DNA from: Euryhalocaulis caribicus
GTDB lineage: Bacteria > Pseudomonadota > Alphaproteobacteria > Caulobacterales > Maricaulaceae
Length of the DNA stretch: 64,000 nt
Assembly (NCBI RefSeq): GCF_000412185.1
Contig: NZ_ASJA01000003.1
Location: forward strand, 186,001 to 250,000
Direction of reading: 5' to 3'
Part shown: positions 1-64,000 of the stretch, one piece after another
Layout of the letters: each line of letters begins with the position of its first letter
Numbering within the stretch: the stretch's first letter is position 1
The notes under the pieces: generated by a model
Database searches by the model: none
What the model saw: the letters and a program-made list of their open reading frames with translations, nothing else
Told to the model about the DNA's origin: nothing
Program-made: the position numbers and the translations under genes

Positions 1-1989
1 CTGATCCTGCCGATGCCGCGCTGGCTGCTGGATTTCGCGCTGGCGATCTCGATTTCCTTCTCGGTGCTGGTCCTGATGACCGCGCTGTTTATCAATAAAC
101 CGCTGGAATTTTCCGCCTTCCCGGCGGTCCTGCTGATCGCGACCATGTTGCGATTGGGGCTGAATATCGCCTCCACCCGGCTGATCCTTTCGCACGGGCA
201 CGAGGGCACCGGCGCGGCGGGCGATATTATCGAGGCGTTCGGCGCCTTCGTGATGAACGGCTCCTACGTCATCGGGATCATCGTTTTCATCATCCTGGTG
301 ATCGTGAACTTCGTCGTGATTACCAAGGGTTCGGGCCGGATCGCCGAAGTGGCGGCGCGCTTCTCGCTGGACGCCATGCCCGGCAAACAGATGGCCATCG
401 ACGCCGATCTCTCCTCCGGCCTGATCAGCGAGGACGAGGCGCGCGCCAAGAGGAAAGAGCTGGAATCGGAATCCAATTTCTTCGGCTCGATGGACGGCGC
501 GTCGAAATTTGTGCGTGGCGACGCGGTCGCGGGCCTGCTGATTACCGGCATCAATATCGTCGCGGGCATGGTCATCGGCATCATGCAGCACGACATGGCG
601 GTCGGCGACGCCGCCAACGCTTTCACCAAGCTGACCATCGGCGACGGCCTGGTCTCCCAGATCCCGGCCCTGATCATCTCCATCGCCGCCGGCCTGCTGG
701 TTTCCAAGGCCGGCGTGGAGGGCGCGGCCGACAAGGCGCTTGTCGCCCAGTTCTCCGGTTATCCGCAGGGCCTGACCATGGTCGCCATCATCGCCCTGAT
801 GGCCGGCCTGCTGCCCGGCATGCCGCTGCTTCCCTTTGCGTTGATGTCGGCGCTGGCCGGCGGCAGCGCCTATGTCATTCACCGCCGCACGCGGGAGGCC
901 AACGCCGCCGAGGTCGCCCGCGCCGCCATCGAACAGCAGGAGACAGAGCCCGAAGAGGCGCCGATCTCCGAAGCGCTGGCCATGGATGTCCTGAAGATCG
1001 AGCTGGGCTACGGCCTGCTGCCGCTGATCAACGAGGTCGAGGGCCGCCGCCTGACCGACCAGTTGAAGGCGCTGCGCCGGTCTCTGGCGCAGGAGATGGG
1101 TTTCGTCATGCCCTCGGTCCGCATCCTCGACAACATGGTGCTGGAGAGCGACGAGTACGCGATCAGCGTCAAGGAGATGCGCGCGGGCGAGGGCAAGCTG
1201 AAGCTGAATCATCTTCTGGTGATGGACCCCGGCGGCGCGCAGATCGATATGGGCGGCGAGCATGTGAAGGAACCCGCGTTCGGCCTGCCCGCGACCTGGA
1301 TCGACGACAATATGCGCGAGGAAGCGACCTTCCGCGGCTACACCATTGTCGACCCGGCCACGGTTCTGGCGACCCATTTCACGGAAATCCTCCGCGACAA
1401 CATGCCCGAGCTGCTTTCTTTCGCGGAGACCGAAAAGCTTCTGGACGAGCTTTCCAAGGAGCACCAGAAACTGCTGGACGATATCGTGCCCAGCCAGATC
1501 ACCCGGTCGGGCATCCAGCGCGTGCTTCAGAACCTGCTGGCCGAACGCGTCTCCATCCGCGACCTGCCCGCCATTCTGGAAGGCATCGCCGAGGCCAGCT
1601 CCCATTCGCAGAATCTCAATGCGGTCACCGAACATGTGCGGTCCCGCCTGGCCCGTCAGCTCTGCCATCAGAATATCAGCCCGGACGGGACGCTCAGCGT
1701 CATCACCCTGTCTCCGCCGTGGGAGCAGGCCTTCGCCGAGTCCCTGATCGGGCAGGGGGACGAGCGTCAGCTCGCCCTGCCGCCGACCAAGCTGCATGAA
1801 TTTGTCACCGCCGTCCGGAACGCCTTTGACGAGGCCGCGCAGCGCGGCGAGGCCCCGGTCTTGCTGACCAGCCCGGCCATCCGCCCCTATGTCCGCTCCC
1901 TGATCGAACGCTTCCGCGGCCAGACCCCGGTCATGTCGCAGAACGAGGTCCACCCCAAATCGCGGCTCAGGACCGCCGGGCAGGTTTGA
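1..1989 (+). CDS. flhA: Flagellar biosynthesis protein FlhA (5' end missing)
   Basis: FlhA is the integral membrane export-gate protein of the flagellar type III secretion apparatus; its cytoplasmic domain forms the ring that docks chaperone-substrate complexes. The reading frame is open to the left edge, so the gene starts outside the window. 662 codons are visible against a usual length of about 690-700, so only roughly the first 30 residues are missing. The visible part has an N-terminal block of hydrophobic helices, the FHIPEP-type stretch RLGLNIASTRLIL near the start, and a hydrophilic C-terminal half from about residue 320. It is followed after 46 bases by flhF-like and flhG-like genes on the same strand, the usual flagellar placement/number module. 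Identification is secure; the true start is not visible. Confidence 0.97.
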   Translation: MILPMPRWLLDFALAISISFSVLVLMTALFINKPLEFSAFPAVLLIATMLRLGLNIASTRLILSHGHEGTGAAGDIIEAFGAFVMNGSYVIGIIVFIILVIVNFVVITKGSGRIAEVAARFSLDAMPGKQMAIDADLSSGLISEDEARAKRKELESESNFFGSMDGASKFVRGDAVAGLLITGINIVAGMVIGIMQHDMAVGDAANAFTKLTIGDGLVSQIPALIISIAAGLLVSKAGVEGAADKALVAQFSGYPQGLTMVAIIALMAGLLPGMPLLPFALMSALAGGSAYVIHRRTREANAAEVARAAIEQQETEPEEAPISEALAMDVLKIELGYGLLPLINEVEGRRLTDQLKALRRSLAQEMGFVMPSVRILDNMVLESDEYAISVKEMRAGEGKLKLNHLLVMDPGGAQIDMGGEHVKEPAFGLPATWIDDNMREEATFRGYTIVDPATVLATHFTEILRDNMPELLSFAETEKLLDELSKEHQKLLDDIVPSQITRSGIQRVLQNLLAERVSIRDLPAILEGIAEASSHSQNLNAVTEHVRSRLARQLCHQNISPDGTLSVITLSPPWEQAFAESLIGQGDERQLALPPTKLHEFVTAVRNAFDEAAQRGEAPVLLTSPAIRPYVRSLIERFRGQTPVMSQNEVHPKSRLRTAGQV

Positions 1990-2035
1990 TGAGGCGGGCA
2001 GGGTTCACGCCGGATGGATGTGAGAGGACCGCGCC

Positions 2036-3043
2036 ATGAGGCTGCGGTCCTTCATCGTCCGGGACATGGCCGAAGCGATGACTCTGGTACGCCGGGAAAT
2101 GGGACCGGACGCCATCATCGTGACGACGCGCGCCACAGAGGGCGGCAATCTGGAAGTGCGCGCCGCGGTCGAGGCGAAGCCGGACGGCGGAGCGGAGCTG
2201 GATCCGGATGCGGCGTCGCGCGGCCCTCTGGCCGCGGCGGGGCTGGAGCCTGAAAGCCTCGGCCGGATCGGCGCCATCCTCTCGGCCCACGGGGTGGAGG
2301 GCGAGATGGCGGACTCTCTGGGCCGCGCCGCAGATTCGCTGGACGAGGATTCGCCGGTCGCCGCGCTGGCGCTGGCGCTGGAAACCCGTTTCCGCTTCCG
2401 CCCGGTTTCCGCGGCGCTGGACGGCGCGGTGGTTCTCATCGGCCCGGCGGGCGCGGGCAAGACCTCCGCCGCCGCCAAGCTGGCCGCCCGCGCCGCGCTG
2501 AACGGCGAGTCCGCGCGGCTGGTCTGCGCCGACTGGGCGCGCGCCGCCGCCCCCGATCAATTGCGCCGCTATGCCGAGGCCACGCGCGCGGCTTTCGACG
2601 TGGCGGAGGATCTGGACGCGCTGGCCCGCATCGTGGACGGGGCGGGCGAGGATGAATTCGTGATCGTCGACGCCCCTGCCGCCAATCTCTATGACCGCCG
2701 CGATGTCGCCGCCATGGTGGACCTGATCGACGCCGCCGGGGCCGATCCTGTTCTGGTCATCGATTCCGGCATGGCGCGGGAAGAGGCCAGCATGCTGGCC
2801 CGCCGCGCGGGCGAACTGGGCGCCAGCCGCGCCATCGCCTCCAAGCTGGATGCGGTGCGCGGACGCGGCGCGCTGGTCAGCCTCGCCCGGCCCGGCGGCC
2901 TCGCCTATGCGCAGTTTTCCGCCACACCGTATCTGGGGGGCGGTTTCGCCCCCGCCACGCCGCTGCGCCTTGCGCGCTTCCTGCTGGAAGACCCGTCCGG
3001 CGGCGAATCCGACCTGGTATGGGAAGAGGAGACCGCCGCATGA
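2036..3043 (+). CDS. flhF: FlhF-like SRP-type GTPase, degenerate G motifs
   Basis: FlhF proteins are SRP54-related GTPases that choose the flagellar site at the cell pole. The N-terminus (RSFIVRDMAEAM...) resembles the FlhF start, followed by a linker and an NG domain with a P-loop GPAGAGKT at residues 136-143. The other G motifs are altered: the DTAG position reads DAPA (212-215), the TKLD position reads SKLD (269-272), and the DTYR-type motif reads ADWA (165-168). GTP hydrolysis may therefore be weak or absent. The ATG at 2036 has a GAGAGG ribosome site 8 bases upstream. The stop overlaps the start of flhG as ATGA, so translation is probably coupled. Neighbours flhA and flhG support the call; biochemical activity is uncertain. 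Confidence 0.85.
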   Translation: MRLRSFIVRDMAEAMTLVRREMGPDAIIVTTRATEGGNLEVRAAVEAKPDGGAELDPDAASRGPLAAAGLEPESLGRIGAILSAHGVEGEMADSLGRAADSLDEDSPVAALALALETRFRFRPVSAALDGAVVLIGPAGAGKTSAAAKLAARAALNGESARLVCADWARAAAPDQLRRYAEATRAAFDVAEDLDALARIVDGAGEDEFVIVDAPAANLYDRRDVAAMVDLIDAAGADPVLVIDSGMAREEASMLARRAGELGASRAIASKLDAVRGRGALVSLARPGGLAYAQFSATPYLGGGFAPATPLRLARFLLEDPSGGESDLVWEEETAA

Positions 3044-3840
3044 ATGCTCAACAAACGCCGCACGCCCCCGCCGGGCGCATCCTGGCCGTCGCCTCGGGCA
3101 AGGGCGGCGTGGGCAAAACCTTTATTTCCGCCTCGCTGGCGCAGGCCTTCGCCCGGCGCGGCGAGCGCGTTCTGGTGTTCGACGGCGATCTGGGCATGGC
3201 CAATGTCGACGTGCAGCTGGGCCTGACCCCGCCGCACGACCTCTCCGCCGTTGTGACGGGGGAGCGGGAGCTGAAAGACGCGGTCACGCCCGCCATGGGC
3301 GGGGCCGGCGCGGGCGGGTTCGATGTTATCGCCGGGCGTTCCGGCTCCGGCGCCATGGCCGGAATCTCGAAAGAGGAAGCGGCCTCGCTCGCCGCCGCGC
3401 TGGCCGGGCTGTCGCTGAAATATGACCGGGTGCTGGTGGATCTGGCTGCGGGCGTCGAGCCCGCGCTGATGCGGCTTTGCATGTCGGCGGACGATGTTCT
3501 GGTCGTGCTGATGGATGAGCCGACCTCGATGACCGACGCCTACGCCTTCGTGAAGATGCTGCGCCTGCGGGACGATTCCGCCGAACCGTTTGTGGCGCTG
3601 AATATGAGCGAGACCTTCAATCAGGCGCGCGGCGCCTATGAGGGGTTTGCGAAGACCTGCACGACCTTCCTCGGCTTCACCCCGGAATATGCCGGCGCCG
3701 TGCGCCGTGACTCGCGCGCCAAGGACGCGATCCGACGTCAGAAACCGCTGTTCGAGCGTGCGCCCGACAGCCAGGCGGCGGGCGATGTCAGCCGTCTGGC
3801 CGCGTTTCTTGCAGGGGATCCCGCCGCCCGGGCGGCCTGA
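3040..3840 (+). CDS. flhG: FlhG/MinD-family ATPase, flagellar number regulator
   Basis: A MinD/ParA-superfamily ATPase of the FlhG (FleN, YlxH) type, which limits flagellar number and works with FlhF. Residues 20-27 are the deviant Walker A GKGGVGKT. FDGDLGMANVDVQLG (48-62) is the typical switch region. The later DEPTSMTDAYA segment is characteristic of FlhG rather than of MinD or ParA. The start at 3040 overlaps the flhF stop (ATGA) and has GGAAGAGGAG upstream; an in-frame start 21 bases earlier lies within flhF and is less likely. The 266-residue length is normal. A MinD-like amphipathic C-terminal helix is not obvious, as the end is Ala/Gly-rich. Confidence 0.92.
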   Translation: MNAQQTPHAPAGRILAVASGKGGVGKTFISASLAQAFARRGERVLVFDGDLGMANVDVQLGLTPPHDLSAVVTGERELKDAVTPAMGGAGAGGFDVIAGRSGSGAMAGISKEEAASLAAALAGLSLKYDRVLVDLAAGVEPALMRLCMSADDVLVVLMDEPTSMTDAYAFVKMLRLRDDSAEPFVALNMSETFNQARGAYEGFAKTCTTFLGFTPEYAGAVRRDSRAKDAIRRQKPLFERAPDSQAAGDVSRLAAFLAGDPAARAA

Positions 3841-3875
3841 TATAGTATCGGCCGTTCACTCTGGGGGGAGGGATT

Positions 3876-4178
3876 ATGCCGTTCGACGCCTTAACGCCGG
3901 TCGATTACGCCGTGATGGCCGCCGTTTCCGCGGTCGCCGCCTTTCTGGTCGGCCGCTGGAAGGAGCTTGCGCTGGCCGTGGCGCTGGCGCTCATCGCCGA
4001 TTACGCCGTCATGGGCCTGATCCACATGCTGGGCGGCGCCGCGCCGTGGACGGCGCTGGCGCGCTCGGGCGACCGCTTCACCCAGCAGCCCGGCGATGTC
4101 CTGATCCTGCGCGCGGCGCTCTACGCCGCCGCGATTGGCGCGATTTTCGCTTTGAAGCGCATGTACCGCCGGCGCTAG
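3876..4178 (+). CDS. Small membrane protein, unknown function
   Basis: A 100-residue protein with three hydrophobic segments (about residues 10-25, 30-52 and 78-93) and a basic C-terminus (KRMYRRR), so probably an inner-membrane protein. A strong purine-rich ribosome site (GGGGGGAGGG) precedes the ATG. It lies 35 bases after flhG and 55 bases before a DUF4870 protein on the same strand, so it may be co-transcribed with either. No family was recognised and no function is proposed. Confidence 0.65.
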   Translation: MPFDALTPVDYAVMAAVSAVAAFLVGRWKELALAVALALIADYAVMGLIHMLGGAAPWTALARSGDRFTQQPGDVLILRAALYAAAIGAIFALKRMYRRR

Positions 4179-4233
4179 GGCGCGCCGGTTATCGTCACAG
4201 AGCCGCCAGCAGACCGGGATTTCGAGGACCGCC

Positions 4234-4578
4234 ATGTCAGACCGCGATCCGCACAAGCTGAAAACCTACGCCGTTATTATCTATGTGCTTTTTGCCATTC
4301 CGGGCGGGCTGCTCTCGCTTATCGGGGTGATCCTCGCCTATCTCAAGCTGAACATGGGCGGGCCGGGGCCGAACTCCCATTTCGTGTTCCAGATCAGGAC
4401 GTTCTGGATCGGCATATTGCTGGCGGTCCTGGGACTTGTGGTCTGGCCGCTGGGTCTGGCCAAGACGGTCTGGTTTCTCGCCGCGCTGTGGTTCCTGGCG
4501 CGTTCGGTCATCGGGCTGGTCAAGGCGCTGGGCAATCAGGCCATTCCCTCGCCCCGCAGCTGGTTTCTCGGGCTCTGA
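4234..4578 (+). CDS. DUF4870-like membrane protein, short paralogue
   Basis: A 114-residue membrane protein resembling DUF4870 family proteins, whose function is unknown. It has three or four hydrophobic helices and the elements GVILAYLK, IRTFWIG and IPSPRSW in order. The same elements in the same order occur in the next gene (4684-5292), so the two are tandem paralogues. This copy lacks the long polar N-terminal extension of its neighbour. The ATG at 4234 is preceded by GAGGACCGCC, a plausible ribosome site. An accessory envelope role is possible but cannot be seen in the sequence. Confidence 0.75.
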   Translation: MSDRDPHKLKTYAVIIYVLFAIPGGLLSLIGVILAYLKLNMGGPGPNSHFVFQIRTFWIGILLAVLGLVVWPLGLAKTVWFLAALWFLARSVIGLVKALGNQAIPSPRSWFLGL

Positions 4579-4683
4579 CAGGGCGCGTGCGTTCGCCGAT
4601 TTCCGCGCGCAGACCTTGAGTTTCACCCGCAATCGGATCATCTATCAGGGGAAATAGTCTCCAGAGTGAGGATGCTTTCCCAA

Positions 4684-5292
4684 ATGGCTGACCCCAAAGA
4701 GCCTACCCCCAACGATCCTGAAAAGCCGGACACGGACGCCGCTGACACAGGCGGCAGTCCGGAAGATGTCGCGATGGACCGCACCGCGGCGGCGGGCGGC
4801 GGCGCCGAACAGAGCGCGTCCGGCGGACAGAAATCGTCCGAAACCCGCGAGAAGATGAGCTCGGCGGCGCGCTCGGCGCAGGACCGCGCCTCCAAGGCCG
4901 CTTCGGCGGCGCGCGATGAAGCCTCGCGCTCCTATAGCGAAGCGCGCTCATCCATTGCCGATTCAGACGACCGCACCATCGCGATTGTGTCCTATATCCT
5001 CTATCTCGCGACCTTCGTGACGGGCGGCATCGCCGCGATCGTGGGCGTGATCCTGGCCTATCTGAAGCGGGACACGGAAAATCCCGTTCTGGCCGGCCAT
5101 TATGAATATCTGATCCGCACCTTCTGGATCGGCCTTGCCGGTTCGGTGATCTGCTTCATCCTGATTTTCGTGGTTATCGGCATACCGCTCTTCATCGCAC
5201 TGGCGGTGTGGTGGTTGTTGCGGCTGGTGGTCGGCGTCGTCCGGCTGCTCGACAACAAGCCGATCCCCGATCCCAAGACCTGGCTGATCTAG
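4684..5292 (+). CDS. DUF4870-like membrane protein with disordered N-terminal extension
   Basis: The second of two tandem DUF4870-like genes. The first 90 or so residues are polar and rich in Ala, Ser, Asp, Glu and Gly, probably disordered and cytoplasmic. The C-terminal half carries the membrane module with GVILAYLK, IRTFWIG and IPDPKTW shared with the gene at 4234. The start is ambiguous: GTG at 4666, ATG at 4672 and ATG at 4684 are all in frame. ATG 4684 was preferred because GAGGA lies 11 bases before it, but a start six residues earlier is possible. The transcript ends at a strong terminator at 5322-5350. Confidence 0.78.
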   Translation: MADPKEPTPNDPEKPDTDAADTGGSPEDVAMDRTAAAGGGAEQSASGGQKSSETREKMSSAARSAQDRASKAASAARDEASRSYSEARSSIADSDDRTIAIVSYILYLATFVTGGIAAIVGVILAYLKRDTENPVLAGHYEYLIRTFWIGLAGSVICFILIFVVIGIPLFIALAVWWLLRLVVGVVRLLDNKPIPDPKTWLI

Positions 5293-5321
5293 GCGGGACG
5301 GAAAACCCAAGCTTGAAACAG

Positions 5322-5350
5322 GGCGGCGCTCATTCGGGCGCCGCCTTTTT
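5322..5350 (+). terminator. Rho-independent terminator after the DUF4870 genes
   Basis: A perfect 8-bp stem GGCGGCGC/GCGCCGCC (5322-5329 with 5338-5345), an 8-base loop, then five T residues. It terminates the plus-strand transcript. Its 3' arm and T run lie inside the last codons of the convergent mscS-like gene. The minus strand has no T run after the stem, so it is one-directional. Confidence 0.9.
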
Positions 5351-6613
5351 CATAAGGTTCTCGCCTTCCTCGGCCTCGCGCGCGGCCTGTTCGGCGGCTT
5401 CGGATTCCGGTTGCTGTTCGGCCATGTCCTGAAGGTCGGTCCGCGCGGTTCTCGGCGTTGCGGCCTCGGCCGGCGCCGCTTCGCCCAGCTGGCGCACCTG
5501 CACAATCGGATCGGGCAGGTCGATGCCCTGCGCCAGCAGCGCGTCGCGCACCGCCGCGATGGCCAGCCCCCGCACAGACAGGAAGCTGCTGGCCCGCTGG
5601 TCCACCCAGCCGGACGCCTCCAGGATCAGGTTATAATTGCCGAACGCCTTGACGATGCAGGCCGGGGCCGGATCCGCGATCACGCCCTGCGTCGCAACGA
5701 TGGCGTCCCGCGTGACGCGGCAGGCCTTGCCGGCGTCGTCCGCCGCGCCGATCCCGACCTCGAACGAAAAGCGCCGCTGCGGCCGCCGCGTGAAGTTCAC
5801 GATGACCGACTGGATCACCGTGCCATTGGGAACGGAGACATGATTGCCATCCGTGGTGATCAGAATGGTGGAGCGCGGGGTCAGGCGGGCGACCGTGCCC
5901 TCCTGATCGCCGATGCGCACGATGTCGTTGGCCTCGAACGGGCGGCGCAGGGTGAGGAGGGTGGAGGCGATATAATTCGCCACCGTGTCCTTCAGGGCAA
6001 AGCCGATGGCCAGTCCCGCCACGCCCGCCGCGCCGATAACCGCGGACATCATTCCCGCCGCCCCGGCCAGGTCCAGCGCCGCGATCAGCCCCGCCAGGAT
6101 CAGCGCCCAGCCAATGGCCCGCCGCAGCAGATCGGCCACGAACGGGTTGGGCGTCAGCCGGTCGAACACGAAGCGCGACCGCGACAGCACCACCGACAAC
6201 AGCCAGAACGCGGCGAATACGGCCAGCGCCGCCAGCCAGACCGGCCAGTCCCGCGCCGCGGTCTCGTAAAAATCGGTCAGCCGCGCCAGCGCCGGTTGCG
6301 CCCGCTCCGATATATCGGCGGACACCTCCACATTATTGGTGACGTCGACCACGCCCTCCAGCCGCCGCGCCAGATTCTCCGCGCGCAAGGCCGCTTCCGG
6401 GGCGCCGGCCTCGCCGCCAAGCGTCACGACGCCCGACTGCACCCGGACTTCGATCCCGGACAGGCCCTCGATCTCGCCGAAAAGGGATTCCAGCCGCGCA
6501 TCAATGGCCGCGTCGTCCGCCTCCAGCGCCAGCGGCGCGTTTTCGGATTCCGGGGACTGGGCAAGGGCGGGCAGCGCCCACAGCAGCGCAAGACAGACAA
6601 ACAGGCGTTTCAT
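5330..6613 (-). CDS. MscS-family mechanosensitive channel with N-terminal BON domain
   Basis: A small-conductance mechanosensitive channel family protein of 427 residues. A signal peptide (residues 1-19, cleaved after ALA) is followed by a periplasmic BON-like domain at about 36-98 (IEVRVQSGVVTLGG ... VVDVTNNVEV). Transmembrane helices lie near 125-145, 165-185 and 188-208. The last is the Gly/Ala-rich pore helix (AAGVAGLAIGFALKD), followed by the MscS beta domain with VPNG. The C-terminus is acidic and Gln/Glu-rich. The start MKRLF at 6613 was chosen over an upstream ATG because it gives a proper signal peptide. BON domains bind phospholipid or other envelope components, so this channel may sense the periplasmic side. 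Confidence 0.88.
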   Translation of the reverse strand: MKRLFVCLALLWALPALAQSPESENAPLALEADDAAIDARLESLFGEIEGLSGIEVRVQSGVVTLGGEAGAPEAALRAENLARRLEGVVDVTNNVEVSADISERAQPALARLTDFYETAARDWPVWLAALAVFAAFWLLSVVLSRSRFVFDRLTPNPFVADLLRRAIGWALILAGLIAALDLAGAAGMMSAVIGAAGVAGLAIGFALKDTVANYIASTLLTLRRPFEANDIVRIGDQEGTVARLTPRSTILITTDGNHVSVPNGTVIQSVIVNFTRRPQRRFSFEVGIGAADDAGKACRVTRDAIVATQGVIADPAPACIVKAFGNYNLILEASGWVDQRASSFLSVRGLAIAAVRDALLAQGIDLPDPIVQVRQLGEAAPAEAATPRTARTDLQDMAEQQPESEAAEQAAREAEEGENLMKKAAPE

Positions 6614-6657
6614 GGAAAGACTATGCGCCGCCCTGCGCGGGCGGATCAATAAGGCGT

Positions 6658-7788
6658 TCAGCCCGGCGCGTGTTGCCTGAAGGCGCGCGCGACCCCGCGC
6701 ACCCGTCCGCCAAGGCCCGGCTCCACGGCCGCGATCTGGCCCAGCCGCCGGCGCGCCTTCCCGGCCAGTTTCGACATCGGGCCCAGCGGCGCGGTTTCCA
6801 GCCCGCGCCAGCCCCCCATGGCCGATTTCATCACCTGCGCGCCCGCGCCCCGCGCAAACGCCGCCCCGTCGATCAGCGCCCGCCGCTCGAACGTGAAATA
6901 GCGTTTGTAATAACCATGTCCCGCGCCCAGATCGACGCGGTCCGCGCCCAGATCGTTGGTCCCTTCGATCAGTCCGCGCAGCAATTGCAGGCCGGGCGAA
7001 TATATCCCGAATTCCGCGTCATAGGCGGGAATCCAACTATGCAGGCTGCCCGCGCCCAGAAGACAGATTTCCCCGGCCGCCAGTCGCCCGTCCACGCGCA
7101 GCGTGGACATGCGCAGGCCATGGTCTTCGGCGTCCGTATCGCCCAGCGCGTCCAGCATCACCCGGACCCAGCGCGGGGCCAGAACGTCATGCAGGCCGGT
7201 CGCCGCATATTGTTCGCGCTTCCAGCGCAACACCTGCTCGAACGCTTCGGGATCGCGGTCGCGCAGGACGATCTCCACCGTCCCGCGCTCGTTTTCCAGC
7301 TTCCGCCGCCGCCGCTCGATGGTCTTGTGATAGCGTTTGTGTTCGGCCTTCAGGCGCGCCGCATAGGCTTGCCCGTCGCCGCCGGTCTCCGCCACGTATC
7401 CGTCCTGCACGGCCCGCGCGCCGGAAGAAAACCGCGCTTCCGGGTCCAGCAGGGTGGAATAGGCATAGGCGCACATGCCCATCGCCTTCAGCGCCGCCGC
7501 GGGGTCGAACGCCGCGCCGGGCCGGATGGCCGGGCCGTGCTGGTCACTGAACGGCGCGCCGATGGGCCGCGCAAAATGCATGGGGCGCTTGTGAAACGGC
7601 CAGAAGCCGACGATCTCGCCGTCATTTTCGAAAACGGCCACGCGCGCATCGCCGCGGGCCTGGCCCGCCGCGCGCGCGAACTCCGGCTCCATGAAGGCGC
7701 TGTGCGTCCCCATCTCCGCCGTGATGGCTTTCCACGCCTTGATTTCTTCAGGCCCGAGCTCGCCCGGGTGAATCAGATTCGTACGCAT
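6658..7788 (-). CDS. CelD/BcsL-type GNAT acetyltransferase
   Basis: A 376-residue protein of the FemAB-like/CelD (Acetyltransf_6) group, whose members are often encoded beside polysaccharide genes and transfer acyl or amino-acyl groups to cell-surface glycans. The middle contains the typical stretch AEHKRYHKTIERRRRK followed by LRWKREQYAATGL. The GNAT-like core has RMSTLRVDGRLAAGEICL, then DLGAGHGYYKRYF near the end. It is divergent to a family-2 glycosyltransferase with 105 bases between the two starts, which fits a surface-glycan role. The substrate is unknown. Start: ATG at 7788, the first Met in frame with similarity. Confidence 0.8.
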   Translation of the reverse strand: MRTNLIHPGELGPEEIKAWKAITAEMGTHSAFMEPEFARAAGQARGDARVAVFENDGEIVGFWPFHKRPMHFARPIGAPFSDQHGPAIRPGAAFDPAAALKAMGMCAYAYSTLLDPEARFSSGARAVQDGYVAETGGDGQAYAARLKAEHKRYHKTIERRRRKLENERGTVEIVLRDRDPEAFEQVLRWKREQYAATGLHDVLAPRWVRVMLDALGDTDAEDHGLRMSTLRVDGRLAAGEICLLGAGSLHSWIPAYDAEFGIYSPGLQLLRGLIEGTNDLGADRVDLGAGHGYYKRYFTFERRALIDGAAFARGAGAQVMKSAMGGWRGLETAPLGPMSKLAGKARRRLGQIAAVEPGLGGRVRGVARAFRQHAPG

Positions 7789-7893
7789 AAACCTTGTCGC
7801 CGCCACCCGCCCTCTGGCTTCACCGGATCGCAACCCTATCGGTGATAGGTGAATATCAAGGAAAGACGTTGAAAATTTTCGCGAAGGCCGCCC

Positions 7894-8799
7894 ATGGCGC
7901 GTATCTCGGTTGTCATACCCACGTTCCGCCGCCCGGACGGTCTGCGGCGCGCCGTTGAAAGCGCGCTGGCGCAGGAAGGCGCGCCGGATTTCGAGGTCAT
8001 CGTGGTCGATAACGCGCCCGAAGGCGGCGCGGATCGGGCGTTGGCGGGCATCAAGGACGCCCGCCTGACCCTGATTGCGGAGCCGAACCCCGGCGTGGCC
8101 ACCGCGCGCAACACAGGATGGGCCGCCGCCTCCGCCCCGCGCATTGCGTTTCTCGATGATGACGAGGAAGCCCTGCCGGGCTGGCTGGGGGCGCTGGACA
8201 CGGCGCTGACGGATCTGGGCGCCGATATTGTTTTCGGCCCTATAGACACGGTTCTGCCTGAAACGGCGCCGGCCGCGCACCGCGATTTCCTCAAGGGTTT
8301 CTTTGCCCGCACCGGGCCGGCCGAAGACGCCGTGCTGGACAATTATCATGGCTGCGGCAATTCCATGATCGCGCGCGAGGGACTGTCCCTGACCGCTTCG
8401 CCCTTCGACGCGAAGGCCGATCAGCTGGGCGGCGAAGACGACCTTCTGTTCGCGATGTTGAAGCATAAAGGCGCGCGTTTCGGCTGGGCGTCGCGGGCGC
8501 GGGTTCTGGAATATGTGCCGGAATCGCGCGCCTGTCTGCGCTATGCGCTGGCGCGCGGCTTCGCTTACGGGCAGGGGCCCAGCCAGAGCTGCGCCGCGCG
8601 CACCCCGCCGGACGCGCCCGGCGTCATCGGCTGGATGACGGTCGGGGCGGCGCAGGCCGTGGCCTACGGCGCCGCTGCGGGCCTGTTGTGGGCTATCCGC
8701 TCGCCCCGCCGCGCCGCGATGCTGGATCGCAGCGTGCAGGGGCTGGGCAAGGTGTTCTGGGGCGACCGCTTCGCCCCCCGCCTCTATGGCGGGGCCTAG
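7894..8799 (+). CDS. Family 2 glycosyltransferase
   Basis: A GT-A fold glycosyltransferase of 301 residues. It opens with ISVVIPTFRRPDGL, has FEVIVVDNAP, and a DxD-type nucleotide-sugar/metal site in AFLDDDEEA near residue 88. The C-terminal part (residues 245-301) is hydrophobic near IGWMTVGAAQAVAYGAAAG, suggesting membrane association. The neighbouring divergent CelD-like acetyltransferase suggests both modify a surface polysaccharide. The sugar and acceptor cannot be told from sequence. The ATG at 7894 has a short AAGG ribosome site. Confidence 0.88.
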   Translation: MARISVVIPTFRRPDGLRRAVESALAQEGAPDFEVIVVDNAPEGGADRALAGIKDARLTLIAEPNPGVATARNTGWAAASAPRIAFLDDDEEALPGWLGALDTALTDLGADIVFGPIDTVLPETAPAAHRDFLKGFFARTGPAEDAVLDNYHGCGNSMIAREGLSLTASPFDAKADQLGGEDDLLFAMLKHKGARFGWASRARVLEYVPESRACLRYALARGFAYGQGPSQSCAARTPPDAPGVIGWMTVGAAQAVAYGAAAGLLWAIRSPRRAAMLDRSVQGLGKVFWGDRFAPRLYGGA

Positions 8800-8812
8800 G
8801 CGTCAGGCCGTC

Positions 8813-10591
8813 TTACGCCAGGTATTCGTCCGGGAAGTCCAGCATGGCGTCCGCCGCGCCCATCACCTCGGCCGCATGGCCCGCAGCCTTGGGCAGCACG
8901 CTGTCGGCGTAATAGCGGGCCAGCGCCACCTTTGAATCGGCAAAGCCCGGATCGCCTTCCTTGTTCTTCAAACGGCGCTGCGCGGCCACCGCGCCGATGG
9001 CCATGTAATAGCCCCCGGTCACTTCGCTCGCCAGCGTCAGGAAGGGATAAGCGCCGGCCAGACGCTCTTCCGGGTCGCGTTTCTTGTCGGTCAGCCACGC
9101 CACGGTGCGCTCCAGCTGGTCGACGGCGGGGGCCAGACGGCGCGCGATCAGCGGCAGCTCCTCATTGGAGCTGGTCTCAAGGTCCTCGACCGTCTCCCGC
9201 ATTTCCTCGATCAGGCGCTTCATCGGCATGCCGCCATCCATGGACAGCTTGCGGCCGACAAGGTCGATGGCCTGAATGCCGTTCGTGCCCTCATAGATCG
9301 GGGCGATACGGGCGTCGCGATATTGCTGCGGCGCGCCCGATTCCTCGATAAAGCCCATGCCGCCATGGATCTGCACGCCCAGCGAAGCGGCGTCGACGCC
9401 CAGATCCGTGCCCCAGGCTTTCGCCATCGGGGTCAGCAGGTCTTCACGCCATTTCGCAGCCTTGCGGTCTTCCTCCAGCTCGAAATGCAGGCCGTAATCG
9501 GCCGCCACGGCGGTCGCCAGGCAGATATGCCGCGCGGCTTCCAGCTTGGCTTTCATCACCATCAGCATGCGGCGCACGTCCGGATGATTGATGATGGCGG
9601 CCGGATAGTCGCCGTCCAGGTCGCGGCCCTGCGTGCGGTCCTGCGCATAGGCCAGCGCGCGCTGATAGGCGCGATGGCCCACGCCCACGCCCTGCATCCC
9701 GACATTCAGGCGCGCCGAGTTCATCATCGTGAACATCAGCTTCATGCCGTCGAATTCCTCGCCGATCAGCCAGCCTTTGGCTCCGGCATAGTCCATCGTG
9801 CAGGTGGGGGAGCCGTGAATGCCCAGCTTCTCTTCCAGCCCGATCGCCTTCACCGCGTTGCGGTCGCCCAGTGACCCGTCCTCGTTCACGAAGAATTTCG
9901 GCACAAGGAACAGCGAGATGCCCTTGGTGCCCGGCACGCCGTCCGGGGTGCGGGCCAGCACGGTGTGGATCACGTTCTCCGTGCAGTCATGCTCGCCCCA
10001 GGTGATGTAGATTTTCTGGCCGGTGATGGACCAGGATCCGTCGCCGTTCGGCTCGGCCTTGGTGCGCAGCGCGCCAACGTCGGATCCCGCCTGCGGCTCG
10101 GTCAGGTTCATGGTGCAGGACCATTCGCCGGAAATCAGCTTGGGCAGATAGACGCTGTTCTGGTGCTCGTCGCCATGCGCCAGCAACGCCTCGATCCCGC
10201 CCTGCGTCAGCATCGGGCAGAGGCCGAACGCCATGTTGGCCGCCTGCATCATTTCCTGCAGCGCCACGCCCAGCGCGCGGGGCAGGCCCATGCCGCCATG
10301 CTCGGCCGGCGCGGCCAGACCCTGCCAGCCGCCCTCGACCATGCGGGCATAGGCGTCGGAGAAGCCCTTGGGCGTGGTCACCGCGCCGTCTTTCAGCGTG
10401 CAGCCTTCCTGATCCCCGGACCGGTTCAGCGGGCCAAGAATGTCGGCGGTGAACTTGCCGGCCTCTTCAAGGATCTGTGCGGTCAGGTCGCGCGACAGCT
10501 CGTCGAACGCGCCGGTCGTTTTCAGGCCGTCCATCGCGACGACGTCTTCCAGAGAAAAGCGGATATCTTCCACAGGGGCGGTGTAGGGCAT
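8813..10591 (-). CDS. Acyl-CoA dehydrogenase, long form with extra C-terminal domain
   Basis: An FAD-dependent acyl-CoA dehydrogenase of 592 residues. It is longer than classical ~380-residue enzymes because of an N-terminal extension and an extra C-terminal helical domain, like DmdC (3-methylmercaptopropionyl-CoA dehydrogenase) and FadE5-type enzymes. The FAD/substrate motif MNLTEPQAGSDVG is at about 161-173, GQKIYITWGEH at about 191-201, and the catalytic-base region PIYEGTNGIQAIDL places the Glu at residue 434. It introduces the alpha-beta double bond of an acyl-CoA. The DMSP/fatty-acid distinction cannot be made here; no dmdB or dmdD neighbour is present. A monocistronic unit, convergent with the glycosyltransferase. 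Confidence 0.93.
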   Translation of the reverse strand: MPYTAPVEDIRFSLEDVVAMDGLKTTGAFDELSRDLTAQILEEAGKFTADILGPLNRSGDQEGCTLKDGAVTTPKGFSDAYARMVEGGWQGLAAPAEHGGMGLPRALGVALQEMMQAANMAFGLCPMLTQGGIEALLAHGDEHQNSVYLPKLISGEWSCTMNLTEPQAGSDVGALRTKAEPNGDGSWSITGQKIYITWGEHDCTENVIHTVLARTPDGVPGTKGISLFLVPKFFVNEDGSLGDRNAVKAIGLEEKLGIHGSPTCTMDYAGAKGWLIGEEFDGMKLMFTMMNSARLNVGMQGVGVGHRAYQRALAYAQDRTQGRDLDGDYPAAIINHPDVRRMLMVMKAKLEAARHICLATAVAADYGLHFELEEDRKAAKWREDLLTPMAKAWGTDLGVDAASLGVQIHGGMGFIEESGAPQQYRDARIAPIYEGTNGIQAIDLVGRKLSMDGGMPMKRLIEEMRETVEDLETSSNEELPLIARRLAPAVDQLERTVAWLTDKKRDPEERLAGAYPFLTLASEVTGGYYMAIGAVAAQRRLKNKEGDPGFADSKVALARYYADSVLPKAAGHAAEVMGAADAMLDFPDEYLA

Positions 10592-10773
10592 GTTTGGCGA
10601 AGCTCTCTTTATCTCGTCTCTGGCGTGGAGAGGGGGAACTTAGAGGGCGGAAGCCGCGCGGCCAATGGCGCAAATGCTGCGGCGCCCAGTCACGCTTTCA
10701 CAGGTGACGCGGCCACGCGCGCCGTTATCATTCCCGTACAAGCAGAAACAGGCTTCAAGGGAGCAGCGCCTCC

Positions 10774-11349
10774 ATGACCGGAACACGCCGTTACAACGCC
10801 GTCGCGATGTCGCTGCACTGGCTGATCGCCATTGCCATTATCGGCATGATCTTCTTCGGCTGGTGGGCGGGCGACCTGCCGAACAGCACGCAGAAGCTCA
10901 ACTATTTCCAGATTCACAAATCGGTCGGCCTGACCATTCTTGTGTTGTCCGTCGCGCGCCTGATCTGGCGCCTCACCCACAAGACCCCGCCTTATCCGGA
11001 AGAGATGAAAGCGTGGGAGAAAACCGCCGCCACCGCCGTCCACTGGGCCTTTTATGTTCTGATCATCGCCATGCCGCTGGCTGGCTGGCTGATGGTGTCG
11101 TCCTCGCCGCTGGGCATCCCGACGCGCTTCTTCTTCCTGTTCGAATGGCCGCACCTGCCTATCCTGCCGGGTCTGCCCCGTGACACGAAGGAGGTCCTGG
11201 ACGCGGTGTTCGAGAATGTTCATTCGAAGATGGCCTGGGTGATTCTGGCGCTTCTCGCACTACATGTCGGGGCGGCGCTGAAGCATCAGTTCGTGGAGCG
11301 TATCGACCTGCTGCAGCGCATGATCCCGATTCCCTTCTCGAAGAAGTGA
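10774..11349 (+). CDS. Cytochrome b561 family protein
   Basis: A diheme b-type cytochrome of 191 residues with four transmembrane helices, of the YceJ/YodB type. Probable heme-ligand histidines are H15 (SLHW), H48 (IHKS), H150 (NVHSKM) and H164 (LALHVG). Such proteins move electrons across the inner membrane, often to quinone or a periplasmic partner. AAGGGAG lies about 10 bases before the ATG. The stop is 9 bases from a YceI-family lipoprotein gene. A cytochrome b561-yceI pairing is well known from E. coli yceJ-yceI, so the two probably work together. Confidence 0.92.
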   Translation: MTGTRRYNAVAMSLHWLIAIAIIGMIFFGWWAGDLPNSTQKLNYFQIHKSVGLTILVLSVARLIWRLTHKTPPYPEEMKAWEKTAATAVHWAFYVLIIAMPLAGWLMVSSSPLGIPTRFFFLFEWPHLPILPGLPRDTKEVLDAVFENVHSKMAWVILALLALHVGAALKHQFVERIDLLQRMIPIPFSKK

Positions 11350-11357
11350 GACCCGCC

Positions 11358-11993
11358 ATGATCCGCATAGCCCCCGCCGCCCTCGCCGTGCTGGCCCTCG
11401 CCGCCTGCGGCGACTCCGGCGCCCCGGACACCGCCGCCCAGGCCCCGGCCGAAGCCGAAACCCAGACCGCGCCCGCCGAACCCGCCGCCCCGGCCGCCGA
11501 GGCGCCCGAGAACGCCGCCGACCGCTGGACGGTGGATCAGGCGCAGAGCGCGCTGACCTTCGCAGGCGAGATCGATGGCGAGGCGTTCGACGGCGAATTT
11601 TCCGACTGGTCGGCCGATATCTGGTTCGATCCGGATAATCTGGAAGGTTCGAAGATCGACGCCCGCGTCAATCTCGCCTCTCTGGGCACCGGCGATTCCG
11701 ACCGGGACGAAACGGCGACCTCCGCCGACTGGCTGGGGCCCGGCGAGGCGCGCTTTGTCTCGAACAGCGTGACCGCCACGCAGGGCGGCTATGCGGCGCA
11801 GGGCGTTCTGACCATCAAGGACCAGTCGCACCCGTTCAATCTGCCGTTCTCGGTCGCGATCAGCGGCGACACCGCCAACGCACAGGCCGCGTTCGGCTTT
11901 GAGCGCGCGGGCTGGAATGTCGGCGGCGGCGATTTCGATGGCGCGGTTTCCGACTCGATTTCCGTGACGATAGAGGTCGCGGCGACCCGCTAG
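11358..11993 (+). CDS. YceI-family lipoprotein
   Basis: A YceI-like beta-barrel (lipocalin-like) protein; the family binds polyisoprenoid or similar amphiphilic molecules in the periplasm. Residues 1-16 are a lipoprotein signal ending in LALAAC, so the protein is probably lipid-anchored. A long Ala/Pro/Glu linker follows (about residues 20-55). The YceI domain starts at DRWTVDQAQSALTF and contains DARVNLASLGTGDSDRDE and the end pattern GAVSDSISVTIEV. ATG 11358 was chosen over GTG 11346 because it starts a clean signal peptide. The stop shares CTAG with the convergent ygfZ gene. Probably an operon with the cytochrome b561 gene. Confidence 0.87.
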   Translation: MIRIAPAALAVLALAACGDSGAPDTAAQAPAEAETQTAPAEPAAPAAEAPENAADRWTVDQAQSALTFAGEIDGEAFDGEFSDWSADIWFDPDNLEGSKIDARVNLASLGTGDSDRDETATSADWLGPGEARFVSNSVTATQGGYAAQGVLTIKDQSHPFNLPFSVAISGDTANAQAAFGFERAGWNVGGGDFDGAVSDSISVTIEVAATR

Positions 11994-12766
11994 GGCGCGC
12001 CCGCCCGCAGCACGTCCACGCGCCGCCCGTCCGTCACGGGCGGCGTTTCCGCTTTCTCCAGCCGGTCGATGCGCAACAGGGCGATGGCGTCCGCGCCGTT
12101 GGAGGAGCGGATATCGCCCACCGGCTTGTCATCCGCGGTCACTTCCACGCCGTAGTCCGGCGCGCCGCCCTCCACCCTCACGGGCAGCATGCGCTTGCGC
12201 AGCGTTCCCTTGCGGTGCATTCGGCTGACCACTTCCTGGCCGACGAAACAGCCCTTCTTCAGATTGACCCCGTTGAACCAGTCCATCGCCGCGTCCGCGG
12301 GGAAAATGTCGGCGGGCTGGTAATCCTTGAACAGCTCCGGGACGCCCAGCGCGATGCGCGCTGCGTCATAACCGTCCACCGCCGGGACGCCCTCGCGCGG
12401 GGCGATCGCGCGCGGCGGCAGGCCATCATGGCGCGGATCGGCAAACGCGCCCGCGCCGTGCAGGACCACGCCCAGCGTGTCGCTGACATCGGCCACCTCG
12501 ATCTTTGCGCGCAGCTTGTACATCGCCAGCCGCTGCATCAGCGCCGCCGCGCCCTCCGCGGGCGTGTCGACATACAGCGCCCCGTCGCCGCCATCGCTGA
12601 TGATCATCTCAGCCAGGATCTTGCCCTGCGGGGTCAGCAGCGCGGCGAACACCGCATCGTCGCCCTTGGTCATCTCGTTGGTGACAAGGCCGTTGAGGAA
12701 TTCGCGCACATTCTCCCCGCTGATGCGAAGGACGGCGCGGTCGGTGAGGAGGGCGGGTTGCGTCAT
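11990..12766 (-). CDS. ygfZ: YgfZ/CAF17-like tetrahydrofolate-binding protein
   Basis: A folate-binding protein of the YgfZ/CAF17 family, which supports assembly or repair of a subset of Fe-S enzymes. The family signature KGCFVGQE occurs at residues 171-178, followed by SRMHRKG. The N-terminal GcvT-like fold includes FLNGLVTNEM and TPQGKILAEM. The 258-residue length is typical of alphaproteobacterial members. A dihydroorotase-like gene and a small membrane protein lie upstream in the opposite direction. The stop shares CTAG with the yceI-like gene. Confidence 0.92.
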   Translation of the reverse strand: MTQPALLTDRAVLRISGENVREFLNGLVTNEMTKGDDAVFAALLTPQGKILAEMIISDGGDGALYVDTPAEGAAALMQRLAMYKLRAKIEVADVSDTLGVVLHGAGAFADPRHDGLPPRAIAPREGVPAVDGYDAARIALGVPELFKDYQPADIFPADAAMDWFNGVNLKKGCFVGQEVVSRMHRKGTLRKRMLPVRVEGGAPDYGVEVTADDKPVGDIRSSNGADAIALLRIDRLEKAETPPVTDGRRVDVLRAGAP

Positions 12767-12898
12767 GCCGGGCTAGATGCGGGCGGCCGGGGCGTGTTGC
12801 AAGCCTGAACCGGCCCGCAAATCCATCATCCGGCCTTATTGCGTTGTCAGAAATCACTGACGGCGCGAAACTGCCGCCGGACCGACGGGGAGACGGAC

Positions 12899-13351
12899 AT
12901 GGACTGGAGCATTGCTGATTTCGTGATCATGGGCGCGCTGGTGACGGGCGCCGCGCTTGCGCTTTATCTGGCGTTCCGGCGTTCGGGCAGTCTGGCCTAT
13001 CGCGGCGCTTCGGCAATCGCGGCGCTGGGGACTTTCCTGCTGATCTGGGTGAATGGCGCGGTGGGAATCATCGGGTCGGAAAATCACGACGCCAATATGT
13101 TGTTCGTCGGCGTGCTGGCCGTGGGCTTCATCGGCGCCCTGATCGCGCGGTTCCGGCCGCGCGGCATGGCCGCCGCGCTGGGCGCGACGGCGCTTGCACA
13201 GGCGCTGGTCGCGCTCGCCGCCCTGGCCGCGGGATGGGGACAGGCCACCGATATCGTGTTCGCGACGGCCTTCTTCACCGCGCTCTGGGTGCTGTCTGCA
13301 TGGCTGTTCCGCCGCGCCGCGCAGGGGAAAGCGCCGGCCCCGGCCGCCTGA
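12899..13351 (+). CDS. Four-helix membrane protein, unknown function
   Basis: A 150-residue hydrophobic protein with four predicted transmembrane helices at roughly residues 5-25, 35-55, 65-83 and 95-138 (the last stretch may be two helices). The end is Ala/Pro-rich. The ATG at 12899 is preceded by GGGGAGACGG, a good ribosome site; an ATG 60 bases upstream would add a non-hydrophobic Cys/Arg-rich stretch and is unlikely. It lies between ygfZ (divergent) and the dihydroorotase-like gene (same strand, 93 bases on). No family was recognised. Confidence 0.68.
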   Translation: MDWSIADFVIMGALVTGAALALYLAFRRSGSLAYRGASAIAALGTFLLIWVNGAVGIIGSENHDANMLFVGVLAVGFIGALIARFRPRGMAAALGATALAQALVALAALAAGWGQATDIVFATAFFTALWVLSAWLFRRAAQGKAPAPAA

Positions 13352-13444
13352 CCCGCCGCGCGCAAAACTGGATTCTTCACGCTCCGCCCCGTTAAAAGAG
13401 GGCGGGCCGTATTTTCCGGTCCGCGTCAAAACGAAGGGCGAGAT

Positions 13445-14785
13445 ATGGCCGAGACCTATGATCTGATCGTACGCGGCGGCACCGTCGTCAATCACGCGGG
13501 CACGTTCCGCGCCGATGTCGGGATCACCGGCGGCAAGACCGTCTATATCGGCGATCTTTCGACCGCGGACGCGGGCGAGGTATTCGACGCCACCGGCCTG
13601 CACGTCCTGCCCGGTGTCATCGACACCCAGGTGCATTTCCGAGAGCCGGGGCTGGAGCGCAAGGAAGACCTTCAGGCCGGGGCGCGCGGCGCGGTTCTGG
13701 GCGGGGTGACGGCGGTATTCGAAATGCCGAACACCAACCCCACCACCACCGATCCGGACGCCATGGCCGACAAGCTGAAGCGCGCCAAGGGCCGGATGGA
13801 TTGCGACCACGCCTTCTATGTCGGCGGCACGCCGCAGAACACCGAACATCTGGGCGAGCTGGAGCGCCTGCCCGGCTGTTGCGGGGTCAAGGTCTTCATG
13901 GGCGCCTCCACCGGCAATCTCCTGATCGAGACCGACGAGGGCGTGGAGGCCGTGCTGCGCAACGTCAATCGCCGCGCCACTTTCCATTCGGAGGACGAAT
14001 TCCGGCTGGAAGAGCGCCGCTCGCTGGCCCGCCAGGGCGACTGGACCAGCCACACGGACGTCCGCGACGCCGAGGCCGCGCGCCTGTCGACCGAGCGCCT
14101 GATCCGGCTCGCCCGCAAATGCGGCAAGCGCATCCATGTCCTGCATGTCTCCACCCTGGACGAGATCCCGCTTCTGGCTGCCGCGCGAGATATCGCCACG
14201 GTCGAGATCACGCCCCAGCACCTCACGCTGGAGGGCCCTGAAGCCTATGAGCGCCTGAAGGGCCGCGCCCAGATGAACCCGCCCGTGCGCGGCGCCGATC
14301 ACCGCGCCGCGTTGTGGGAGGCCGTGCGTCAGGGCGTTGCCGACGTCATCGGCTCCGACCACGCCCCGCACACGCTGGAGGAAAAGGAAAAACCCTATCC
14401 GCAATCGCCCTCCGGTATGCCGGGCGTGCAGACCCTGCTGCCCCTGATGCTCGATCACGCAAACGCCGGCCGCCTCAGCCTTGAGCGCGTGGTGGACCTG
14501 ACCAGCGCCGGCGCCCAGCGCGTCTTCGGCACGGCCGGGAAGGGGCGTCTGGCCAAGGGCTATGACGGCGACCTGACCATCGTCGATATGAAAGAGAAGA
14601 AGGAAATCACCGACGCGATGATGGCCAACAAGTCCGGCTGGACCCCGTTCGCGGGCATGACCGTCACCGGCTGGCCGAAAGCCACCATCATCCGCGGCAA
14701 TATCGTGATGCGCGACGATGAAGTGGTCGCCGAAGGACTAGGCGAACCCGTCCGCTTCATGGAAACGTTTCAGCCGGAGGGCTGA
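13445..14785 (+). CDS. Dihydroorotase-like amidohydrolase with Gln-x-His metal motif
   Basis: An amidohydrolase-superfamily protein of 446 residues, closest in look to class I dihydroorotase (PyrC), which cyclises carbamoyl-aspartate to dihydroorotate in pyrimidine synthesis. Seen: VIDTQVHFREPG at about 58-69, EMPNTNP (94-100), a lysine K150 in GVKVFMG that could be the carbamylated ligand, FHSEDE with H182, IHVLHVST, and GSDHAPH. The first metal motif is Q62-x-H64 where His-x-His is usual. I recall the same Gln in an alphaproteobacterial PyrC-like subgroup, but could not check. The ribosome site AAGGGCGAG lies 7 bases from the ATG. The end overlaps the convergent DUF2235 gene by 16 bases. 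Confidence 0.85.
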   Translation: MAETYDLIVRGGTVVNHAGTFRADVGITGGKTVYIGDLSTADAGEVFDATGLHVLPGVIDTQVHFREPGLERKEDLQAGARGAVLGGVTAVFEMPNTNPTTTDPDAMADKLKRAKGRMDCDHAFYVGGTPQNTEHLGELERLPGCCGVKVFMGASTGNLLIETDEGVEAVLRNVNRRATFHSEDEFRLEERRSLARQGDWTSHTDVRDAEAARLSTERLIRLARKCGKRIHVLHVSTLDEIPLLAAARDIATVEITPQHLTLEGPEAYERLKGRAQMNPPVRGADHRAALWEAVRQGVADVIGSDHAPHTLEEKEKPYPQSPSGMPGVQTLLPLMLDHANAGRLSLERVVDLTSAGAQRVFGTAGKGRLAKGYDGDLTIVDMKEKKEITDAMMANKSGWTPFAGMTVTGWPKATIIRGNIVMRDDEVVAEGLGEPVRFMETFQPEG

Positions 14786-16059
14786 AACCGGGCGGCCAGC
14801 GCGGACAGCCGCTCCGCGGCCGATTTCGCCAGCGCCGCCGCTCCCTCCAGCAAATCTTTCAGCCCGTCCAGCGTCCCGGGGCGATAGGGCTTGCCCTCGG
14901 CCAGGTTCTCCGCCGCCTCGTTCCAGCGCAGAATGGCGCTCGCCGCCAGTTCCTCCACGGCGATGCGCGGCGGCTTCAGCTCTGCGGCCAGTTCCGCCCG
15001 GCCCAGCTTTTCCAGCCGCTCGACCTCTTCGCGATAAGCCTTTTCCAGCACCGCCAGACGGTCCTTTTTCGGCAGCCGCCGGGTAATAAAAGACGTCAGC
15101 CCGCCCTTGCGCGCCGCCGAGGAGATATTCTCCAGCGCCGCCCGGTGGTCGGGCCGCGCGGTGCGCAGCGGCGTATCGGGCAGGGGGGAATATTCCAGCC
15201 CCGCCTCCAGCGCGCCCTCCGCAATCCACAGAAGCGCCGCGTCGCTCAGCCCCGTGATGTCGCCGCCGCCGCCGACAGAGCCGTGATCGCCCGGAAACCA
15301 GGCTTGCTGCACAGTCTCGGGATCGTGGCTTTCGTCCGGCGTCCACAGCGTCGGTGAGAAGCTCTCCCGCTTCTCGTCAATCGCCACGGCGTGACGCCCG
15401 GCGCGGATCATCGCGCTCAGCTGGGTGTCGTGGAAGGCGAACTTTTCGTTCCGCTGGAACAGGCCGGTGATGAATGTATCGGGCAGGCCCAGAGAGCCGA
15501 CCGTGTCCCACACCCCCAGAAAATCCACCCGCAGACGCGGCGGCGGATCGGCCTCGGCCTTCCGGTGCGCGATATCGCGGTCGTTCAGTATGTGATCGGC
15601 GGCGTAGCGGGCGCGGAATTCCAGCGCCTTCTCCCCGTTCGGGTGCCCGGCTTCGCTGGCGTCGCGATAAAGCGCAATCGCCTCGTCCACGCGGGAGGCG
15701 TAGCGCCGCTGGATAATGCCGCAATTGCGGATCAGGCCGCACAGGCTGCGCGCGGTGAACGCCCCGCGCGAAAAGCCGAAAACGTATATCTCGTCGCCCG
15801 GCTGGTAATTGAAGATCAGGAAGCGGTAGGCGTCCTCGATATTGCGCAGCAATCCCTTGCCGGTCGCTCCGCCGATCAGCTTGTCCACGCCCTTGGCGAC
15901 CGCCGTGCCCGATCCCACCCCGTCATCGTAGAAAACCAGTTGCCGCACGCCGTCACGGGCCACCGGTTCCACGGATTCGGCCAGTTTCACGACATTGGTC
16001 GCAAAGCGGGAATCCAGCCGGTTCCACGTTCCGTCGCAGAAGATCGCCAGCCGCGCCAT
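14770..16059 (-). CDS. DUF2235 (Tle1-like) alpha/beta hydrolase
   Basis: A 429-residue member of the DUF2235 family, alpha/beta hydrolases that include the type VI secretion phospholipase Tle1. The start MARLAIFCDGTWN is the family opening, followed by FYDDGVGSG (43-51), the nucleophile elbow GFSRGA with Ser97 (95-100), LGVWDTVGSLG (a candidate Asp) and WFPGDHGSVGGG with a candidate catalytic His near residue 255. No signal peptide. No VgrG, adaptor or immunity gene is nearby, so a secreted-toxin role is not supported; a cytoplasmic lipase/esterase is possible. The C-terminus overlaps the end of the dihydroorotase-like gene by 16 bases, tail to tail. Confidence 0.85.
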   Translation of the reverse strand: MARLAIFCDGTWNRLDSRFATNVVKLAESVEPVARDGVRQLVFYDDGVGSGTAVAKGVDKLIGGATGKGLLRNIEDAYRFLIFNYQPGDEIYVFGFSRGAFTARSLCGLIRNCGIIQRRYASRVDEAIALYRDASEAGHPNGEKALEFRARYAADHILNDRDIAHRKAEADPPPRLRVDFLGVWDTVGSLGLPDTFITGLFQRNEKFAFHDTQLSAMIRAGRHAVAIDEKRESFSPTLWTPDESHDPETVQQAWFPGDHGSVGGGGDITGLSDAALLWIAEGALEAGLEYSPLPDTPLRTARPDHRAALENISSAARKGGLTSFITRRLPKKDRLAVLEKAYREEVERLEKLGRAELAAELKPPRIAVEELAASAILRWNEAAENLAEGKPYRPGTLDGLKDLLEGAAALAKSAAERLSALAARFQPSG

Positions 16060-16149
16060 GGGCGAAGAATACCCTCGATGGGCGACCGCCGACAGGATTT
16101 TTCTATCGTGGGTTAAATAACGGCGTGAATTTCCGGCATGGCTGCAGTT

Positions 16150-16330
16150 TTAGCCCCTAGCGGACGCCGGATTCGCTTCCCATGTGCGTTGAACCAAAGC
16201 CGGCGTCCCTCCCCCTATAGAAGCCGGCGACCCCCTGCCGTTGCGCCCCCCAATAGGCAACGGTGGATTCGGCGGCCGGGCCATGACGCAGTCTCCCCCA
16301 AGGCGCGTGGTCCGGCCGTCATTCTTTATA
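16150..16330 (+). ncRNA. Candidate small RNA with C-rich apical loops
   Basis: The 329-base gap 16060-16388 holds three well-formed hairpins on the plus strand. Hairpin 1 pairs 16162-16170 with 16200-16208 (9 bp). Hairpin 2 pairs 16238-16244 with 16257-16263 (7 bp) and has six C in its 12-base loop. Hairpin 3 pairs 16271-16285 with 16306-16320 (about 15 bp with GU pairs), has CUCCCCC in its loop, and is followed by AUUCUUUAU. Unpaired CCCUCCCCCUAUAG and GACCCCCUG link them. Repeated C-tracts in loops are typical of small RNAs that pair with Shine-Dalgarno sequences (the CCUCC-loop type of alphaproteobacteria). The exact ends and promoter are not determined; an AT-rich patch lies at 16095-16120. 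It could instead be the leader of the gene at 16389. It does not match 6S, SRP or tmRNA as I know them. Confidence 0.45.
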
Positions 16331-16388
16331 AATGGCCGCGCCTTATCGTTTCCCCGGCAATGAACCGCGAAACGAAAGAAGGCGCGCC

Positions 16389-16601
16389 ATGTCCCAGTCA
16401 AACGGCCTGATAGAGATCAAGGTGCGCCAGATGTTGGCCGGCGGCATGGTGGAAGGCCTGATCCATGTCCCCGTGGAATCGGTGGACTGGTTCGGCAGGA
16501 TCGATGAGCGCGACATCGTCTGCGTCCGCGGCGAGAAATTCACCGTGAAGGACATCGCTCAATTGTCGGAAGATATGAAGGCGGCGCGCGGCGGGGCCTA
16601 G
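16389..16601 (+). CDS. Small hypothetical protein (70 aa)
   Basis: A 70-residue soluble protein starting MSQSNGLIEIK, with a mixed beta/alpha look (EIKVRQML, VEGLIHVPVESVDWF, DIVCVRGEKFTVKDI). The ATG at 16389 is preceded by GAAAGAAGGCGCGCC, with GAAGG 8 bases away. It follows the hairpin-rich region 16150-16330. Its TAG stop shares CTAG with the convergent gene at 16598. No family was recognised. Confidence 0.6.
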   Translation: MSQSNGLIEIKVRQMLAGGMVEGLIHVPVESVDWFGRIDERDIVCVRGEKFTVKDIAQLSEDMKAARGGA

Positions 16602-16867
16602 TGGGCCTGGCCCTCGCGCATGGAAAACTCGCCCTTGCGGATGCGTTCGGGCAGGGATTCCGCCATTTCCGCCACCGGCTCCTCGCCATAGGCGTCGATC
16701 ATGTCGGTCAGCGCGGCGAAGATGGCGGCGGTGGCGATGTGGTCCGGCTCGCACCCGTCGCCCAGCGCGTCGTCCCAGGCGTCCAGGATGCGGTCCAGCG
16801 CGATGGATTTCTGTTCTTCTTCCACCACGCGCCCGTCATTCCCTTCATAACGGCCAGCTTTCGGCAT
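16598..16867 (-). CDS. Small acidic hypothetical protein (89 aa)
   Basis: An 89-residue acidic, mostly helical protein (SIALDRILDAWDDALGDGC ... AAIFAALTDMIDAYGEEPV). The start at 16867 is supported by GGGAG six bases upstream on the coding strand; an upstream in-frame ATG at 16930 has no such site. No signal peptide or membrane segment. Tail-to-tail with the gene at 16389 on a shared CTAG. No family was recognised. Confidence 0.62.
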   Translation of the reverse strand: MPKAGRYEGNDGRVVEEEQKSIALDRILDAWDDALGDGCEPDHIATAAIFAALTDMIDAYGEEPVAEMAESLPERIRKGEFSMREGQAH

Positions 16868-16950
16868 TGAATGCTCCCACAGCGTTTTGTCCGCAAAAGA
16901 CAGTCGGCGCGAACGCGCCTCAAAGGTCAAGCGACAGTTTGAATTCAGCC

Positions 16951-17397
16951 CTATAGATAGGGATCGCCCAGTTGTCTCGCCAGATCGGCGCCTGTGCGCG
17001 ACAGCGTCTGTTCCTCAGCCTTCATTTCGGCCCCGCACCGCGCATACCGGCGTTCCTGATAGCGATAGCCGTCATTGAACGCCTCGATCATCGCGTCGCG
17101 CAGGCGATAACGCTCGCCCGCCTCCAGCTCCAGAAGCTCAACCATGCGGTTCCGCCAGTACTGGGAATCCCGCCCCTCGCAGGTCAGGCGCAGATAATGC
17201 GCCCCGCCGATCGTCTCGGCCAAGGCGATCAGCAGGCTGGAGCGCACGACTTTCGGCTGCGCCGACGCCTCGTCCGGCTCAGGCGCTTCGGCCTGGTTCT
17301 CCAGAACGCGGTCATAGCGTTCCTGCGCCCATCCGGGCGCGGCCAGCAGCGTCAGGGCGGTCAGCCCGGCGAGGATTTGAAAAACGCGCTGTTTCAT
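16951..17397 (-). CDS. Secreted TIGR02301-like protein
   Basis: A 148-residue protein with a Sec signal peptide (MKQRVFQILAGL ... cleaved near GWAQE). The mature part contains LAETIGGAHYLRLTCEGRD, YWRNRMVELLELEAG and EAFNDGYRYQE, with two Cys residues likely to form a disulfide. This resembles the alphaproteobacterial family TIGR02301, whose function is unknown. The start MKQRV at 17397 was chosen over an upstream ATG at 17445 because it gives a clean signal peptide and avoids overlap with the Nudix gene. It lies directly downstream of that gene on the same strand (10 bases), so probably one transcript. Confidence 0.65.
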   Translation of the reverse strand: MKQRVFQILAGLTALTLLAAPGWAQERYDRVLENQAEAPEPDEASAQPKVVRSSLLIALAETIGGAHYLRLTCEGRDSQYWRNRMVELLELEAGERYRLRDAMIEAFNDGYRYQERRYARCGAEMKAEEQTLSRTGADLARQLGDPYL

Positions 17398-17407
17398 CGC
17401 GCGCAAC

Positions 17408-17836
17408 CTAACGCCGGGACCCTGAACCGTCTCTGACTGATTCATGAAGGATGCGGCGCGCCTGCGCGATCACACGCACGGTTTCCGACCACAAATCCAG
17501 CGGCGCCAGCGCGTCCGGCGCGAAGAAGCGCGCCCGGTCGGCGTCATCGCCGGGCCGCGGTTCGCCGCTGATCCAGCGCGCGGCGTAATCGGCCAGCACG
17601 TAATGGCTGCCGGGGTCGATGCGGTCGACAACGTCGATCAGGCCAATCACCTCGATCTCGCAGCCGGTCTCCTCGCGCACTTCGCGGGCAACCGCCTCGA
17701 TGGCCGTCTCGCCGAACTCGATCTTGCCGCCGGGAAGGGACCAGCTTCCTTTCAGCGGCGCGCCTCCCCGCCGGATCAGCAGCACGTCATCGCCGCGGAA
17801 CACCACCGCGCCCGCCGCCGCCACGGGCCGGATCAT
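17408..17836 (-). CDS. Nudix hydrolase (first of a divergent pair)
   Basis: A Nudix pyrophosphohydrolase of 142 residues, cleaving a nucleoside diphosphate linked to another moiety. A complete Nudix box lies around residues 35-57: [11 protein letters not shown] followed by AREVREETG. The short beta-rich fold [23 protein letters not shown] is typical of MutT-like members. Substrate unknown. The start is 47 bases from a second, divergent Nudix gene, so the two share a promoter region. Confidence 0.9.
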
Positions 17837-17883
17837 GACCGCGCCCTCTTGCCACGCGACGCGAACACGCCAGTCTGGGCGCC

Positions 17884-18351
17884 ATGATTGATCCGGTGGA
17901 TGTGCGCGCGGCCTGGAAACCTGTCATGCGCCTGTGGTGGCGTTTCAAGCGGCCGATGACGCTGGGCGTTCGCGTGATCGCCGCCGATGAGCAGGGGCGC
18001 GTCGCCCTGATCCGCCATTCCTACGCCCATGGCTGGCACCTGCCCGGCGGCGGGGTGGAGCGCGGCGAGACGGCCATCGAGGCGGCGGGCCGCGAAGCGG
18101 CGGAGGAGGCGGGCGTTCATGCCGAAACCTTGTCGCTTTTCGGCGTCTATTCCAACCATGCCAGTTATCGCGGCGACCATGTCATCGTATTCCGCGCCGA
18201 TTCCTGGCGCGCGGTGGATCCGCTGGAAGGGTTCGAAATCGCCGAACGCGGCTGGTTTTCCCCTGCCGGACTGCCCGATGATGTTACAAACGGAACAAGG
18301 CGGCGGCTCGAAGAGGCCTTCGCGGGCCGGGAGGTCTCGCCGCACTGGTAG
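17884..18351 (+). CDS. Nudix hydrolase (second of a divergent pair)
   Basis: A Nudix hydrolase of 155 residues. The Nudix box is [23 protein letters not shown] at about residues 54-76. It is preceded by [19 protein letters not shown], the pattern of the NUDIX group acting on nucleotide sugars or related compounds. It differs from the divergent neighbour at 17408, so the pair is not a recent duplication. It is followed after 15 bases by a VOC-family gene on the same strand. Confidence 0.9.
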
Positions 18352-18366
18352 GGGAGGCGTGTTCGC

Positions 18367-18753
18367 ATGGCGAAAGTGCTCGGCATCGGCGGCGTGTTTT
18401 TCAAATGCAAGGATCCGGCGGCGCTGGCCGCCTGGTATCGCGACCATCTGGGCTTTGACGTGACCGATGGCTGGAACGGAACGGCCTTCCAGCCGTCCAA
18501 GGATGACGCGCCGGACCTGCGTATTGTCTGGGGTCCGTTCAAACAGGACACCGATTATTTCCAGCCGTCCGGGCGGGAAGCCATGATCAATTTCCGTGTC
18601 GACGATCTGCAAGGCGTGCTGGAAAAGGTGCGCGCCGGCGGGGCCGAACTCGCGGGTGAAATCGAGTCCTATGATTATGGCCGTTTCGGCTGGTTCATCG
18701 ACCCGGAGGGCTACAAGATCGAACTCTGGCAGCCGATACAGACCGGGGCCTGA
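18367..18753 (+). CDS. VOC (glyoxalase/bleomycin resistance) family protein
   Basis: A 128-residue vicinal-oxygen-chelate protein with two beta-alpha-beta-beta-beta modules. Recognisable parts are GVFFKCKDPAALAAWYRDHLG at the start, INFRVDDLQGVLEKVRAGGAEL in the middle, and GWFIDPEGYKIELWQP at the end (the last Glu is a usual metal ligand). Members act as glyoxalases, dioxygenases or binding proteins; the substrate cannot be assigned. Probably co-transcribed with the Nudix gene 15 bases upstream. Confidence 0.88.
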   Translation: MAKVLGIGGVFFKCKDPAALAAWYRDHLGFDVTDGWNGTAFQPSKDDAPDLRIVWGPFKQDTDYFQPSGREAMINFRVDDLQGVLEKVRAGGAELAGEIESYDYGRFGWFIDPEGYKIELWQPIQTGA

Positions 18754-18803
18754 CACCCGTATTCATTGAGCGCCGGCCTTGGTGTAAAGAGCTCCCGCTG
18801 CTC

Positions 18804-18839
18804 TTGTAAATAAATGAGCGCTCATTTATTTAAGGGGCA
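18804..18839 (+). promoter_or_regulatory. TetR operator palindrome over the promoter
   Basis: A perfect 26-bp palindrome occupies 18807-18832 (half site TAAATAAATGAGC). It covers a promoter-like pair TTGTAA (18804-18809) and TATTTA (18827-18832) with a 17-base spacer. The tetR ATG begins at 18839, about where transcription from that -10 would start. This is a textbook position for autorepression by the TetR protein encoded immediately downstream. The palindrome is clear; promoter boxes are weak matches. Confidence 0.85.
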
Positions 18840-19492
18840 TGAGCGTAGCCGAAAAGACACCCAAACCGGGCTGGCGCCGCCGCCCGGAAGCCCGCCCGGA
18901 CGATATTCTGGACGCCGCGCTGGACGCCTTCGTGAAGAAGGGATTTTCCGGCGCCACGGTGGCGGAGATTGCGCGCGGCGCCGGGCTGTCCCAGGGCGCG
19001 CTCTATCGTTATTTCCCGTCCAAGGAAGACATGCTGCGCGCCCTGATCCGCCGCTCCGTCACGCCGGTCGCCGCCCACGCCGCCAGCCTGATGGAAAATG
19101 CGGAGGACGACCCCGCCGGGGCCTTGCGCATGGCGGTCAGCTTCATGGGCGAGGCGATGAGCGACCCGCGCCGCTTTGCCGTGCCGCGCCTGATCATCGC
19201 GGAAGCCGGAAATTTCCCTGAACTGGCGGAATTCTATCGGGAAGAGGTGATTGAGGTCGGCCTCGGCGCGCTGCAGCGCCTGATCCGCGCCGGCGTCACG
19301 CAGGGCCAGTTCCGCGATGTCGATCCGCAGGCCGCGGCCCGCTCCATCATCGGCGGGCTGATGCTGCACATGGTCTGGATAACCACGTTCGCCCGCGCCG
19401 ACGATCCGCCGCTGCCCGGCAATATCATGGCCCAGCATCATCTGGACATCATCCTGAACGGGATGCGGGCCGAAGGGGGCAAGCCCAAATGA
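18839..19492 (+). CDS. TetR/AcrR-family repressor of the efflux operon
   Basis: A 217-residue TetR regulator. The helix-turn-helix lies at about residues 39-61 (ATVAEIARGAGLSQGALYRYF), preceded by an Arg-rich tail. The C-terminal ligand/dimer domain is unassigned. The ATG begins 7 bases after a 26-bp palindrome. The only purine run (AAGGGG) ends one base before the ATG, too close for a normal ribosome site, so the mRNA may be leaderless. The stop overlaps the next gene (ATGA), forming an operon with an adaptor, an ATPase and a permease that it probably represses until a ligand binds. Confidence 0.93.
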   Translation: MSVAEKTPKPGWRRRPEARPDDILDAALDAFVKKGFSGATVAEIARGAGLSQGALYRYFPSKEDMLRALIRRSVTPVAAHAASLMENAEDDPAGALRMAVSFMGEAMSDPRRFAVPRLIIAEAGNFPELAEFYREEVIEVGLGALQRLIRAGVTQGQFRDVDPQAAARSIIGGLMLHMVWITTFARADDPPLPGNIMAQHHLDIILNGMRAEGGKPK

Positions 19493-20430
19493 TCCGCGCC
19501 GCCATCCTGCTCGCCTGTCTCGCCCTCGCCGCTTGCGGCGCCAGTGATGACGAGGCCCTGCTGGGCTATGCCGAAGGCGATTACCGCTATCTCAGCCCCC
19601 GCGAACCGGGCCTGATCACCACGCTGGACGTGGCGGAGGGCGACCGCGTGGAGCAAGGCGCGCCGCTCTTCTCTGTCGACGCCGAACGCGCCCGCCTCGC
19701 CGTACAGGAAGCGCAGGCCCAGCTCGCCGCCGCCCGGTCGCGTCTGGCCGACCTGCAGCGCGGCGGCCGCCCGGAAGAGGTGGAGGCCGCGGGCGACCGC
19801 CTTGCCTCCGCCCGCGCCGACCTTGCCCTGGCGCAGGAAGAATATGACCGCGCGCAGCAACTGGTCGCGCAGGACGCCGCCCCGCAGCGCCAACTGGACG
19901 AAGCGGAACGCGCCCTCGGCGTCGCCCGCGCCCGGGTGCAGGAACTGGCCTCGCAGCGTCAACTCGCCGCGCTGCCCGCCCGCGAAGACGCCATTCAAGC
20001 CGCCGGGGATGAAGTTGAAGCGGCCAAGGCGCGCCTCGCCCTGGCCTCTGAACAGCTCGCCGACCGCTCTTTCCGCGCCCCCGCGCCCGGCCGCGTGCAG
20101 CGTATCTTCCGCCGCCCGGGGGAGGCCGCTTCCCCCAACGCCCCGGTCCTCTCCCTGTTGCCGGACGACGCCATGCGCTTGGTCTTTTTCGTGCCGCAGG
20201 CGGAGCTTGCCCGCGTCACCGCCGGTCAGGGCGTCAGCGCCGCGTGCGACGGCTGTCCGGCCGGTCTCACCGCCGAAATCGCCTTCATCTCCACACAGGC
20301 CGAATACACCCCGCCCGTCATCTTCAGCGAGACCGAGCGCGCCAAGCTGGTCTATCGCATCGAGGCCGTTCCCGAAGACCCCGCGCGCTTCCATCCCGGC
20401 CAGCCCGTCCAGGTGCGGCTGGACCGATGA
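19489..20430 (+). CDS. HlyD-family periplasmic adaptor lipoprotein (YbhG-like)
   Basis: A membrane-fusion (HlyD/YbhG-like) adaptor of 313 residues. It begins with a lipoprotein signal (MIRAAILLACLALAAC, lipobox LAAC), then a split biotinyl-lipoyl-like domain (GLITTLDVAEGDRVEQGAPLF), a long alpha-helical hairpin of about residues 65-190 with heptad-like Ala/Leu/Arg, and a return to the beta domain (RAPAPGRVQRI). It links the inner-membrane ABC exporter to an outer-membrane channel. The start overlaps tetR and the end overlaps the ATPase gene, both as ATGA. Confidence 0.9.
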   Translation: MIRAAILLACLALAACGASDDEALLGYAEGDYRYLSPREPGLITTLDVAEGDRVEQGAPLFSVDAERARLAVQEAQAQLAAARSRLADLQRGGRPEEVEAAGDRLASARADLALAQEEYDRAQQLVAQDAAPQRQLDEAERALGVARARVQELASQRQLAALPAREDAIQAAGDEVEAAKARLALASEQLADRSFRAPAPGRVQRIFRRPGEAASPNAPVLSLLPDDAMRLVFFVPQAELARVTAGQGVSAACDGCPAGLTAEIAFISTQAEYTPPVIFSETERAKLVYRIEAVPEDPARFHPGQPVQVRLDR

Positions 20431-21365
20431 ACGCCGCCGAACCCGCCATCCGGGTCGAGGGTCTGACCAAAAGGTTCGGCGACTTCACCGCCGTCGACCA
20501 TCTCTCCATGAGCGTTCCAAAGGGCGTGATCTATGGCTTTCTCGGCCCCAACGGGTCGGGGAAAACCACCACGATCCGCATGATGTGCGGCCTCCTCACC
20601 CCGGACGAGGGGAAGGGGACCGCGCTCGGCTACGACATCCTCACCGAAGGCCGCCGGATCAAGAAACGCGTCGGCTACATGACCCAGAAATTTTCGCTCT
20701 ATGAGGAACTCAGCGTCCGAGAGAACCTCAATTTCATGGCGCGCATGTATGGCGAGTCGGACGTGCGCGCCCGCGTCGACGCGGTGATGGCGGAATATGG
20801 TCTCGCCGACCGCGCGAAACAGCTCGCCTCCCAGCTCTCCGGCGGCTGGAAGCAGCGTCTGGCGCTGGCCGCCTCCATGATCCACAAGCCGGACCTTCTC
20901 CTGCTGGACGAACCCACCGCCGGCGTCGACCCTGCCGCCCGCCGCCATTTCTGGGAGCGGATCCATGACATGACGGCCAGCGGCATCACCGTCCTCGTCT
21001 CCACCCATTACATGGACGAGGCGATCCAGTGCGATCACATCTGCTTCATCCACAAGGGCCGCAAGCTGGTCGACGCCCCCGCCGCCGAAATTCCCGAACG
21101 CTCCGGCCTCGTTACATGGCGCATCAAGGGTCCGGACCTCGACGATCTGGCGAAGGAGCTGCGCCGGCTCGCCCCGGTCGAACAGGTCGCCCGCTTCGGC
21201 GACGCCCTGCACGTCTCCGGCAAGGACGCCGGCGCGCTGGCGCGCAGTCTCGCCTCCTACAGGGACCGTGAAAATCTGGAGCTGCGCGAGAGCGAAGCGG
21301 GCCTCGAAGAGGTCTTCATCCACCTGATCGAGCAGAACCGCGATGACGCGGCGCAGGCGGCCTGA
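20427..21365 (+). CDS. ABC exporter ATP-binding protein (YbhF-like)
   Basis: A 312-residue ABC ATPase of the ABC-2 exporter class. Walker A is GPNGSGKTT (40-48), then a Q-loop in YMTQKFSLYEELSV, signature LSGGWKQR, Walker B LLLLDEPTAGVDP and switch His in STHYMDEA. The C-terminal extension (from about residue 225) is common in drug/antibiotic exporters. The start was set at the ATG overlapping the adaptor stop (ATGA at 20427). Unlike E. coli YbhF there is only one ATPase domain, so the transporter must be formed by a dimer of this protein. Confidence 0.94.
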   Translation: MNAAEPAIRVEGLTKRFGDFTAVDHLSMSVPKGVIYGFLGPNGSGKTTTIRMMCGLLTPDEGKGTALGYDILTEGRRIKKRVGYMTQKFSLYEELSVRENLNFMARMYGESDVRARVDAVMAEYGLADRAKQLASQLSGGWKQRLALAASMIHKPDLLLLDEPTAGVDPAARRHFWERIHDMTASGITVLVSTHYMDEAIQCDHICFIHKGRKLVDAPAAEIPERSGLVTWRIKGPDLDDLAKELRRLAPVEQVARFGDALHVSGKDAGALARSLASYRDRENLELRESEAGLEEVFIHLIEQNRDDAAQAA

Positions 21366-21371
21366 GGCGTC

Positions 21372-22496
21372 ATGTACTCCTTCAGCCGCATATTCGCCGT
21401 CCTGAAGAAAGAACTGGTCCAGATGCGGCGGGACCGGCTGACCTTTGCGATCATGATCATGATCCCGATCGTCCAGCTCACTCTGTTCGGCTACGCCATC
21501 AATACCGACCCGCGCCACCTGCCGACTCTGCTGGACATCCGCGATGACGGCCCCTTCACCCGCGCCATAGTCTCCACCCTGCACACCTCCACCTTCTTTG
21601 ACGTGACCGGCGTGGTCGGCTCGGCGGCGGAGGGCGACGAGGCCCTGAAGACCGGCGCGGCCGATTTCGTGGTCATCATCCCGGAAGGGTTCGAGCGCGC
21701 GCTGGTCCGCGGCGAGCGCCCGCAGATCGTGGTGGAGGCCGACGCCACCGACCCCGTCGCCGCCGGCGGCCCGGTCGGCGCGCTGCCCGTCCTGCTGGAG
21801 CGCGCCCTCTCGCCGCTGATGGAGGAGGCGGCGCTGGCCGCGCCCGATCCCCCGCCCTGGGATCTTGTCGTCCACCGCCGCTACAATCCGGCCGGCGTCA
21901 CCGCCTATAATATCGTGCCCGGCCTGCTGGCGGTCATTCTCACCATGACCATGGCCATGATCACCGCCATCGCCATCACGCGGGAGCTGGAGCGCGGGAC
22001 GATGGAGACCCTGCTCGCCACCCCCGCCAGGCCAATGGAGGTGATGATCGGCAAGATCCTGCCCTATGTCGGGGTGGGCTATATCCAGATCGCCATATTG
22101 CTGATCGCAGGAGTCGGCCTGTTCGGCGTGCCCTTCACGGGCGGCCTCGCGCCGCTTTTGCTCGGGGCGACCGTTTTCATCGTGGTCAATCTGGCGCTGG
22201 GCTTCCTCATCTCCACGCTGGCCCGCACCCAGATGCAGGCCATGCAGATGACCTTCTTCTTCTTCCTGCCCTCGATCCTGCTGTCAGGCTTCATCTTCCC
22301 GTTCGAGGGGATGCCCCTGTGGGCGCGCTGGCTGGGGGAGGCTCTGCCCACCACCCATTTCATCCGCCTGACCCGAGCCGTGGTGCTGAAAGACGCCGGC
22401 TTTACCGACATCGTCAATCAAATCTGGCCGATGCTGATCCAGCTCACCGTCATCACCACCATCGCGGTCAACCGCTACCGCCAGACGCTGGACTAG
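21372..22496 (+). CDS. ABC-2 type permease (YbhS/YhhJ-like)
   Basis: A 374-residue ABC-2 permease. One N-terminal transmembrane helix (about residues 22-40, IMIMIPIVQLTLFGYAI) precedes a large periplasmic domain, then five helices from about residue 175 to the end, including the conserved ELERGTMETLLATP segment and FIFPFEGMP. It pairs with the ATPase six bases upstream. E. coli-type ybhGFSR operons carry two permeases; here only one is present, so it probably acts as a homodimer. The stop shares CTAG with the convergent rmuC gene. Confidence 0.92.
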   Translation: MYSFSRIFAVLKKELVQMRRDRLTFAIMIMIPIVQLTLFGYAINTDPRHLPTLLDIRDDGPFTRAIVSTLHTSTFFDVTGVVGSAAEGDEALKTGAADFVVIIPEGFERALVRGERPQIVVEADATDPVAAGGPVGALPVLLERALSPLMEEAALAAPDPPPWDLVVHRRYNPAGVTAYNIVPGLLAVILTMTMAMITAIAITRELERGTMETLLATPARPMEVMIGKILPYVGVGYIQIAILLIAGVGLFGVPFTGGLAPLLLGATVFIVVNLALGFLISTLARTQMQAMQMTFFFFLPSILLSGFIFPFEGMPLWARWLGEALPTTHFIRLTRAVVLKDAGFTDIVNQIWPMLIQLTVITTIAVNRYRQTLD

Positions 22497-23863
22497 GAGT
22501 CTTCGCCGCCCGGCAGGGCGCCGGCCTCGTCCGCATCTTCGTCGTCGTCTTCGTGATGCGACAGGGCGGTCAGCTTGTCGGGCAGGGACTTGCTGGTTTC
22601 CGCGCCCATCTCTTTCAGCATCTCCGCCTGTCGCACCAGGTTTCCGCGCCCGGTGGAGAGCTTCTTGCGGGCATCGTCATAGGCGTTGCGCGCCCGGTCG
22701 ATATTCAGCCCGACCTTCTCCAGATCCTCCGCAAATCCGGCGAATTTCTCGTACAGCGCCCCGGCGCGGGAGGCGATCTCCTGCGCGTGGCGGTTCTGGT
22801 TCTCGATCCGCCAGAGATTCTGCACCGTCCGCAGCGCCATCAGCAGCGTATTGGGCGAAGCGATCATTACATTGTTCGACGCCGCATAACTCTGGATCTC
22901 GCTGTCATGCTGGATCGCCAGCGACAGCGCGGATTCAATCGGCACGAACAGCACCACGAAATCCACCCCGCCATAAAGCTGGGCGTAGTCCTTGGCCGAC
23001 AATCCCTTGATATGGTTGCGCACGGAATTGATGTGGCTTTTCAGGTGCGCGTTCCGTTCCGCCTCTTCCTCGCAATTCACGCAGCGCTCAAAGCTCAGCA
23101 GGCTGACCTTGGAGTCGATCACCAGCTTCTGCTCGTTGGGCAGGTTCACCACCACGTCCGGCCGCAGCCGGGTTCCGTCCTCTGCCGTGTGGGCGGTGTT
23201 CTGGGTGACGAATTCCTCGCCCTCGCGCAGCCCCGATTTCTCCAGGATCGTTTCCAGGATCATCTCCCCCCACGCGCCCTGCTGCTGGGTGGAGCCTTTC
23301 AGCGCATTGGTCAGGTCGGTCGCTTCCTTGGAAATCTGCCCGGTCTGTTTTTCCAGCTGTTCGAACATGTGACGCAGGGTCGTGGTCTGTTCGGTGCGCG
23401 TATGGCCGTCTTTCTGGAACGCCGTCTCGAAATTCTTGATCTGTTCGCGAAGCGGGTTCAGCAGCATCTGGACCTTTTCCTGATTGGTCTCGGCGAAGGT
23501 CCTGGACTGCTTTTCCAGCGCCTGATCGGCCAGCGTCTTGAATTCCTTTTCCATGTCCTGCCGGAACGCGATCAGGGTCTCCACCTTCTCCTGATGCGCC
23601 TTCTCGCGCTCCTCGGCGCGGGAGCGCAGCGACTCCAGATCCTTCTCCGCCTGATGCAGCCGGGCTTCGCTCTGGTCCAGCTTCGCGCGGATATCGTCGG
23701 CCTGCCCGGCCTTCACCGCGGCCTCCCGCAGATCGCCTTTCGTGTGCAACAATTCCTCGCGCGCGGCGTTCGCGCGCCGCGCGGTCAGGACAAAAACGAT
23801 CAGGGCGGCGAGTAACGCGCCGGCGAGGAAGGCGGCAACGCCAATCAGGACAGGGTCGGTCAT
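22493..23863 (-). CDS. rmuC: DNA recombination protein RmuC
   Basis: RmuC family protein, 456 residues; RmuC limits recombination at inverted repeats. It has an N-terminal membrane helix (PVLIGVAAFLAGALLAALIVF), a long coiled coil (about residues 35-150) and a C-terminal nuclease-like domain with QGAWGEMILE, LRPDVVVNLPN and VIDSKVSL. The start MTDPV at 23863 was chosen because the hydrophobic helix follows at once; an in-frame ATG at 23899 would add 12 polar residues. Monocistronic, divergent from the redoxin gene. Confidence 0.93.
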   Translation of the reverse strand: MTDPVLIGVAAFLAGALLAALIVFVLTARRANAAREELLHTKGDLREAAVKAGQADDIRAKLDQSEARLHQAEKDLESLRSRAEEREKAHQEKVETLIAFRQDMEKEFKTLADQALEKQSRTFAETNQEKVQMLLNPLREQIKNFETAFQKDGHTRTEQTTTLRHMFEQLEKQTGQISKEATDLTNALKGSTQQQGAWGEMILETILEKSGLREGEEFVTQNTAHTAEDGTRLRPDVVVNLPNEQKLVIDSKVSLLSFERCVNCEEEAERNAHLKSHINSVRNHIKGLSAKDYAQLYGGVDFVVLFVPIESALSLAIQHDSEIQSYAASNNVMIASPNTLLMALRTVQNLWRIENQNRHAQEIASRAGALYEKFAGFAEDLEKVGLNIDRARNAYDDARKKLSTGRGNLVRQAEMLKEMGAETSKSLPDKLTALSHHEDDDEDADEAGALPGGEDS

Positions 23864-23986
23864 GCGTTCTTTGTCCCCGATTCGTTCCGTTCCCGCCATT
23901 GCCCGCTGCCAATGGCCGGGAACGCCGTCATTCCGCGCCGCGTTTCAGACGCCGCTCAATAATTCATGCGAGAGACCGTAAAAGCC

Positions 23987-24526
23987 ATGTCCGATATCCA
24001 GCCGATCATCCCCGGCCGCCCTGCCCCCGATCTCGCGGTTCCGCTGGTTGGCGGAGGCCGGTTCTCCCTGCGCGACCAGTCGATCGAGCATTTCGCCCTG
24101 ATCAATGTCTATCGCGGCAAGCATTGCCCGATCTGCAAGAACACCATGCAGGCCTGGGACAAGCGGGCCGATGAGTTAAAGGCGCGCGGTCTCTCCGTCC
24201 TGTTCCTCAGCGCCGATGACGAGGAAACCGCCGAGGCTTCGGTCAAGGAATGGGAGATCGAAAATCTGAAGGTCGGCTGGGGGTTCGAGCTGGCAGAAGC
24301 CCGCAAATGGGGCCTGTTCATTTCGCAGGCGATCAAGGATGGCGAGCCGGAATATTTCACCGAACCGGGCCTGTTCCTGATCGATCCGGAGTTCGCGCTC
24401 TACGCCTCTTTTGTCCAGACGGTCCCGTTCGCCCGCCCCGGCCTCGACGATCTCCTCAGCGCCATCGACTTCGTGGTGAAGGAACGCTACCCGGCGCGCG
24501 GCAAGGTCGAACACGTTCCGGACTAG
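23987..24526 (+). CDS. AhpC/TSA-type redoxin
   Basis: A thioredoxin-fold redoxin of 179 residues. The active site is C47-P-I-C50 in RGKHCPICK, preceded by INVYRG. This CxxC arrangement differs from classical peroxiredoxins (TxxC) and is like the redoxin-domain proteins of proteobacteria. It probably reduces a peroxide or disulfide in the cytoplasm, as no signal peptide is seen. The start at 23987 (MSDIQ) fits the family better than an upstream ATG. It precedes tsaC by 36 bases. Confidence 0.87.
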   Translation: MSDIQPIIPGRPAPDLAVPLVGGGRFSLRDQSIEHFALINVYRGKHCPICKNTMQAWDKRADELKARGLSVLFLSADDEETAEASVKEWEIENLKVGWGFELAEARKWGLFISQAIKDGEPEYFTEPGLFLIDPEFALYASFVQTVPFARPGLDDLLSAIDFVVKERYPARGKVEHVPD

Positions 24527-24562
24527 ACGCCGCCCGCGCTTTGCGGGCATGTCGGGGCGGTC

Positions 24563-25498
24563 ATGACTGCGCCTGTCCTCAATGCCGCCGATCCGGCCGC
24601 CATCGCCCGCGCCGCGGAAATTCTGCGCGGCGGCGGGCTGGTCGCGATGCCGACGGAAACCGTCTATGGCCTCGCCGCGGACGCCGCCAACCCGCGCGCC
24701 GTGGCCGGGCTTTACGCCGCCAAGGGCCGCCCGCGCTTCAACCCGCTCATCGCCCATGTCGGCGGCTTCGATGAGGCCGCGCGCCACGGTCAGGCGTCAG
24801 GTCTGGCCGAACGGCTGGCGGCCGCGTTCTGGCCCGGCCCTCTCACCCTCGTCCTCCCCGCCCGCCCCGATTGCGGGGTCTGCGATCTCGCCCGAGCGGG
24901 TCTGGATACGGTCGCTCTGCGCGCCCCGGCGCACCCGGCCGCGCAAAGCCTTTTGACGGCTTTCGGCGGCCCGCTGGTGGCCCCCAGCGCCAACCCGTCA
25001 GAGACCATCAGCCCCACCACCGCGGCTCATGTCGTGGAAGGGATGGGCGAGGCGATCGACCTGATCCTGGATGGCGGCCCCTGCCGCGTCGGCGTGGAGT
25101 CCACGGTAGTCGCAGTGCGCGGGGAGGGCGCAACCCTGCTCCGCCCCGGCGGCCTCTCACGCGCGGAGATCGAAGCCGTCTCCGGCCCGCTGGCCGATGC
25201 AAAACCGGGCGAGACTGGCTCCCCCGGCATGCTGCGCCGCCACTATGCGCCGAACGCCCGCCTGCGCCTGAACGCCAGCGCGCCGGAAGCGGGGGAGGCG
25301 TATCTGGGTTTCGGCCCCGGCGCGCCGGACGGGGCGCTGAACCTCTCGCCCGAAGGCGATCTGGCCGAGGCCGCCGCAAACCTGTTTTCCTGTCTGCGGC
25401 GTCTGGACAGCGAAACCGGCGCCATCGCGGTGGCGCCGGTTCCCGAGGCGGGGCTGGGCGAGGCGATCAATGACCGCCTCCGCCGCGCCGCCGGTTAG
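24563..25498 (+). CDS. tsaC: L-threonylcarbamoyladenylate synthase (TsaC/Sua5)
   Basis: Makes threonylcarbamoyl-AMP from Thr, bicarbonate and ATP for the t6A modification of ANN-decoding tRNAs. The YrdC domain spans about residues 10-200: GGLVAMPTETVYGLAADA, KGRPRFNPLIAHV, WPGPLTLVLP and APSANPSETISPT. The remaining ~100 residues match the Sua5-specific C-terminal domain (GSPGMLRRHYAPNA is the linker), so this is the long Sua5 form. Length 311 is normal. It sits tail to tail with the winged-helix regulator at 25508. Confidence 0.95.
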   Translation: MTAPVLNAADPAAIARAAEILRGGGLVAMPTETVYGLAADAANPRAVAGLYAAKGRPRFNPLIAHVGGFDEAARHGQASGLAERLAAAFWPGPLTLVLPARPDCGVCDLARAGLDTVALRAPAHPAAQSLLTAFGGPLVAPSANPSETISPTTAAHVVEGMGEAIDLILDGGPCRVGVESTVVAVRGEGATLLRPGGLSRAEIEAVSGPLADAKPGETGSPGMLRRHYAPNARLRLNASAPEAGEAYLGFGPGAPDGALNLSPEGDLAEAAANLFSCLRRLDSETGAIAVAPVPEAGLGEAINDRLRRAAG

Positions 25499-25507
25499 CG
25501 ATTTTTA

Positions 25508-25813
25508 TTATTCAGCCGCGTCGCCCATCAGGCTGCGCATCTGTTCCAGATAGGCGATCCAGGCCTTGCGCCCGGCCGGGGTCAGTTTCGCCGTGGTCAA
25601 CGGCTTCCGGCCCTCGAACTTCTTGGCGATCTCCACATATCCGGCGTCCTCCAGCTTGCGCAGATGCACTGAAAGATTGCCGTCCGTCGCACTGGTCTGC
25701 GCTTTCAGGTCGGCGAAGCTGGCCGCCCCGGCGGAGGCGAGATAGGCCATCACGCCCAGCCGCAGCCGCCCGTGGATCACCTCGTCCAGATTATCGGCGT
25801 TGAACTCTGACAT
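25508..25813 (-). CDS. Winged-helix transcriptional regulator (HTH_34-like)
   Basis: A 101-residue DNA-binding protein: IHGRLRLGVMAYLAS, then helix-turn-helix ASFADLKAQTSATDGNLSVHLRKLEDAGYV, then the wing IAKKFEGRKPLTTAKLTPAG. This matches the small ArsR/MarR-like regulators with winged HTH_34 domains, which are usually encoded next to a membrane protein. It lies four bases downstream of such a gene (25818-26432), so the two form one operon. A palindrome ACTTTA-N5-TAAAGT lies just upstream of that operon and again in an ABC-exporter operon at 37478; it is the best candidate for its binding site. The start at 25813 matches the family start. Confidence 0.88.
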   Translation of the reverse strand: MSEFNADNLDEVIHGRLRLGVMAYLASAGAASFADLKAQTSATDGNLSVHLRKLEDAGYVEIAKKFEGRKPLTTAKLTPAGRKAWIAYLEQMRSLMGDAAE

Positions 25814-25817
25814 CGGT

Positions 25818-26432
25818 TTATACCGTCGTGCGCGGCGCCCGCGCCATCTGGTAGAGCCCCGACACGCCGGCCGTGGCCAGCACAAAGCCCGCCGCGGCCA
25901 GATAAAGCACGCTCTGCCCGATCAACAGGCCGGAAATGACGGTGGCCGCCGCGCAGATCACCGCAAAGCCCAGCATCACCCGGTCGCGGGAGAACCGCCC
26001 CACCGCATAGAAGGCGATGGTGTAGCAGGCGAACGCCACCCCAAGGATGGAGTCGAAGGCGGCCAGCGGCGCCGCGCCGAACGCCACGCCCAAAAATACG
26101 CCGAACGTATAAAGCCCGATCGGCACGCCAATGGTCGACCAGACCATATTGGCCAGACGGTTATTGACCGAGGAAACCCCCGCCGGGTCCTTGACCAGGG
26201 TCGCCAGCAGCGCCGTGCCGATGCCGCCGATAATCGCGTAACCGATCCAGAACGCCCCGATGGCGTCAATCGGAAACGGCGTCCGTCCTGTCAGCGCCAT
26301 CCAGTGAAGCCCCAGCATGGCGGCGGTCAGCACCCCCCACCACAACGCAAACCGTCCCCCCACCAGCGGCGCGGTCTCCCCGCGCTCGGCAAGGTCCTTG
26401 ATATAGTCCAGATCCTGAGTGAGCGTGCTCAT
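25818..26432 (-). CDS. Polytopic membrane protein, partner of the winged-helix regulator
   Basis: A 204-residue protein with a short polar N-terminus (TQDLDYIKDLAERGET) and about six transmembrane helices, the first at GRFALWWGVLTAAMLGLHW. No transporter motif was recognised. A GTG at 26435 is also possible as start; the ATG at 26432 is preceded by GAGGGAAAT. Co-transcribed with the regulator 4 bases downstream. Such regulator-membrane protein pairs are common, but their function is not established. The promoter region contains the operator at 26454-26470. Confidence 0.75.
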   Translation of the reverse strand: MSTLTQDLDYIKDLAERGETAPLVGGRFALWWGVLTAAMLGLHWMALTGRTPFPIDAIGAFWIGYAIIGGIGTALLATLVKDPAGVSSVNNRLANMVWSTIGVPIGLYTFGVFLGVAFGAAPLAAFDSILGVAFACYTIAFYAVGRFSRDRVMLGFAVICAAATVISGLLIGQSVLYLAAAGFVLATAGVSGLYQMARAPRTTV

Positions 26433-26453
26433 CACATTTCCCTCATATAAATA

Positions 26454-26470
26454 ACTTTACAAAATAAAGT
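26454..26470. promoter_or_regulatory. Operator candidate ACTTTA-N5-TAAAGT (site 1)
   Basis: A perfect 6+6 bp gapped palindrome with a CAAAA spacer, 21 bases upstream of the membrane protein/regulator operon, in an AT-rich patch of a GC-rich genome. Outer bases also show partial symmetry (CATATA ... TATATG). The same half sites and spacing occur at 37478-37494. Its position over the promoter fits autoregulation by the winged-helix protein. Confidence 0.75.
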
Positions 26471-26556
26471 ATATGAAATGAGCGGAGATTGCAAGGGGCG
26501 TTTTCTCGGGATGAATCGCGTGATTTCCAGAGGAAGTTTGCGCCCTGTGGAGTTCG

Positions 26557-26681
26557 CCTTCGAGACGCCCTTCCGGGCTCCTCAGGCTAAGGGATCGGGG
26601 GGGGTGAAGCCCTCTTCCCCTTAACCCTCCCCATCACCCTCACCCTGAGGAGCCGCGCCTTCAGGCGCGGCGTCTCGAAGG
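26557..26681. repeat. Palindromic intergenic repeat A
   Basis: The gap 26433-27009 holds no gene. Its first repeat has 13-bp outer arms CCTTCGAGACGCC (26557-26569) and their complement (26669-26681), and 11-bp inner arms GGCTCCTCAGG (26576-26586) and complement (26644-26654). The sequence type (cttcgagacg ... ctgaggagc) resembles REP-like intergenic repeats of alphaproteobacterial genomes. It can fold as one long cruciform. Confidence 0.8.
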
Positions 26682-26721
26682 GCCGTCACAGAACAAAACG
26701 CGCGCCTCTATATCACCCACC

Positions 26722-26813
26722 TGTCATCCCGGACTTGATCCGGGATCCAGGCGAACAAGCGCGCAAGCTTCGCCAAGATCCCGCATCTCCGCTTCGCTCC
26801 GTGCGGGATGACA
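26722..26813. repeat. Palindromic intergenic repeat B
   Basis: A second repeat with 10-bp arms TGTCATCCCG (26722-26731) and CGGGATGACA (26804-26813), containing GGACTTGATCCGGGATCCAGG. This 'tcatcccggacttgatccgggatc' type is a well-known dispersed repeat in alphaproteobacteria. It is unrelated in sequence to repeat A, though both are palindromic. Confidence 0.8.
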
Positions 26814-26879
26814 ATTTAGGGGGGATGAATCAACAACAATCAGACCGGGTCACGCGTAACCGAAAACACCAACCCAAAA

Positions 26880-26977
26880 CGTCATCCTCCGACGGAGCAC
26901 AGCGGAGATCGGAGGACCCAGTTGAAATCTTTGCGCCCCACGTTCCCTGGGTCCTCCGGTCAAGCCGGAGGATGACG
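26880..26977. repeat. Palindromic intergenic repeat C
   Basis: A third repeat with 12-bp outer arms CGTCATCCTCCG (26880-26891) and complement (26966-26977), and 11-bp inner arms GGAGGACCCAG (26911-26921) and complement (26947-26957). It resembles repeat B at its ends (GTCATCC ... GGATGAC) but differs inside. It ends 32 bases before the stop of the sulfotransferase fusion gene and could act as a terminator for it. Confidence 0.8.
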
Positions 26978-27009
26978 GTGGAGAGAGGCGAGAGGGCGAG
27001 GCAAAAACC

Positions 27010-29085
27010 CTACCGCGTGCGGACCAGTTTCAGCTTCCGGGTCCGATTCTGGCCGCGCTCCATGCCCATCAAGTCCTGGGCGAAGCGTTCCAGCTCCCCG
27101 GCGTAATGGCCCTCGGGGCGGTCCAGCCGGGCGCGGTCCAGAAAGCCTTGCGCGGCGCGGCGCAGGGCCGGTTGCGGATCGCCGCTTTTCACCGCGCGGG
27201 CCAGCGCGATGTGCAACAGCTTGCGCAGCCATTCATGGGCCGGCAGCAGCTCCGCCGCCATCCAGAAGCCGTCGCGCAGCAGCGGTTCGTAATCCGGTTC
27301 GATCGCCGCGTTGCGGCACAGGGCGAACCAGCGCCAGTAGAGATGCTTCATCGCATCGCCGGAAGACAGGCCCAGATCGCGCTCCCGGTAATAGGAAACC
27401 CCGCTCCGCCCGGTCGCCACCCAGGCGCTCGCCACCCGCGTCAGGCGCAGCTTGAAGACCCAGTCCTCGTACATCCGGCCATAGGTCTCGAACCCACCCG
27501 CGGCGCGGTACAGCGCCTTGGTCATCAGCATGTCGCGCGGCACCGGGCCGTCGCGCCTGAACAGATAGCCGACCTGGCGATAGCCCGGCAGGGCCGCCAG
27601 CTCTTCCATCACCCAGCTATGATCGTAATCTCCGTCCTCATAGACCTCGACATCGCTCATCGCGACAGCGCTCAGCGGATCGTCGGCGCCCTGCAGCGCC
27701 GCCCATTCAGCCTCCAGCTTGTCCGGCCACCAGAAATCGTCCGTATCCATGTGGGCGACCCAGTTTTGACGGGCCTGCAGGGTCGCAAGATGCCGGTTCG
27801 CGCCGGGGCCGACATTGTTCGGCTGGCGCAGGTGCCGCACATTGAAATGAGATTCCGCCAGCCGGCGGCAATGCGTGGACACCGCCTCGTCGGACGCGTC
27901 GTCGGCCAGGATGATTTCCGTCGGCCGCAGCGATTGCGTCAGCAGGCAGCCCAGCGCCCGCTCGATCGTCTCCAGCGGTTCGTTATGGATGCTGACGATG
28001 CAGCTGATCTGCGCGTCGTCATTGCGGGAGGGGCGGGCCAGGGATTTCAGCGCGTTTTCCAGCTGCGCCTGCGCCTCGCTGGCGCGCGTCTCCGCGTCCT
28101 GCTTCTTGTGGCCGGTCCGTCCGTCAAAGGCGAAGCGCCAGCCCACGCTGGTGCGCCAGGTCGGATATTTGCGCAGCAGGGAATGGCCGGTGCTCTTTTC
28201 GTAGAAATCCTGCAGACCGCCCAGCTTGTAACGGTCGGAGATCAGGCCCTCCGTCTCCAGCGGGTCCAGCAGGAATTCCTCGTACCAGTTCTGTAAATCG
28301 GTCAGGAAGCCGATCTCCGCCTCGCTCAGCACGCGGTTGGCCTTGGTCGTGACTCCGGTGCGCTTGCGCCCCTGCGTCACTTCCGGCGCGGCCAGCGGCG
28401 CCAGGCCCAGGAACCCGGCCAGCCGGTCGCGCGCCACGGCCTCGTTTTCCAGCAGCAGCTCATAGGGCAGCAGCATCACGTTCTTCGGGTGCGCCGCGTA
28501 ATGCTCGGTCAGGGCCCGGTTCATGTAGAGCCACCAGTAACCGGCCCAGACATGCTCCTTCTCGTCGGGGCTGGCGGGCAGGTCGGCCTTGTCGCCGAAG
28601 CGCCGCTCTATCTCTTCGGCTAGGCGCAGCTTGTCGCTGCGGTGGAACTCGTCGCCCAGCAGCGAGAAATGCAGATGCGCCGAATTCACGCTGTCGAACG
28701 GGTTGCGCACCACGCCGATGACCTTCGCGTTCGGGTAGAGCCGCGAATACGCCTCCAGCCGGCCGCACCCGCGGATCATCTTGATCAGCCCGTCGCCCTC
28801 CGGAACCAGGCTCTCGACGAACTGGTCATGGGCGGCGTTGGGTTCGGTCAGGAACAGCGGCGTTTCCAGATGGGTCAGCACGCCGCGCGCCGAAAACGCC
28901 TGCGTCGTAAAGCCGTCCGGGTTCAGATCATCGCCCCGGAACAGGGCTTTGGAATCCCAGATATAGGGCTCGTAAACCGGGGTCCCCAGCTGTTCCAGAT
29001 TCTTCAGCCAGCCATGGATAAGCTCGAACGCGGCGGTCGTGCCGCTGCGCCCGACCCCGGCGATGATGATGGGCGGCCGGCTCAC
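27010..29085 (-). CDS. Sulfotransferase-glycosyltransferase (GT2) fusion protein
   Basis: A 691-residue two-domain enzyme. Residues 1 to about 320 are a PAPS-dependent sulfotransferase: the 5'-phosphosulfate loop GVGRSGTT (10-17) and the 3'-phosphate site VRNPFDS (126-132). After a charged linker (about 326-357), residues 358-600 form a family-2 glycosyltransferase: SCIVSIHNEPLETIERALG, ILADDASDE and HMDTDDFWW with the DxD at 447-450. A C-terminal helical tail follows. It probably adds a sugar and a sulfate to the same glycan. No signal peptide, so it acts at the cytoplasmic face. It overlaps the upstream GT2 gene by four bases. The fusion is continuous, with no frame break. Confidence 0.85.
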   Translation of the reverse strand: MSRPPIIIAGVGRSGTTAAFELIHGWLKNLEQLGTPVYEPYIWDSKALFRGDDLNPDGFTTQAFSARGVLTHLETPLFLTEPNAAHDQFVESLVPEGDGLIKMIRGCGRLEAYSRLYPNAKVIGVVRNPFDSVNSAHLHFSLLGDEFHRSDKLRLAEEIERRFGDKADLPASPDEKEHVWAGYWWLYMNRALTEHYAAHPKNVMLLPYELLLENEAVARDRLAGFLGLAPLAAPEVTQGRKRTGVTTKANRVLSEAEIGFLTDLQNWYEEFLLDPLETEGLISDRYKLGGLQDFYEKSTGHSLLRKYPTWRTSVGWRFAFDGRTGHKKQDAETRASEAQAQLENALKSLARPSRNDDAQISCIVSIHNEPLETIERALGCLLTQSLRPTEIILADDASDEAVSTHCRRLAESHFNVRHLRQPNNVGPGANRHLATLQARQNWVAHMDTDDFWWPDKLEAEWAALQGADDPLSAVAMSDVEVYEDGDYDHSWVMEELAALPGYRQVGYLFRRDGPVPRDMLMTKALYRAAGGFETYGRMYEDWVFKLRLTRVASAWVATGRSGVSYYRERDLGLSSGDAMKHLYWRWFALCRNAAIEPDYEPLLRDGFWMAAELLPAHEWLRKLLHIALARAVKSGDPQPALRRAAQGFLDRARLDRPEGHYAGELERFAQDLMGMERGQNRTRKLKLVRTR

Positions 29086-29786
29086 GCGGCGCGCTCCCCG
29101 GCCGGGGCCATCAGCTTCAGATAGAAGGGGATCAGTTGCGGGGTCTTCCAGCCATAATGGCGCAGCGCGACAGGCAGGCGTTCGGCCGCAAGGCGCGCGC
29201 TGTCGCCATAGGACAGGCCCGTATCGTCAACGCTGGCGATCACGCGGTCCGTCTTCCGTATCTTCGCGCCCGCCCGGTCGCATTTTACGAAAAACTCCCA
29301 GTCCGCGATCACGCGCCGGGACTCGTCGAAGGGGAATTTCTCCAGCCATTCGCGCCGCGTCAGCGCCGCCTGATGGCAGAACGCCATGCCCCGCCACAGC
29401 GAGCGCGCGTATTGGCGCACATGGCCGGCTCCGGCGGCGCGCGCATCGCCATAAACGATGTCCGCTTCGTCCAGATCCAGATCGTCCAGCGCCTCCGGCG
29501 CGTCGAAGGCGTCTCCCGAATTCATGAAGATTACCCATTCGCCCGTGGCCGCCCGCGCGCCCTTGTTCATGGCGTCATAGATGCCGCCATCGGGCTCGGC
29601 GATCAGGGTGGTGACGATATGGGAAAAATCGCGCGCAATCTCGGCGGATCCGTCGCTGGAATCCCCGTCCACGACCACCAGCTCGCAGGCGCGGTTCAGC
29701 CGCTCCACGCTGCGCAGGGCGCGGTACAGTCCGGCGGCGTTATCGCGGTTTATGGTGACGATGGAGATCAGGGGCGCATCGGCCAT
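29082..29786 (-). CDS. Family 2 glycosyltransferase (WcaA/EpsE-like)
   Basis: A 234-residue GT2 enzyme: ISIVTINRDNAAGLYRALRSV at the start, CELVVVDGDSSDGS, and EPDGGIYDAMNKGARAATGEWVIFMNSGD, the pattern of the colanic-acid/exopolysaccharide glycosyltransferase subgroup. The DxD-like site reads NSGD. No membrane segment. It overlaps the sulfotransferase fusion by four bases, so the two are translationally coupled and probably act on one glycan. The ATG at 29786 lacks a good ribosome site. Confidence 0.87.
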   Translation of the reverse strand: MADAPLISIVTINRDNAAGLYRALRSVERLNRACELVVVDGDSSDGSAEIARDFSHIVTTLIAEPDGGIYDAMNKGARAATGEWVIFMNSGDAFDAPEALDDLDLDEADIVYGDARAAGAGHVRQYARSLWRGMAFCHQAALTRREWLEKFPFDESRRVIADWEFFVKCDRAGAKIRKTDRVIASVDDTGLSYGDSARLAAERLPVALRHYGWKTPQLIPFYLKLMAPAGERAA

Positions 29787-29945
29787 GGCGGCGGGGCGGA
29801 TTTGCTGCTGGAATTGGCGGGCGGGAAAATCCCGTATAGCGGGTAGGGTAGCCGGATTCGAGACCGCTTGGCGACCAAGTTGACAGCATCCCCGGCCAAT
29901 GCGACTTCGATCCGAAGGTTTTCACAAAACAGCAAGAGGCGCGTC

Positions 29946-30101
29946 ATGGCGATCGACCCGGAAGAGAAAGCGGCGGATTTCGAACCCGACGCGGATTTTG
30001 AAGTCTCCGACATTCAGGTTGAGGAACTCCTGTTCCGTGTCCGCAATGTTGAAGGATTGCTCCACAATATCCTCGAAGAGCTGAAGAAGCAGGCCAAATA
30101 G
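29946..30101 (+). CDS. Small acidic protein (51 aa)
   Basis: A 51-residue protein starting MAIDPEEKAADFEPDADFEV. The first half is very acidic; the second half (IQVEELLFRVRNVEGLLHNILEELKKQ) is an amphipathic helix with leucine spacing of a short coiled coil. AGAGG lies about 6 bases before the ATG, and a TTGACA box lies at 29880-29885. It is nine bases upstream of the CitE-like gene, so probably in its operon. The size makes the call less certain. Confidence 0.6.
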   Translation: MAIDPEEKAADFEPDADFEVSDIQVEELLFRVRNVEGLLHNILEELKKQAK

Positions 30102-30110
30102 GGCGGCTCC

Positions 30111-30986
30111 ATGACCGCCTCCGCACCCCGCCTCTGGCGGTCGGCCCTTTTCATGCCGGCCTCCAACGCCCGCGCGCTGGAAAAATCGCGCGGGCTGGAC
30201 GCCGACATCCTTGTCTTTGATCTGGAAGACGCGACGGCCGAAGCGGACAAGGAATCCGCGCGGACCATGGCGGCGGACCGCATCGCCAGCCGCGAAGGTC
30301 GCGCCGCGCACGTTATCCGCGTCAACGCGCTGGACTCGGACTGGATCGCGGCGGACGTGAAAGCGGCCGCGGACGCCAACGCCGACGCCATCGTCATCCC
30401 CAAGGTTGCCGCCGCCGCGGACCTTGAATCAGTCCGCCGGATGCTCCCGGCCGGCGCCCAGACGCCGCTCTGGGCGATGATCGAAACGCCGCGCGCCCTG
30501 ATGAATTTGAAAGAGATCGCGCAGGCGGCCGATACCGGGCTCGAGGCGCTGGTCTTTGGCGGCAATGACATGACCTCCGAACTGCGCGCCCGTCCCGGCC
30601 CGGACCGCGCCGAACTGGTCCCGCACCTGGCCGCCACGGTCGCCGCGGCCCGCGCCTGCGGCCTGATCGCGCTGGACGGGGTTTTCAATGACGTGAAAGA
30701 CGCCGAAGGGTGCGAAGCGGAGGCGCTTCAGGGCCGCCGTCTCGGCTTCGACGGCAAGACGCTGATCCACCCCGCGCAGATCGACATCGCCAATCGCGCC
30801 TTCTCCCCCGCCCCGGACGAAGTCGCCTGGGCGGAAGCCGTCGCCGCCGCCTTCGACGCGCCTGAAAACCAGGGCAAGGCGGTGTTGAGCGTGAATGGCG
30901 AGATGGTTGAAATTCTTCACCTGACGCGCGCCCGCCGCATACTGGCGATGGCCGCACAACACGAAAACAGGAACGCCGGACAATGA
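30111..30986 (+). CDS. HpcH/HpaI aldolase, CitE-like lyase
   Basis: A 291-residue TIM-barrel protein of the HpcH/HpaI aldolase/citrate lyase beta-subunit (CitE, Mcl) family. Seen: RSALFMPASNARALEKS, VFDLEDATAEADKE with the metal-binding Glu/Asp, WAMIETPRALMNL and FDGKTLIHPAQIDIAN near the end. Members cleave malyl-, citramalyl- or beta-methylmalyl-CoA-type esters; no CitD or CitF partner lies near, so a stand-alone CoA-ester lyase/thioesterase is likely. It overlaps arsC by four bases. Confidence 0.9.
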   Translation: MTASAPRLWRSALFMPASNARALEKSRGLDADILVFDLEDATAEADKESARTMAADRIASREGRAAHVIRVNALDSDWIAADVKAAADANADAIVIPKVAAAADLESVRRMLPAGAQTPLWAMIETPRALMNLKEIAQAADTGLEALVFGGNDMTSELRARPGPDRAELVPHLAATVAAARACGLIALDGVFNDVKDAEGCEAEALQGRRLGFDGKTLIHPAQIDIANRAFSPAPDEVAWAEAVAAAFDAPENQGKAVLSVNGEMVEILHLTRARRILAMAAQHENRNAGQ

Positions 30987-31339
30987 CGCTCCAGCTCTAT
31001 CACAATCCTCGCTGCTCCAAGTCCCGCCAGACTCTGGCGCTGCTGCGCCAGCACGGGATCAATCCGGAAATCGTGGAATATATGAAATCCCCGCCGAGTC
31101 CGGACACGCTGAAAGCCATCGTCAAGAAGCTGGATTTCGACTCCGCGCGGCAGCTGATGCGCACGAAAGAGGACGTCTATAAGGAGCTGGGCCTGAAAGA
31201 CGTCACTGACGAGGACGTGCTTCTCAAGGCGATGAGCGAGAACCCGAAACTGATCGAGCGTCCCATCGCCATAAACGGCGAACGGGCGGCCCTTGGCCGC
31301 CCGCCCGAAAATGTTCTGGAGGTCGCGGCGTTGCGCTAG
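30983..31339 (+). CDS. arsC: Arsenate reductase family protein ArsC
   Basis: A glutathione/glutaredoxin-dependent ArsC-type reductase of 118 residues. The catalytic Cys11 lies in HNPRCSKSR. The arginines expected for arsenate binding are in MRTKEDVYKELG and PKLIERPI. It is not in an ars operon: there is no arsR or arsB nearby, and it follows a CitE-like lyase by overlap (ATGA). The stop shares CTAG with the convergent gene at 31336. Confidence 0.93.
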   Translation: MTLQLYHNPRCSKSRQTLALLRQHGINPEIVEYMKSPPSPDTLKAIVKKLDFDSARQLMRTKEDVYKELGLKDVTDEDVLLKAMSENPKLIERPIAINGERAALGRPPENVLEVAALR

Positions 31340-31824
31340 CCGCCGGGAATTTCGAAGTCTTCCTTGGGCGGGGCCAGTTCCTTCTTGAACCGCTCTTCCA
31401 GCTTCTTCACCGGGTGGTTCACGTAGTCGCCGTGAACTTCCCTGGCGATTTTCTCCGTGACCTTCTCATGCAGATTGTCGCGGAACGTGCCCAGCGAACT
31501 GGTCGCGCCGAATACATAGAGCCGGTCGAATTTGTTCTCCATCGCGGAGTGGTTCAGTGATTCCGCGATGCGTTTGACGAAGCGCCTTTCCTGCTGCTCA
31601 TGGAAATCGGTCTCGTCCATGGCGGATCGCTGGCCGTGGCCATTATCGGCCGAACGTCCCGGCGCATCGGTTTTCAGTTCGCGGTCAGGCGGGTTGTCGA
31701 TCTCGTCCTTCTCCAGAAGCTTGAAGTCCGGCGCATCGCTGAACCCTTCGTTCTCGAACAGAAGCGCCTTGGCGCCATCGAAAACCACAATCCAGTCAAT
31801 GCGTTCCGCAGCCATTCTCGCCAT
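31336..31824 (-). CDS. Host-attachment (baeRF-like) family protein
   Basis: A 162-residue protein resembling the family named 'protein required for attachment to host cells' (PF10116), related to release-factor-like baeRF proteins. Seen: IDWIVVFDGAKALLFENEG at the start, DETDFHEQQERRFVKRIAESLN in the middle, LYVFGATSSLGTFRDNLHEKV and GDYVNHPVKKLEERFKKEL at the end. No signal peptide, so a cytoplasmic role is more likely than a surface role. The start at 31824 is supported by AAGGAGAT eight bases upstream. Confidence 0.8.
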   Translation of the reverse strand: MARMAAERIDWIVVFDGAKALLFENEGFSDAPDFKLLEKDEIDNPPDRELKTDAPGRSADNGHGQRSAMDETDFHEQQERRFVKRIAESLNHSAMENKFDRLYVFGATSSLGTFRDNLHEKVTEKIAREVHGDYVNHPVKKLEERFKKELAPPKEDFEIPGG

Positions 31825-31938
31825 GGAAGGATCTCCTTCTCTGTTGTCTTTGCCTGTCATCAACAAGTGGGGAGCGGCCCCGGTTCCGGCAATGGCGCCG
31901 CCTTGCAGCAGCCGGTCCTGCGCGCTAGAGCGAAGCCC

Positions 31939-32679
31939 ATGAACCTACACACCGCATCCTGGCCCGAAGTCGAAGCCTATCTGGAAACATCCACCGGCAT
32001 CGTCATTCCCATCGGCTCGCATGAACAGCACGGCCCGAACGGACTGGTCGGCACCGATGCGATCTGTCCCGAAGTCATCGCGCGCGAGGCGGGGGACGAG
32101 GGCGGCTTTCTGGTCGGCCCCACCTTCTCGATCGGCGTGGCGCAGCATCATCTGGGCTTTCCCGGCTCCATGACGCTGTCGCCCTCCACCATGATCGCGG
32201 TGATTCAGGACTGGCTGGCCTCGCTGGCGCGGCACGGCTTCACGCGCATCTATTTCCTGAACGGCCATGGCGGAAACATCGCCACGATCGACGCGGCCTT
32301 CGCGGAAGCTTACGCCGCCTATTCCTTCGCGGGCGAGTCCGCGCCGTTCGTCTGCAAGCAGGCCAACTGGTGGCAGCTGCCGGGCGTGGCGAAAGCGGTG
32401 GAAGAGGTGATCCCCTCGGGCGAGGGCTATCACGCCACCGCCTCGGAGGTGTCGGTCACCTATTACGCGTACCCGGAGCACCAGAAGGACGTGAAGATGT
32501 CGCCCAAGCACGCCCCGCTCGGCCCGGTGCGCGACGCGGCGGACTATCGCAGGCGCTTCCCGGACGGCCGCATCGGCTCCGACCCCTCGCAGGCGACGCC
32601 GGAAAAGGGCGCCCATATCGTCAAGGCGGCGAAAGCGGGCCTGATTTCGGAAGTCGGGAAATTCTTCCGGGGCGACTGA
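31939..32679 (+). CDS. Creatininase-family amidohydrolase
   Basis: A 246-residue member of the creatininase/MftE family, metal-dependent hydrolases of cyclic amides or formamides. Motifs: VIPIGSHEQHGPNGLVGTDA with metal ligands Glu and His, LNGHGGN, and EGYHATASEVS. The start MNLHTASWPEVEAY at 31939 matches the family. It could act on creatinine, a formylated intermediate or a peptide; no coenzyme-biosynthesis neighbours were found. It is followed after seven bases by the next gene on the same strand. Confidence 0.88.
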   Translation: MNLHTASWPEVEAYLETSTGIVIPIGSHEQHGPNGLVGTDAICPEVIAREAGDEGGFLVGPTFSIGVAQHHLGFPGSMTLSPSTMIAVIQDWLASLARHGFTRIYFLNGHGGNIATIDAAFAEAYAAYSFAGESAPFVCKQANWWQLPGVAKAVEEVIPSGEGYHATASEVSVTYYAYPEHQKDVKMSPKHAPLGPVRDAADYRRRFPDGRIGSDPSQATPEKGAHIVKAAKAGLISEVGKFFRGD

Positions 32680-32686
32680 ACCGGAC

Positions 32687-33211
32687 ATGACATCCCGCCC
32701 CGGAGACGACGCCGCCATCAAGGCCACGGGCCGGGACTGGGCCGCGTGGTTCTCCGATCTGGACAGCTGGGCGGCGGAGCTGGATCATAAATCCATCGCC
32801 GCAGCCCTGCGGGATCAGGGCGTCTCCGGCTGGTGGGCGCAGACCATCGCCAATGCGTGGGAGCAGGCGCGCGGCCGCCGCGAAAAGCATGAAATGCCGG
32901 ACGGTTTGCAGGCCACCGCTTCAAAGACCATCGCCGCCCCGCCCAAGGCCGTCTGGAAAGAAGTCAGCACCGGCGCCTTCCGCGAATGGGCGCCCACGGG
33001 CTGGATCGAGGTCACGACCGCGCACCCGAACAAGACTTTGCGCGGGTCCTGGAACAGCGGCGGCCGGGTCGCGATCTATCTGACAGAAAAGCCCGGCGGC
33101 AAGACGCAGATCGCGGTCAATCACGAAAAGATTTCCGACGCCGGAACATGCGAAATCATGAAGGCGGCGTGGCGCGGCGCGCTCAAGAATCTGAAGGGAC
33201 GCCTGGAATGA
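32687..33211 (+). CDS. Two-part protein with SRPBCC/START-like C-terminus
   Basis: A 174-residue protein. The N-terminal half (GRDWAAWFSDLDSWAAELDHKSIAAAL ... GWWAQTIANAWEQARGRREKHEMPDG) is a helical module, and the C-terminal half (TASKTIAAPPKAVWKEV ... GGKTQIAVNHEKISD) resembles an SRPBCC/AHSA1-like ligand-binding fold. This combination is widespread and uncharacterised. The end overlaps the Kelch lipoprotein gene (ATGA). Confidence 0.7.
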   Translation: MTSRPGDDAAIKATGRDWAAWFSDLDSWAAELDHKSIAAALRDQGVSGWWAQTIANAWEQARGRREKHEMPDGLQATASKTIAAPPKAVWKEVSTGAFREWAPTGWIEVTTAHPNKTLRGSWNSGGRVAIYLTEKPGGKTQIAVNHEKISDAGTCEIMKAAWRGALKNLKGRLE

Positions 33212-34371
33212 AATACATATCTCTGGCCGCTGCCGGCGCGCTGGCCGCCTGCGCCACGCAAACCGGCGCCCCGGCGCAATATGACGTCGCCGCCGATGTT
33301 CAATCGAACACCACCATGACCATCACAACGGCGGACCGGGCCTCCGCCGTGATCGCCCGGCTTCCGGAGGCGGTCTCGAACAACGCGGTCGCCGCGGCGC
33401 GCGTGGACGGGCGCGCGATGGCCTACAGCTTTGCCGGGCTGCACGCGGGCAAGACGTGGCGCGACCTGACCGCCGATGCCTATGAGTGCGACCTCGCCGC
33501 CGGGCAGTGCGCGGAAATCGCGGGCCTGCCGGACGGGGTGGGACGGCTGGCCGCCGTCGCGGCGACGCTGGAAGACCGGATCTATGTTTTCGGCGGCTAC
33601 ACGGTGGCTGATGACGGCTCGGAAAAATCGACCCCGAAAGTCTGGATTTTCGATCCTGCGGGGCGGACCTATTCCCGCGCGGCGGACATGCCGACCCCGG
33701 TCGATGACGCCGTCGCACTGCCGGTGGGCGGGCGCTACATCTATCTGGTCTCCGGCTGGCACGACACGGACAATGTCGATCTGGTCCAGCTCTATGACGC
33801 GCAGCGCGACGAATGGCGGCAGGCCACGCCCTGGCCCGGCGCGCCGGTCTTCGGCCATGCGGGCGGGGTGATCGCCGATCCGCCGCAGACCGGCGGGCCG
33901 CAAATGGCGCATATGGTGATCTGCGATGGCGTGAAGGTCGTGCCGGGGTCAAAGCCGGGCGAAGACCGCCGCTTCGAACCGTCCGCCGAGTGCTGGGAAG
34001 GGCGGGCCGACATCGCGCAGCCGGAGATCATCGACTGGACGCAGCGGGATTCCCTGCCGCCCGCCCATTACCGCATGGCGGCGACGGGCAGCGCCCGGCT
34101 GGGCCTGACGGTCTTCATCGGCGGCACGGACAATCCCTATAACTACGATGGCGTCGCCTATGACGGCGCGCCCAGCGACCCCTCCGCCCATGCCTGGGGT
34201 TATGATTTTGCGGCCCGGGAGTTTGCCGTGCTGGCCGATCCCGACACCGGCACGATGGACCACCGGGGGCTGATCGAATGGAACGGGCGCTTCGTGACGC
34301 TGGGCGGCATGAACGCGGACCGGCAGGTCATGGACGCGGTAATCGCCCATGACATCGGCCTGACCGAATAG
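33208..34371 (+). CDS. Kelch-repeat lipoprotein
   Basis: A 387-residue lipoprotein (signal MKYISLAAAGALAAC) with Kelch-type beta-propeller repeats: RIYVFGGYTVADDG, VWIFDPAGRTYSRAADMPTPV, YIYLVSGWHDTDN, QLYDAQRDEWRQATPWP, and GLTVFIGGTDNPYNYDG. Several extra Cys residues suggest disulfides. The start overlaps the stop of the gene at 32687. Kelch propellers bind proteins or glycans; no enzyme motif was seen. Confidence 0.82.
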   Translation: MKYISLAAAGALAACATQTGAPAQYDVAADVQSNTTMTITTADRASAVIARLPEAVSNNAVAAARVDGRAMAYSFAGLHAGKTWRDLTADAYECDLAAGQCAEIAGLPDGVGRLAAVAATLEDRIYVFGGYTVADDGSEKSTPKVWIFDPAGRTYSRAADMPTPVDDAVALPVGGRYIYLVSGWHDTDNVDLVQLYDAQRDEWRQATPWPGAPVFGHAGGVIADPPQTGGPQMAHMVICDGVKVVPGSKPGEDRRFEPSAECWEGRADIAQPEIIDWTQRDSLPPAHYRMAATGSARLGLTVFIGGTDNPYNYDGVAYDGAPSDPSAHAWGYDFAAREFAVLADPDTGTMDHRGLIEWNGRFVTLGGMNADRQVMDAVIAHDIGLTE

Positions 34372-34379
34372 AGGCGTCC

Positions 34380-35558
34380 TTAGTCCTGATGCACGGCCAG
34401 CAGCGGCACGCGCGCCGCGCGCATGGCCGGGAAGAATCCCGCCAGAAAGCCGACAATGATGGCCAGTATCATCGCCGCGATCAGCGAGGCCGGGGTCACC
34501 GCGAAGGAGAACACGACCTGCGTGAACCCGCCGCCCAGCGTCGATGCGCTGATGCCGTCGAACAGCAGATAGGCCGCCACTGCCCCCAGAATTCCGCCCA
34601 GTATGGCCAGGGCCAGTGACTCGATCATCGTCCCCAGGAAGGCCGCGAAGCCGCTGAAGCCGATGGCCCGCAGGGTCGCGATCTCCTTGGTCCGCGCATC
34701 GACGGAGGAATACATCGTGTTCCAGGCCCCGGCGAGCGCGCCGATGGCCATGGCGACGGCCAGCGGCCAGCCCAGGAACTTGATCAGCGTCACCGTGCCT
34801 CCGGCCTGGCTGGCCAGGAATTCCTTTTCGCTCTGCACGTCCAGGTTCAGGCGCGGCTCGTTCTCCACATAGGCCTGCAACTCCTCGATCGCCTCGGGAG
34901 AGGTCATCTGCGCCCGCATGGACTGAACCGAGGATCCGCGGCTGTAGAGGTTCTGCAGCACGCCGATTTCCGACCAGATCTCGGAGTCGAACACCGTGCC
35001 CCCGGTGGAGAAGACGCCCACAACGCGCCAGGTGTTCGTGCCAAGGCGGATTTCCTCGCCCAGCTCGAAACCGGAAAACTCCCGGATCACGCCTTCGCCG
35101 ACGATCAGCTCCGCCGCGCCCGGCTCGAACATGCGCCCTTCGGTCATGGTGAAGCCGGCGCGCATCTGCGGCCCTTCCGGCCCGACGCCGCGCAGCGGCA
35201 GGTTGGCGTCCGTGCCCGATCCGCGCTTCTTGCCGTCCACGATCACGTAAAGCTCGGCCGAGGTCACGGGCGCGCCGTTGCCGCCCGCGGCGATGCCGGG
35301 GCCGCGCTCGACCAGCAGCACCTCGTCGCGCGACATATTGCTGTTCAGTTCCGCCTGCGATCCGGCGCGCAGCATGACGGCGACGTCTTCGGCGCCGGTG
35401 CCGGACACCGTGGCGCAGAAGCCGTTGGCCATCGCCATGAAGGCCAGCAGCACGCCCACCACGAAGGCGATGGAGACAATGGCCGCCAGCGACATGCCAA
35501 GGCGCTGCGGGATGGAGCGGATATTCATAGCCGTAATGGCTGCGGTTTGCTTGAACAT
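34380..35558 (-). CDS. FtsX-type ABC permease, second of a pair
   Basis: A MacB/FtsX-type permease of 392 residues: N-terminal helix (SIPQRLGMSLAAIVSIAFVVG), a large periplasmic domain (about residues 50-270), then three helices with VDARTKEIATLRAIGFS and the end FFPAMRAARVPLLAVH. This arrangement is typical of lipid/drug or macrolide-type exporters. The start MFKQT at 35558 was chosen because it begins five bases after the stop of the other permease; a longer in-frame start would overlap it. It likely forms a heterodimer with the permease at 35564. Confidence 0.9.
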   Translation of the reverse strand: MFKQTAAITAMNIRSIPQRLGMSLAAIVSIAFVVGVLLAFMAMANGFCATVSGTGAEDVAVMLRAGSQAELNSNMSRDEVLLVERGPGIAAGGNGAPVTSAELYVIVDGKKRGSGTDANLPLRGVGPEGPQMRAGFTMTEGRMFEPGAAELIVGEGVIREFSGFELGEEIRLGTNTWRVVGVFSTGGTVFDSEIWSEIGVLQNLYSRGSSVQSMRAQMTSPEAIEELQAYVENEPRLNLDVQSEKEFLASQAGGTVTLIKFLGWPLAVAMAIGALAGAWNTMYSSVDARTKEIATLRAIGFSGFAAFLGTMIESLALAILGGILGAVAAYLLFDGISASTLGGGFTQVVFSFAVTPASLIAAMILAIIVGFLAGFFPAMRAARVPLLAVHQD

Positions 35559-35563
35559 GGCGG

Positions 35564-36727
35564 TCAGACCTTCCCGAAGGCTTCGGCGATATTCGCCCGC
35601 ATCGCGTTCCAGGCCGGGATCAACCCGGTGATCAGGCCCAGCGCGATCATGAATCCGATACCGATAAACGTGACCCGCCAGCCGACCGACAGGCCGGGCA
35701 GCGAGCCGCTGACCGCGGGCGATTGCGACATCAGCCATATCAGCGAGGCCGCCAGACCGATCCCCAGCAATCCGCCGATCAGGCTCAGCAACAGGGATTC
35801 GCTCAGCACCATGCGGAAGATGCGCGGCGCCGGGAAACCGATGGTTTTCATCACCGCGATCTCGCGCGTGCGCTCATTGATCGCCATGACCATCGTGGTG
35901 CCGACAATCATCAGGATCGTGGCGAACGCCGCGCCGGTCACCAGCGTGATGATCAGTCCGATATTGCCCAGCTGTTCGATGAACGCCTTGCTGAAGGCGG
36001 CCTCGGTCGTGGTTTCGGTCTCGGCCGGGGAGTTGGCGAACATCGCGTCGATGCGCTGGGAGACCGCGTCATTCATCGACGGGTCCTCGGTATTGATGAT
36101 CAGCCAGCCCACCTGGTCGCGGTTGAAGGCCAGCGACTCGTTGAAATACTCGTAGTGGAACAGGGCGTAATTGGCCGGGACATTGTCATCCTCGGCGTCG
36201 AAGATGGCGCAGATATCGAAATCCCAGTCCGAGGTGCCGTCCTGCTGCTGCCAGATATTGGAATTCAGCGGCACGCGCTCGCCCACGTTCCATTCATATT
36301 GCAGGGCCAGATCCGCCCCGACCGCCAGGCATTGGCGGTTATTGAAAAAGGCCTCGGCGCTGCCCTGCGTAAACTCCAGCTCGGGATAGGCGCGCATATA
36401 GGTTTCGGGATCGACCGCGAAGGTCTGCACGAAATTGCGCGGTTCCTGGTAATAGCCGCCGAACCAGTTGGCCTGGCTGACATTCTTCACGCCTTCCACG
36501 CTCGCCACCCGGCCCCAATAGGCATAGGGCATGGAGACGGTGAAATTGATCTTGTTCACCGTGACCAGCCGGTCCGCCGCGGCGGTTTCCACGCCCGCAT
36601 TCAGCGTCTTGTTGAAGGCGCCCAGCACGGCGAAGATCAGGAAAGCGATCAGGATCGAGAACAGCAGAAGGATGGCCCGCAGCTTCTTGCGGAAGAGGTT
36701 CTTGCGGACGAGCGTCGCGCCGTTCAC
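35564..36727 (-). CDS. FtsX-type ABC permease, first of a pair
   Basis: A 387-residue FtsX/MacB-type permease: N-terminal helix (AILLLFSILIAFLIFAVLGAF), a periplasmic domain (about residues 50-250, with DFDICAIFDAED), then three helices and INERTREIAVMKTIGFPAPRIF, ending LIPAWNAMRANIAEAFGKV. It differs clearly from the next permease (34380), so they are an asymmetric pair. The start overlaps the stop of the ATPase gene (ATGA arrangement at 36724-36727). Confidence 0.9.
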   Translation of the reverse strand: MNGATLVRKNLFRKKLRAILLLFSILIAFLIFAVLGAFNKTLNAGVETAAADRLVTVNKINFTVSMPYAYWGRVASVEGVKNVSQANWFGGYYQEPRNFVQTFAVDPETYMRAYPELEFTQGSAEAFFNNRQCLAVGADLALQYEWNVGERVPLNSNIWQQQDGTSDWDFDICAIFDAEDDNVPANYALFHYEYFNESLAFNRDQVGWLIINTEDPSMNDAVSQRIDAMFANSPAETETTTEAAFSKAFIEQLGNIGLIITLVTGAAFATILMIVGTTMVMAINERTREIAVMKTIGFPAPRIFRMVLSESLLLSLIGGLLGIGLAASLIWLMSQSPAVSGSLPGLSVGWRVTFIGIGFMIALGLITGLIPAWNAMRANIAEAFGKV

Positions 36728-37416
36728 GTCACCAGCTCCTTCTCGACGAACCGGCCCTTGTCCAGATGCAGTTCGCGCTGGGCGTATTTGGCGGCGCTGG
36801 GGTCGTGGGTGACCATCACGATAGCCTTGCCCAGCTCCTTGTTCAGAAGCTGCAGCGTGGCCAGGACCTCGTCAGCGGTGGCGCGGTCTAGGTCGCCCGT
36901 CGGTTCGTCGCAGAGCAGAACTTCCGGGTCGGCCACGATGGCGCGGGCGATGGCGACGCGCTGTTGCTGGCCGCCGGAAAGCTGGGTCGGGCGGTGTCCG
37001 GCGCGGTCGGCGATGCCGACGATGTCCAGCGCGGTCCTCACGCGCTGCTTACGCTCCTTGCCGCCCAGTTTCGTCAGCAGCAGCGGCAGCTCGACATTCT
37101 GCGCCGCGGTCAGGGTCGGCATCAGATTATAGAACTGGAAGATGAAGCCGACATTGGCCGCGCGCCACTTGGCCAGCGCGCCCTGGCTCATATTGTCGAT
37201 GCGCTTGCCCTCGAACACCACCTCGCCGGAGGAGGGGGCGTCGATCCCGCCCAGAAGGTTGAGAAGCGTCGTCTTGCCGGAGCCGGACGGACCCATGATG
37301 GCGATGAAGTCCCCGGCGGGGATGGTCATCGTCAGCTTCTCGAAAATCGTGATCGATTCCTTGCCGCGCGTGTAACGCTTGGAAAGATCGGTGAGCTGGT
37401 AGAGCGGCTCCGTCAT
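36724..37416 (-). CDS. ABC ATPase of the FtsX exporter (MacB/LolD type)
   Basis: A 230-residue ABC ATPase. Walker A is GPSGSGKTT (41-49), Q-loop FQFYNLMP, signature LSGGQQQR, Walker B LLCDEPTGDLD, H-loop VTHD. This is the LolD/MacB-type compact ATPase. It forms an operon with the two permeases downstream and the adaptor upstream. Between the adaptor and this gene (77 bases) lies the palindrome at 37478-37494, so the ATPase-permease part may have its own promoter and regulation. Confidence 0.94.
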   Translation of the reverse strand: MTEPLYQLTDLSKRYTRGKESITIFEKLTMTIPAGDFIAIMGPSGSGKTTLLNLLGGIDAPSSGEVVFEGKRIDNMSQGALAKWRAANVGFIFQFYNLMPTLTAAQNVELPLLLTKLGGKERKQRVRTALDIVGIADRAGHRPTQLSGGQQQRVAIARAIVADPEVLLCDEPTGDLDRATADEVLATLQLLNKELGKAIVMVTHDPSAAKYAQRELHLDKGRFVEKELVT

Positions 37417-37477
37417 GACGTTTTCGTCCCTCTCGTCAGGTCAGGCTGTATCGAATTTCAGCCAATCTAGCAGACCT

Positions 37478-37494
37478 ACTTTATATTTTAAAGT
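37478..37494. promoter_or_regulatory. Operator candidate ACTTTA-N5-TAAAGT (site 2)
   Basis: A perfect 6+6 bp gapped palindrome with a TATTT spacer, identical in half sites and spacing to site 1 at 26454-26470. It lies between the adaptor stop and the ATPase start in the minus-strand exporter operon, inside an AT-rich patch that includes a -10-like TATAAA on the minus strand. It is probably an operator for the ATPase-permease genes. Confidence 0.75.
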
Positions 37495-38537
37495 CAGTTC
37501 CGGTTTTCCAGGAATGTCACCTGCGCGGCCATGTCCGGAAGGATGCGCGAATCCCGTTCGTCGAACGCCACGCGCACCTGGATCGTGGCGCGCGCGCGGT
37601 CGGCGGTGGGGATGATGGCCTCGACATGGGCCGGGATGCGCCAGTCCGGATAGGCGTCCAGAACGGCTTCGACCCGCTGCCCGGCGCTCACGCGCTGAAT
37701 CTGGCCCTCATTGACGTCCACCTCGATCTCCAGCGAGGCCATGTCCACCAGCGTCGCCACGCCGGTCCGCGTGAACCCGCCCCCGGCCGACACCGGGGAG
37801 AGGATCTCTCCCACCTGCGCGTTCTTGGCGATCACAACGCCCGCGAACGGGGCGCGGATGACATGGCGGTCCACGTAGTCCTCGGCGCTGGCGGCCTGTG
37901 TGCGGGCGACGTTCAGCTCCGCGCGGGAGGCCTGTATCTGGGCGGCGAGGCTGTCCAGCTGCGCGCGGGCGGCGGTGACATTGGCTTCCGCGCCGGCCTG
38001 CTGCTCGGCCAGGCGCGATGCGCGGCGGAACACGTTTTCCGCCTCGGTATATTGCGCGCGCAGCGCTTCGATATTGGCCCCGGCGGAAGCGGCGCGGGCC
38101 TGCGCCAGCGCCAGGTCATATCGGGCGCGCTCATCATCCAGCCGCGCCAGGACCTGGCCCTTTTCGACCTCCGCGCCTTCCTCGAACAGGATTTCCTGTA
38201 TCCGCCCGGTGATCTCGGCGGAGACCGTCGCCTGCCGCCGCGCCACCACATAGCCGGACGCCGCCAGCCCGCCTGCTCTGGGCGGCGCCGATTGCGCCGG
38301 CGCGGCGGATTCGCCTTCGCCGCCGGCGGGGGAGGCCGCCGATTGCGCCGCCGCCTGCGTTTCGGCGCTTTCCGGCGCGCTTCCCCGCGGAAGCAGCAGC
38401 CAGACGGCAATGGCGGCGATCAGCGCCGCCGCCACGGCGATTGCGATAACGGCGGGCAGGGGGACGCCGCCGCGCGGCGCGTCCTCTTCCCGCTCGATCC
38501 GCAGTGACTGGAGTTGCGCCTTACGCTCTTCGCTCAT
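37494..38537 (-). CDS. Membrane-fusion adaptor of the FtsX exporter (MacA/DevB-like)
   Basis: A 347-residue HlyD/RND-type periplasmic adaptor. It has an N-terminal cytoplasmic tail with a single membrane anchor (LPAVIAIAVAAALIAAIAVWLLL), an Ala/Ser/Pro-rich linker, the first lipoyl half (GYVVARRQATVSAEITGRIQ), an alpha-helical hairpin of about residues 130-215, the second half (IRAPFAGVVIAKNAQVGE) and a beta-barrel domain. It bridges the ABC exporter to an outer-membrane factor; no TolC gene is in the window. The stop touches the operator at 37478-37494. Confidence 0.9.
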   Translation of the reverse strand: MSEERKAQLQSLRIEREEDAPRGGVPLPAVIAIAVAAALIAAIAVWLLLPRGSAPESAETQAAAQSAASPAGGEGESAAPAQSAPPRAGGLAASGYVVARRQATVSAEITGRIQEILFEEGAEVEKGQVLARLDDERARYDLALAQARAASAGANIEALRAQYTEAENVFRRASRLAEQQAGAEANVTAARAQLDSLAAQIQASRAELNVARTQAASAEDYVDRHVIRAPFAGVVIAKNAQVGEILSPVSAGGGFTRTGVATLVDMASLEIEVDVNEGQIQRVSAGQRVEAVLDAYPDWRIPAHVEAIIPTADRARATIQVRVAFDERDSRILPDMAAQVTFLENRN

Positions 38538-38623
38538 CTTTAAAAATCCGTCTCCCCCGGGGCCGGGCGTTTTAGACCCGGTTGCGGGGCGGCGGGAAGG
38601 GGCAAGCGCAAAAATTCACACAG

Positions 38624-38655
38624 AAAAAGGGCGGACCCGGTTCGGGCCCGCCCTT
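38624..38655 (-). terminator. Rho-independent terminator after the M3 peptidase gene
   Basis: Read on the minus strand: an 8-bp stem AAGGGCGG/CCGCCCTT (38648-38655 with 38627-38634), extended inside by CCC/GGG, then a run of T (38624-38628 as A on the plus strand). It lies 27 bases past the peptidase stop. Confidence 0.88.
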
Positions 38656-38681
38656 AATCCCTTCACATCCGGAAGGCGCGC

Positions 38682-40937
38682 TTACTCGGCCGGATCGTTG
38701 CCCGGAGCGGGCGTGTCCATGCCGGCGTCGCCGGACGCTTCGCCCGCAACGCCGGAGACCGGGAAGCCGCGCTGGCGCAGCAGCGCATTGGTGTCCACCG
38801 GACGGCCGCGGAAGTTCTCATAGGCGACCGTCGGATCGATCGTATTGCCGACCGACAGGATCCATTTCTGGAACGGCTCGGCGACCGCCGGATCGTACGG
38901 GCCTTCGGCCTCTTCAAACGCTTCCCAGGCGTCCGCGCCGTAGGTGTCGGCCCAGAGATAGGAGTAATAGCCGGCCGCATAGCCCTCGCCCGAGAAGATG
39001 TGGGCGAATTGCGGGCTGCGGTGACGCATCGGCAGCTCGTCCGGCATGCCGATTTCCTCCAGCGCCTGACGCTCGAAGGCGTCAGGATCGACGTCGGAGG
39101 CGTCTTCTAGCGTGTGGTACTTCATGTCCACCAGCGCGCTGGCCAGATACTCGGTCGTGTCGAAGCCCTGGCGGAACGTGCCGGCGTTCTCGATCTTCTG
39201 GACCAGCGCGTCCGGGATCGGCTCGCCCGTTTCATAATGCAGCGCGTAGTTCTGCAGCACTTCCGGGGTGGCCAGCCAGTTCTCGTGCACCTGGCTGGGG
39301 AATTCCACATAGTCGCGCGGCACCGCCGTGCCCGACAGGGTCGGATAGGTGACGTCGGAATTCAGGCCGTGCAGGGCATGACCGAACTCGTGGAACAGGG
39401 TGGAGGCGTCGTCCCAGGAAATCAGGATCGGCTCGCCCTCCGCGACCTTCACGAAGTTGGAGTTGTTGGAGACGATCGGCAGCACCTCGCCGTCCATCGA
39501 TTCCTGCGTGCGGTAGGCGTTCATCCACGCGCCCGACCGCTTGCCCTGACGGGCATAGGGATCGAAATAGAACAGGCCGACCGGGTCGCCGGACTCGATG
39601 TCCGTCACTTCCCAGGTCTTCACGTCCTCATGATAGACGGGCAGATCGTCGGTCGGGGTGAACTCGAAGCCGTACAGCTCCCCCGCCATCCAGAACATGC
39701 CGTCGACCAGATTGGATAGCTGCAGGTAGTTTTTCACCTCGTTGGCGTCGAGGTCGTATTTCGCCTTGCGGACCTTCTCCGCATAATAGCGGTAATCCCA
39801 CGGCTCGATGGTGATGTCCGCGCCTTCCTCGTCGGCGATCGCCTGCATTTCGGCGACTTCTTCCTCGACGCGGGCCACGGCCGACGGCCAGACTTTCATC
39901 ATCAGGTCGATGGCGTTCTGCGGCTCGGCCGCCACCTGTTTCTCGATGGCGTACTGGGCGTAATTGTCATAGCCAAGAATACGCGACCGCTCTTCGCGCA
40001 GCTTCAGGATCTCGGCGATCAGGGCGTTATTGTCATACTCGTCGCCATTGTCGCCGCGGCTGTAATAGGTGCGCCAGACTTCCTCGCGCAGGGCGCGGTC
40101 GTCCGAATAGGTCAGGAACGGGTCCATGGAAGAGCGCGTGTTGGTGATGGCGTATTCGCCTTCCGCCTCGCCCTCGTAATTGTCCGCGGCCGACTTGGCG
40201 GCGTTCACCGTGGATTCCGGCAGACCTTCCAGGTCGTCCTCGCCCAGCCAGGTGACATAGGCCTCTTCGTCATGCAGCAGATTGTTCGAGAAATTGGTGT
40301 AAAGCGTCGCCAGACGCTGGTTGATCTCGCCCACGCGGGCCTTCTGCTCGTCGTCCAGCGCCGCGCCCGCGCGCACGAAGTCGGTGTAATAGTCCCAGAC
40401 CAGACGCTGTTGCTCCGCGTTCAGGTCTTCCCGGTTCTCATAGACCGTCTTCACCCGCTCGAAGAGGGCGCTGTTCTGGTAGATCTCATCCTGGAAGGCG
40501 GCCAGTTTCGGGGACATTTCCCGCTGCACGGCCTGCACTTCGGGGCTGTTCAGGTTGGAGCTGTAGATCCCGTAATAGGTGAAGACCCGGCTCAGTTCCT
40601 CGCCGCCGCGCTCCATGGCCGCAATGGTGTTCTCGAAGGTCGGCGCTTCCTCGCTGGCGGCCAGGGCCTCCAGCTGGGCGCGCGCCATGTCCATGCCTTT
40701 TTCAAGGGCGGGCTGAAGCTGGTCGACGGACATCTTGTCGAAGGCCGGAACGCCGCCATAGGGGCCTTCCCATTCGGCCAGAAGCGCGTCGCCGCTCACT
40801 TCGGCGGTCATCTCGGCGTCAGCACTCATTTCGGTCGCCGCAGCCTCCTCGGTTTCGGCGTCCTGCGACAGCGCGGCGCCGGCGGAAAGCGTCAGCGCGG
40901 CCAGCGCCGACACGGTGGTCAGATAGGATTTCTTCAT
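38682..40937 (-). CDS. Periplasmic M3-family metallopeptidase (Dcp-like)
   Basis: A zinc oligopeptidase of the M3 family, similar to peptidyl-dipeptidase Dcp, 751 residues. The zinc site HEFGHALHG lies near residue 516, with upstream DPYARQGKRSGAW and downstream EFPSQVHENW (third zinc ligand region) both present. Unlike the cytoplasmic E. coli enzyme it starts with a Sec signal peptide (MKKSYLTTVSALAALTLSAG...), followed by an acidic Thr/Glu/Ala-rich linker, so it is exported. It removes C-terminal dipeptides or degrades oligopeptides. Terminator downstream; no operon partner. Confidence 0.93.
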   Translation of the reverse strand: MKKSYLTTVSALAALTLSAGAALSQDAETEEAAATEMSADAEMTAEVSGDALLAEWEGPYGGVPAFDKMSVDQLQPALEKGMDMARAQLEALAASEEAPTFENTIAAMERGGEELSRVFTYYGIYSSNLNSPEVQAVQREMSPKLAAFQDEIYQNSALFERVKTVYENREDLNAEQQRLVWDYYTDFVRAGAALDDEQKARVGEINQRLATLYTNFSNNLLHDEEAYVTWLGEDDLEGLPESTVNAAKSAADNYEGEAEGEYAITNTRSSMDPFLTYSDDRALREEVWRTYYSRGDNGDEYDNNALIAEILKLREERSRILGYDNYAQYAIEKQVAAEPQNAIDLMMKVWPSAVARVEEEVAEMQAIADEEGADITIEPWDYRYYAEKVRKAKYDLDANEVKNYLQLSNLVDGMFWMAGELYGFEFTPTDDLPVYHEDVKTWEVTDIESGDPVGLFYFDPYARQGKRSGAWMNAYRTQESMDGEVLPIVSNNSNFVKVAEGEPILISWDDASTLFHEFGHALHGLNSDVTYPTLSGTAVPRDYVEFPSQVHENWLATPEVLQNYALHYETGEPIPDALVQKIENAGTFRQGFDTTEYLASALVDMKYHTLEDASDVDPDAFERQALEEIGMPDELPMRHRSPQFAHIFSGEGYAAGYYSYLWADTYGADAWEAFEEAEGPYDPAVAEPFQKWILSVGNTIDPTVAYENFRGRPVDTNALLRQRGFPVSGVAGEASGDAGMDTPAPGNDPAE

Positions 40938-41037
40938 TGTCAGACTCCCCAGTCAGTTAAAACTTGGCGCGGACCATAGCGCCCGCGAACGTGAAGCGAA
41001 AATTAGCAAAACGTAATGATGCGAACGCCTTGCGCGC

Positions 41038-41871
41038 CTATTCGCCCAGCCTGCGGGTTTCGCCCGGGCGGGTGAACAGATCTGCGTCCCTCAAGGATTT
41101 TTCGCGCGCGGCGGGATCGTCGGGAACGCTTGACGGAACGTGCACCCCGATCGTGCGCGCGGGTTTGAACCGGTTGGTCAGTATCGACCGTCCAGCCTCA
41201 GAGGTAAGAAACCAGTATGGCGGAAAAGCGGCGTCCAGCGCGCGCTCGTCCCAGATTTCCTGATGCGGGGCGTAGTGCCAGTCGCTGACATCGGCGTCGC
41301 CCATATGCATGACCGTGGTCTCGTCATCCAGCGTCACGCGGAAAATCAGGTTCTCCACATCGGCGCGCTGCGGCCATCCGGCGTGCGGGACGCGCACGGC
41401 CTTGATGGCGATGCCCGCCGCATTCAGACGCGCCGGGTCATCCAGGCGCTCCAGCGCGATGGGCGTGACGCGCGCGAATATCGGATCGTCCGCGCCCGCG
41501 ATCTCCGCCATCATGTCCACGGCCTGTTGCGGCGCGTAGAGGCGGGCTTCGGAAACGGCGCGCATATAGGCCACCATGTCTTCGGCGGCAAAATGATCGG
41601 CGTGGGCATGGCTGACGAACACCGCGTCCACGCCGTCGAACGGCGCTTCGCCGGCCAGCATCGCGGCGCGCATATCCTCCGGGACCAGCTCGTACTGGCC
41701 GAAGGATTCGCCGAACAGCGGATCGAACAGGATTTTCGTCTCGCCCCGCGTGACCATCACCCCCTCATTGGCGAGATATTTCGCCTCCGGATCATGCGCC
41801 GCCGCGGGCGCGGCCCATGTCAGAAGGGCGAGACCGGCAAGAGCAAGGCGGGGAAATATGGTGGTGAACAA
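41038..41871 (-). CDS. Exported MBL-fold metallohydrolase
   Basis: A 277-residue metallo-beta-lactamase-fold protein with a signal peptide (cleaved near AAAHD, residue 25). The metal motif VSHAHADH places His88, His90, Asp92 and His93. Later ligands appear in VPHAGWP and MHMGDADVSD. It resembles the L-ascorbate-lactonase/UlaG-like subgroup rather than antibiotic-hydrolysing enzymes, because it lacks the class B pattern downstream. Substrate unknown. It precedes no obvious partner. Confidence 0.88.
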   Translation of the reverse strand: MFTTIFPRLALAGLALLTWAAPAAAHDPEAKYLANEGVMVTRGETKILFDPLFGESFGQYELVPEDMRAAMLAGEAPFDGVDAVFVSHAHADHFAAEDMVAYMRAVSEARLYAPQQAVDMMAEIAGADDPIFARVTPIALERLDDPARLNAAGIAIKAVRVPHAGWPQRADVENLIFRVTLDDETTVMHMGDADVSDWHYAPHQEIWDERALDAAFPPYWFLTSEAGRSILTNRFKPARTIGVHVPSSVPDDPAAREKSLRDADLFTRPGETRRLGE

Positions 41872-41934
41872 TTTTGTCGCGGCGATGTCTGAAAAACAGG
41901 CCTCAGCATCGCCGCCACGGCCCGCCGCGTCCAG

Positions 41935-43124
41935 CTATTCTTCCTGATTCTTCCGGCTTGCCGCCTCGGCGCGCCATTGAAGATAGCGGGACAACATAGG
42001 TGAATCAGGATCCAGCGCCGCAATCGCTTCGGGCATGGCCATAACGGCCTCGGTCTGGGGCGCGTTCACGAACACGATGACCCCGTCCTTCGACCCGGAA
42101 TAGAAATAGGCCAGCGCCATTTCCGACCAGTCGCTGCCCCCGTGTCCGACCAGTTTGAAATCGCCGTAATCCAGCACTTCCCAGCCCAGGCCATAGCCTT
42201 GCTGTTGCGGACAAAAACCTGCAGGCGCGGCGGCGCAATCGACGGCGGGTTTTCGTCGCGCACAGACTGAACCCGGTCACGGTCTTCGGCCAGCTCCGCC
42301 CCGTAGCCGTCCGCGTTCATGACGGAAATCAGGAAAGCCGCATGATCCCTGACCGTGGTGACCATGTCGTCGGCGGCGGAATAATCCCCCGGTTCGCGGC
42401 ACCAGCCATTGGGTCTGCAATAATATCCGTAAAATTCGCCCTGGCTGCTGGCCGGCCGGGCAATGCGGTCAAACGCAGTTTCATCGACACTGAACCGCGC
42501 ATCTTTCATTCCAGCCGGCTCGAAAACTTCCTCACGCACCAGTTGGTCAAAAGGAGCCCCGATTTTCTCCTCGGCATAGCGCATGGCGTAATCGAAGCCT
42601 TCCCCCGAATAACCGAACGCCTCGCCGGGGGGAGAAATGAATTGCAGGGTTCCGTCTTCCAGGAAGAAGCGCCAGTTGGGAAATCCGGTCACATGGGTCA
42701 GCGCCATCCGGGCTGTCAGGGCCTCATGGCGCGGATCTTCCTCAATATCCGGATCCACCCAGTATCGCGCCATGGATTCATCAAGGTCGAGCCGGCCTTC
42801 CGCCGCCAGACGCAACATCGTCTCGGCCGCCACGGTTTTCGTGATCGAAGCCACATTGAACAAGGTGTCCGCCGAAGCCGGTTCTCCCGGGCTCTCTTCG
42901 CCATAGAAGCCGGTCCAGACCAGTTCGCCATCGCGGATCACGCCGGCGCCGGCAGCGTGCAGCCCGTAGTCGGAAAGCAGGCTTTCGAAGACCTTGTCTA
43001 TTGAGGCGGCCCGTTCCCCGTCGACCGTGGCAACAGAGCCGTCCGGCGTTTCCGCGCCGGCGCGCGTCATTGCACAAGCGCCCAGCGCCATCGCCGCGCA
43101 CGCCCATCCGATCCATGTTTTCAT
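41935..43124 (-). pseudogene. Serine hydrolase (class C beta-lactamase-like), frameshifted
   Basis: A serine hydrolase of the beta-lactamase/DD-peptidase family with a lipoprotein signal (lipobox LGAC). The Ser93-x-x-Lys96 motif (SITK) and the YSG motif (172-174) are intact. The frame breaks near 42197-42198: the first frame runs out of similarity after FVRNSK, while the expected continuation YGLGWEVLDYG ... VGHGGSDWSEMA, including the third motif HGG, is in another frame ending at 41935. One missing G in a GGG run on the coding strand explains this exactly. It is either a true pseudogene or a sequencing error. Start 43124 has GGAGAC upstream. Confidence 0.8.
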
Positions 43125-43229
43125 GATGATGTCTCCGCCCCGTTTTACGGCGCGAAACCTAGGGCAGCCTTGCGGCAAACCCACGTTAAACCTTGTCCAT
43201 TGGCCAGACAGGCCCGCGTAATAAGCCGG

Positions 43230-43736
43230 TCAGTTCTGAATGACGCCGCGAATGGCCGCGCCCAGGCGCGCGCCGTCCACCGGCTTGCCGATGACCGGGC
43301 CCTCCACGCCCATGAGGCGCTTGCGGGATTCCACTGTCCCGGCGTCATAGGCGGTCACGAACAGGAAATACGCGTCCAGATCGCCGGTTAGTTCCGCGGC
43401 GACGGTGACGCCGTCCTTCCCGCGGCCCAGATTGACGTCCATCAGGATCAGGTCCGGCTGTTCCCGGCGCGCCATGGCCAGCGCGCTTTCGCCGTCATTG
43501 GCGATACCGCAGACCGAGGCGCCCATGTCCCGCACCAGCCCTTCCAGATGCCAGGCGACCAGCAACTCGTCCTCGACAACAAGAATGTTCAGCTGATCCA
43601 GACGTTTCGGCGCATCCTGGCCCGCCGCGCCTTCGCGCCCCTTCTGACCGCCGCCAGCGCCGCCGAACCTGACACACGCGGGCCGGCCCGGCGGGCGGTG
43701 AATGGATTCTGGCGATATGAACACGGGCAGGGTCAA
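43230..43736 (-). CDS. Single-domain response regulator (receiver)
   Basis: A receiver-domain protein of about 168 residues. The acidic pocket is ILVVEDE, the phosphorylated Asp lies in LILMDVN, and the conserved Thr/Lys are in FVTAYD and GKPVD. No output domain follows. A poorly conserved Gly/Arg/Pro-rich stretch precedes the domain. The start is uncertain: TTG at 43736 has TGAGG six bases upstream, GTG at 43724 is an alternative, and no ATG is in frame before the domain. It directly follows the HWE kinase gene (9 bases), so it is its likely phosphoryl partner. Confidence 0.87.
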   Translation of the reverse strand: MTLPVFISPESIHRPPGRPACVRFGGAGGGQKGREGAAGQDAPKRLDQLNILVVEDELLVAWHLEGLVRDMGASVCGIANDGESALAMARREQPDLILMDVNLGRGKDGVTVAAELTGDLDAYFLFVTAYDAGTVESRKRLMGVEGPVIGKPVDGARLGAAIRGVIQN

Positions 43737-43744
43737 AAAAAGCC

Positions 43745-45262
43745 TCAGCGATAAGGTTGCGGAAACTCGATCCGCACGGCCAGTCCGGCGGGTTTGTAAT
43801 TCATCTCGGCCCGTCCGCCCAATTCGTGCTGGACGCTGGTTTCGATCAATGAAACGCCAAACCCCCGGCGCTCGGGCGGCCCTGCGATTTTCATGCCGGA
43901 CTCTGTCCAGTCCAGCATGATGCGTTGCCCCGTTTCATCCCGGCAGGGCGTCCATGAAACAGACAGCTTGCCCGCTGGCGCGCCCAGCGCGCCGTGCTTG
44001 ACCGCATTGGTGGATAGTTCGTGCAGCACCATGCTCAGCGCCAACGCCGCGCGCGGCGCCAGCCGGACCGGCGGGCCATCCGCCGTCAGGCGGCCCTCGC
44101 CAGCATGCGGCGTAACGACCGCGTCTATCAGGTCGGTCAGCGGCGTGCTTTCCCAGTTGCCCTTGGTCAGCAAGCCATAGGTCGCCGACAGGCTCTGCAG
44201 GCGCGCGCTGAACGTCTCGTTGAACTGGCCAAGGTCCGTGGCGCTGCGCGCGGTCTGGGAGGCAATGGCCACAACCACAGCCAGCATGTTCTTCACGCGG
44301 TGGTTCAGTTCCGCCAGCAACAATTCCTGACGGTCGCTGGCCTGGCGGCGCTCCAGAACCCGTCCGGCCTGGTCGCCGATGGTCTGGGCGGTCAGCAGCA
44401 GCCGGGGATCGGGCGCCTCGCGCACCTGGCTGAAAAATTCCAGAATCGCGACGATCCGCGTTTCCGCCCGCACCGGAAACGCAAAACCGGACCGCACCCC
44501 TAGCGGACCGGCATCGCGTATCCGCACGAATTCGGGATGCGTCTCAAGGTCGTCAATCCAGCGCGGCTCGCCGGTTTTCCAGACATGGCCCGGCAGGCCT
44601 TCGCCATGGGCCAGCGTGGTTTTCGCGGTCGTTTCCCGGAACGCCTCGAATCCGCTCTCCGACCCGGCCCATATGCCGGTCGGCTTCAGGCGTCCGGGAT
44701 TGTTGGTGTCGGGGATGAAGGCATGGCCCAGCGGCCAGCCCGTCAGCTCGCACACCGCCTCCAGACAGGTGTGCAGGACTTCGTCGGTCGAGGCGGATTC
44801 AGCGGCCAGGCTCGCGACACGGTGCAGCAATCTGGCTTCCTGCGCCTGCGTTTCAAGCCGTTCCTCTTCCGCCTTCTCGGCGGTTATATCGCGGATAAAA
44901 CCCAGAAAGACCGGCGCGTCCCGGGCTTTCAGCGCGCGGATCGAAAGCTCGATCGGGAATTCCGATCCGTCGCGCCGTATCGCGCTCAATTCCAGGCGCT
45001 GGCCCAGAACCGGGCCTTCGCCGGTTTCCAGATAATGTTTCAGGCCCCTGGCGTGGGCCTCGCGATATTGCGGGGGGATGATCATGTCGCCCATGTTGCG
45101 GCTCACCGCCTCGGCGGCGGACCAGCCGAACATGGCTTCGGCGGCGCCGTTCCAGCGATGCACGCTTCCGTCGCTGCGCATGACGATGACGGCGTCCATC
45201 GCCGTCTCCAGAACGATCTGGAGGTCCTCGTCGTCCCCAAGCCTTGGCGCTGCGCCGCTCAT
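43745..45262 (-). CDS. PAS-GAF HWE-family histidine kinase
   Basis: A 505-residue cytosolic sensor kinase with no membrane helix. A PAS domain lies at about 10-128 (MDAVIVMRSDGSVHRWNGAA, WSAAEAV), a GAF domain at about 145-300 (HRVASLAAESASTDEVL ... GFAFPVR), and an HWE-type kinase domain with His321 in ELNHRVKNMLAVV, N-box HELSTNAVKHG and the end RGFGVSLIE. HWE kinases are frequent in alphaproteobacteria, often in light, redox or general-stress sensing. The PAS domain lacks the LOV cysteine motif (NCRFLQG type), so flavin photoreception is unlikely. It pairs with the receiver gene at 43230. Confidence 0.93.
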   Translation of the reverse strand: MSGAAPRLGDDEDLQIVLETAMDAVIVMRSDGSVHRWNGAAEAMFGWSAAEAVSRNMGDMIIPPQYREAHARGLKHYLETGEGPVLGQRLELSAIRRDGSEFPIELSIRALKARDAPVFLGFIRDITAEKAEEERLETQAQEARLLHRVASLAAESASTDEVLHTCLEAVCELTGWPLGHAFIPDTNNPGRLKPTGIWAGSESGFEAFRETTAKTTLAHGEGLPGHVWKTGEPRWIDDLETHPEFVRIRDAGPLGVRSGFAFPVRAETRIVAILEFFSQVREAPDPRLLLTAQTIGDQAGRVLERRQASDRQELLLAELNHRVKNMLAVVVAIASQTARSATDLGQFNETFSARLQSLSATYGLLTKGNWESTPLTDLIDAVVTPHAGEGRLTADGPPVRLAPRAALALSMVLHELSTNAVKHGALGAPAGKLSVSWTPCRDETGQRIMLDWTESGMKIAGPPERRGFGVSLIETSVQHELGGRAEMNYKPAGLAVRIEFPQPYR

Positions 45263-45326
45263 CTACCGCATTCCCCGTAACCCGGCGGAATGTCTAGCGG
45301 TTTTCCTCAGGCCGCGCCAGAACCGA

Positions 45327-46073
45327 TCAGGCGTCCAGCTTTTCCATGACGTCGTCGGAGATTTCGTAATTGCCGTAGAAGCTCTGCACGTCGTCGGAAT
45401 CGTCCAGCGCGTCGAGAAGCTTCAGAAGCGTCCCGGCCTTGTCCTCATCCATCTCGATCGTGTTCTGCGGCCGCCAGATCATCTTGGTGGAGCTGGCCTC
45501 GCCCATGGAGCCTTCCAGCGCCGTGGAAACGTCCGCCAGGTCCTCGCGCACGGTGAAGACGACATGTTCGTCCTCTTCATGCACCACGTCCTCGGCGCCG
45601 GCCTCGATGGCGGCTTCCAGCATTTCCTCGTCGCTGGCCTTGTCGCGCGGATAGCGGATCTCGCCGACCTGGTCGAACATGAAGCTGACCGCGCCCGTCT
45701 CGCCCAGATTGCCGCCATGCTTGGAGAAGGCGGCCCGCACTTCGGCGGCGGCGCGGTTGCGGTTGTCGGTGGAGACTTCGACGATAATGCCGACCCCGCC
45801 CGGCCCGAAACCTTCATAGCGGATGTCTTCATATTCGGCGACGTCATTGCCCGAGGCCTTGTCGATCGCCCGCTGGATATTGTCCTTGGGCATGGACTGG
45901 CCCTTGGCGTTGGCGATGGCCAGACGCAGGCGCGGATTCATGTCCGGATCGGGCGCGCCCATCTTGGCGGCCACGGTGATTTCCTTGGAAAGCCGGGAGA
46001 ACAGCTTGGACCGCGCGGCGTCCTGACGCCCCTTGCGGTGCTGGATGTTCGCCCATTTTGAATGTCCGGCCAT
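45327..46073 (-). CDS. yebC: YebC/PmpR-family DNA-binding regulator or translation factor
   Basis: YebC family, 248 residues: the N-terminal [20 protein letters not shown] is diagnostic, followed by EITVAAKMG and the acidic middle domain. Members are known both as transcription regulators and as ribosome-associated factors relieving proline stalling. The start at 46073 fits the strictly conserved N-terminus and has AAGGA upstream; an in-frame start 78 bases earlier is not conserved. A 154-base gap separates it from the GST gene. Confidence 0.95.
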
Positions 46074-46227
46074 GGAGGTCTTTTCCTTGTGGTCTGAAAG
46101 CGCGCGCCGGAAAGGCCTCCTGATCAGGCCCGCATCGGCGCAGGTTTTCAATGAATTGAAGCTTTACGCCCCTAAATACGAAAGCCATCCGGCTTCGCCA
46201 AGGGGGCCGGTGCGCAGCGCCGCGTCT

Positions 46228-46890
46228 TTATGCGTAGGCGTAGGGCCCGCCCTTCTCCAGCGCGGCCTTGTAGGCCGGGCGCGCATGAATGCGTTTCAGG
46301 AAGTCTTTCAGGGCCGGACGGCTGTCATATCCGGCGCGTTGCGCCCCGGCTTCGACCGGGAAGCTCATCATGATGTCGGCCGCGGTCATGGCCTCGCCCG
46401 CGAACCAGCCTGTGTCCTGCACCGCCGCTTCCCAGTAATCGGCGTGCCTGACCAGTTGCGGGTCGACAAACGCTTTCTGGGCCTTGCCCAGAATGGCGTT
46501 GGCGAACGGCTTCATGAAGAAGGGCGCGCGCTTGGGGATCTGCGTCATCACCAGCTTCATGACCAGCGGCGGCATGGCGGAGCCTTCCGCATAGTGCATC
46601 CAGTAGCGATACGGCCAGTAATCGGCGTCGCCCTTCGCCGGGGTCAGGCGGCCTTCGCCGTACTTGTCCAGGATGTACTCCATGATCGGCCCGGTCTCGG
46701 CCAGCGTCAGTCCGCCGTCCACGATCACAGGCGACTTGCCCAGCGGATGCACCGCCTTGAGCGAGGGCGGGGCCAGCATGGTCTGTTTGTCCCGCTCGTG
46801 CCGGACGATCTCGTATTCCGCGCCCAGTTCCTCCAGCAGCCAGAGCACGCGCTGGGAACGGGAATTGTTCAGGTGATGGACGGTCAGCAT
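46228..46890 (-). CDS. Glutathione S-transferase
   Basis: A 220-residue GST-like protein. The thioredoxin-fold N-terminus (LTVHHLNNSRSQRVLWLLEELG) has a Ser/Asn-rich active site; the cis-Pro loop is GKSPVIVDGGLTLAETGPIMEYI. The C-terminal all-helical domain ends in FLKRIHARPAYKAALEKGG, a common GST ending. The substrate is unknown. It lies between yebC and ymdB on the same strand but 89 bases and 154 bases away from them. Confidence 0.92.
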   Translation of the reverse strand: MLTVHHLNNSRSQRVLWLLEELGAEYEIVRHERDKQTMLAPPSLKAVHPLGKSPVIVDGGLTLAETGPIMEYILDKYGEGRLTPAKGDADYWPYRYWMHYAEGSAMPPLVMKLVMTQIPKRAPFFMKPFANAILGKAQKAFVDPQLVRHADYWEAAVQDTGWFAGEAMTAADIMMSFPVEAGAQRAGYDSRPALKDFLKRIHARPAYKAALEKGGPYAYA

Positions 46891-46979
46891 CAGGGCGGCC
46901 TTTCATGGCTTGCTGCGGGACCCGCAAAGAAATGGGCCGCGCCGCGCGCTTGTAAACCCTGCCCCGCGCGTAAACGCCG

Positions 46980-47807
46980 TTACCGGTCCGAAGAGGGCCC
47001 GCCGCTATCCAGCGCGCCGCCAATGCGGATCGCCTCGGCGCGGGTGGCCAGGCCCGTGGCGTCGTCGGTTTCGACATACAGGCCGCACACCGTGCCCTCG
47101 CCGTCCGCCGGGCTGAACCGGCCCGAACGGATGCGGGAGGTGAAGCGTTGCAGCGGTTCGGACTTCTCCATGCCGATGACGGAATCATAATCGCCGGTCA
47201 TGCCCAGATCGGTGATATAGGCCGTGCCCTCCGTCAGCACGCGGGCGTCCGCCGTCGGCACATGGGTATGGGTGCCGACCACCGCGCTGGCGCGGCCGTC
47301 GCAGAACCAGCCCATGGCGTATTTCTCCGATGTCGCCTCGGCGTGGAAATCCACGATCACCGCATCCGCCGCCGCGCCCAGCGGGCAGGAATTCAGCTCC
47401 CGGTCCACCGCGTCGAACGGATCGTTCAGCGCGTCCATGCCGATACGGCCCAGCACGTTCATGACCAGAACCCGGCGGCCATCCGGCGCGTCATACAGGT
47501 TGGCGCCCGTTCCCGGCGCCTGCGCCAGCTCCGGATAATTGACCGGGCGCAGCAGGCGCGGTTCGCGTTCGATATAGGTCAGCGCCTCGGCCTGGTCCCA
47601 GGCGTGATTGCCAAGGGTCAGAACGTCCGCGCCCGCCTCGAACAGCTCCTCCGCCGTGCCTTCGGTAATGCCGAAGCCGTGGGCCGCGTTCTCCGCGTTC
47701 ACCACCACGAAATCCAGATTCAGCCGCTCGCGCAGGCCGGGCAGATGATCGCCCAGCGCCTGCCGGCCCGACCGGCCCATGATGTCTCCGATGATCGCAA
47801 TTTTCAT
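46980..47807 (-). CDS. ymdB: YmdB-family metallophosphoesterase
   Basis: A 275-residue metallophosphoesterase of the TIGR00282/YmdB family, a cyclic nucleotide phosphodiesterase in Bacillus. Metal motifs: GDIMGRSGR, VVNAENAAHGFG, TLGNHAWD, DFHAEATSEK and VGTHTHVPTADA. All are intact. It lies 54 bases downstream of fmt on the same strand and is probably co-transcribed with it. Confidence 0.93.
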   Translation of the reverse strand: MKIAIIGDIMGRSGRQALGDHLPGLRERLNLDFVVVNAENAAHGFGITEGTAEELFEAGADVLTLGNHAWDQAEALTYIEREPRLLRPVNYPELAQAPGTGANLYDAPDGRRVLVMNVLGRIGMDALNDPFDAVDRELNSCPLGAAADAVIVDFHAEATSEKYAMGWFCDGRASAVVGTHTHVPTADARVLTEGTAYITDLGMTGDYDSVIGMEKSEPLQRFTSRIRSGRFSPADGEGTVCGLYVETDDATGLATRAEAIRIGGALDSGGPSSDR

Positions 47808-47861
47808 GCAGCCGGACTTAAGCCCGCGCGCCGCCCAAGTCGAGGCGCATGTCGTTCCCGC

Positions 47862-48800
47862 TTACAGGAGGCGTTCGCCCTTGCCCGTCTGGGCGCCGCG
47901 CAGGAAATCCTCCGCGTCCATCACGGGCCGCCCCTCGCGCTGCAGACGGGTCAGGCGCACCGCGCCCTCGCCCGTGCCGACCAGCAGCGCCGCATCCAGG
48001 ACCTCGCCCGGCGCGCCGCTTTCCTCCGGCTCGTATTTCGATTGCAGCGCCTTGACCCGCGCCTTGCCCTTCGGCGTCTCGATTTCGAACCAGGCGCCGG
48101 GGAAGGGGGAGAGGCCGCGGATCAGTCGGTCGATTTCCTCGCCCGGCCGCGTCCAGTCTATGCGCGCCTCGGCTTTCTCGATCTTTCTGGCATAGGTCAC
48201 GCCGTCTTCGCCCTGCGGCGTGGCGGTCAGGCCGCCGCGCTCCAGCGCCGCCAGCGCGCGCGGCCACATATGGCTGCCCGTCTCCATCAGGCGGTCATGC
48301 AGGCTGCCCGCCGTCTCGAACGGATAGATGCGCGCAGTTTCCGACAGCAGGATGTCGCCGGTGTCCAGTCCTTCCGCCATCTGCATGATCTGCACGCCGG
48401 TCATCGCATCGCCCGCCATGATGGCGCGCTGGATCGGCGCCGCCCCGCGCCAGCGCGGCAGCAGCGAGGCGTGCAGGTTCAGGCAGCCGAACTCCGGCGC
48501 CTCCAGAATGGCGGGGGGCAGAATCTGGCCATAAGCGACCACACAGGCCGCATCCAGCTCCAGCGCCGCAAAGCGGGCCTGCTCTTCTTCGCTTTTCAGG
48601 CTGTCCGGCGTGCGCACCTCGATGCCGAACCCCTCGGCCAGTTCGTGCACCGGGGATTTCGTCATCTCGCGGCCGCGCCTTCCGGCGGGGCGGGGCGGCT
48701 GCGTATAAACGCAGGCCACGTCATGGCCCGCAGTGATGATCTCGGTGAGGGAGGGCGCGGCGAAGTCCGGCGTTCCCATGAAGGCGAGGCGTAGCGTCAT
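47862..48800 (-). CDS. fmt: Methionyl-tRNA formyltransferase
   Basis: Formylates the initiator Met-tRNA with 10-formyl-THF. The start [14 protein letters not shown] at 48800 is conserved. Diagnostic motifs are [11 protein letters not shown], the formyl-THF loop [15 protein letters not shown], and EGLDTGDIL. Length 312 is normal; the C-terminal OB-like tRNA-binding domain is present. Def, its functional partner, lies about 1.1 kb upstream, separated by two lipoprotein genes. Confidence 0.96.
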
Positions 48801-48851
48801 GGCCGCTGTGATATAGCCTCGCCGCGCGCATTCAAGCCGCCCGACATGATA

Positions 48852-48884
48852 ATGGAGCGGGCCATCTTCCATGACCCGCTCCAT
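48852..48884 (-). terminator. Hairpin between lipoprotein gene and fmt
   Basis: A 10-bp perfect stem ATGGAGCGGG/CCCGCTCCAT (48852-48861 with 48875-48884), about 33 bases after the stop of the lipoprotein gene at 48918 and 50 bases before fmt. The U tail is weak (ATTATC on the minus strand), so terminator or attenuator strength is uncertain. Confidence 0.5.
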
Positions 48885-48917
48885 GATTTAAGCGTCAGAC
48901 GCGGTAAAGCGGCGCGC

Positions 48918-49202
48918 CTAGAAGGTGGGCGTCATGCCTGTAGGTTCGGCGGCGGTCCGGTTGGACTGGCCGCGCACACGATCCATCAAGGCTTCATTGT
49001 CGTCCCGCTGCTCTTTCATTTCCGCCTTGGTCATGCAGACCTCCTCGGAAAAACGGCTGCCCACGGTCTGGACGCGCTCGCAGATCAGCTGATCGTCCCC
49101 GGCGACCTTGGTTTCGCCGGAAGCCGCCATTTCATTCTGTGCGGCGCAGGCGCTAACGGCCAGCGCGGCGCCCGCCGCGGCGATGACGAGTTTCATATTC
49201 AT
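48918..49202 (-). CDS. Small lipoprotein, unknown function
   Basis: A 94-residue lipoprotein (MNMKLVIAAAGAALAVSAC, lipobox VSAC). The mature part contains LICERVQTVGSRFSEEVCMTKAEMKEQR with two Cys, a pattern seen in small alphaproteobacterial periplasmic proteins. The start at 49202 has GGGG upstream; an upstream ATG at 49247 would spoil the signal. It lies in the def-fmt interval. Confidence 0.75.
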   Translation of the reverse strand: MNMKLVIAAAGAALAVSACAAQNEMAASGETKVAGDDQLICERVQTVGSRFSEEVCMTKAEMKEQRDDNEALMDRVRGQSNRTAAEPTGMTPTF

Positions 49203-49333
49203 GGTTTGCCCCTTTTCCCCTGCCGGGCCGGTGCGGCCCTTGATCAAGTCCCTTGCATAATAACCCCGACGCCCCTCTGCGGCCAGAGCGCGCCAAGCTT
49301 TGTAATAAAATAACAGGCGTAAGGGTTCGGGGT

Positions 49334-49936
49334 CTAGTCCTCCGCGCCCCAGGGCGGGGGCGGGGCCGTGACCGGCCGGGTCAGGTCAAACTCGGCCCGG
49401 AAGAAGCGGCCCGGGCGAGAGAGTTCGTAAACAAACGCGTCGCCGGGATCGATTTCCAGCGCCCAGGTGTTCTGGGTGGAAACCGCCAGGCCTTCGCGCT
49501 GGAACAGCGTCTTGCTTTCGTCGTCGGCGGGAAATTCGACGCGTTCAGCCGTCGCGTCCGCGCTGTCGCCGCCATACATCGTCACCGCGTCCGGCGCGCC
49601 GTCTTCATGGCGGTGATCGTGTTTCAGGCGCAGCCCGTCTTCCGTGCGGGTGATCACCCAGGTGCGCGAACGATCCTCGCCAACATGCAGCGGTATGCGG
49701 ATTTCGTCCGCCGTACAGCCGCGCACATGCATGACCAGACGGTTTTCCTCGAACGGGTCGGTTCCGGCTTCAGGTTCCGGCCGGTTATCGGTGGCCTCGC
49801 CCTCATAGGCATTGCCGCAAAGTTCGGAGAGGGCGGCAAAGAAGGCGTCATCCGCCTGCCGGTCCGCCGTATCCTCGGACGCGCCGCAGGCCGTAAGGGC
49901 CAGCAGCGCCGGAACGGCCAGCGCGCGGCGGATCAC
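49334..49936 (-). CDS. Lipoprotein, unknown function
   Basis: A 200-residue lipoprotein ([17 protein letters not shown]). The mature part is polar with [21 protein letters not shown] near the front, [32 protein letters not shown] and a C-terminal stretch ending WGAED. The start overlaps the def stop by four bases, so it is translationally coupled to peptide deformylase. The family was not recognised with confidence. Confidence 0.78.
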
Positions 49937-50493
49937 AGCGCCGCGGCGTGATCGGCGGGCGCCTCGTCGGCTTTCAGCTTCTCCAGCTTCTTCACCTTCT
50001 GGATATAGCGCTGACGCTTCAGGCGGGAGAGATGATCGATGAACAGGACGCCGTTCAGATGGTCCATCTCGTGCTGGATACAGACCGCGTACAGGCCGCT
50101 CGCATCCTCGACCACTTCCTTACCGTCATAGTCCAGATAGCGAATCTTCGCCTCTGTCGGGCGCTCCACATCGTCATAGATGTCGGGCACGGACAGGCAG
50201 CCCTCCTGATAGGGGGCCTTGGTCTCGTTCGTTTCCAGAATTTCCGGGTTCACGAAATAGCGCGGCTGCGGCTCTTCGCCTTCTCCGGCAAGGTCCATCA
50301 CGATAATGCGCTGGGGCACGCCGACCTGGATCGCGGCCAGGCCGATGCCCGGCGCGTCGTACATGGTCTCCAGCATGTCATCCATCAGCGCGCGCAATTC
50401 GTCCGTCACCCCGCCCTCGACCGGGTCGGAGACTTTCTTCAGGACCGCCAGATCGGCCGGGTCCGCGACAGTGAGAATTCGCCGTATCGCCAT
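49933..50493 (-). CDS. def: Peptide deformylase
   Basis: Removes the N-formyl group from nascent proteins. All three motifs are intact: [18 protein letters not shown] with the metal-binding Cys, and the metal site [11 protein letters not shown] with two His and a catalytic Glu. Length 186 is slightly long, with a basic C-terminal tail ([16 protein letters not shown]) that may touch the ribosome. It overlaps the lipoprotein gene downstream. AGGAGGTAAG-type purines precede the divergent region; the minus-strand start at 50493 is conserved. Confidence 0.96.
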
Positions 50494-50628
50494 GATTTGA
50501 GGAGGTAAGCGCGCTGTGCCTCATGGTCAAGAAGGCTGGCGGTATCCCTTGCGTAACGGGCGCGCTGCGCCAATATTCTACCGGGAATAGGGGTCTGCTA
50601 TGAAAGCAGAAAGGAAAGTCTGACCAAA

Positions 50629-51387
50629 ATGAACCAGTTCAACCGATCCTATGCGCCGCGCGGCGCCGCGGCAGGCTCGATGGATATGTCCGTCGACGCC
50701 GGTCTGCGCGCTTTCATGCTGGGCGTTTACAACAAGCTGGCGCTGGGCCTTGCGCTGTCGGCGCTTCTGGCCGCGGCCACGGTGTATTTTGCGCCGCTGC
50801 GCGATGCGCTCTACGTCATCTCGCCGTCCGGCCAGTTCCAGGGCATGACCCTGCTGGGCACGATCATCCAGTGGTCGCCGCTGGTGATGATCTTCATCGC
50901 CATGTTCGCGATGCGTAATCCCTCGCCGCGTCAGGCGGGCGCGCTCTACTGGGCGTTCGTTTCCACGATCGGCCTTGGCCTCGGCGTCTGGGCGTTCATC
51001 TATACCGGCGAATCGCTGGCCACGACCTTCTTCGTGACCGCGGCGGCCTTCGGCGGCCTGTCGCTGTTCGGCTACACGACCAAGCGCGACCTGTCGGGCA
51101 TGGGCAGCTTCCTGATCATGGGCGTGATCGGCCTGGTGCTGGCCATGATCGTGAACATGTTCCTGCAGTCGCCGGCCCTGATGTTCGCCATCTCGGCCAT
51201 CGGCGTGCTGATCTTCTCCGGTCTCATCGCCTATGACACGCAGCGCCTGAAGCACACCTATTACGCGCTGGGCGGCGATCAGGCCGCGATGAACGTGGCG
51301 ACGTCCTTTGGCGCGCTGTCGCTGTTCATCAACTTCATCAACCTGTTCCAGTTCCTGCTCATGTTCATGGGCGGCAGCCGCGAATAG
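50629..51387 (+). CDS. Bax inhibitor-1 (BI-1/YccA) family protein
   Basis: A 252-residue integral membrane protein with seven helices, of the BI-1/TMBIM family. Some members leak calcium or modulate FtsH proteolysis. Motifs: VYNKLALGLALSALLAAAT near the start, FSGLIAYDTQRLKHTYY and the last helix FINFINLFQFLLMFMGG. Monocistronic, with a strong terminator at 51416-51449. AGGAAAG lies about 12 bases before the ATG. Confidence 0.94.
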   Translation: MNQFNRSYAPRGAAAGSMDMSVDAGLRAFMLGVYNKLALGLALSALLAAATVYFAPLRDALYVISPSGQFQGMTLLGTIIQWSPLVMIFIAMFAMRNPSPRQAGALYWAFVSTIGLGLGVWAFIYTGESLATTFFVTAAAFGGLSLFGYTTKRDLSGMGSFLIMGVIGLVLAMIVNMFLQSPALMFAISAIGVLIFSGLIAYDTQRLKHTYYALGGDQAAMNVATSFGALSLFINFINLFQFLLMFMGGSRE

Positions 51388-51415
51388 GCCTGTCTGAAGT
51401 CTGATAATTTCAGGA

Positions 51416-51449
51416 AACGCCCCGGCCTTCGCGCCGGGGCGTTTTGTTT
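51416..51449 (+). terminator. Rho-independent terminator after the BI-1 gene
   Basis: An 11-bp perfect stem AACGCCCCGGC/GCCGGGGCGTT (51416-51426 with 51433-51443), a 6-base loop, and a T-rich tail TTGTTT. One of the strongest terminators in the window. Confidence 0.92.
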
Positions 51450-51461
51450 GCGGTCTTTGTT

Positions 51462-52172
51462 TCAGGCCGCGTCGTGGAAGATCACCCCCAGCGCGTGACG
51501 TTGCCCGCTGCGCAGGCGGCTGACCCCGTGCCGCAAGTTCAGGCGGTAGATCCCGCGCTTTCCTTCCGCCGGCCGGTAATGCACGGCGAACACCACGCCG
51601 TCGCCCTGCCGCAACGGGGCCACCTCGGCCCGTGATTGCGCGCGGGGCCGTTGTTCGGTCATCACGAATTCGCCGCCGGTGAATTCCTCGCCGGGCCGGG
51701 ACAGCAGCACCGCCGCTTGCAGGGGAAAGACCTGTTCGCCGTACAGATCCTGATGCAGCCGGTTATAATCGCCCGGCCCATAGCGCAGCATCAGCGGCGT
51801 CGGGCGCGTCTGGCCGGCCTCATGGCAACGGTCCAGATAGGCGGCGTGATCGTCAGGATAGGACGCATCCTGCCCCAGCGCCGCGCTCCAGCGATTGGCG
51901 ATGGCCGCAAGCGGGGGGTAGAGCGCGGAGCGCAGCTGCGCGACCGGATCCGGCAGCGGATAGGCGAAATACTGATACTCGCCCTGCCCGAACCCGTGCC
52001 GCGCCATCACCACGCGGCTGCGGAACAGGTCCGCCTCATCATATAATCCGCGCAGCGACCGGCATTCCTCTTCGCTCAGAAGGCCGGGCATGACGGCGCA
52101 TCCGAAGGCATCCAGCGCGCCTTCGATCTCTCCCCAGTCCTGTCTGCCAATCCGTCTGGCCATTTGCGTCAT
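51462..52172 (-). CDS. 2-oxoglutarate/Fe(II) oxygenase
   Basis: A 236-residue 2OG-Fe(II) dioxygenase of the double-stranded beta-helix fold. Iron ligands are H140-x-D142 in RLHQDLYG and H215 in NLRHGVS; a 2OG-binding Arg (R219 or R225) follows. Upstream, RYGPGDYNRLHQD is typical of the proteobacterial PF09859-like oxygenases. The substrate is unknown; DNA/RNA repair or protein modification are possibilities. It lies tail to tail with the BI-1 gene across the terminator. Confidence 0.85.
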   Translation of the reverse strand: MTQMARRIGRQDWGEIEGALDAFGCAVMPGLLSEEECRSLRGLYDEADLFRSRVVMARHGFGQGEYQYFAYPLPDPVAQLRSALYPPLAAIANRWSAALGQDASYPDDHAAYLDRCHEAGQTRPTPLMLRYGPGDYNRLHQDLYGEQVFPLQAAVLLSRPGEEFTGGEFVMTEQRPRAQSRAEVAPLRQGDGVVFAVHYRPAEGKRGIYRLNLRHGVSRLRSGQRHALGVIFHDAA

Positions 52173-52299
52173 TGCTTTTCCCTTGCGCCGCTAGATCTCT
52201 GTCGTCAGGGGACCATGACGCGTCCCGCCGGCGGGCGCATTCCGATCCTTGCGGCGCCTGCGGGATGGACCGGCGCGGCAGGAGTGATACATCCACGCC

Positions 52300-53049
52300 A
52301 TGACAGACACCGAAAAACCCGCCGGCGACCGCATCGCCAAGGTCATTGCCCGCGCGGGCATCGCCTCGCGCCGCGATTCAGAAAAGCTGATTACCGAAGG
52401 CCGCGTGACGGTGAACGGCAAGACCATCAAAAGTCCCGCCCTCAATGTCACCGAAGATGACGAGATCGCGGTCGATGGCGAGCTTCTGAAGCGGGACATC
52501 CCGCCGCGCCTGTGGCGTTATCACAAGCCGGAAGGCCTGCTGACCACCCACAAGGATCCGGAAGGGCGCAAGACCGTTTTCGACTCCCTGCCCGCGGGTC
52601 TGCCGCGCGTCATCTCGGTCGGGCGTCTGGACATGAATTCCGAAGGCCTGATGCTGCTGACCAATGACGGCGATCTGGCGCGCCTGCTGGAGCACCCCTC
52701 CACGGGCTGGACCCGCCGCTATCGCGCCCGCGCTTTCGGCCGGGTCACGCAGGCCCGCCTGGACAGCCTCAAGAAAGGCGTCGAGGTCGATGGCGTGAAA
52801 TACGGCCCCGTCGAGGCGAAGATCGAGCGCGAGACCGCCTCGCATCTCTGGATCACCGTGGCGATCAAGGAGGGCAAGAATCGCGAGGTCCGCAAGGTTC
52901 TGGACTCCGTCGGGCTGAAGGTGAACCGTCTGATCCGCACCGCCTATGGCCCGTTCCAGCTGGGCAGTCTGGGCGCGCGGGAGGTCGATGAAGTCGCCCG
53001 CCGCGTCCTGAAGGACCAGCTGCCCCGCGAATTCCGGCGGAAACTTTAA
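52300..53049 (+). CDS. RsuA/RluB-family 23S/16S rRNA pseudouridine synthase
   Basis: A 249-residue pseudouridine synthase. It has an S4 RNA-binding domain at about 8-60 (DRIAKVIARAGIASRRDSEKLI) and the catalytic motif GRLDMNSEGLMLLTNDG with the nucleophilic Asp. The end (KEGKNREVRKVLDSVGLKVNRLIRTAYGPF) is typical of RluB/RsuA. The exact uridine cannot be decided from sequence; length and S4 domain favour an RluB-like 23S enzyme. Confidence 0.93.
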   Translation: MTDTEKPAGDRIAKVIARAGIASRRDSEKLITEGRVTVNGKTIKSPALNVTEDDEIAVDGELLKRDIPPRLWRYHKPEGLLTTHKDPEGRKTVFDSLPAGLPRVISVGRLDMNSEGLMLLTNDGDLARLLEHPSTGWTRRYRARAFGRVTQARLDSLKKGVEVDGVKYGPVEAKIERETASHLWITVAIKEGKNREVRKVLDSVGLKVNRLIRTAYGPFQLGSLGAREVDEVARRVLKDQLPREFRRKL

Positions 53050-53124
53050 GGCCGCGCGGAACTTCGCGGCCCCGGCCGGGGTTGTCAGTGATCGCCGCCG
53101 CGATCCGGAAAGCCCGCCCGCAAG

Positions 53125-53937
53125 ATGTCACGCACCCAGATCTATCGCCGCGCCGCGCAGGTCGGCCTGTTCGCCCGCGCCGTGGTCTACACGCTGCTGG
53201 CCGTGCTGGCGCTGGATGCGGTGTTCGGCGTTGGCGGATCCGGCAATCCTGACCCGACTACGGCTTTCCGCACGCTGGAAAAGGCGCCCGCCGGCCAGAT
53301 GGCGCTCGCCGTGCTGGGCGCCGGCCTGATCACCTACGCCCTCTGGCGCCTGATACAGGCTTTCATGGATGCGGAGGATGAAGGCCGGGACGCTACTGGC
53401 CTGATCTCCCGCCTTGGCATGCTGACCAGCGGGGTCAGCCATTTCCTGCTGGGCGTGTCCGCCTTCGCGATTCTCGCCACCGCCGGGGCTGGCGACAGTC
53501 CGGGCGGGGGCGATACGCAGGCCGCGGCCCGCTTTCTTCTGCAACAGCCTCTGGGCCGGTTTGCGCTGGCCCTGGCCGGACTGGCGCTGGCCGGCTCCGG
53601 CGCGGCGCAGATCTGGCGCGCCTGGACCCTGCAATATGAGGAGGCGATGCGCGCCGCGCCCACGGTGCGGCGGCTTCGCCCCGTCACCCGGTTCGGCGTT
53701 GGCGGACGCGGCCTGATCTTCATCCTGATCGGCGGCTTCATCGTGCTGGCCGCTTTGGAGGCCGACGCCAGCGAAGCGAAAGGCCTCGCCGGGACGCTCG
53801 GCTGGTTGCGCCAGCAGCCCTATGGCGAGGCGTTCTATATTCTGGCCGGGCTCGCCCTGCTGGGCTATGCGGTCTATTCGGTGGTGGAGGCGCTCTATCG
53901 CCGCATCACGCCGCCGGATTCCGTCACCAAGAGCTGA
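53125..53937 (+). CDS. DUF1206 membrane protein
   Basis: A 270-residue protein with six transmembrane helices arranged as three related pairs, as in DUF1206. Each pair begins with an Arg-Ala-Gly-Tyr-like start: RAAQVGLFARAVVYTLLAV, RLGMLTSGVSHFLLGVS, and FGVGGRGLIFILIGGFIV. Between the pairs are short polar loops with WRLIQAFMDAEDEGRDATG. The function is unknown. It lies 75 bases after the pseudouridine synthase and 15 bases before rsmD, probably in one transcript. Confidence 0.88.
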   Translation: MSRTQIYRRAAQVGLFARAVVYTLLAVLALDAVFGVGGSGNPDPTTAFRTLEKAPAGQMALAVLGAGLITYALWRLIQAFMDAEDEGRDATGLISRLGMLTSGVSHFLLGVSAFAILATAGAGDSPGGGDTQAAARFLLQQPLGRFALALAGLALAGSGAAQIWRAWTLQYEEAMRAAPTVRRLRPVTRFGVGGRGLIFILIGGFIVLAALEADASEAKGLAGTLGWLRQQPYGEAFYILAGLALLGYAVYSVVEALYRRITPPDSVTKS

Positions 53938-53952
53938 GCAGACGAAGACCTT

Positions 53953-54525
53953 ATGAGAATCGTATCGGGCCGCTTCAAGGGACAGCCCATCGCCGCGCCG
54001 AAGGGCCGCGACACCCGCCCCACCTCCGACAAGGCCCGCGAGTCGCTGTTCAACATTCTCGCCCATGCCGGCTGGGCGCCGGATCTGGACGGCGCGCGCG
54101 TGATCGACCTGTTCGCCGGCACCGGCGCGCTGGGGTTCGAGGCGATCTCCCGCGGCGCGGCTTTCGCCCTGTTCGTGGAGACCGACTCCGCGGCCCGCGG
54201 CGCCATACGGGAGACGATCGACACGCTCTCCCTGTTCGGCATTACCCGGTTGCACCGGCGCAGCGCCACCGATCTCGGGCCCAAGCCCGCCGGTCTCGGC
54301 TCCCCCTTCAATCTCGCCTTCCTCGATCCCCCCTATGGCCAGGGGCTGGTGGAGGCGACGCTTCCCGGTCTGCTCTCGGGCGGCTGGCTGAGCAGCGACG
54401 CCCTGATCATTGCCGAGGTCGGCAAGCGGGAAGACGTGGACGCGCCGGGCGTGGAAATTATCGATGAACGTAGCTACGGCGCGGCGAAGCTCTATTTCAT
54501 GAAGGCCGCACAACAGGAGGACTGA
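53953..54525 (+). CDS. rsmD: 16S rRNA m2G966 methyltransferase RsmD
   Basis: A SAM-dependent methyltransferase of 190 residues. The start MRIVSGRFKG and the following PTSDKARESLFNIL are diagnostic. The SAM site is VIDLFAGTGALGFEAISRGA and the catalytic motif is LDPPYGQGL. It modifies G966 of 16S rRNA in the 30S subunit. Co-directional with the DUF1206 and FMN reductase genes, 3 bases before the latter. Confidence 0.95.
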   Translation: MRIVSGRFKGQPIAAPKGRDTRPTSDKARESLFNILAHAGWAPDLDGARVIDLFAGTGALGFEAISRGAAFALFVETDSAARGAIRETIDTLSLFGITRLHRRSATDLGPKPAGLGSPFNLAFLDPPYGQGLVEATLPGLLSGGWLSSDALIIAEVGKREDVDAPGVEIIDERSYGAAKLYFMKAAQQED

Positions 54526-54528
54526 CGC

Positions 54529-55119
54529 ATGGCGCTCAATATTCCCGTTTTCTATGGCTCCTACCGCCGCGACCGGAAGGGCATCCGCCTCGCCCGCTAT
54601 ATCGTCTCCCGGCTGGAAGCGCGCGGCGACCGGCCGGAGCTGATCGACGCGATAGATGTCGGCCTGCCCATCCTCGACCGCATGTACAAGGAATATGACG
54701 AGGGCGAAGCGCCGGAGGCGATGGAGCGCGTCGCGGAGTCCTTACGCAACGCCGACGCCTTCATCATCGTCTCGGGCGAATATAATCAGGGCGTCCAGCC
54801 GGGCCTGAAAAACCTCATGGATCATTTTCTCGAGGAATATTTCTGGCGCCCCTCCGGCATCGCCACCTATTCGATGGGCCGCTTCGCGGGCGTGCGCGCC
54901 ATGATGAACTGGCGGACCAGCCTCGCCGAAATGGGCATGCCGTCCGTCTCGCAGGTTTTCTCCGTCGGCCAGATCCACAAAACCCTGTCGGAAGACGGCG
55001 AACCCACCGATCAGGCGCATGACGGGTTCGAAAAAAGCTTCACCCGCTTCGCCGACGACCTTGCCTGGTGGGCCGAAGCCGCAAAGGCCCAGCGCGCGAA
55101 GAAGGATCCGCCCTACTAG
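54529..55119 (+). CDS. NADPH-dependent FMN reductase family protein
   Basis: A flavodoxin-fold protein of 196 residues. The FMN phosphate loop is FYGSYRRDRKGIRLARYI, and SGEYNQGVQPGLKNLMDHF is the typical active-site pattern of this family (azoreductase/chromate reductase-like). No signal peptide. Acceptor unknown. It lies three bases after rsmD and may share its transcript. Confidence 0.92.
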   Translation: MALNIPVFYGSYRRDRKGIRLARYIVSRLEARGDRPELIDAIDVGLPILDRMYKEYDEGEAPEAMERVAESLRNADAFIIVSGEYNQGVQPGLKNLMDHFLEEYFWRPSGIATYSMGRFAGVRAMMNWRTSLAEMGMPSVSQVFSVGQIHKTLSEDGEPTDQAHDGFEKSFTRFADDLAWWAEAAKAQRAKKDPPY

Positions 55120-55153
55120 GCGCGCGCCCGCCTGACGGGCTAGATTCCGCCGC

Positions 55154-56431
55154 GTGGAAACCCTCGCCTTCGCCCTTCTGGCCGCCGCTATCCTTCTCTA
55201 TGGCGGTTTCTCGCGCGTGCTTCAGAACCGCAGCGTGACCGCCCCGATGGCGTTCGCCGCCCTGGGCCTGCTCATGAGCGACGCGGTCTTCGGAACGCTG
55301 GACGCCAGCGTGCCAGAGCGCGTGATCGAGCTTGTCACCGAACTCACCCTCGTCCTTGTCCTGTTCGCGGACGCCGCCCGCGTGCGCGTCTCCGCCCTGA
55401 TGCGGGAAGGCTCGATCCCGGCCCGCATGCTGCTGATTGGCCTGCCGCTGGCGGTGGCGCTCGGCGGGCTCGCCGCTCATGCGCTGTTCCCCCAGCTCGG
55501 CTGGGCGGAGGCGATGCTGCTGGGCGCGGTTCTGGCGCCGACTGACGCCGCGCTGGGTCAGGCGGTCATCACCGATGACGCGGTCCCGGCGCAGGTGCGC
55601 CAGACGGTCAATGTCGAAAGCGGCCTGAATGACGGGCTGGCCCTGCCCATGGTGTTCATCCTGCTGGCCTTGGTGGCGCCGGACGAGGCCTCGCGCGGCG
55701 CATGGGGCTGGGCCGGGTTTGCGGGCCAGCAGATCGTGTTCGGCGCCGCGGCCGGGCTGCTGGCCGGCGGGCTGGGCGGCAAATGGGTGGAGGTCGCGGT
55801 GGCGCGCGGCTGGATGACCGAGGGGTTCGAAAAGCTCAGCGCCGTCGGCCTCGCCCTGATCGCTTTCGCGGCCGCCGAACTGATTGGCGGCAACAGCTTT
55901 ATCGCCGCCTTCGCGGCCGGTCTTGCGCTGGGCGCGTTCGCCGGGCGCGTCTGTGAGGCCGTGGCCGATTTCGGCGAGACGGAGGGTCAGCTTCTCAGCC
56001 TCATCACCTTCGCCATTTTCGGCTTTGCCCTGCTGCCCGGCGCGCTGGCCGCGCTGGACTGGCGCATCGCCGTCTTCGCCGCGCTCAGCCTTATCGCCAT
56101 CCGTCCGCTCGCCATCTGGCTCAGCCTCGCGGGCGTGCGGCTGCACCTTTCCACCAAGCTGTTTCTCGGATGGTTCGGCCCGCGAGGCCTGGCCAGCATC
56201 GTCTTCGCGGTCATCGTCGCGGGCCGGACGGACTTCGCCGCGCAGGACCTGATCCTGAACGTCGCCGCCATCACGGTCGCCCTCAGCATCCTCGCCCACG
56301 GCCTCAGCGCCCGCCCGCTCGCCCGCCTCTATGTCGGCCGCATCTCCGGCCTGAAGGCTGACTCGCCCGAAATGCGGGAGTTCGAGGAAATCGAGCCCAG
56401 CCCCGCGCGCTTCCGCATGGACAAGGGCTAG
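55154..56431 (+). CDS. NhaP-type Na+(K+)/H+ antiporter (CPA1)
   Basis: A 425-residue cation/proton antiporter with about 12 helices. The key region [13 protein letters not shown] has the transport Asp, and [14 protein letters not shown] contains the ESGLNDG motif of NhaP/CPA1. [17 protein letters not shown] is also typical. The start is GTG at 55154, with no clear ribosome site, so it may be mis-set by a few residues. The stop shares CTAG with the convergent mutL gene. It may serve pH and salt balance, as in many marine bacteria. Confidence 0.92.
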
Positions 56432-58299
56432 CGCCGGCCGAACAGCCGCTCGATGTCCTTGAGTTTCAGTTCCACGTAAGTTGGCCGGCCGTGATTGCAC
56501 TGGCCGGAATGGGGGGTGGCTTCCATCTCGCGGAGGAGGGCGTTCATCTCCGGTCCGTTCAGCCGCCGCCCGGCGCGCACCGAGCCGTGGCAGGCCATCG
56601 TACCGCACACCTCGCCCAGCTTCTCTTTCAGCGACAGCGCCTCGTCATAATCGGCGATCTCGTCGGCCAGATCGCGCAGCATTCCGCCCGCATCCAGCTT
56701 GCCCAGCAGCGCGGGCACTTCCCGCACCGCCACCGCGCCCTCGCCAAACGGCTCAATCACCAGCCCCAACTCGGCCAGCTCATGGCTGCGCTCCAGAAGC
56801 CGCCGCGCATCGTCCGGCTCAAGGTCGACGATTTCGGGGATCAACAGCGATTGCCGCTCCACGCCCTTGGCGTCCAGCGCCACCTTCATCCGCTCATAGA
56901 CCAGCCGCTCATGCGCGGCGTGCTGGTCCACGATCACGATGCCGTCTTCGGTCTGGGCGACGATATAGGTCTCGTGCAGCTGCCCCCGCGCCGCGCCCAG
57001 CGGGCGCGCCGTCAGCGGGACTTCTTCCTCGGCGCGGTATTCGCCCTCAGGCGGCGCTTCACCGTCGCCGCGCGGCCGCCAGTCCTCTTCCGGCGCCTCC
57101 ACCCGCGCCGAATATCCATCCACCAGCGCCTGATCGTAATCGGGCCGCGGCTCGGGCCGCCATGCCGGGGCCGCGCTTCCCGCGCCGCCGCCGCGATACG
57201 GCGCGGAGGGGTAGGGGCGGGCCCCTTCCGGTTGCGCCGCGCCCAGTGCGAAGCCCGACACGGTGGTGGAGGCGCGATGCCCCGCCCCGGCCAGCGCATG
57301 ACGCAGGGCGGAGATCAGCAGCCCGCGCACATTCCCGGAATCGCGGAACCGCACTTCTGCCTTGGCCGGATGCACGTTCACGTCCACGCGCTGCGGCTCC
57401 ACGTTCAGGAACAGCGCCACGACGGGGTGACGGTCGCGCGCCAGGAAATCCTGATAGGCCGCGCGCACCACGCCGTTCAGCATCCGGTCCTTCACCGGCC
57501 GCCCGTTCACGAACAGATATTGATGTCGGGACGAACCGCGGCTGAAGGTCGGCACGGCGGCGAACCCGGTCACCCGCGCGCCCTCCCGCTCGGCGTCGAT
57601 CTCCAGCGTATTGTCCCCGAACTCCCGGCCCAGGATCGCGGCCAGCCGCGCCTTGCGTCCGGCCTCGTCGTCGCTTTTCTCCGGGTTGAGGGAGAGGGTG
57701 GAGCGGCCATTGACGTTCAGGGTGAAGCCCGCATCGGCCCGCGTCATGGCCAGCTGCCGCACAACGTCAGTCACCGCCATCGTCTCGGAGCGTTCGGTCT
57801 TGAGAAATTTCAGGCGCGCGGGCGTGGCGTAGAACAGGTCCCGCACCTCCACGCGCGTTCCCGAATGACCCAGCGTCGAGGCCGGTTTCACCGGCCGCAT
57901 CTCCCCGCCGTCAATCTCCAGCCGCCACGCCTCGCCCAGATCGGCGGATTGCGAGGTGATCGCCAGCCGCGCGATGGAGCCGATGGAGGGCAGGGCCTCG
58001 CCCCGGAACCCCAGCGAGCCTATGGCCAGAAGGTCATAGCGCCCTTCCTCGTCGGGCGAGAGTTTGGAGGTCGCATGGCGCTCCAGCGCCAGCGGCAGCT
58101 CCTCGGCGCTCATCCCGCGCCCGTCATCATTGACCTGTATCAGGCGCGTTCCGCCGCCCTCGATCCGCACCTCGATACGGCGCGCACCGGCGTCCAGCGC
58201 GTTCTCGACCAGCTCTTTCACCACGCTGGCGGGGCGTTCAATAACCTCGCCCGCCGCGATGCGGTTGACGGTTTCAAGGGGGAGACGGCGAATCGTCAT
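56428..58299 (-). CDS. mutL: DNA mismatch repair protein MutL (endonuclease type)
   Basis: MutL, 623 residues. The GHKL ATPase domain is at about 1-330: [33 protein letters not shown] and [11 protein letters not shown] Pro/Arg/Gly/Glu-rich linker spans about 345-430. The C-terminal domain has the endonuclease metal motif [12 protein letters not shown] (DQHAxxExxxxE), [10 protein letters not shown] and QCNHGRPT (CPHGRP-like), so it is a nicking MutL as in bacteria lacking MutH. It couples to MutS; mutS is not in the window. The stop shares CTAG with nhaP. Confidence 0.97.
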
Positions 58300-58337
58300 A
58301 AGGGCGGAAGCGTCGATCCGCGCCGCGATTCGATCAA

Positions 58338-58358
58338 GGGCGGCGCGCCGCGCCGCCC
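58338..58358 (-). terminator. GC-rich hairpin between DUF3035 gene and mutL
   Basis: A 9-bp perfect stem GGGCGGCGC/GCGCCGCCC (58338-58346 with 58350-58358) with a 3-base loop. It lies 25 bases after the DUF3035 stop and 39 bases before mutL on the minus strand. There is no T tract, so it may be a weak terminator or an mRNA boundary hairpin. Confidence 0.4.
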
Positions 58359-58382
58359 ACAGAAATTGTTGTCAGATGAACC

Positions 58383-58907
58383 CTAGAGGCCCGGCAGTTT
58401 GGAAACCACGCCGCGCCGGCGCTCGATTTCGACCTCGCCGCCGCCTGTCGCCTCGGTGATTTTCTCAAGGCGTTCGGCTTCTTCCTCGGAATCCAGCGCG
58501 GTCGTGTCGCCGCTCGCGCCATTGCCGCGCCAGAACAGGATGCGGTCGGCAAAGCTGCGCTGCTTGTAGGTGATGCCGGAAACCTCGCGGTCCAGCTCGA
58601 CCCGCACGGAGTTGTCGGTCGAAAGCCCGCCCGCCTGCGCCACCAGCGCCTGCTCGGCGTCGGAGGCGTCGGCCACGCTCTGCGCGCCCAGCAGCGCGGT
58701 TTGCGCCTGCTGGTTGGTCGCCTGTTCGCGCGTTTCGCCCGGACGCGGCGGCTGCAGATTATATTCCGGCGGCACCACCAGCGGCGGCTTGGTGACCACT
58801 GCGAACTCGTCGGGCTTGGCCTTGCCGCCGCCGACGGCCCGGGACAGGCTCGAACAGCCCGGCAGCGCCAGGGCGAGGGCGGGAAGGAGAAGCAGGAAGC
58901 GTTTCAT
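58383..58907 (-). CDS. DUF3035 lipoprotein
   Basis: A 174-residue lipoprotein (MKRFLLLLPALALALPGC). The conserved DUF3035 core KPDEFAVVTKPPLVVPPEYNLQPP follows at about residues 32-55, then a polar helix-rich region with Gln/Ala (QATNQQAQTALLGAQ). DUF3035 proteins are found in alphaproteobacteria next to lspA, as here (70 bases). Function is unknown, perhaps outer-membrane related. Confidence 0.9.
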   Translation of the reverse strand: MKRFLLLLPALALALPGCSSLSRAVGGGKAKPDEFAVVTKPPLVVPPEYNLQPPRPGETREQATNQQAQTALLGAQSVADASDAEQALVAQAGGLSTDNSVRVELDREVSGITYKQRSFADRILFWRGNGASGDTTALDSEEEAERLEKITEATGGGEVEIERRRGVVSKLPGL

Positions 58908-58977
58908 ATCAGCGGCCTTGCAGAATTAAGTCGTCCGGTGTTCTAGCCGAGATCGGCGGGTGCGGCCAAGAGAGGTT

Positions 58978-59466
58978 TCAGGCCTTCTTTTCCGTCTCGT
59001 CATTATTGAGCACGAAATCCAGCAGAAGAAAGGCGACGCCGATAGAGATCGCGGCGTCCGCCACATTGAAGACGTAAGGAAAGTAAAGGTCGGAAAAGTC
59101 AAAGAAATCGATCACGTAGCCGCGCGTCACGCGGTCGATCAGGTTTCCGATCGCCCCGCCGATCACCAGCCCCAGCCCCAGCGCCAGCGTCCGCCGCTCC
59201 GTCTGGCGCAGCCACCAGGCCAGCATGGCGGCGACGCCCAGCGCGAACGCGGACAACAGCCAGCGGCCAATCCCGTCGGCCTGGAACATGCCAAAGCTCA
59301 CGCCCCGGTTCTCCACCATGGTCAGGCTGAAAAACGGCAGCACCTCGATTGTGCGGCGGATGGGAAGCTGGATGCCATACAGGATCCACATCTTCACGAT
59401 CTGGTCGGCGATAATGATGGCCGCGGCGATAAGCCCGCCCAGCATCGGGGGCTTGATCCTATCCAT
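58978..59466 (-). CDS. lspA: Lipoprotein signal peptidase LspA
   Basis: Signal peptidase II, 162 residues, which cleaves prolipoproteins after lipidation. Four transmembrane helices are visible. The two catalytic Asp residues lie in [11 protein letters not shown] (first) and [12 protein letters not shown] (second). [11 protein letters not shown] is the conserved N-x-G-x-x-F-G segment. It overlaps ileS by 8 bases, so the two are tightly coupled. It serves the many lipoproteins found in this window. Confidence 0.95.
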
Positions 59467-62389
59467 GGGCCGCGTCCCATTCCCGCACCGCCTCGGCGTC
59501 GCGCGGCGTGATGTCCGGATAGTCCGGCTCCGCGGTGGAGGGGTCGAAATATTTCCATGACCGCTGGCATTTCACGCCCTCGGCCTTGCCCGGAACCACG
59601 GCGATGTCCGCCGTTTCTTCCGGGTCGCGCCACGCCTCTTCTGGCGCGGCCTTTTCGCTCAGCTTCGCCTGAGAGGTGATGAACAGATCGGCCAGGAAGG
59701 CGTCCGCGCCCGCCTCGCCGCGCTGGCGCTCGATGGCGTCCAGATAGGCCTTGTCGGCGATATGCACGGTCGGCGCGGCTTCCAGCGATGCGCCGATGCG
59801 CTTCTCGCGCCGCTCCACCTCCAGCGCCCCGGTCACCACGCGCCGCATCCGGCGCAACAGCTTCCAGTCTTCGGCCAGCGCCTCATCGCGCCAGCCGTCC
59901 GGAGTCTCGGGGAACAGGCGCAGATGCACGCTGTCGTCCTCGCTCGGGAAGCGGGACAGCCAGACTTCCTCCATCGTGAACGGCATCAGCGGCGCCAGCC
60001 ACGCGCTCAGCCGGTCGAACACCGCGTCCATCACCGTGCGGCAGGCGCGGCGGCGGACCGAATCCAGCGGATCGCAATAAAGCGCGTCCTTGCGGACATC
60101 CAGATAGAAGGCCGAAAGGTCGATGGTGCAGAAATTGAACAGGGCGGAGAAGGCGCGCTTGTAGTCATAGGCCGCATAGGCCTCGCGCACCGTCTCATCC
60201 AGCTCCGAAAGACGGTGCAGGACCCAGCGGTCCAGCGCCGGCATTTCGTCCCGCGCCACGCGCTCGGACTGCTCGAACCCGTCCAGACCGCCGATCAGAT
60301 AGCGCAGCGTATTGCGCAGCTTGCGGTAGGAATCGGCCGCGGACTGGATGATCTCCGGCCCGATGCGCAGATCGTCGGTAAAGTCGGAGAAGGCGACCCA
60401 GACGCGCAGGATTTCCGCGCCATACTGTTTCGCCACTTCTTCCGGCGCGATCACATTGCCCAGCGACTTGGACATCTTGCGGCCTTCGCCGTCCATCACG
60501 AAGCCATGCGTCAGCACGGCGTCATAGGGCGCGCGGCCGCGCGTGCCGGACGATTCCAGAAGCGAGGACTGGAACCAGCCGCGATGCTGGTCGGAGCCTT
60601 CCAGATACAGGTCCGCCGGCCATTTCAGGCCCCACGGCTTCAGCACGAAAGCGTGGGTGGATCCGGAATCGAACCATACGTCCAGGATGTCGGTGACCTT
60701 CTCCCACTCGGTGGCGTTATAGGCGTCGCCCAGGAACTCCGCCGGGGAGGTGTCGAACCAGGCGTCTGCGCCGCCCGCGCGCACCGCGTCCAGGATGCGT
60801 TCATTGACGTCAGGATCGCGCAGATACTGGCCATTATCCTTGTGCACGAACAGGGTCAGCGGCACGCCCCACGCCCGCTGGCGGGAGATCAGCCAGTCGG
60901 GCCGGTCCTCGACCATCGCGGTGATGCGGTTCTCGGCCTGTTTCGGCGTCCATTTCGTGGCGCCGATCGCCTCCAGCGCCGTCTCGCGCAGGCCATGCTC
61001 GTCATCCAGCGCGATGAACCATTGCTCGGTATTGCGGAACAGCACCGGCGCCTTGGAGCGCCAGGAATGGGGATAGGAATGCTCCATCCGTCCGCGCGCC
61101 AGCAGGCGGCCCGCCTCGATCAGCGCCTTGATGATATTGTCGTTGGCGCGGCCGAACTGGCCGGTCTTCTTGCCCTCGGTGCGGATGATCTCGTCGCCGC
61201 CGAACAGCGGCACGCTGTCATAGAACCGCCCGTCCGGGCCGACCGTCTGCGGGATCTCGTGATGGCCGTGGGCGCGCCAGACGGCGTAGTCTTCCTGACC
61301 ATGTCCCGGCGCGGTGTGCACGAAACCCGTGCCCGCATCGTCGGTGACATGATCGCCTTCCAGCAGCGGCACGGCGTAATTCCAGTGTCCGTGCGCCTCG
61401 TCCGGCTGATAATCGCGGAACGGATGCGCGCATTCCAGGCCGGACGGGTCGACGTCCTGAATACGCGTGGACCCGGTGATCTTCGCCGCCGCGGCGACCT
61501 CGTCCCACAGCTTGTCGGCGACCAGCAGGCGGTCGCCCGGCGCCGCCCAGGGCTGGAAATCCGAATCGTCGACCGCCGTGACCTCGTAGAGACCATAGGC
61601 GATGTCGTCGGCATAGGAGATCGCCTTGTTCGCCGGGATCGTCCAGGGCGTCGTCGTCCAGATGATGATGTCCGCGTCGACCACCGCTTCGGGGCCGTTC
61701 ACGACCGGGAATTTCACCCAGATGGTGGGCGAGACATGGTCGCGATATTCGACCTCCGCCTCGGCCAGCGCGGTCTGCTCCACCGGCGACCACATCACCG
61801 GCTTGGAGCCGCGATACAGCATGCCCGACGTCGCGAATTTCAGGAATTCCTCGACGATCACGGCCTCGGCCTCGAAGGCCATCGTGGTGTAGGGGCGGTC
61901 CCATTCGCCGTTTACGCCCAGCCGCTTGAACTCCTCGCGCTGCACGTCCAGCCACTTGTCGGCGAAGGCGCGGCACTCGGCGCGGAATTCATTGATCGGG
62001 ATATCGTTCTTGTTCTGGCCCTTGGCGCGGTAGGCTTCCTCGACCTTCCACTCGATCGGCAGGCCGTGGCAGTCCCAGCCCGGCACGTAGGGCGCGTCAT
62101 AGCCCGCCATCTGGCGCGAGCGGACGACAAAATCCTTCAGGATCTTGTTCATCGCCGTGCCGATATGGATATGGCCGTTGGCGTAGGGCGGGCCGTCATG
62201 CAGCACGAATTGCGGCCGTCCCTTCGATTCCTCGCGCTGGCGCTCGTACAGCTTGATGTCGTCCCAGCGCTGCAGCCACTCGGGCTCCTTCTTGGGCAGC
62301 CCGGCGCGCATGGGAAAATCGGTCTTGGGCAGGAACAGGGTGTCGCGGTAGTCCCGCGCGCCCTCTTTGTTTTCAGGCGTGTCGCTCAT
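59459..62389 (-). CDS. ileS: Isoleucyl-tRNA synthetase
   Basis: Class I aminoacyl-tRNA synthetase of 976 residues. The HIGH motif is present as HIGT within [15 protein letters not shown] (about 69-83), and KMSKS in [10 protein letters not shown] near residue 637. The editing domain lies at about 190-390 ([14 protein letters not shown]). The C-terminus has a single Cys ([10 protein letters not shown]) where bacterial IleS usually has a four-Cys zinc site, so the zinc is probably lost. A ribosome-binding region precedes 62389. It lies upstream of lspA by overlap and downstream of the ribF region, as in other alphaproteobacteria. Confidence 0.97.
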
Positions 62390-62589
62390 AGCGGTCTTAA
62401 TAACGTCTCAGATTGTCAGGCAAAGCGTATAAGGCGTCCCGGCGCCGCGAAAGAGTCAGCGGGCCGGGCGGGTAATTCGGATGCAGTCCGGAATGAGGCG
62501 ATACGCAGTCATCGTGGAAGGGCATTACCAAGCCGCCGGGAATCCGGCAAGCTGACAGGCCTTCAAACGGCTGACAGGGGCGCCGCGCC

Positions 62590-62865
62590 ATGGCTGACAA
62601 GAAAGTCGAGATCACCGACCAGCTCACCCGCCTCAATCTGCAAGTGGTCGCGATGGAGCATATCCTGATGCGCCTGGTGGTGATGTCCGCGCCCAGGGAT
62701 CACGAGGAATGGATGGAGCGTCTGGCCCAGGTCACGCGCCGCGACGTCGCCATGTGGTACGCCCCCAACCTCACCGACGAACAGAACGAGGCCGCCCGCG
62801 ACATCGTCGCCGAGCATGTCGACCGCCTGATGCACAGCGTCATCGACATGACGACCAGGCACTAG
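62590..62865 (+). CDS. Small helical hypothetical protein (91 aa)
   Basis: A 91-residue protein, mostly helical, starting MADKKVEITDQLTRLNLQVVAMEHILMRLVVM. It has amphipathic helices and a C-terminal EHVDRLMHSVIDMTTRH. No signal peptide, no known family. It lies alone on the plus strand between ileS (divergent) and ribF (convergent). The stop shares CTAG with ribF. Confidence 0.65.
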   Translation: MADKKVEITDQLTRLNLQVVAMEHILMRLVVMSAPRDHEEWMERLAQVTRRDVAMWYAPNLTDEQNEAARDIVAEHVDRLMHSVIDMTTRH

Positions 62866-63794
62866 GCGTTCAGCAACGCCCGCGCCTTCTCTCCGTCGCG
62901 CTCCATTTCCGCGACCAGCGCGTCCACCGAGTCGAACTTCTCCTGCCCGCGGATGAAGCCGGCGAAGGCCGTCTCCACGCGCTTGCCGTAGAGGTCGCCC
63001 GAGAAATCGAACAGGTGAACCTCGAACCGTTCGTCCTTGCCTTCCACGGTCGGACGCAGGCCGAGGCTCGCCACGCCCGGCCGCCACGCCTCCTGGTCCT
63101 CGATGCGGCAGCGCACGGCATAGACGCCGTGCAGCGGGCGCAGATAGTCGCCCATCTCTATATTCGCGGTTGGCCAGCCCAGCTCCCGGCCCAGCCTGTC
63201 GCCGCCGATCACCTCGCCGTCGATCCGCCAGTCATGGCCCAAGATTTCGGTTGCCAGCGCCACGTCGCCGTCCTTGAGCGCGTCCCGCACGCGGGTGGAG
63301 GAGGCCACGCCCCCGCCGGCCTCCACCGGTGCCACCGCCGCCACCTCGAACCCGTATTTCTCCCCGAACGCTTCCAGCGCCGCCACGTCGCCCGCGCGGT
63401 CCTTGCCGAAGCGGAAATCCTCGCCCACCGCCACGCGCACCGCGCCCAGTCCTTCGCTCAGAATGTCCCGCGCGAAGGCTTCCGGCGCGGTCTCCCGCAA
63501 ATCCTCGTCGAAGGGCAGGGCGAACAGATGGTCCGCGCCCGCCGCGTCCAGCAATTCCGCGCGCATGGCGTTGCTGGACAGGCGGAAGGGCGGGGAATCC
63601 GGCGCGAAGAAGCGGCGCGGATGCGGATCGAACACGGCGGCGGCCAGCGGCGCGCCCTCCTTGGCCGCGGCGGCCAGCACCGCGCGGTGGCCCTTATGGA
63701 CGCCGTCGAAATTGCCCAGCGCCACGGCGCATCCGCGCGCCGCATCGGGCAGGCCCGTCCAGCCCCGGTGAACCTGTATCGCGGCGGCGTTCAA
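62862..63794 (-). CDS. ribF: Bifunctional riboflavin kinase/FAD synthetase
   Basis: Makes FMN and FAD from riboflavin. The N-terminal FAD synthetase (nucleotidyltransferase) domain has ALGNFDGVHKGH, FDPHPRRFF and VGEDFRFGKDRAGDV. The C-terminal riboflavin kinase has GWPTANIEM, GVYAVRCRI, and EVHLFDFSGDLYGKRV. The start was taken as TTG at 63794, giving 310 residues, because ATG at 63866 would overlap the upstream MaoC-like gene by about 60 bases and add non-conserved sequence. The start remains uncertain. The stop shares CTAG with the gene at 62590. Confidence 0.93.
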   Translation of the reverse strand: MNAAAIQVHRGWTGLPDAARGCAVALGNFDGVHKGHRAVLAAAAKEGAPLAAAVFDPHPRRFFAPDSPPFRLSSNAMRAELLDAAGADHLFALPFDEDLRETAPEAFARDILSEGLGAVRVAVGEDFRFGKDRAGDVAALEAFGEKYGFEVAAVAPVEAGGGVASSTRVRDALKDGDVALATEILGHDWRIDGEVIGGDRLGRELGWPTANIEMGDYLRPLHGVYAVRCRIEDQEAWRPGVASLGLRPTVEGKDERFEVHLFDFSGDLYGKRVETAFAGFIRGQEKFDSVDALVAEMERDGEKARALLNA

Positions 63795-63807
63795 CGGCGG
63801 GTCCGCT

Positions 63808-64000
63808 CTAGCCTTCGCGGCGCGGCACGACCACGTGCGCGATGCCGGAGACCGCCGGCTTGCCATTGGCCAGGCATTTCACCTTCATGGTCACGCGCCG
63901 CGTCTTCTCGTTGATCTCGGCAACCTCGGCCACCGCCTTCACGTCGGAGCCGACAGGCACCGGCCGGCGGAAGCGCAGCTCCATCCCCGTGAAGATCGCC
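63808..64000 (-). CDS. MaoC-like dehydratase (5' end missing)
   Basis: The last 63 codons of a minus-strand gene ending in TAG at 63808-63810; the start lies beyond the window. The visible residues include IFTGMELRFRRPVPVGSDV, AEVAEINEKTRRVTMKVKC and VSGIAHVVVPRR, the end pattern of MaoC-like (R)-specific enoyl-CoA hydratases with the hot-dog fold. It lies 13 bases from the proposed ribF start, in the same direction. Confidence 0.75.
   Translation of the reverse strand, partial: AIFTGMELRFRRPVPVGSDVKAVAEVAEINEKTRRVTMKVKCLANGKPAVSGIAHVVVPRREG

Follow-up and report, generated by a model that had tools for sequence, protein, structure and literature searches.

A C-rich element between divergent genes

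The question raised by this locus is what a cluster of C tracts does in a gap between two divergent genes of Euryhalocaulis caribicus. We studied a 64 kb stretch of contig NZ_ASJA01000003.1, referred to here as the window, and ran some scans over 244 kb of the contig. The gap is 330 nt long and the C-tract element lies inside it on the + strand. With moderate confidence, we explain the element as a lineage-specific, trans-acting small RNA of the C-rich-loop kind that would block ribosome binding. The genes that border the gap are as follows.

14770 to 16059, - strand: gene with a Tle1-like catalytic domain (PF09994), divergent, left border of the gap (Pfam match and open reading frame list)
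16389 to 16601, + strand: orphan 70-aa open reading frame, possible downstream gene of the element (coding-like codon positions)

The 70-aa frame and three neighbouring genes show the usual high third-position GC, and a good purine-rich ribosome site stands upstream of the frame. The gap itself shows no coding signal, and its flat codon-position GC ruled out a protein-coding reading; a repeat-element reading was rejected on the single copy of the element in the genome. Searches of Pfam and NCBIfam returned no family for the 70-aa protein, and no convincing homologue of it was found in 136 other genomes of the family or in the genome collection.

The Tle1-like gene was present at E<=1e-40 in 11 of 98 relatives and absent from the one congener compared. 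Synteny with this congener starts at about 16600, and the C-tract element is absent there. A block of about 12850-16600, spanning the end of the gene at 11990-12766 to the 70-aa frame and holding a dihydroorotase-like gene, the Tle1-like gene, the element and the 70-aa frame, is non-syntenic in the congener, where its flanks lie on two different contigs.

Predicted fold and exposure of the C tracts

Runs of five or more C on the + strand start at 16211 (C5), 16231 (C5), 16246 (C6) and 16295 (C5). The + strand of the 64 kb holds 45 such runs, with a maximum of four per 91 nt that is reached at this element, and G5 runs never occur twice within a 91-nt stretch of the 64 kb. The predicted fold places the tracts as listed here, the two 5' hairpins being alternatives.

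16162 to 16208, + strand: alternative 5' hairpin with a 9-bp stem (16162-16170 with 16200-16208) that leaves segment 1 mostly as linker (equal-energy fold)
16199 to 16228, + strand: hairpin 1, 6-bp stem, loop GUCCCUCCCCCUAUAGAA with C tract 1 (16211-16215), segment 1 being the C-rich part (fold)
16231 to 16235, + strand: C-rich linker with C tract 2 (fold; mean unpaired probability 0.63)
16235 to 16266, + strand: hairpin 2, 10-bp stem, loop GCCCCCCAAUAG at 16245-16256 with C tract 3 (fold; loop unpaired 0.96)
16271 to 16320, + strand: hairpin 3, 18-bp stem with one bulge, loop AGUCUCCCCCAAG at 16290-16302 with C tract 4 (fold; loop unpaired 0.99)

The tracts at 16246 and 16295 thus form part of the apical loops of strong hairpins of 10 and 18 bp, and the other two are C-rich linkers. 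Two 5' folds of equal energy (-72.8 kcal/mol) contain either the 9-bp or the 6-bp hairpin, and the first C-rich linker is inside the loop of the 6-bp hairpin in one of them. Hairpins 2 and 3 appeared in nearly all low-energy folds inspected.

Compared with shuffled sequences, the + strand of 16138-16335 folded with a z of -2.28, and 6 of 200 shuffles were as good. We also held the C tracts in place and block-shuffled the remaining sequence (n=500). Mean unpaired probability of the C tracts was 0.85 against 0.55 +/- 0.11 in these controls, only 1 of which was at least as high; the fold energy was matched by 7 controls, and energy and exposure jointly by none of the 500. The preliminary description, which had reported stable hairpins with C5-C6 tracts in two apical loops and two C-rich linkers, holds in these points. 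It had also read the bases at the C tracts as a repeated functional unit, and a repeated loop motif was indeed recovered: CCCCC[AT]ATAG occurs twice in 244 kb of contig (both strands), both times in the element and 36 nt apart.

The tracts might instead act on the other strand or as DNA, for example as a G-quadruplex in the leader of the Tle1-like gene, since the tracts read as four G5-G6 runs on the complement, where the Tle1-like gene begins at 16059. We regard this as very unlikely. The - strand folded no better than its shuffles (z 0.16, 110 of 200 as good), the G tracts seem too widely spaced for the usual quadruplex rule, and such a role would leave the unpaired place of the tracts between + strand stems unexplained.

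A chance or decaying intergenic arrangement with no RNA function has more in its favour and is still rather unlikely. The element was picked by a reader out of 64 kb, and selection is therefore in play; however, the joint rarity of its fold and exposure among the controls and the doubled motif with no other copy in 244 kb both argue against chance.

Fit of loop 3 and segment 1 to ribosome-binding sites

The explanation of the element as a small RNA that targets ribosome sites was examined at 200 gene starts, called by a crude method on this contig, by counting 6-mer complements of each C-rich segment at -22 to -1. Loop 3 (AGUCUCCCCCAAG) gave 43 complements against 12.4 +/- 4.4 in shuffled regions (0 of 200 as high) and against 8.1 +/- 5.7 for shuffled loops (0 of 300). 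Of its 56 complements between -60 and +30, 34 sit at -20 to -11. This position-specific match is a further point against a chance arrangement. Segment 1 gave 33 complements against 18.9 in shuffled regions (1 of 200) and 13.5 for shuffled loops (6 of 300). At the same 200 starts no enrichment was seen for loop 2 (10 against 10.7 in shuffled regions, 120 of 200) or for the second linker (6 against 11.7, 195 of 200).

The k-mer test was chosen after the result for duplex energies had been seen; mean duplex energy in ribosome-binding regions did not differ from that in coding windows for any of the four segments (p 0.28, 0.89, 0.22 and 0.95). The pairing with Shine-Dalgarno sequences that had been proposed from the C-rich loops gained support from complement counts for segment 1 and loop 3, and none from loop 2, the second linker or the duplex energies. 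For comparison, the shorter motif of the ar14 small RNA family gave 20 against 8.0 (0 of 200) in the same test, and a 16S tail 22 against 12.1 (5 of 200). Some match to Shine-Dalgarno sites is to be expected of any CUCC-bearing loop.

The exact complement of GUCUCCCC, GGGGAGAC, occurred 5 times at the 200 starts, where 0.05 would be expected from coding sequence. Sites of this type are found, for example, in the leaders at window positions 12899 and 37494. Across the whole genome the pattern GGGGAGACN{3,14}ATG was found 29 times against 2 for the reversed pattern; it was present in 30 of the 31 genomes examined and above its control in 29. As an observation on the order at large, GGGGAGAC shortly before ATG is a frequent spelling of the ribosome site in many of its genomes (the own genome and 30 relatives).

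Nine genes carry an 8-mer complement upstream. A Pfam scan of eight of them gave matches above the cut-off for three (HlyD-type, MotA/TolQ/ExbB and ThiF), sub-cut-off matches for two and none for three, and these candidate targets are too few to show a functional theme.

Proposed mode of action and transcript boundaries

Four observations underlie the proposed mode of action: the + strand folds better than its shuffles, its C tracts are exposed, the gap lacks a coding signal, and complements to two segments are enriched at Shine-Dalgarno positions of this genome. The + strand from about 16125 or 16160 to 16320 would encode a small non-coding RNA; we infer its transcription, its separateness from the 70-aa mRNA, its action in trans and its repressing effect. 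Stable stems would keep segment 1 (GUCCCUCCCCCU) and especially loop 3 (GUCUCCCCC) single-stranded, and both would pair with purine-rich ribosome-binding sites of the GGGGAG and GGGGAGAC types in mRNAs. Sites paired in this way would be hidden from the ribosome and translation would be lowered, and loop 2 (GCCCCCCAAUAG) may serve rarer G-run targets or a protein. Such an RNA, if made, would add a regulator that targets ribosome sites to an alphaproteobacterial family for which the literature searched describes no small RNA. It would also offer a way to ask, from sequence only, which RNA loops fit the ribosome sites of their own genome.

Two features may mark the ends of a transcript.

16089 to 16118, + strand: weak promoter-like site, CCGACA, 18 nt, TTAAAT, with 8 of 12 consensus bases (below the scanner threshold of 9)
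16321 to 16330, + strand: T-rich tail ATTCTTTATA, a weak terminator-like tail or a -10-like box of the next gene (sequence; 1.7% of positions by chance)

Two further promoter-like sites with 8 of 12 bases lie on the - strand, so the site at 16089-16118 is weak. A scan for consensus terminators and sigma-70 promoters found none, with a terminator scanner whose loop limit of 8 leaves out the 13-nt loop of hairpin 3. The preliminary description had named a U-rich end after hairpin 3; the T-rich ATTCTTTA does directly follow the stem, and it is a weak tail, with 5 T in 8, a frequency reached at 1.7% of positions. It overlaps TTTATAAAT (16325-16333), which could serve as a -10 box for the downstream gene. 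The sigma-EcfG promoter has the consensus GGAAC, a spacer and CGTT, and no GGAAC box was found on either strand of 16060-16389.

In the main rival reading, the 70-aa gene at 16389 has the element as its structured 5' leader, which would exert control in cis or be cut from the mRNA of that gene. We consider it somewhat unlikely. The element and the gene share a strand, the start codon follows the end of hairpin 3 at 69 nt with no convincing terminator in between, and the 70-aa frame has a coding-like codon pattern. However, TTTATAAAT could start the gene after the element, and the C-rich loops match the ribosome sites of other genes, with no G-run seen upstream of the 70-aa gene.

Comparison with known small RNAs

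A trans-acting RNA of the kind that we favour would have precedents in other bacteria. According to the cited portions of the sources, NfeR1/ar14 and B11/6C act on mRNAs through tandem C-rich loops (PMC10746234, PMC10470900). The element resembles the ar14 family of Rhizobiales (RF02344; NfeR1, SmelA075/SmelA099), for which the portions consulted describe three or four hairpins with unpaired, C-rich motifs complementary to Shine-Dalgarno sequences and stems that differ greatly while the motif stays (PMC3927594, PMC10746234). However, the unpaired parts of three ar14 hairpins all show the same CCUCCUCCC, whereas the window element has CCCUCCCCC, CCCCCCAAUAG and GUCUCCCCC. The ar14 covariance model gave no match at E up to 10 in 16130-16390.

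The element also shares two C-rich hairpin loops with the actinobacterial 6C RNA (RF01066), of another phylum. For its member B11, one C-rich loop, whichever of the two, is reported to be enough for repression of a target whose 5' UTR carries six G (PMC10470900). Like that of ar14, the 6C covariance model found nothing in the gap up to E 10. A Rfam scan of the 64-kb window at gathering thresholds returned no family match. The best sub-threshold match in the gap was Scr3202 (RF02833) from Streptomyces, whose model aligned end to end to 16231-16322 and scored 32.4 bits (E 0.004 for 261 bases), below its gathering score of 52; it too has two tandem hairpins with C-rich loops and comes from another phylum.

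In GsrN of Caulobacter and PmaR of Agrobacterium, an exposed C-rich loop pairs with G-rich mRNA sites, as described in the cited portions (PMC5869019, PMC6234868). Both have one C-rich loop, in contrast to the several of the window element, and both are reported there mainly as activators; for PmaR, the loop can act positively and away from ribosome sites (PMC6234868). GsrN has a sigma-EcfG promoter, whereas no GGAAC box is seen in the window gap. In the proposed mode the element would work like ar14/NfeR1 and 6C/B11, but our tests place it in neither family.

Searches for homologues in the family

The preliminary description had suggested a new alphaproteobacterial family, and the searches did not show this for the locus. 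A DNA search of 60 relatives gave no convincing homologue; matches of 22-52 nt appeared in 4 of them, and two loci among these (L002, L003) were set aside as gene-like sequence by eye. A structure model built from the window element only (R1) matched 29 of 118 relatives at E<=1, with a best score of 22.7 bits and nothing convincing, and the 28 of these 29 loci that were inspected had no tandem hairpins with C-tract loops. A third model, R3, described below, found no convincing homologue in 136 other genomes of the family. There is accordingly no conservation or covariation to report at this locus, the family searches having returned no homologue. This lack of conservation, with the absence from the one congener compared, favours a chance arrangement.

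A search of 398 genomes for a triple C-tract pattern matched the own genome and five others with unrelated sequence, and its reversed control matched 9 genomes; this pattern was dropped.

A structured element in the putR-putA gap of a related genus

Because the stems of ar14 are reported to diverge while its loops stay, we ran a search with a loop-only pattern, CCCCCWATAG twice, over a collection of 84,980 species and viral contigs. It gave 87 loci (62 in genomes, 25 viral), 7 of which had both motifs in predicted loops. Two strong stems were read in only two of the seven, L106 (Caulobacterales) and L113 (Caulobacter), whose hairpins lie between putA and a divergent gene for an Lrp/AsnC-type regulator, which we take to be putR. 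Their R1 scores were 31.7 and 30.5 bits, respectively.

A model of the window element with L106 and L113 (R2) matched 32 of 390 genomes of that family at E<=0.01, and 22 of the 30 loci examined adjoin putA; the eight that are not beside putA (L200-L207) were dropped. R2 also finds the element in a genome (G092) where the R1 search gave no match to it. The regulator gene was found at 21 of the 22 putA loci, the remaining one (L182) being a short locus. At all 22, the element lies upstream of putA and on its strand, and all belong to one genus, presumably Caulobacter because the L113 element reappears as L178 with the same score. The elements are at L178-L199, L106 and L113 (for example L113:6828-6990 and L184:1436-1631). 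This constant place before putA, on the same strand, speaks for a leader at the window locus as well; however, the gene behind the element there is an unrelated one.

The putA-gap element is a conserved multi-hairpin structure that retains its C-rich loops and a 3' tail rich in C. A consensus fold of 18 elements without that of the window recovered the same two-hairpin plan, with 5 of 31 pairs changed on both sides and a covariation term near zero. In an alignment of 22 rows that includes the window (A7), 92.8% of cells pair and 20 of 28 pairs changed on both sides, above all 500 shuffles, in an alignment that is model-fitted and leans towards its structure and with most double changes coming from three divergent rows, one of them the window. 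A Rfam scan of L106 and L113 reached no gathering score; the L113 gap gave weak matches to ar14 (17.8 bits, gathering score 58.8) and to 6C (16.5 bits). Among the papers listed in literature searches on Caulobacter and putA, none dealt with such an RNA. A further find of this work is therefore a well-conserved structured element next to putA, the gene for proline dehydrogenase, shared by 22 genomes of one related genus.

In one genome that carries the putA element (G572), GGGGAGAC was present at 0 of 147 starts. Complements of window loop 3 numbered 19 there against 7.8 (0 of 200), and those of the third loop of its own element 25 against 13.0 in shuffled regions (1 of 200), with 15 of 300 shuffled loops as high. 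In the G572 element, complements of the loops of hairpins 2 and 3 and of the tail were enriched relative to shuffled regions, and weakly or not relative to shuffled loops.

Relation between the two elements

In both the window element and the putA-gap element, hairpins with C-rich loops follow one another on a single strand of a gap between divergent genes, and the last stem is longer. The putA-gap element differs in its stems and flanking genes, and has in addition a 5' hairpin and a conserved 3' tail rich in C. L106 and L113 had been selected by the window's own loop motif, and we therefore compare the two with R3, a model of 18 putA-gap elements that lack the search motif. R3 gave the window element 16.6 bits at E 1.2, the third of 10 matches listed in 244 kb, and did not recognise it, so common descent is not established; in our judgement it is possible and rather doubtful. 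In the family, R3 matched 3 of 137 genomes at E<=0.5 (one at E 0.0023), with no match in the window's own genome. Among the loci read, L208 is a single hairpin with a C-rich loop and L209 looks unrelated. GUCUCCCC, which lies outside the search pattern, is present in 13 of the 18 putA-gap elements, in the third loop by alignment, and in window loop 3.

It is conceivable, though unlikely, that the window and putR-putA elements represent an undescribed small-RNA class of the order, with loops tuned to GGGGAG(AC) rather than to the canonical AGGAGG, and in which the loops persist through turnover of stems and genomic site. If such a class were real, one RNA could brake a set of mRNAs chosen by their Shine-Dalgarno spelling.

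Other C-tract and repeat arrangements were met along the way. L050 was rejected as a chance protein match; in this genome (G079), a hairpin with a C6 loop lies at L050:1510-1590 between two genes that look like ahpC and ahpD, an assignment we assume. One genome (G254; L072, L075-L081) has a repeated palindromic element with three CCCCCWA tracts in eight places. Two Sphingobium species (L095:6168-6220 and L148:5070-5122) have a region with two CCCCCAATAGGTCAGG copies about 40 nt apart, unlike the window element. In the window itself, inverted repeats that include a G8 run lie between genes at 26576-26676 and may be a dispersed palindromic repeat.
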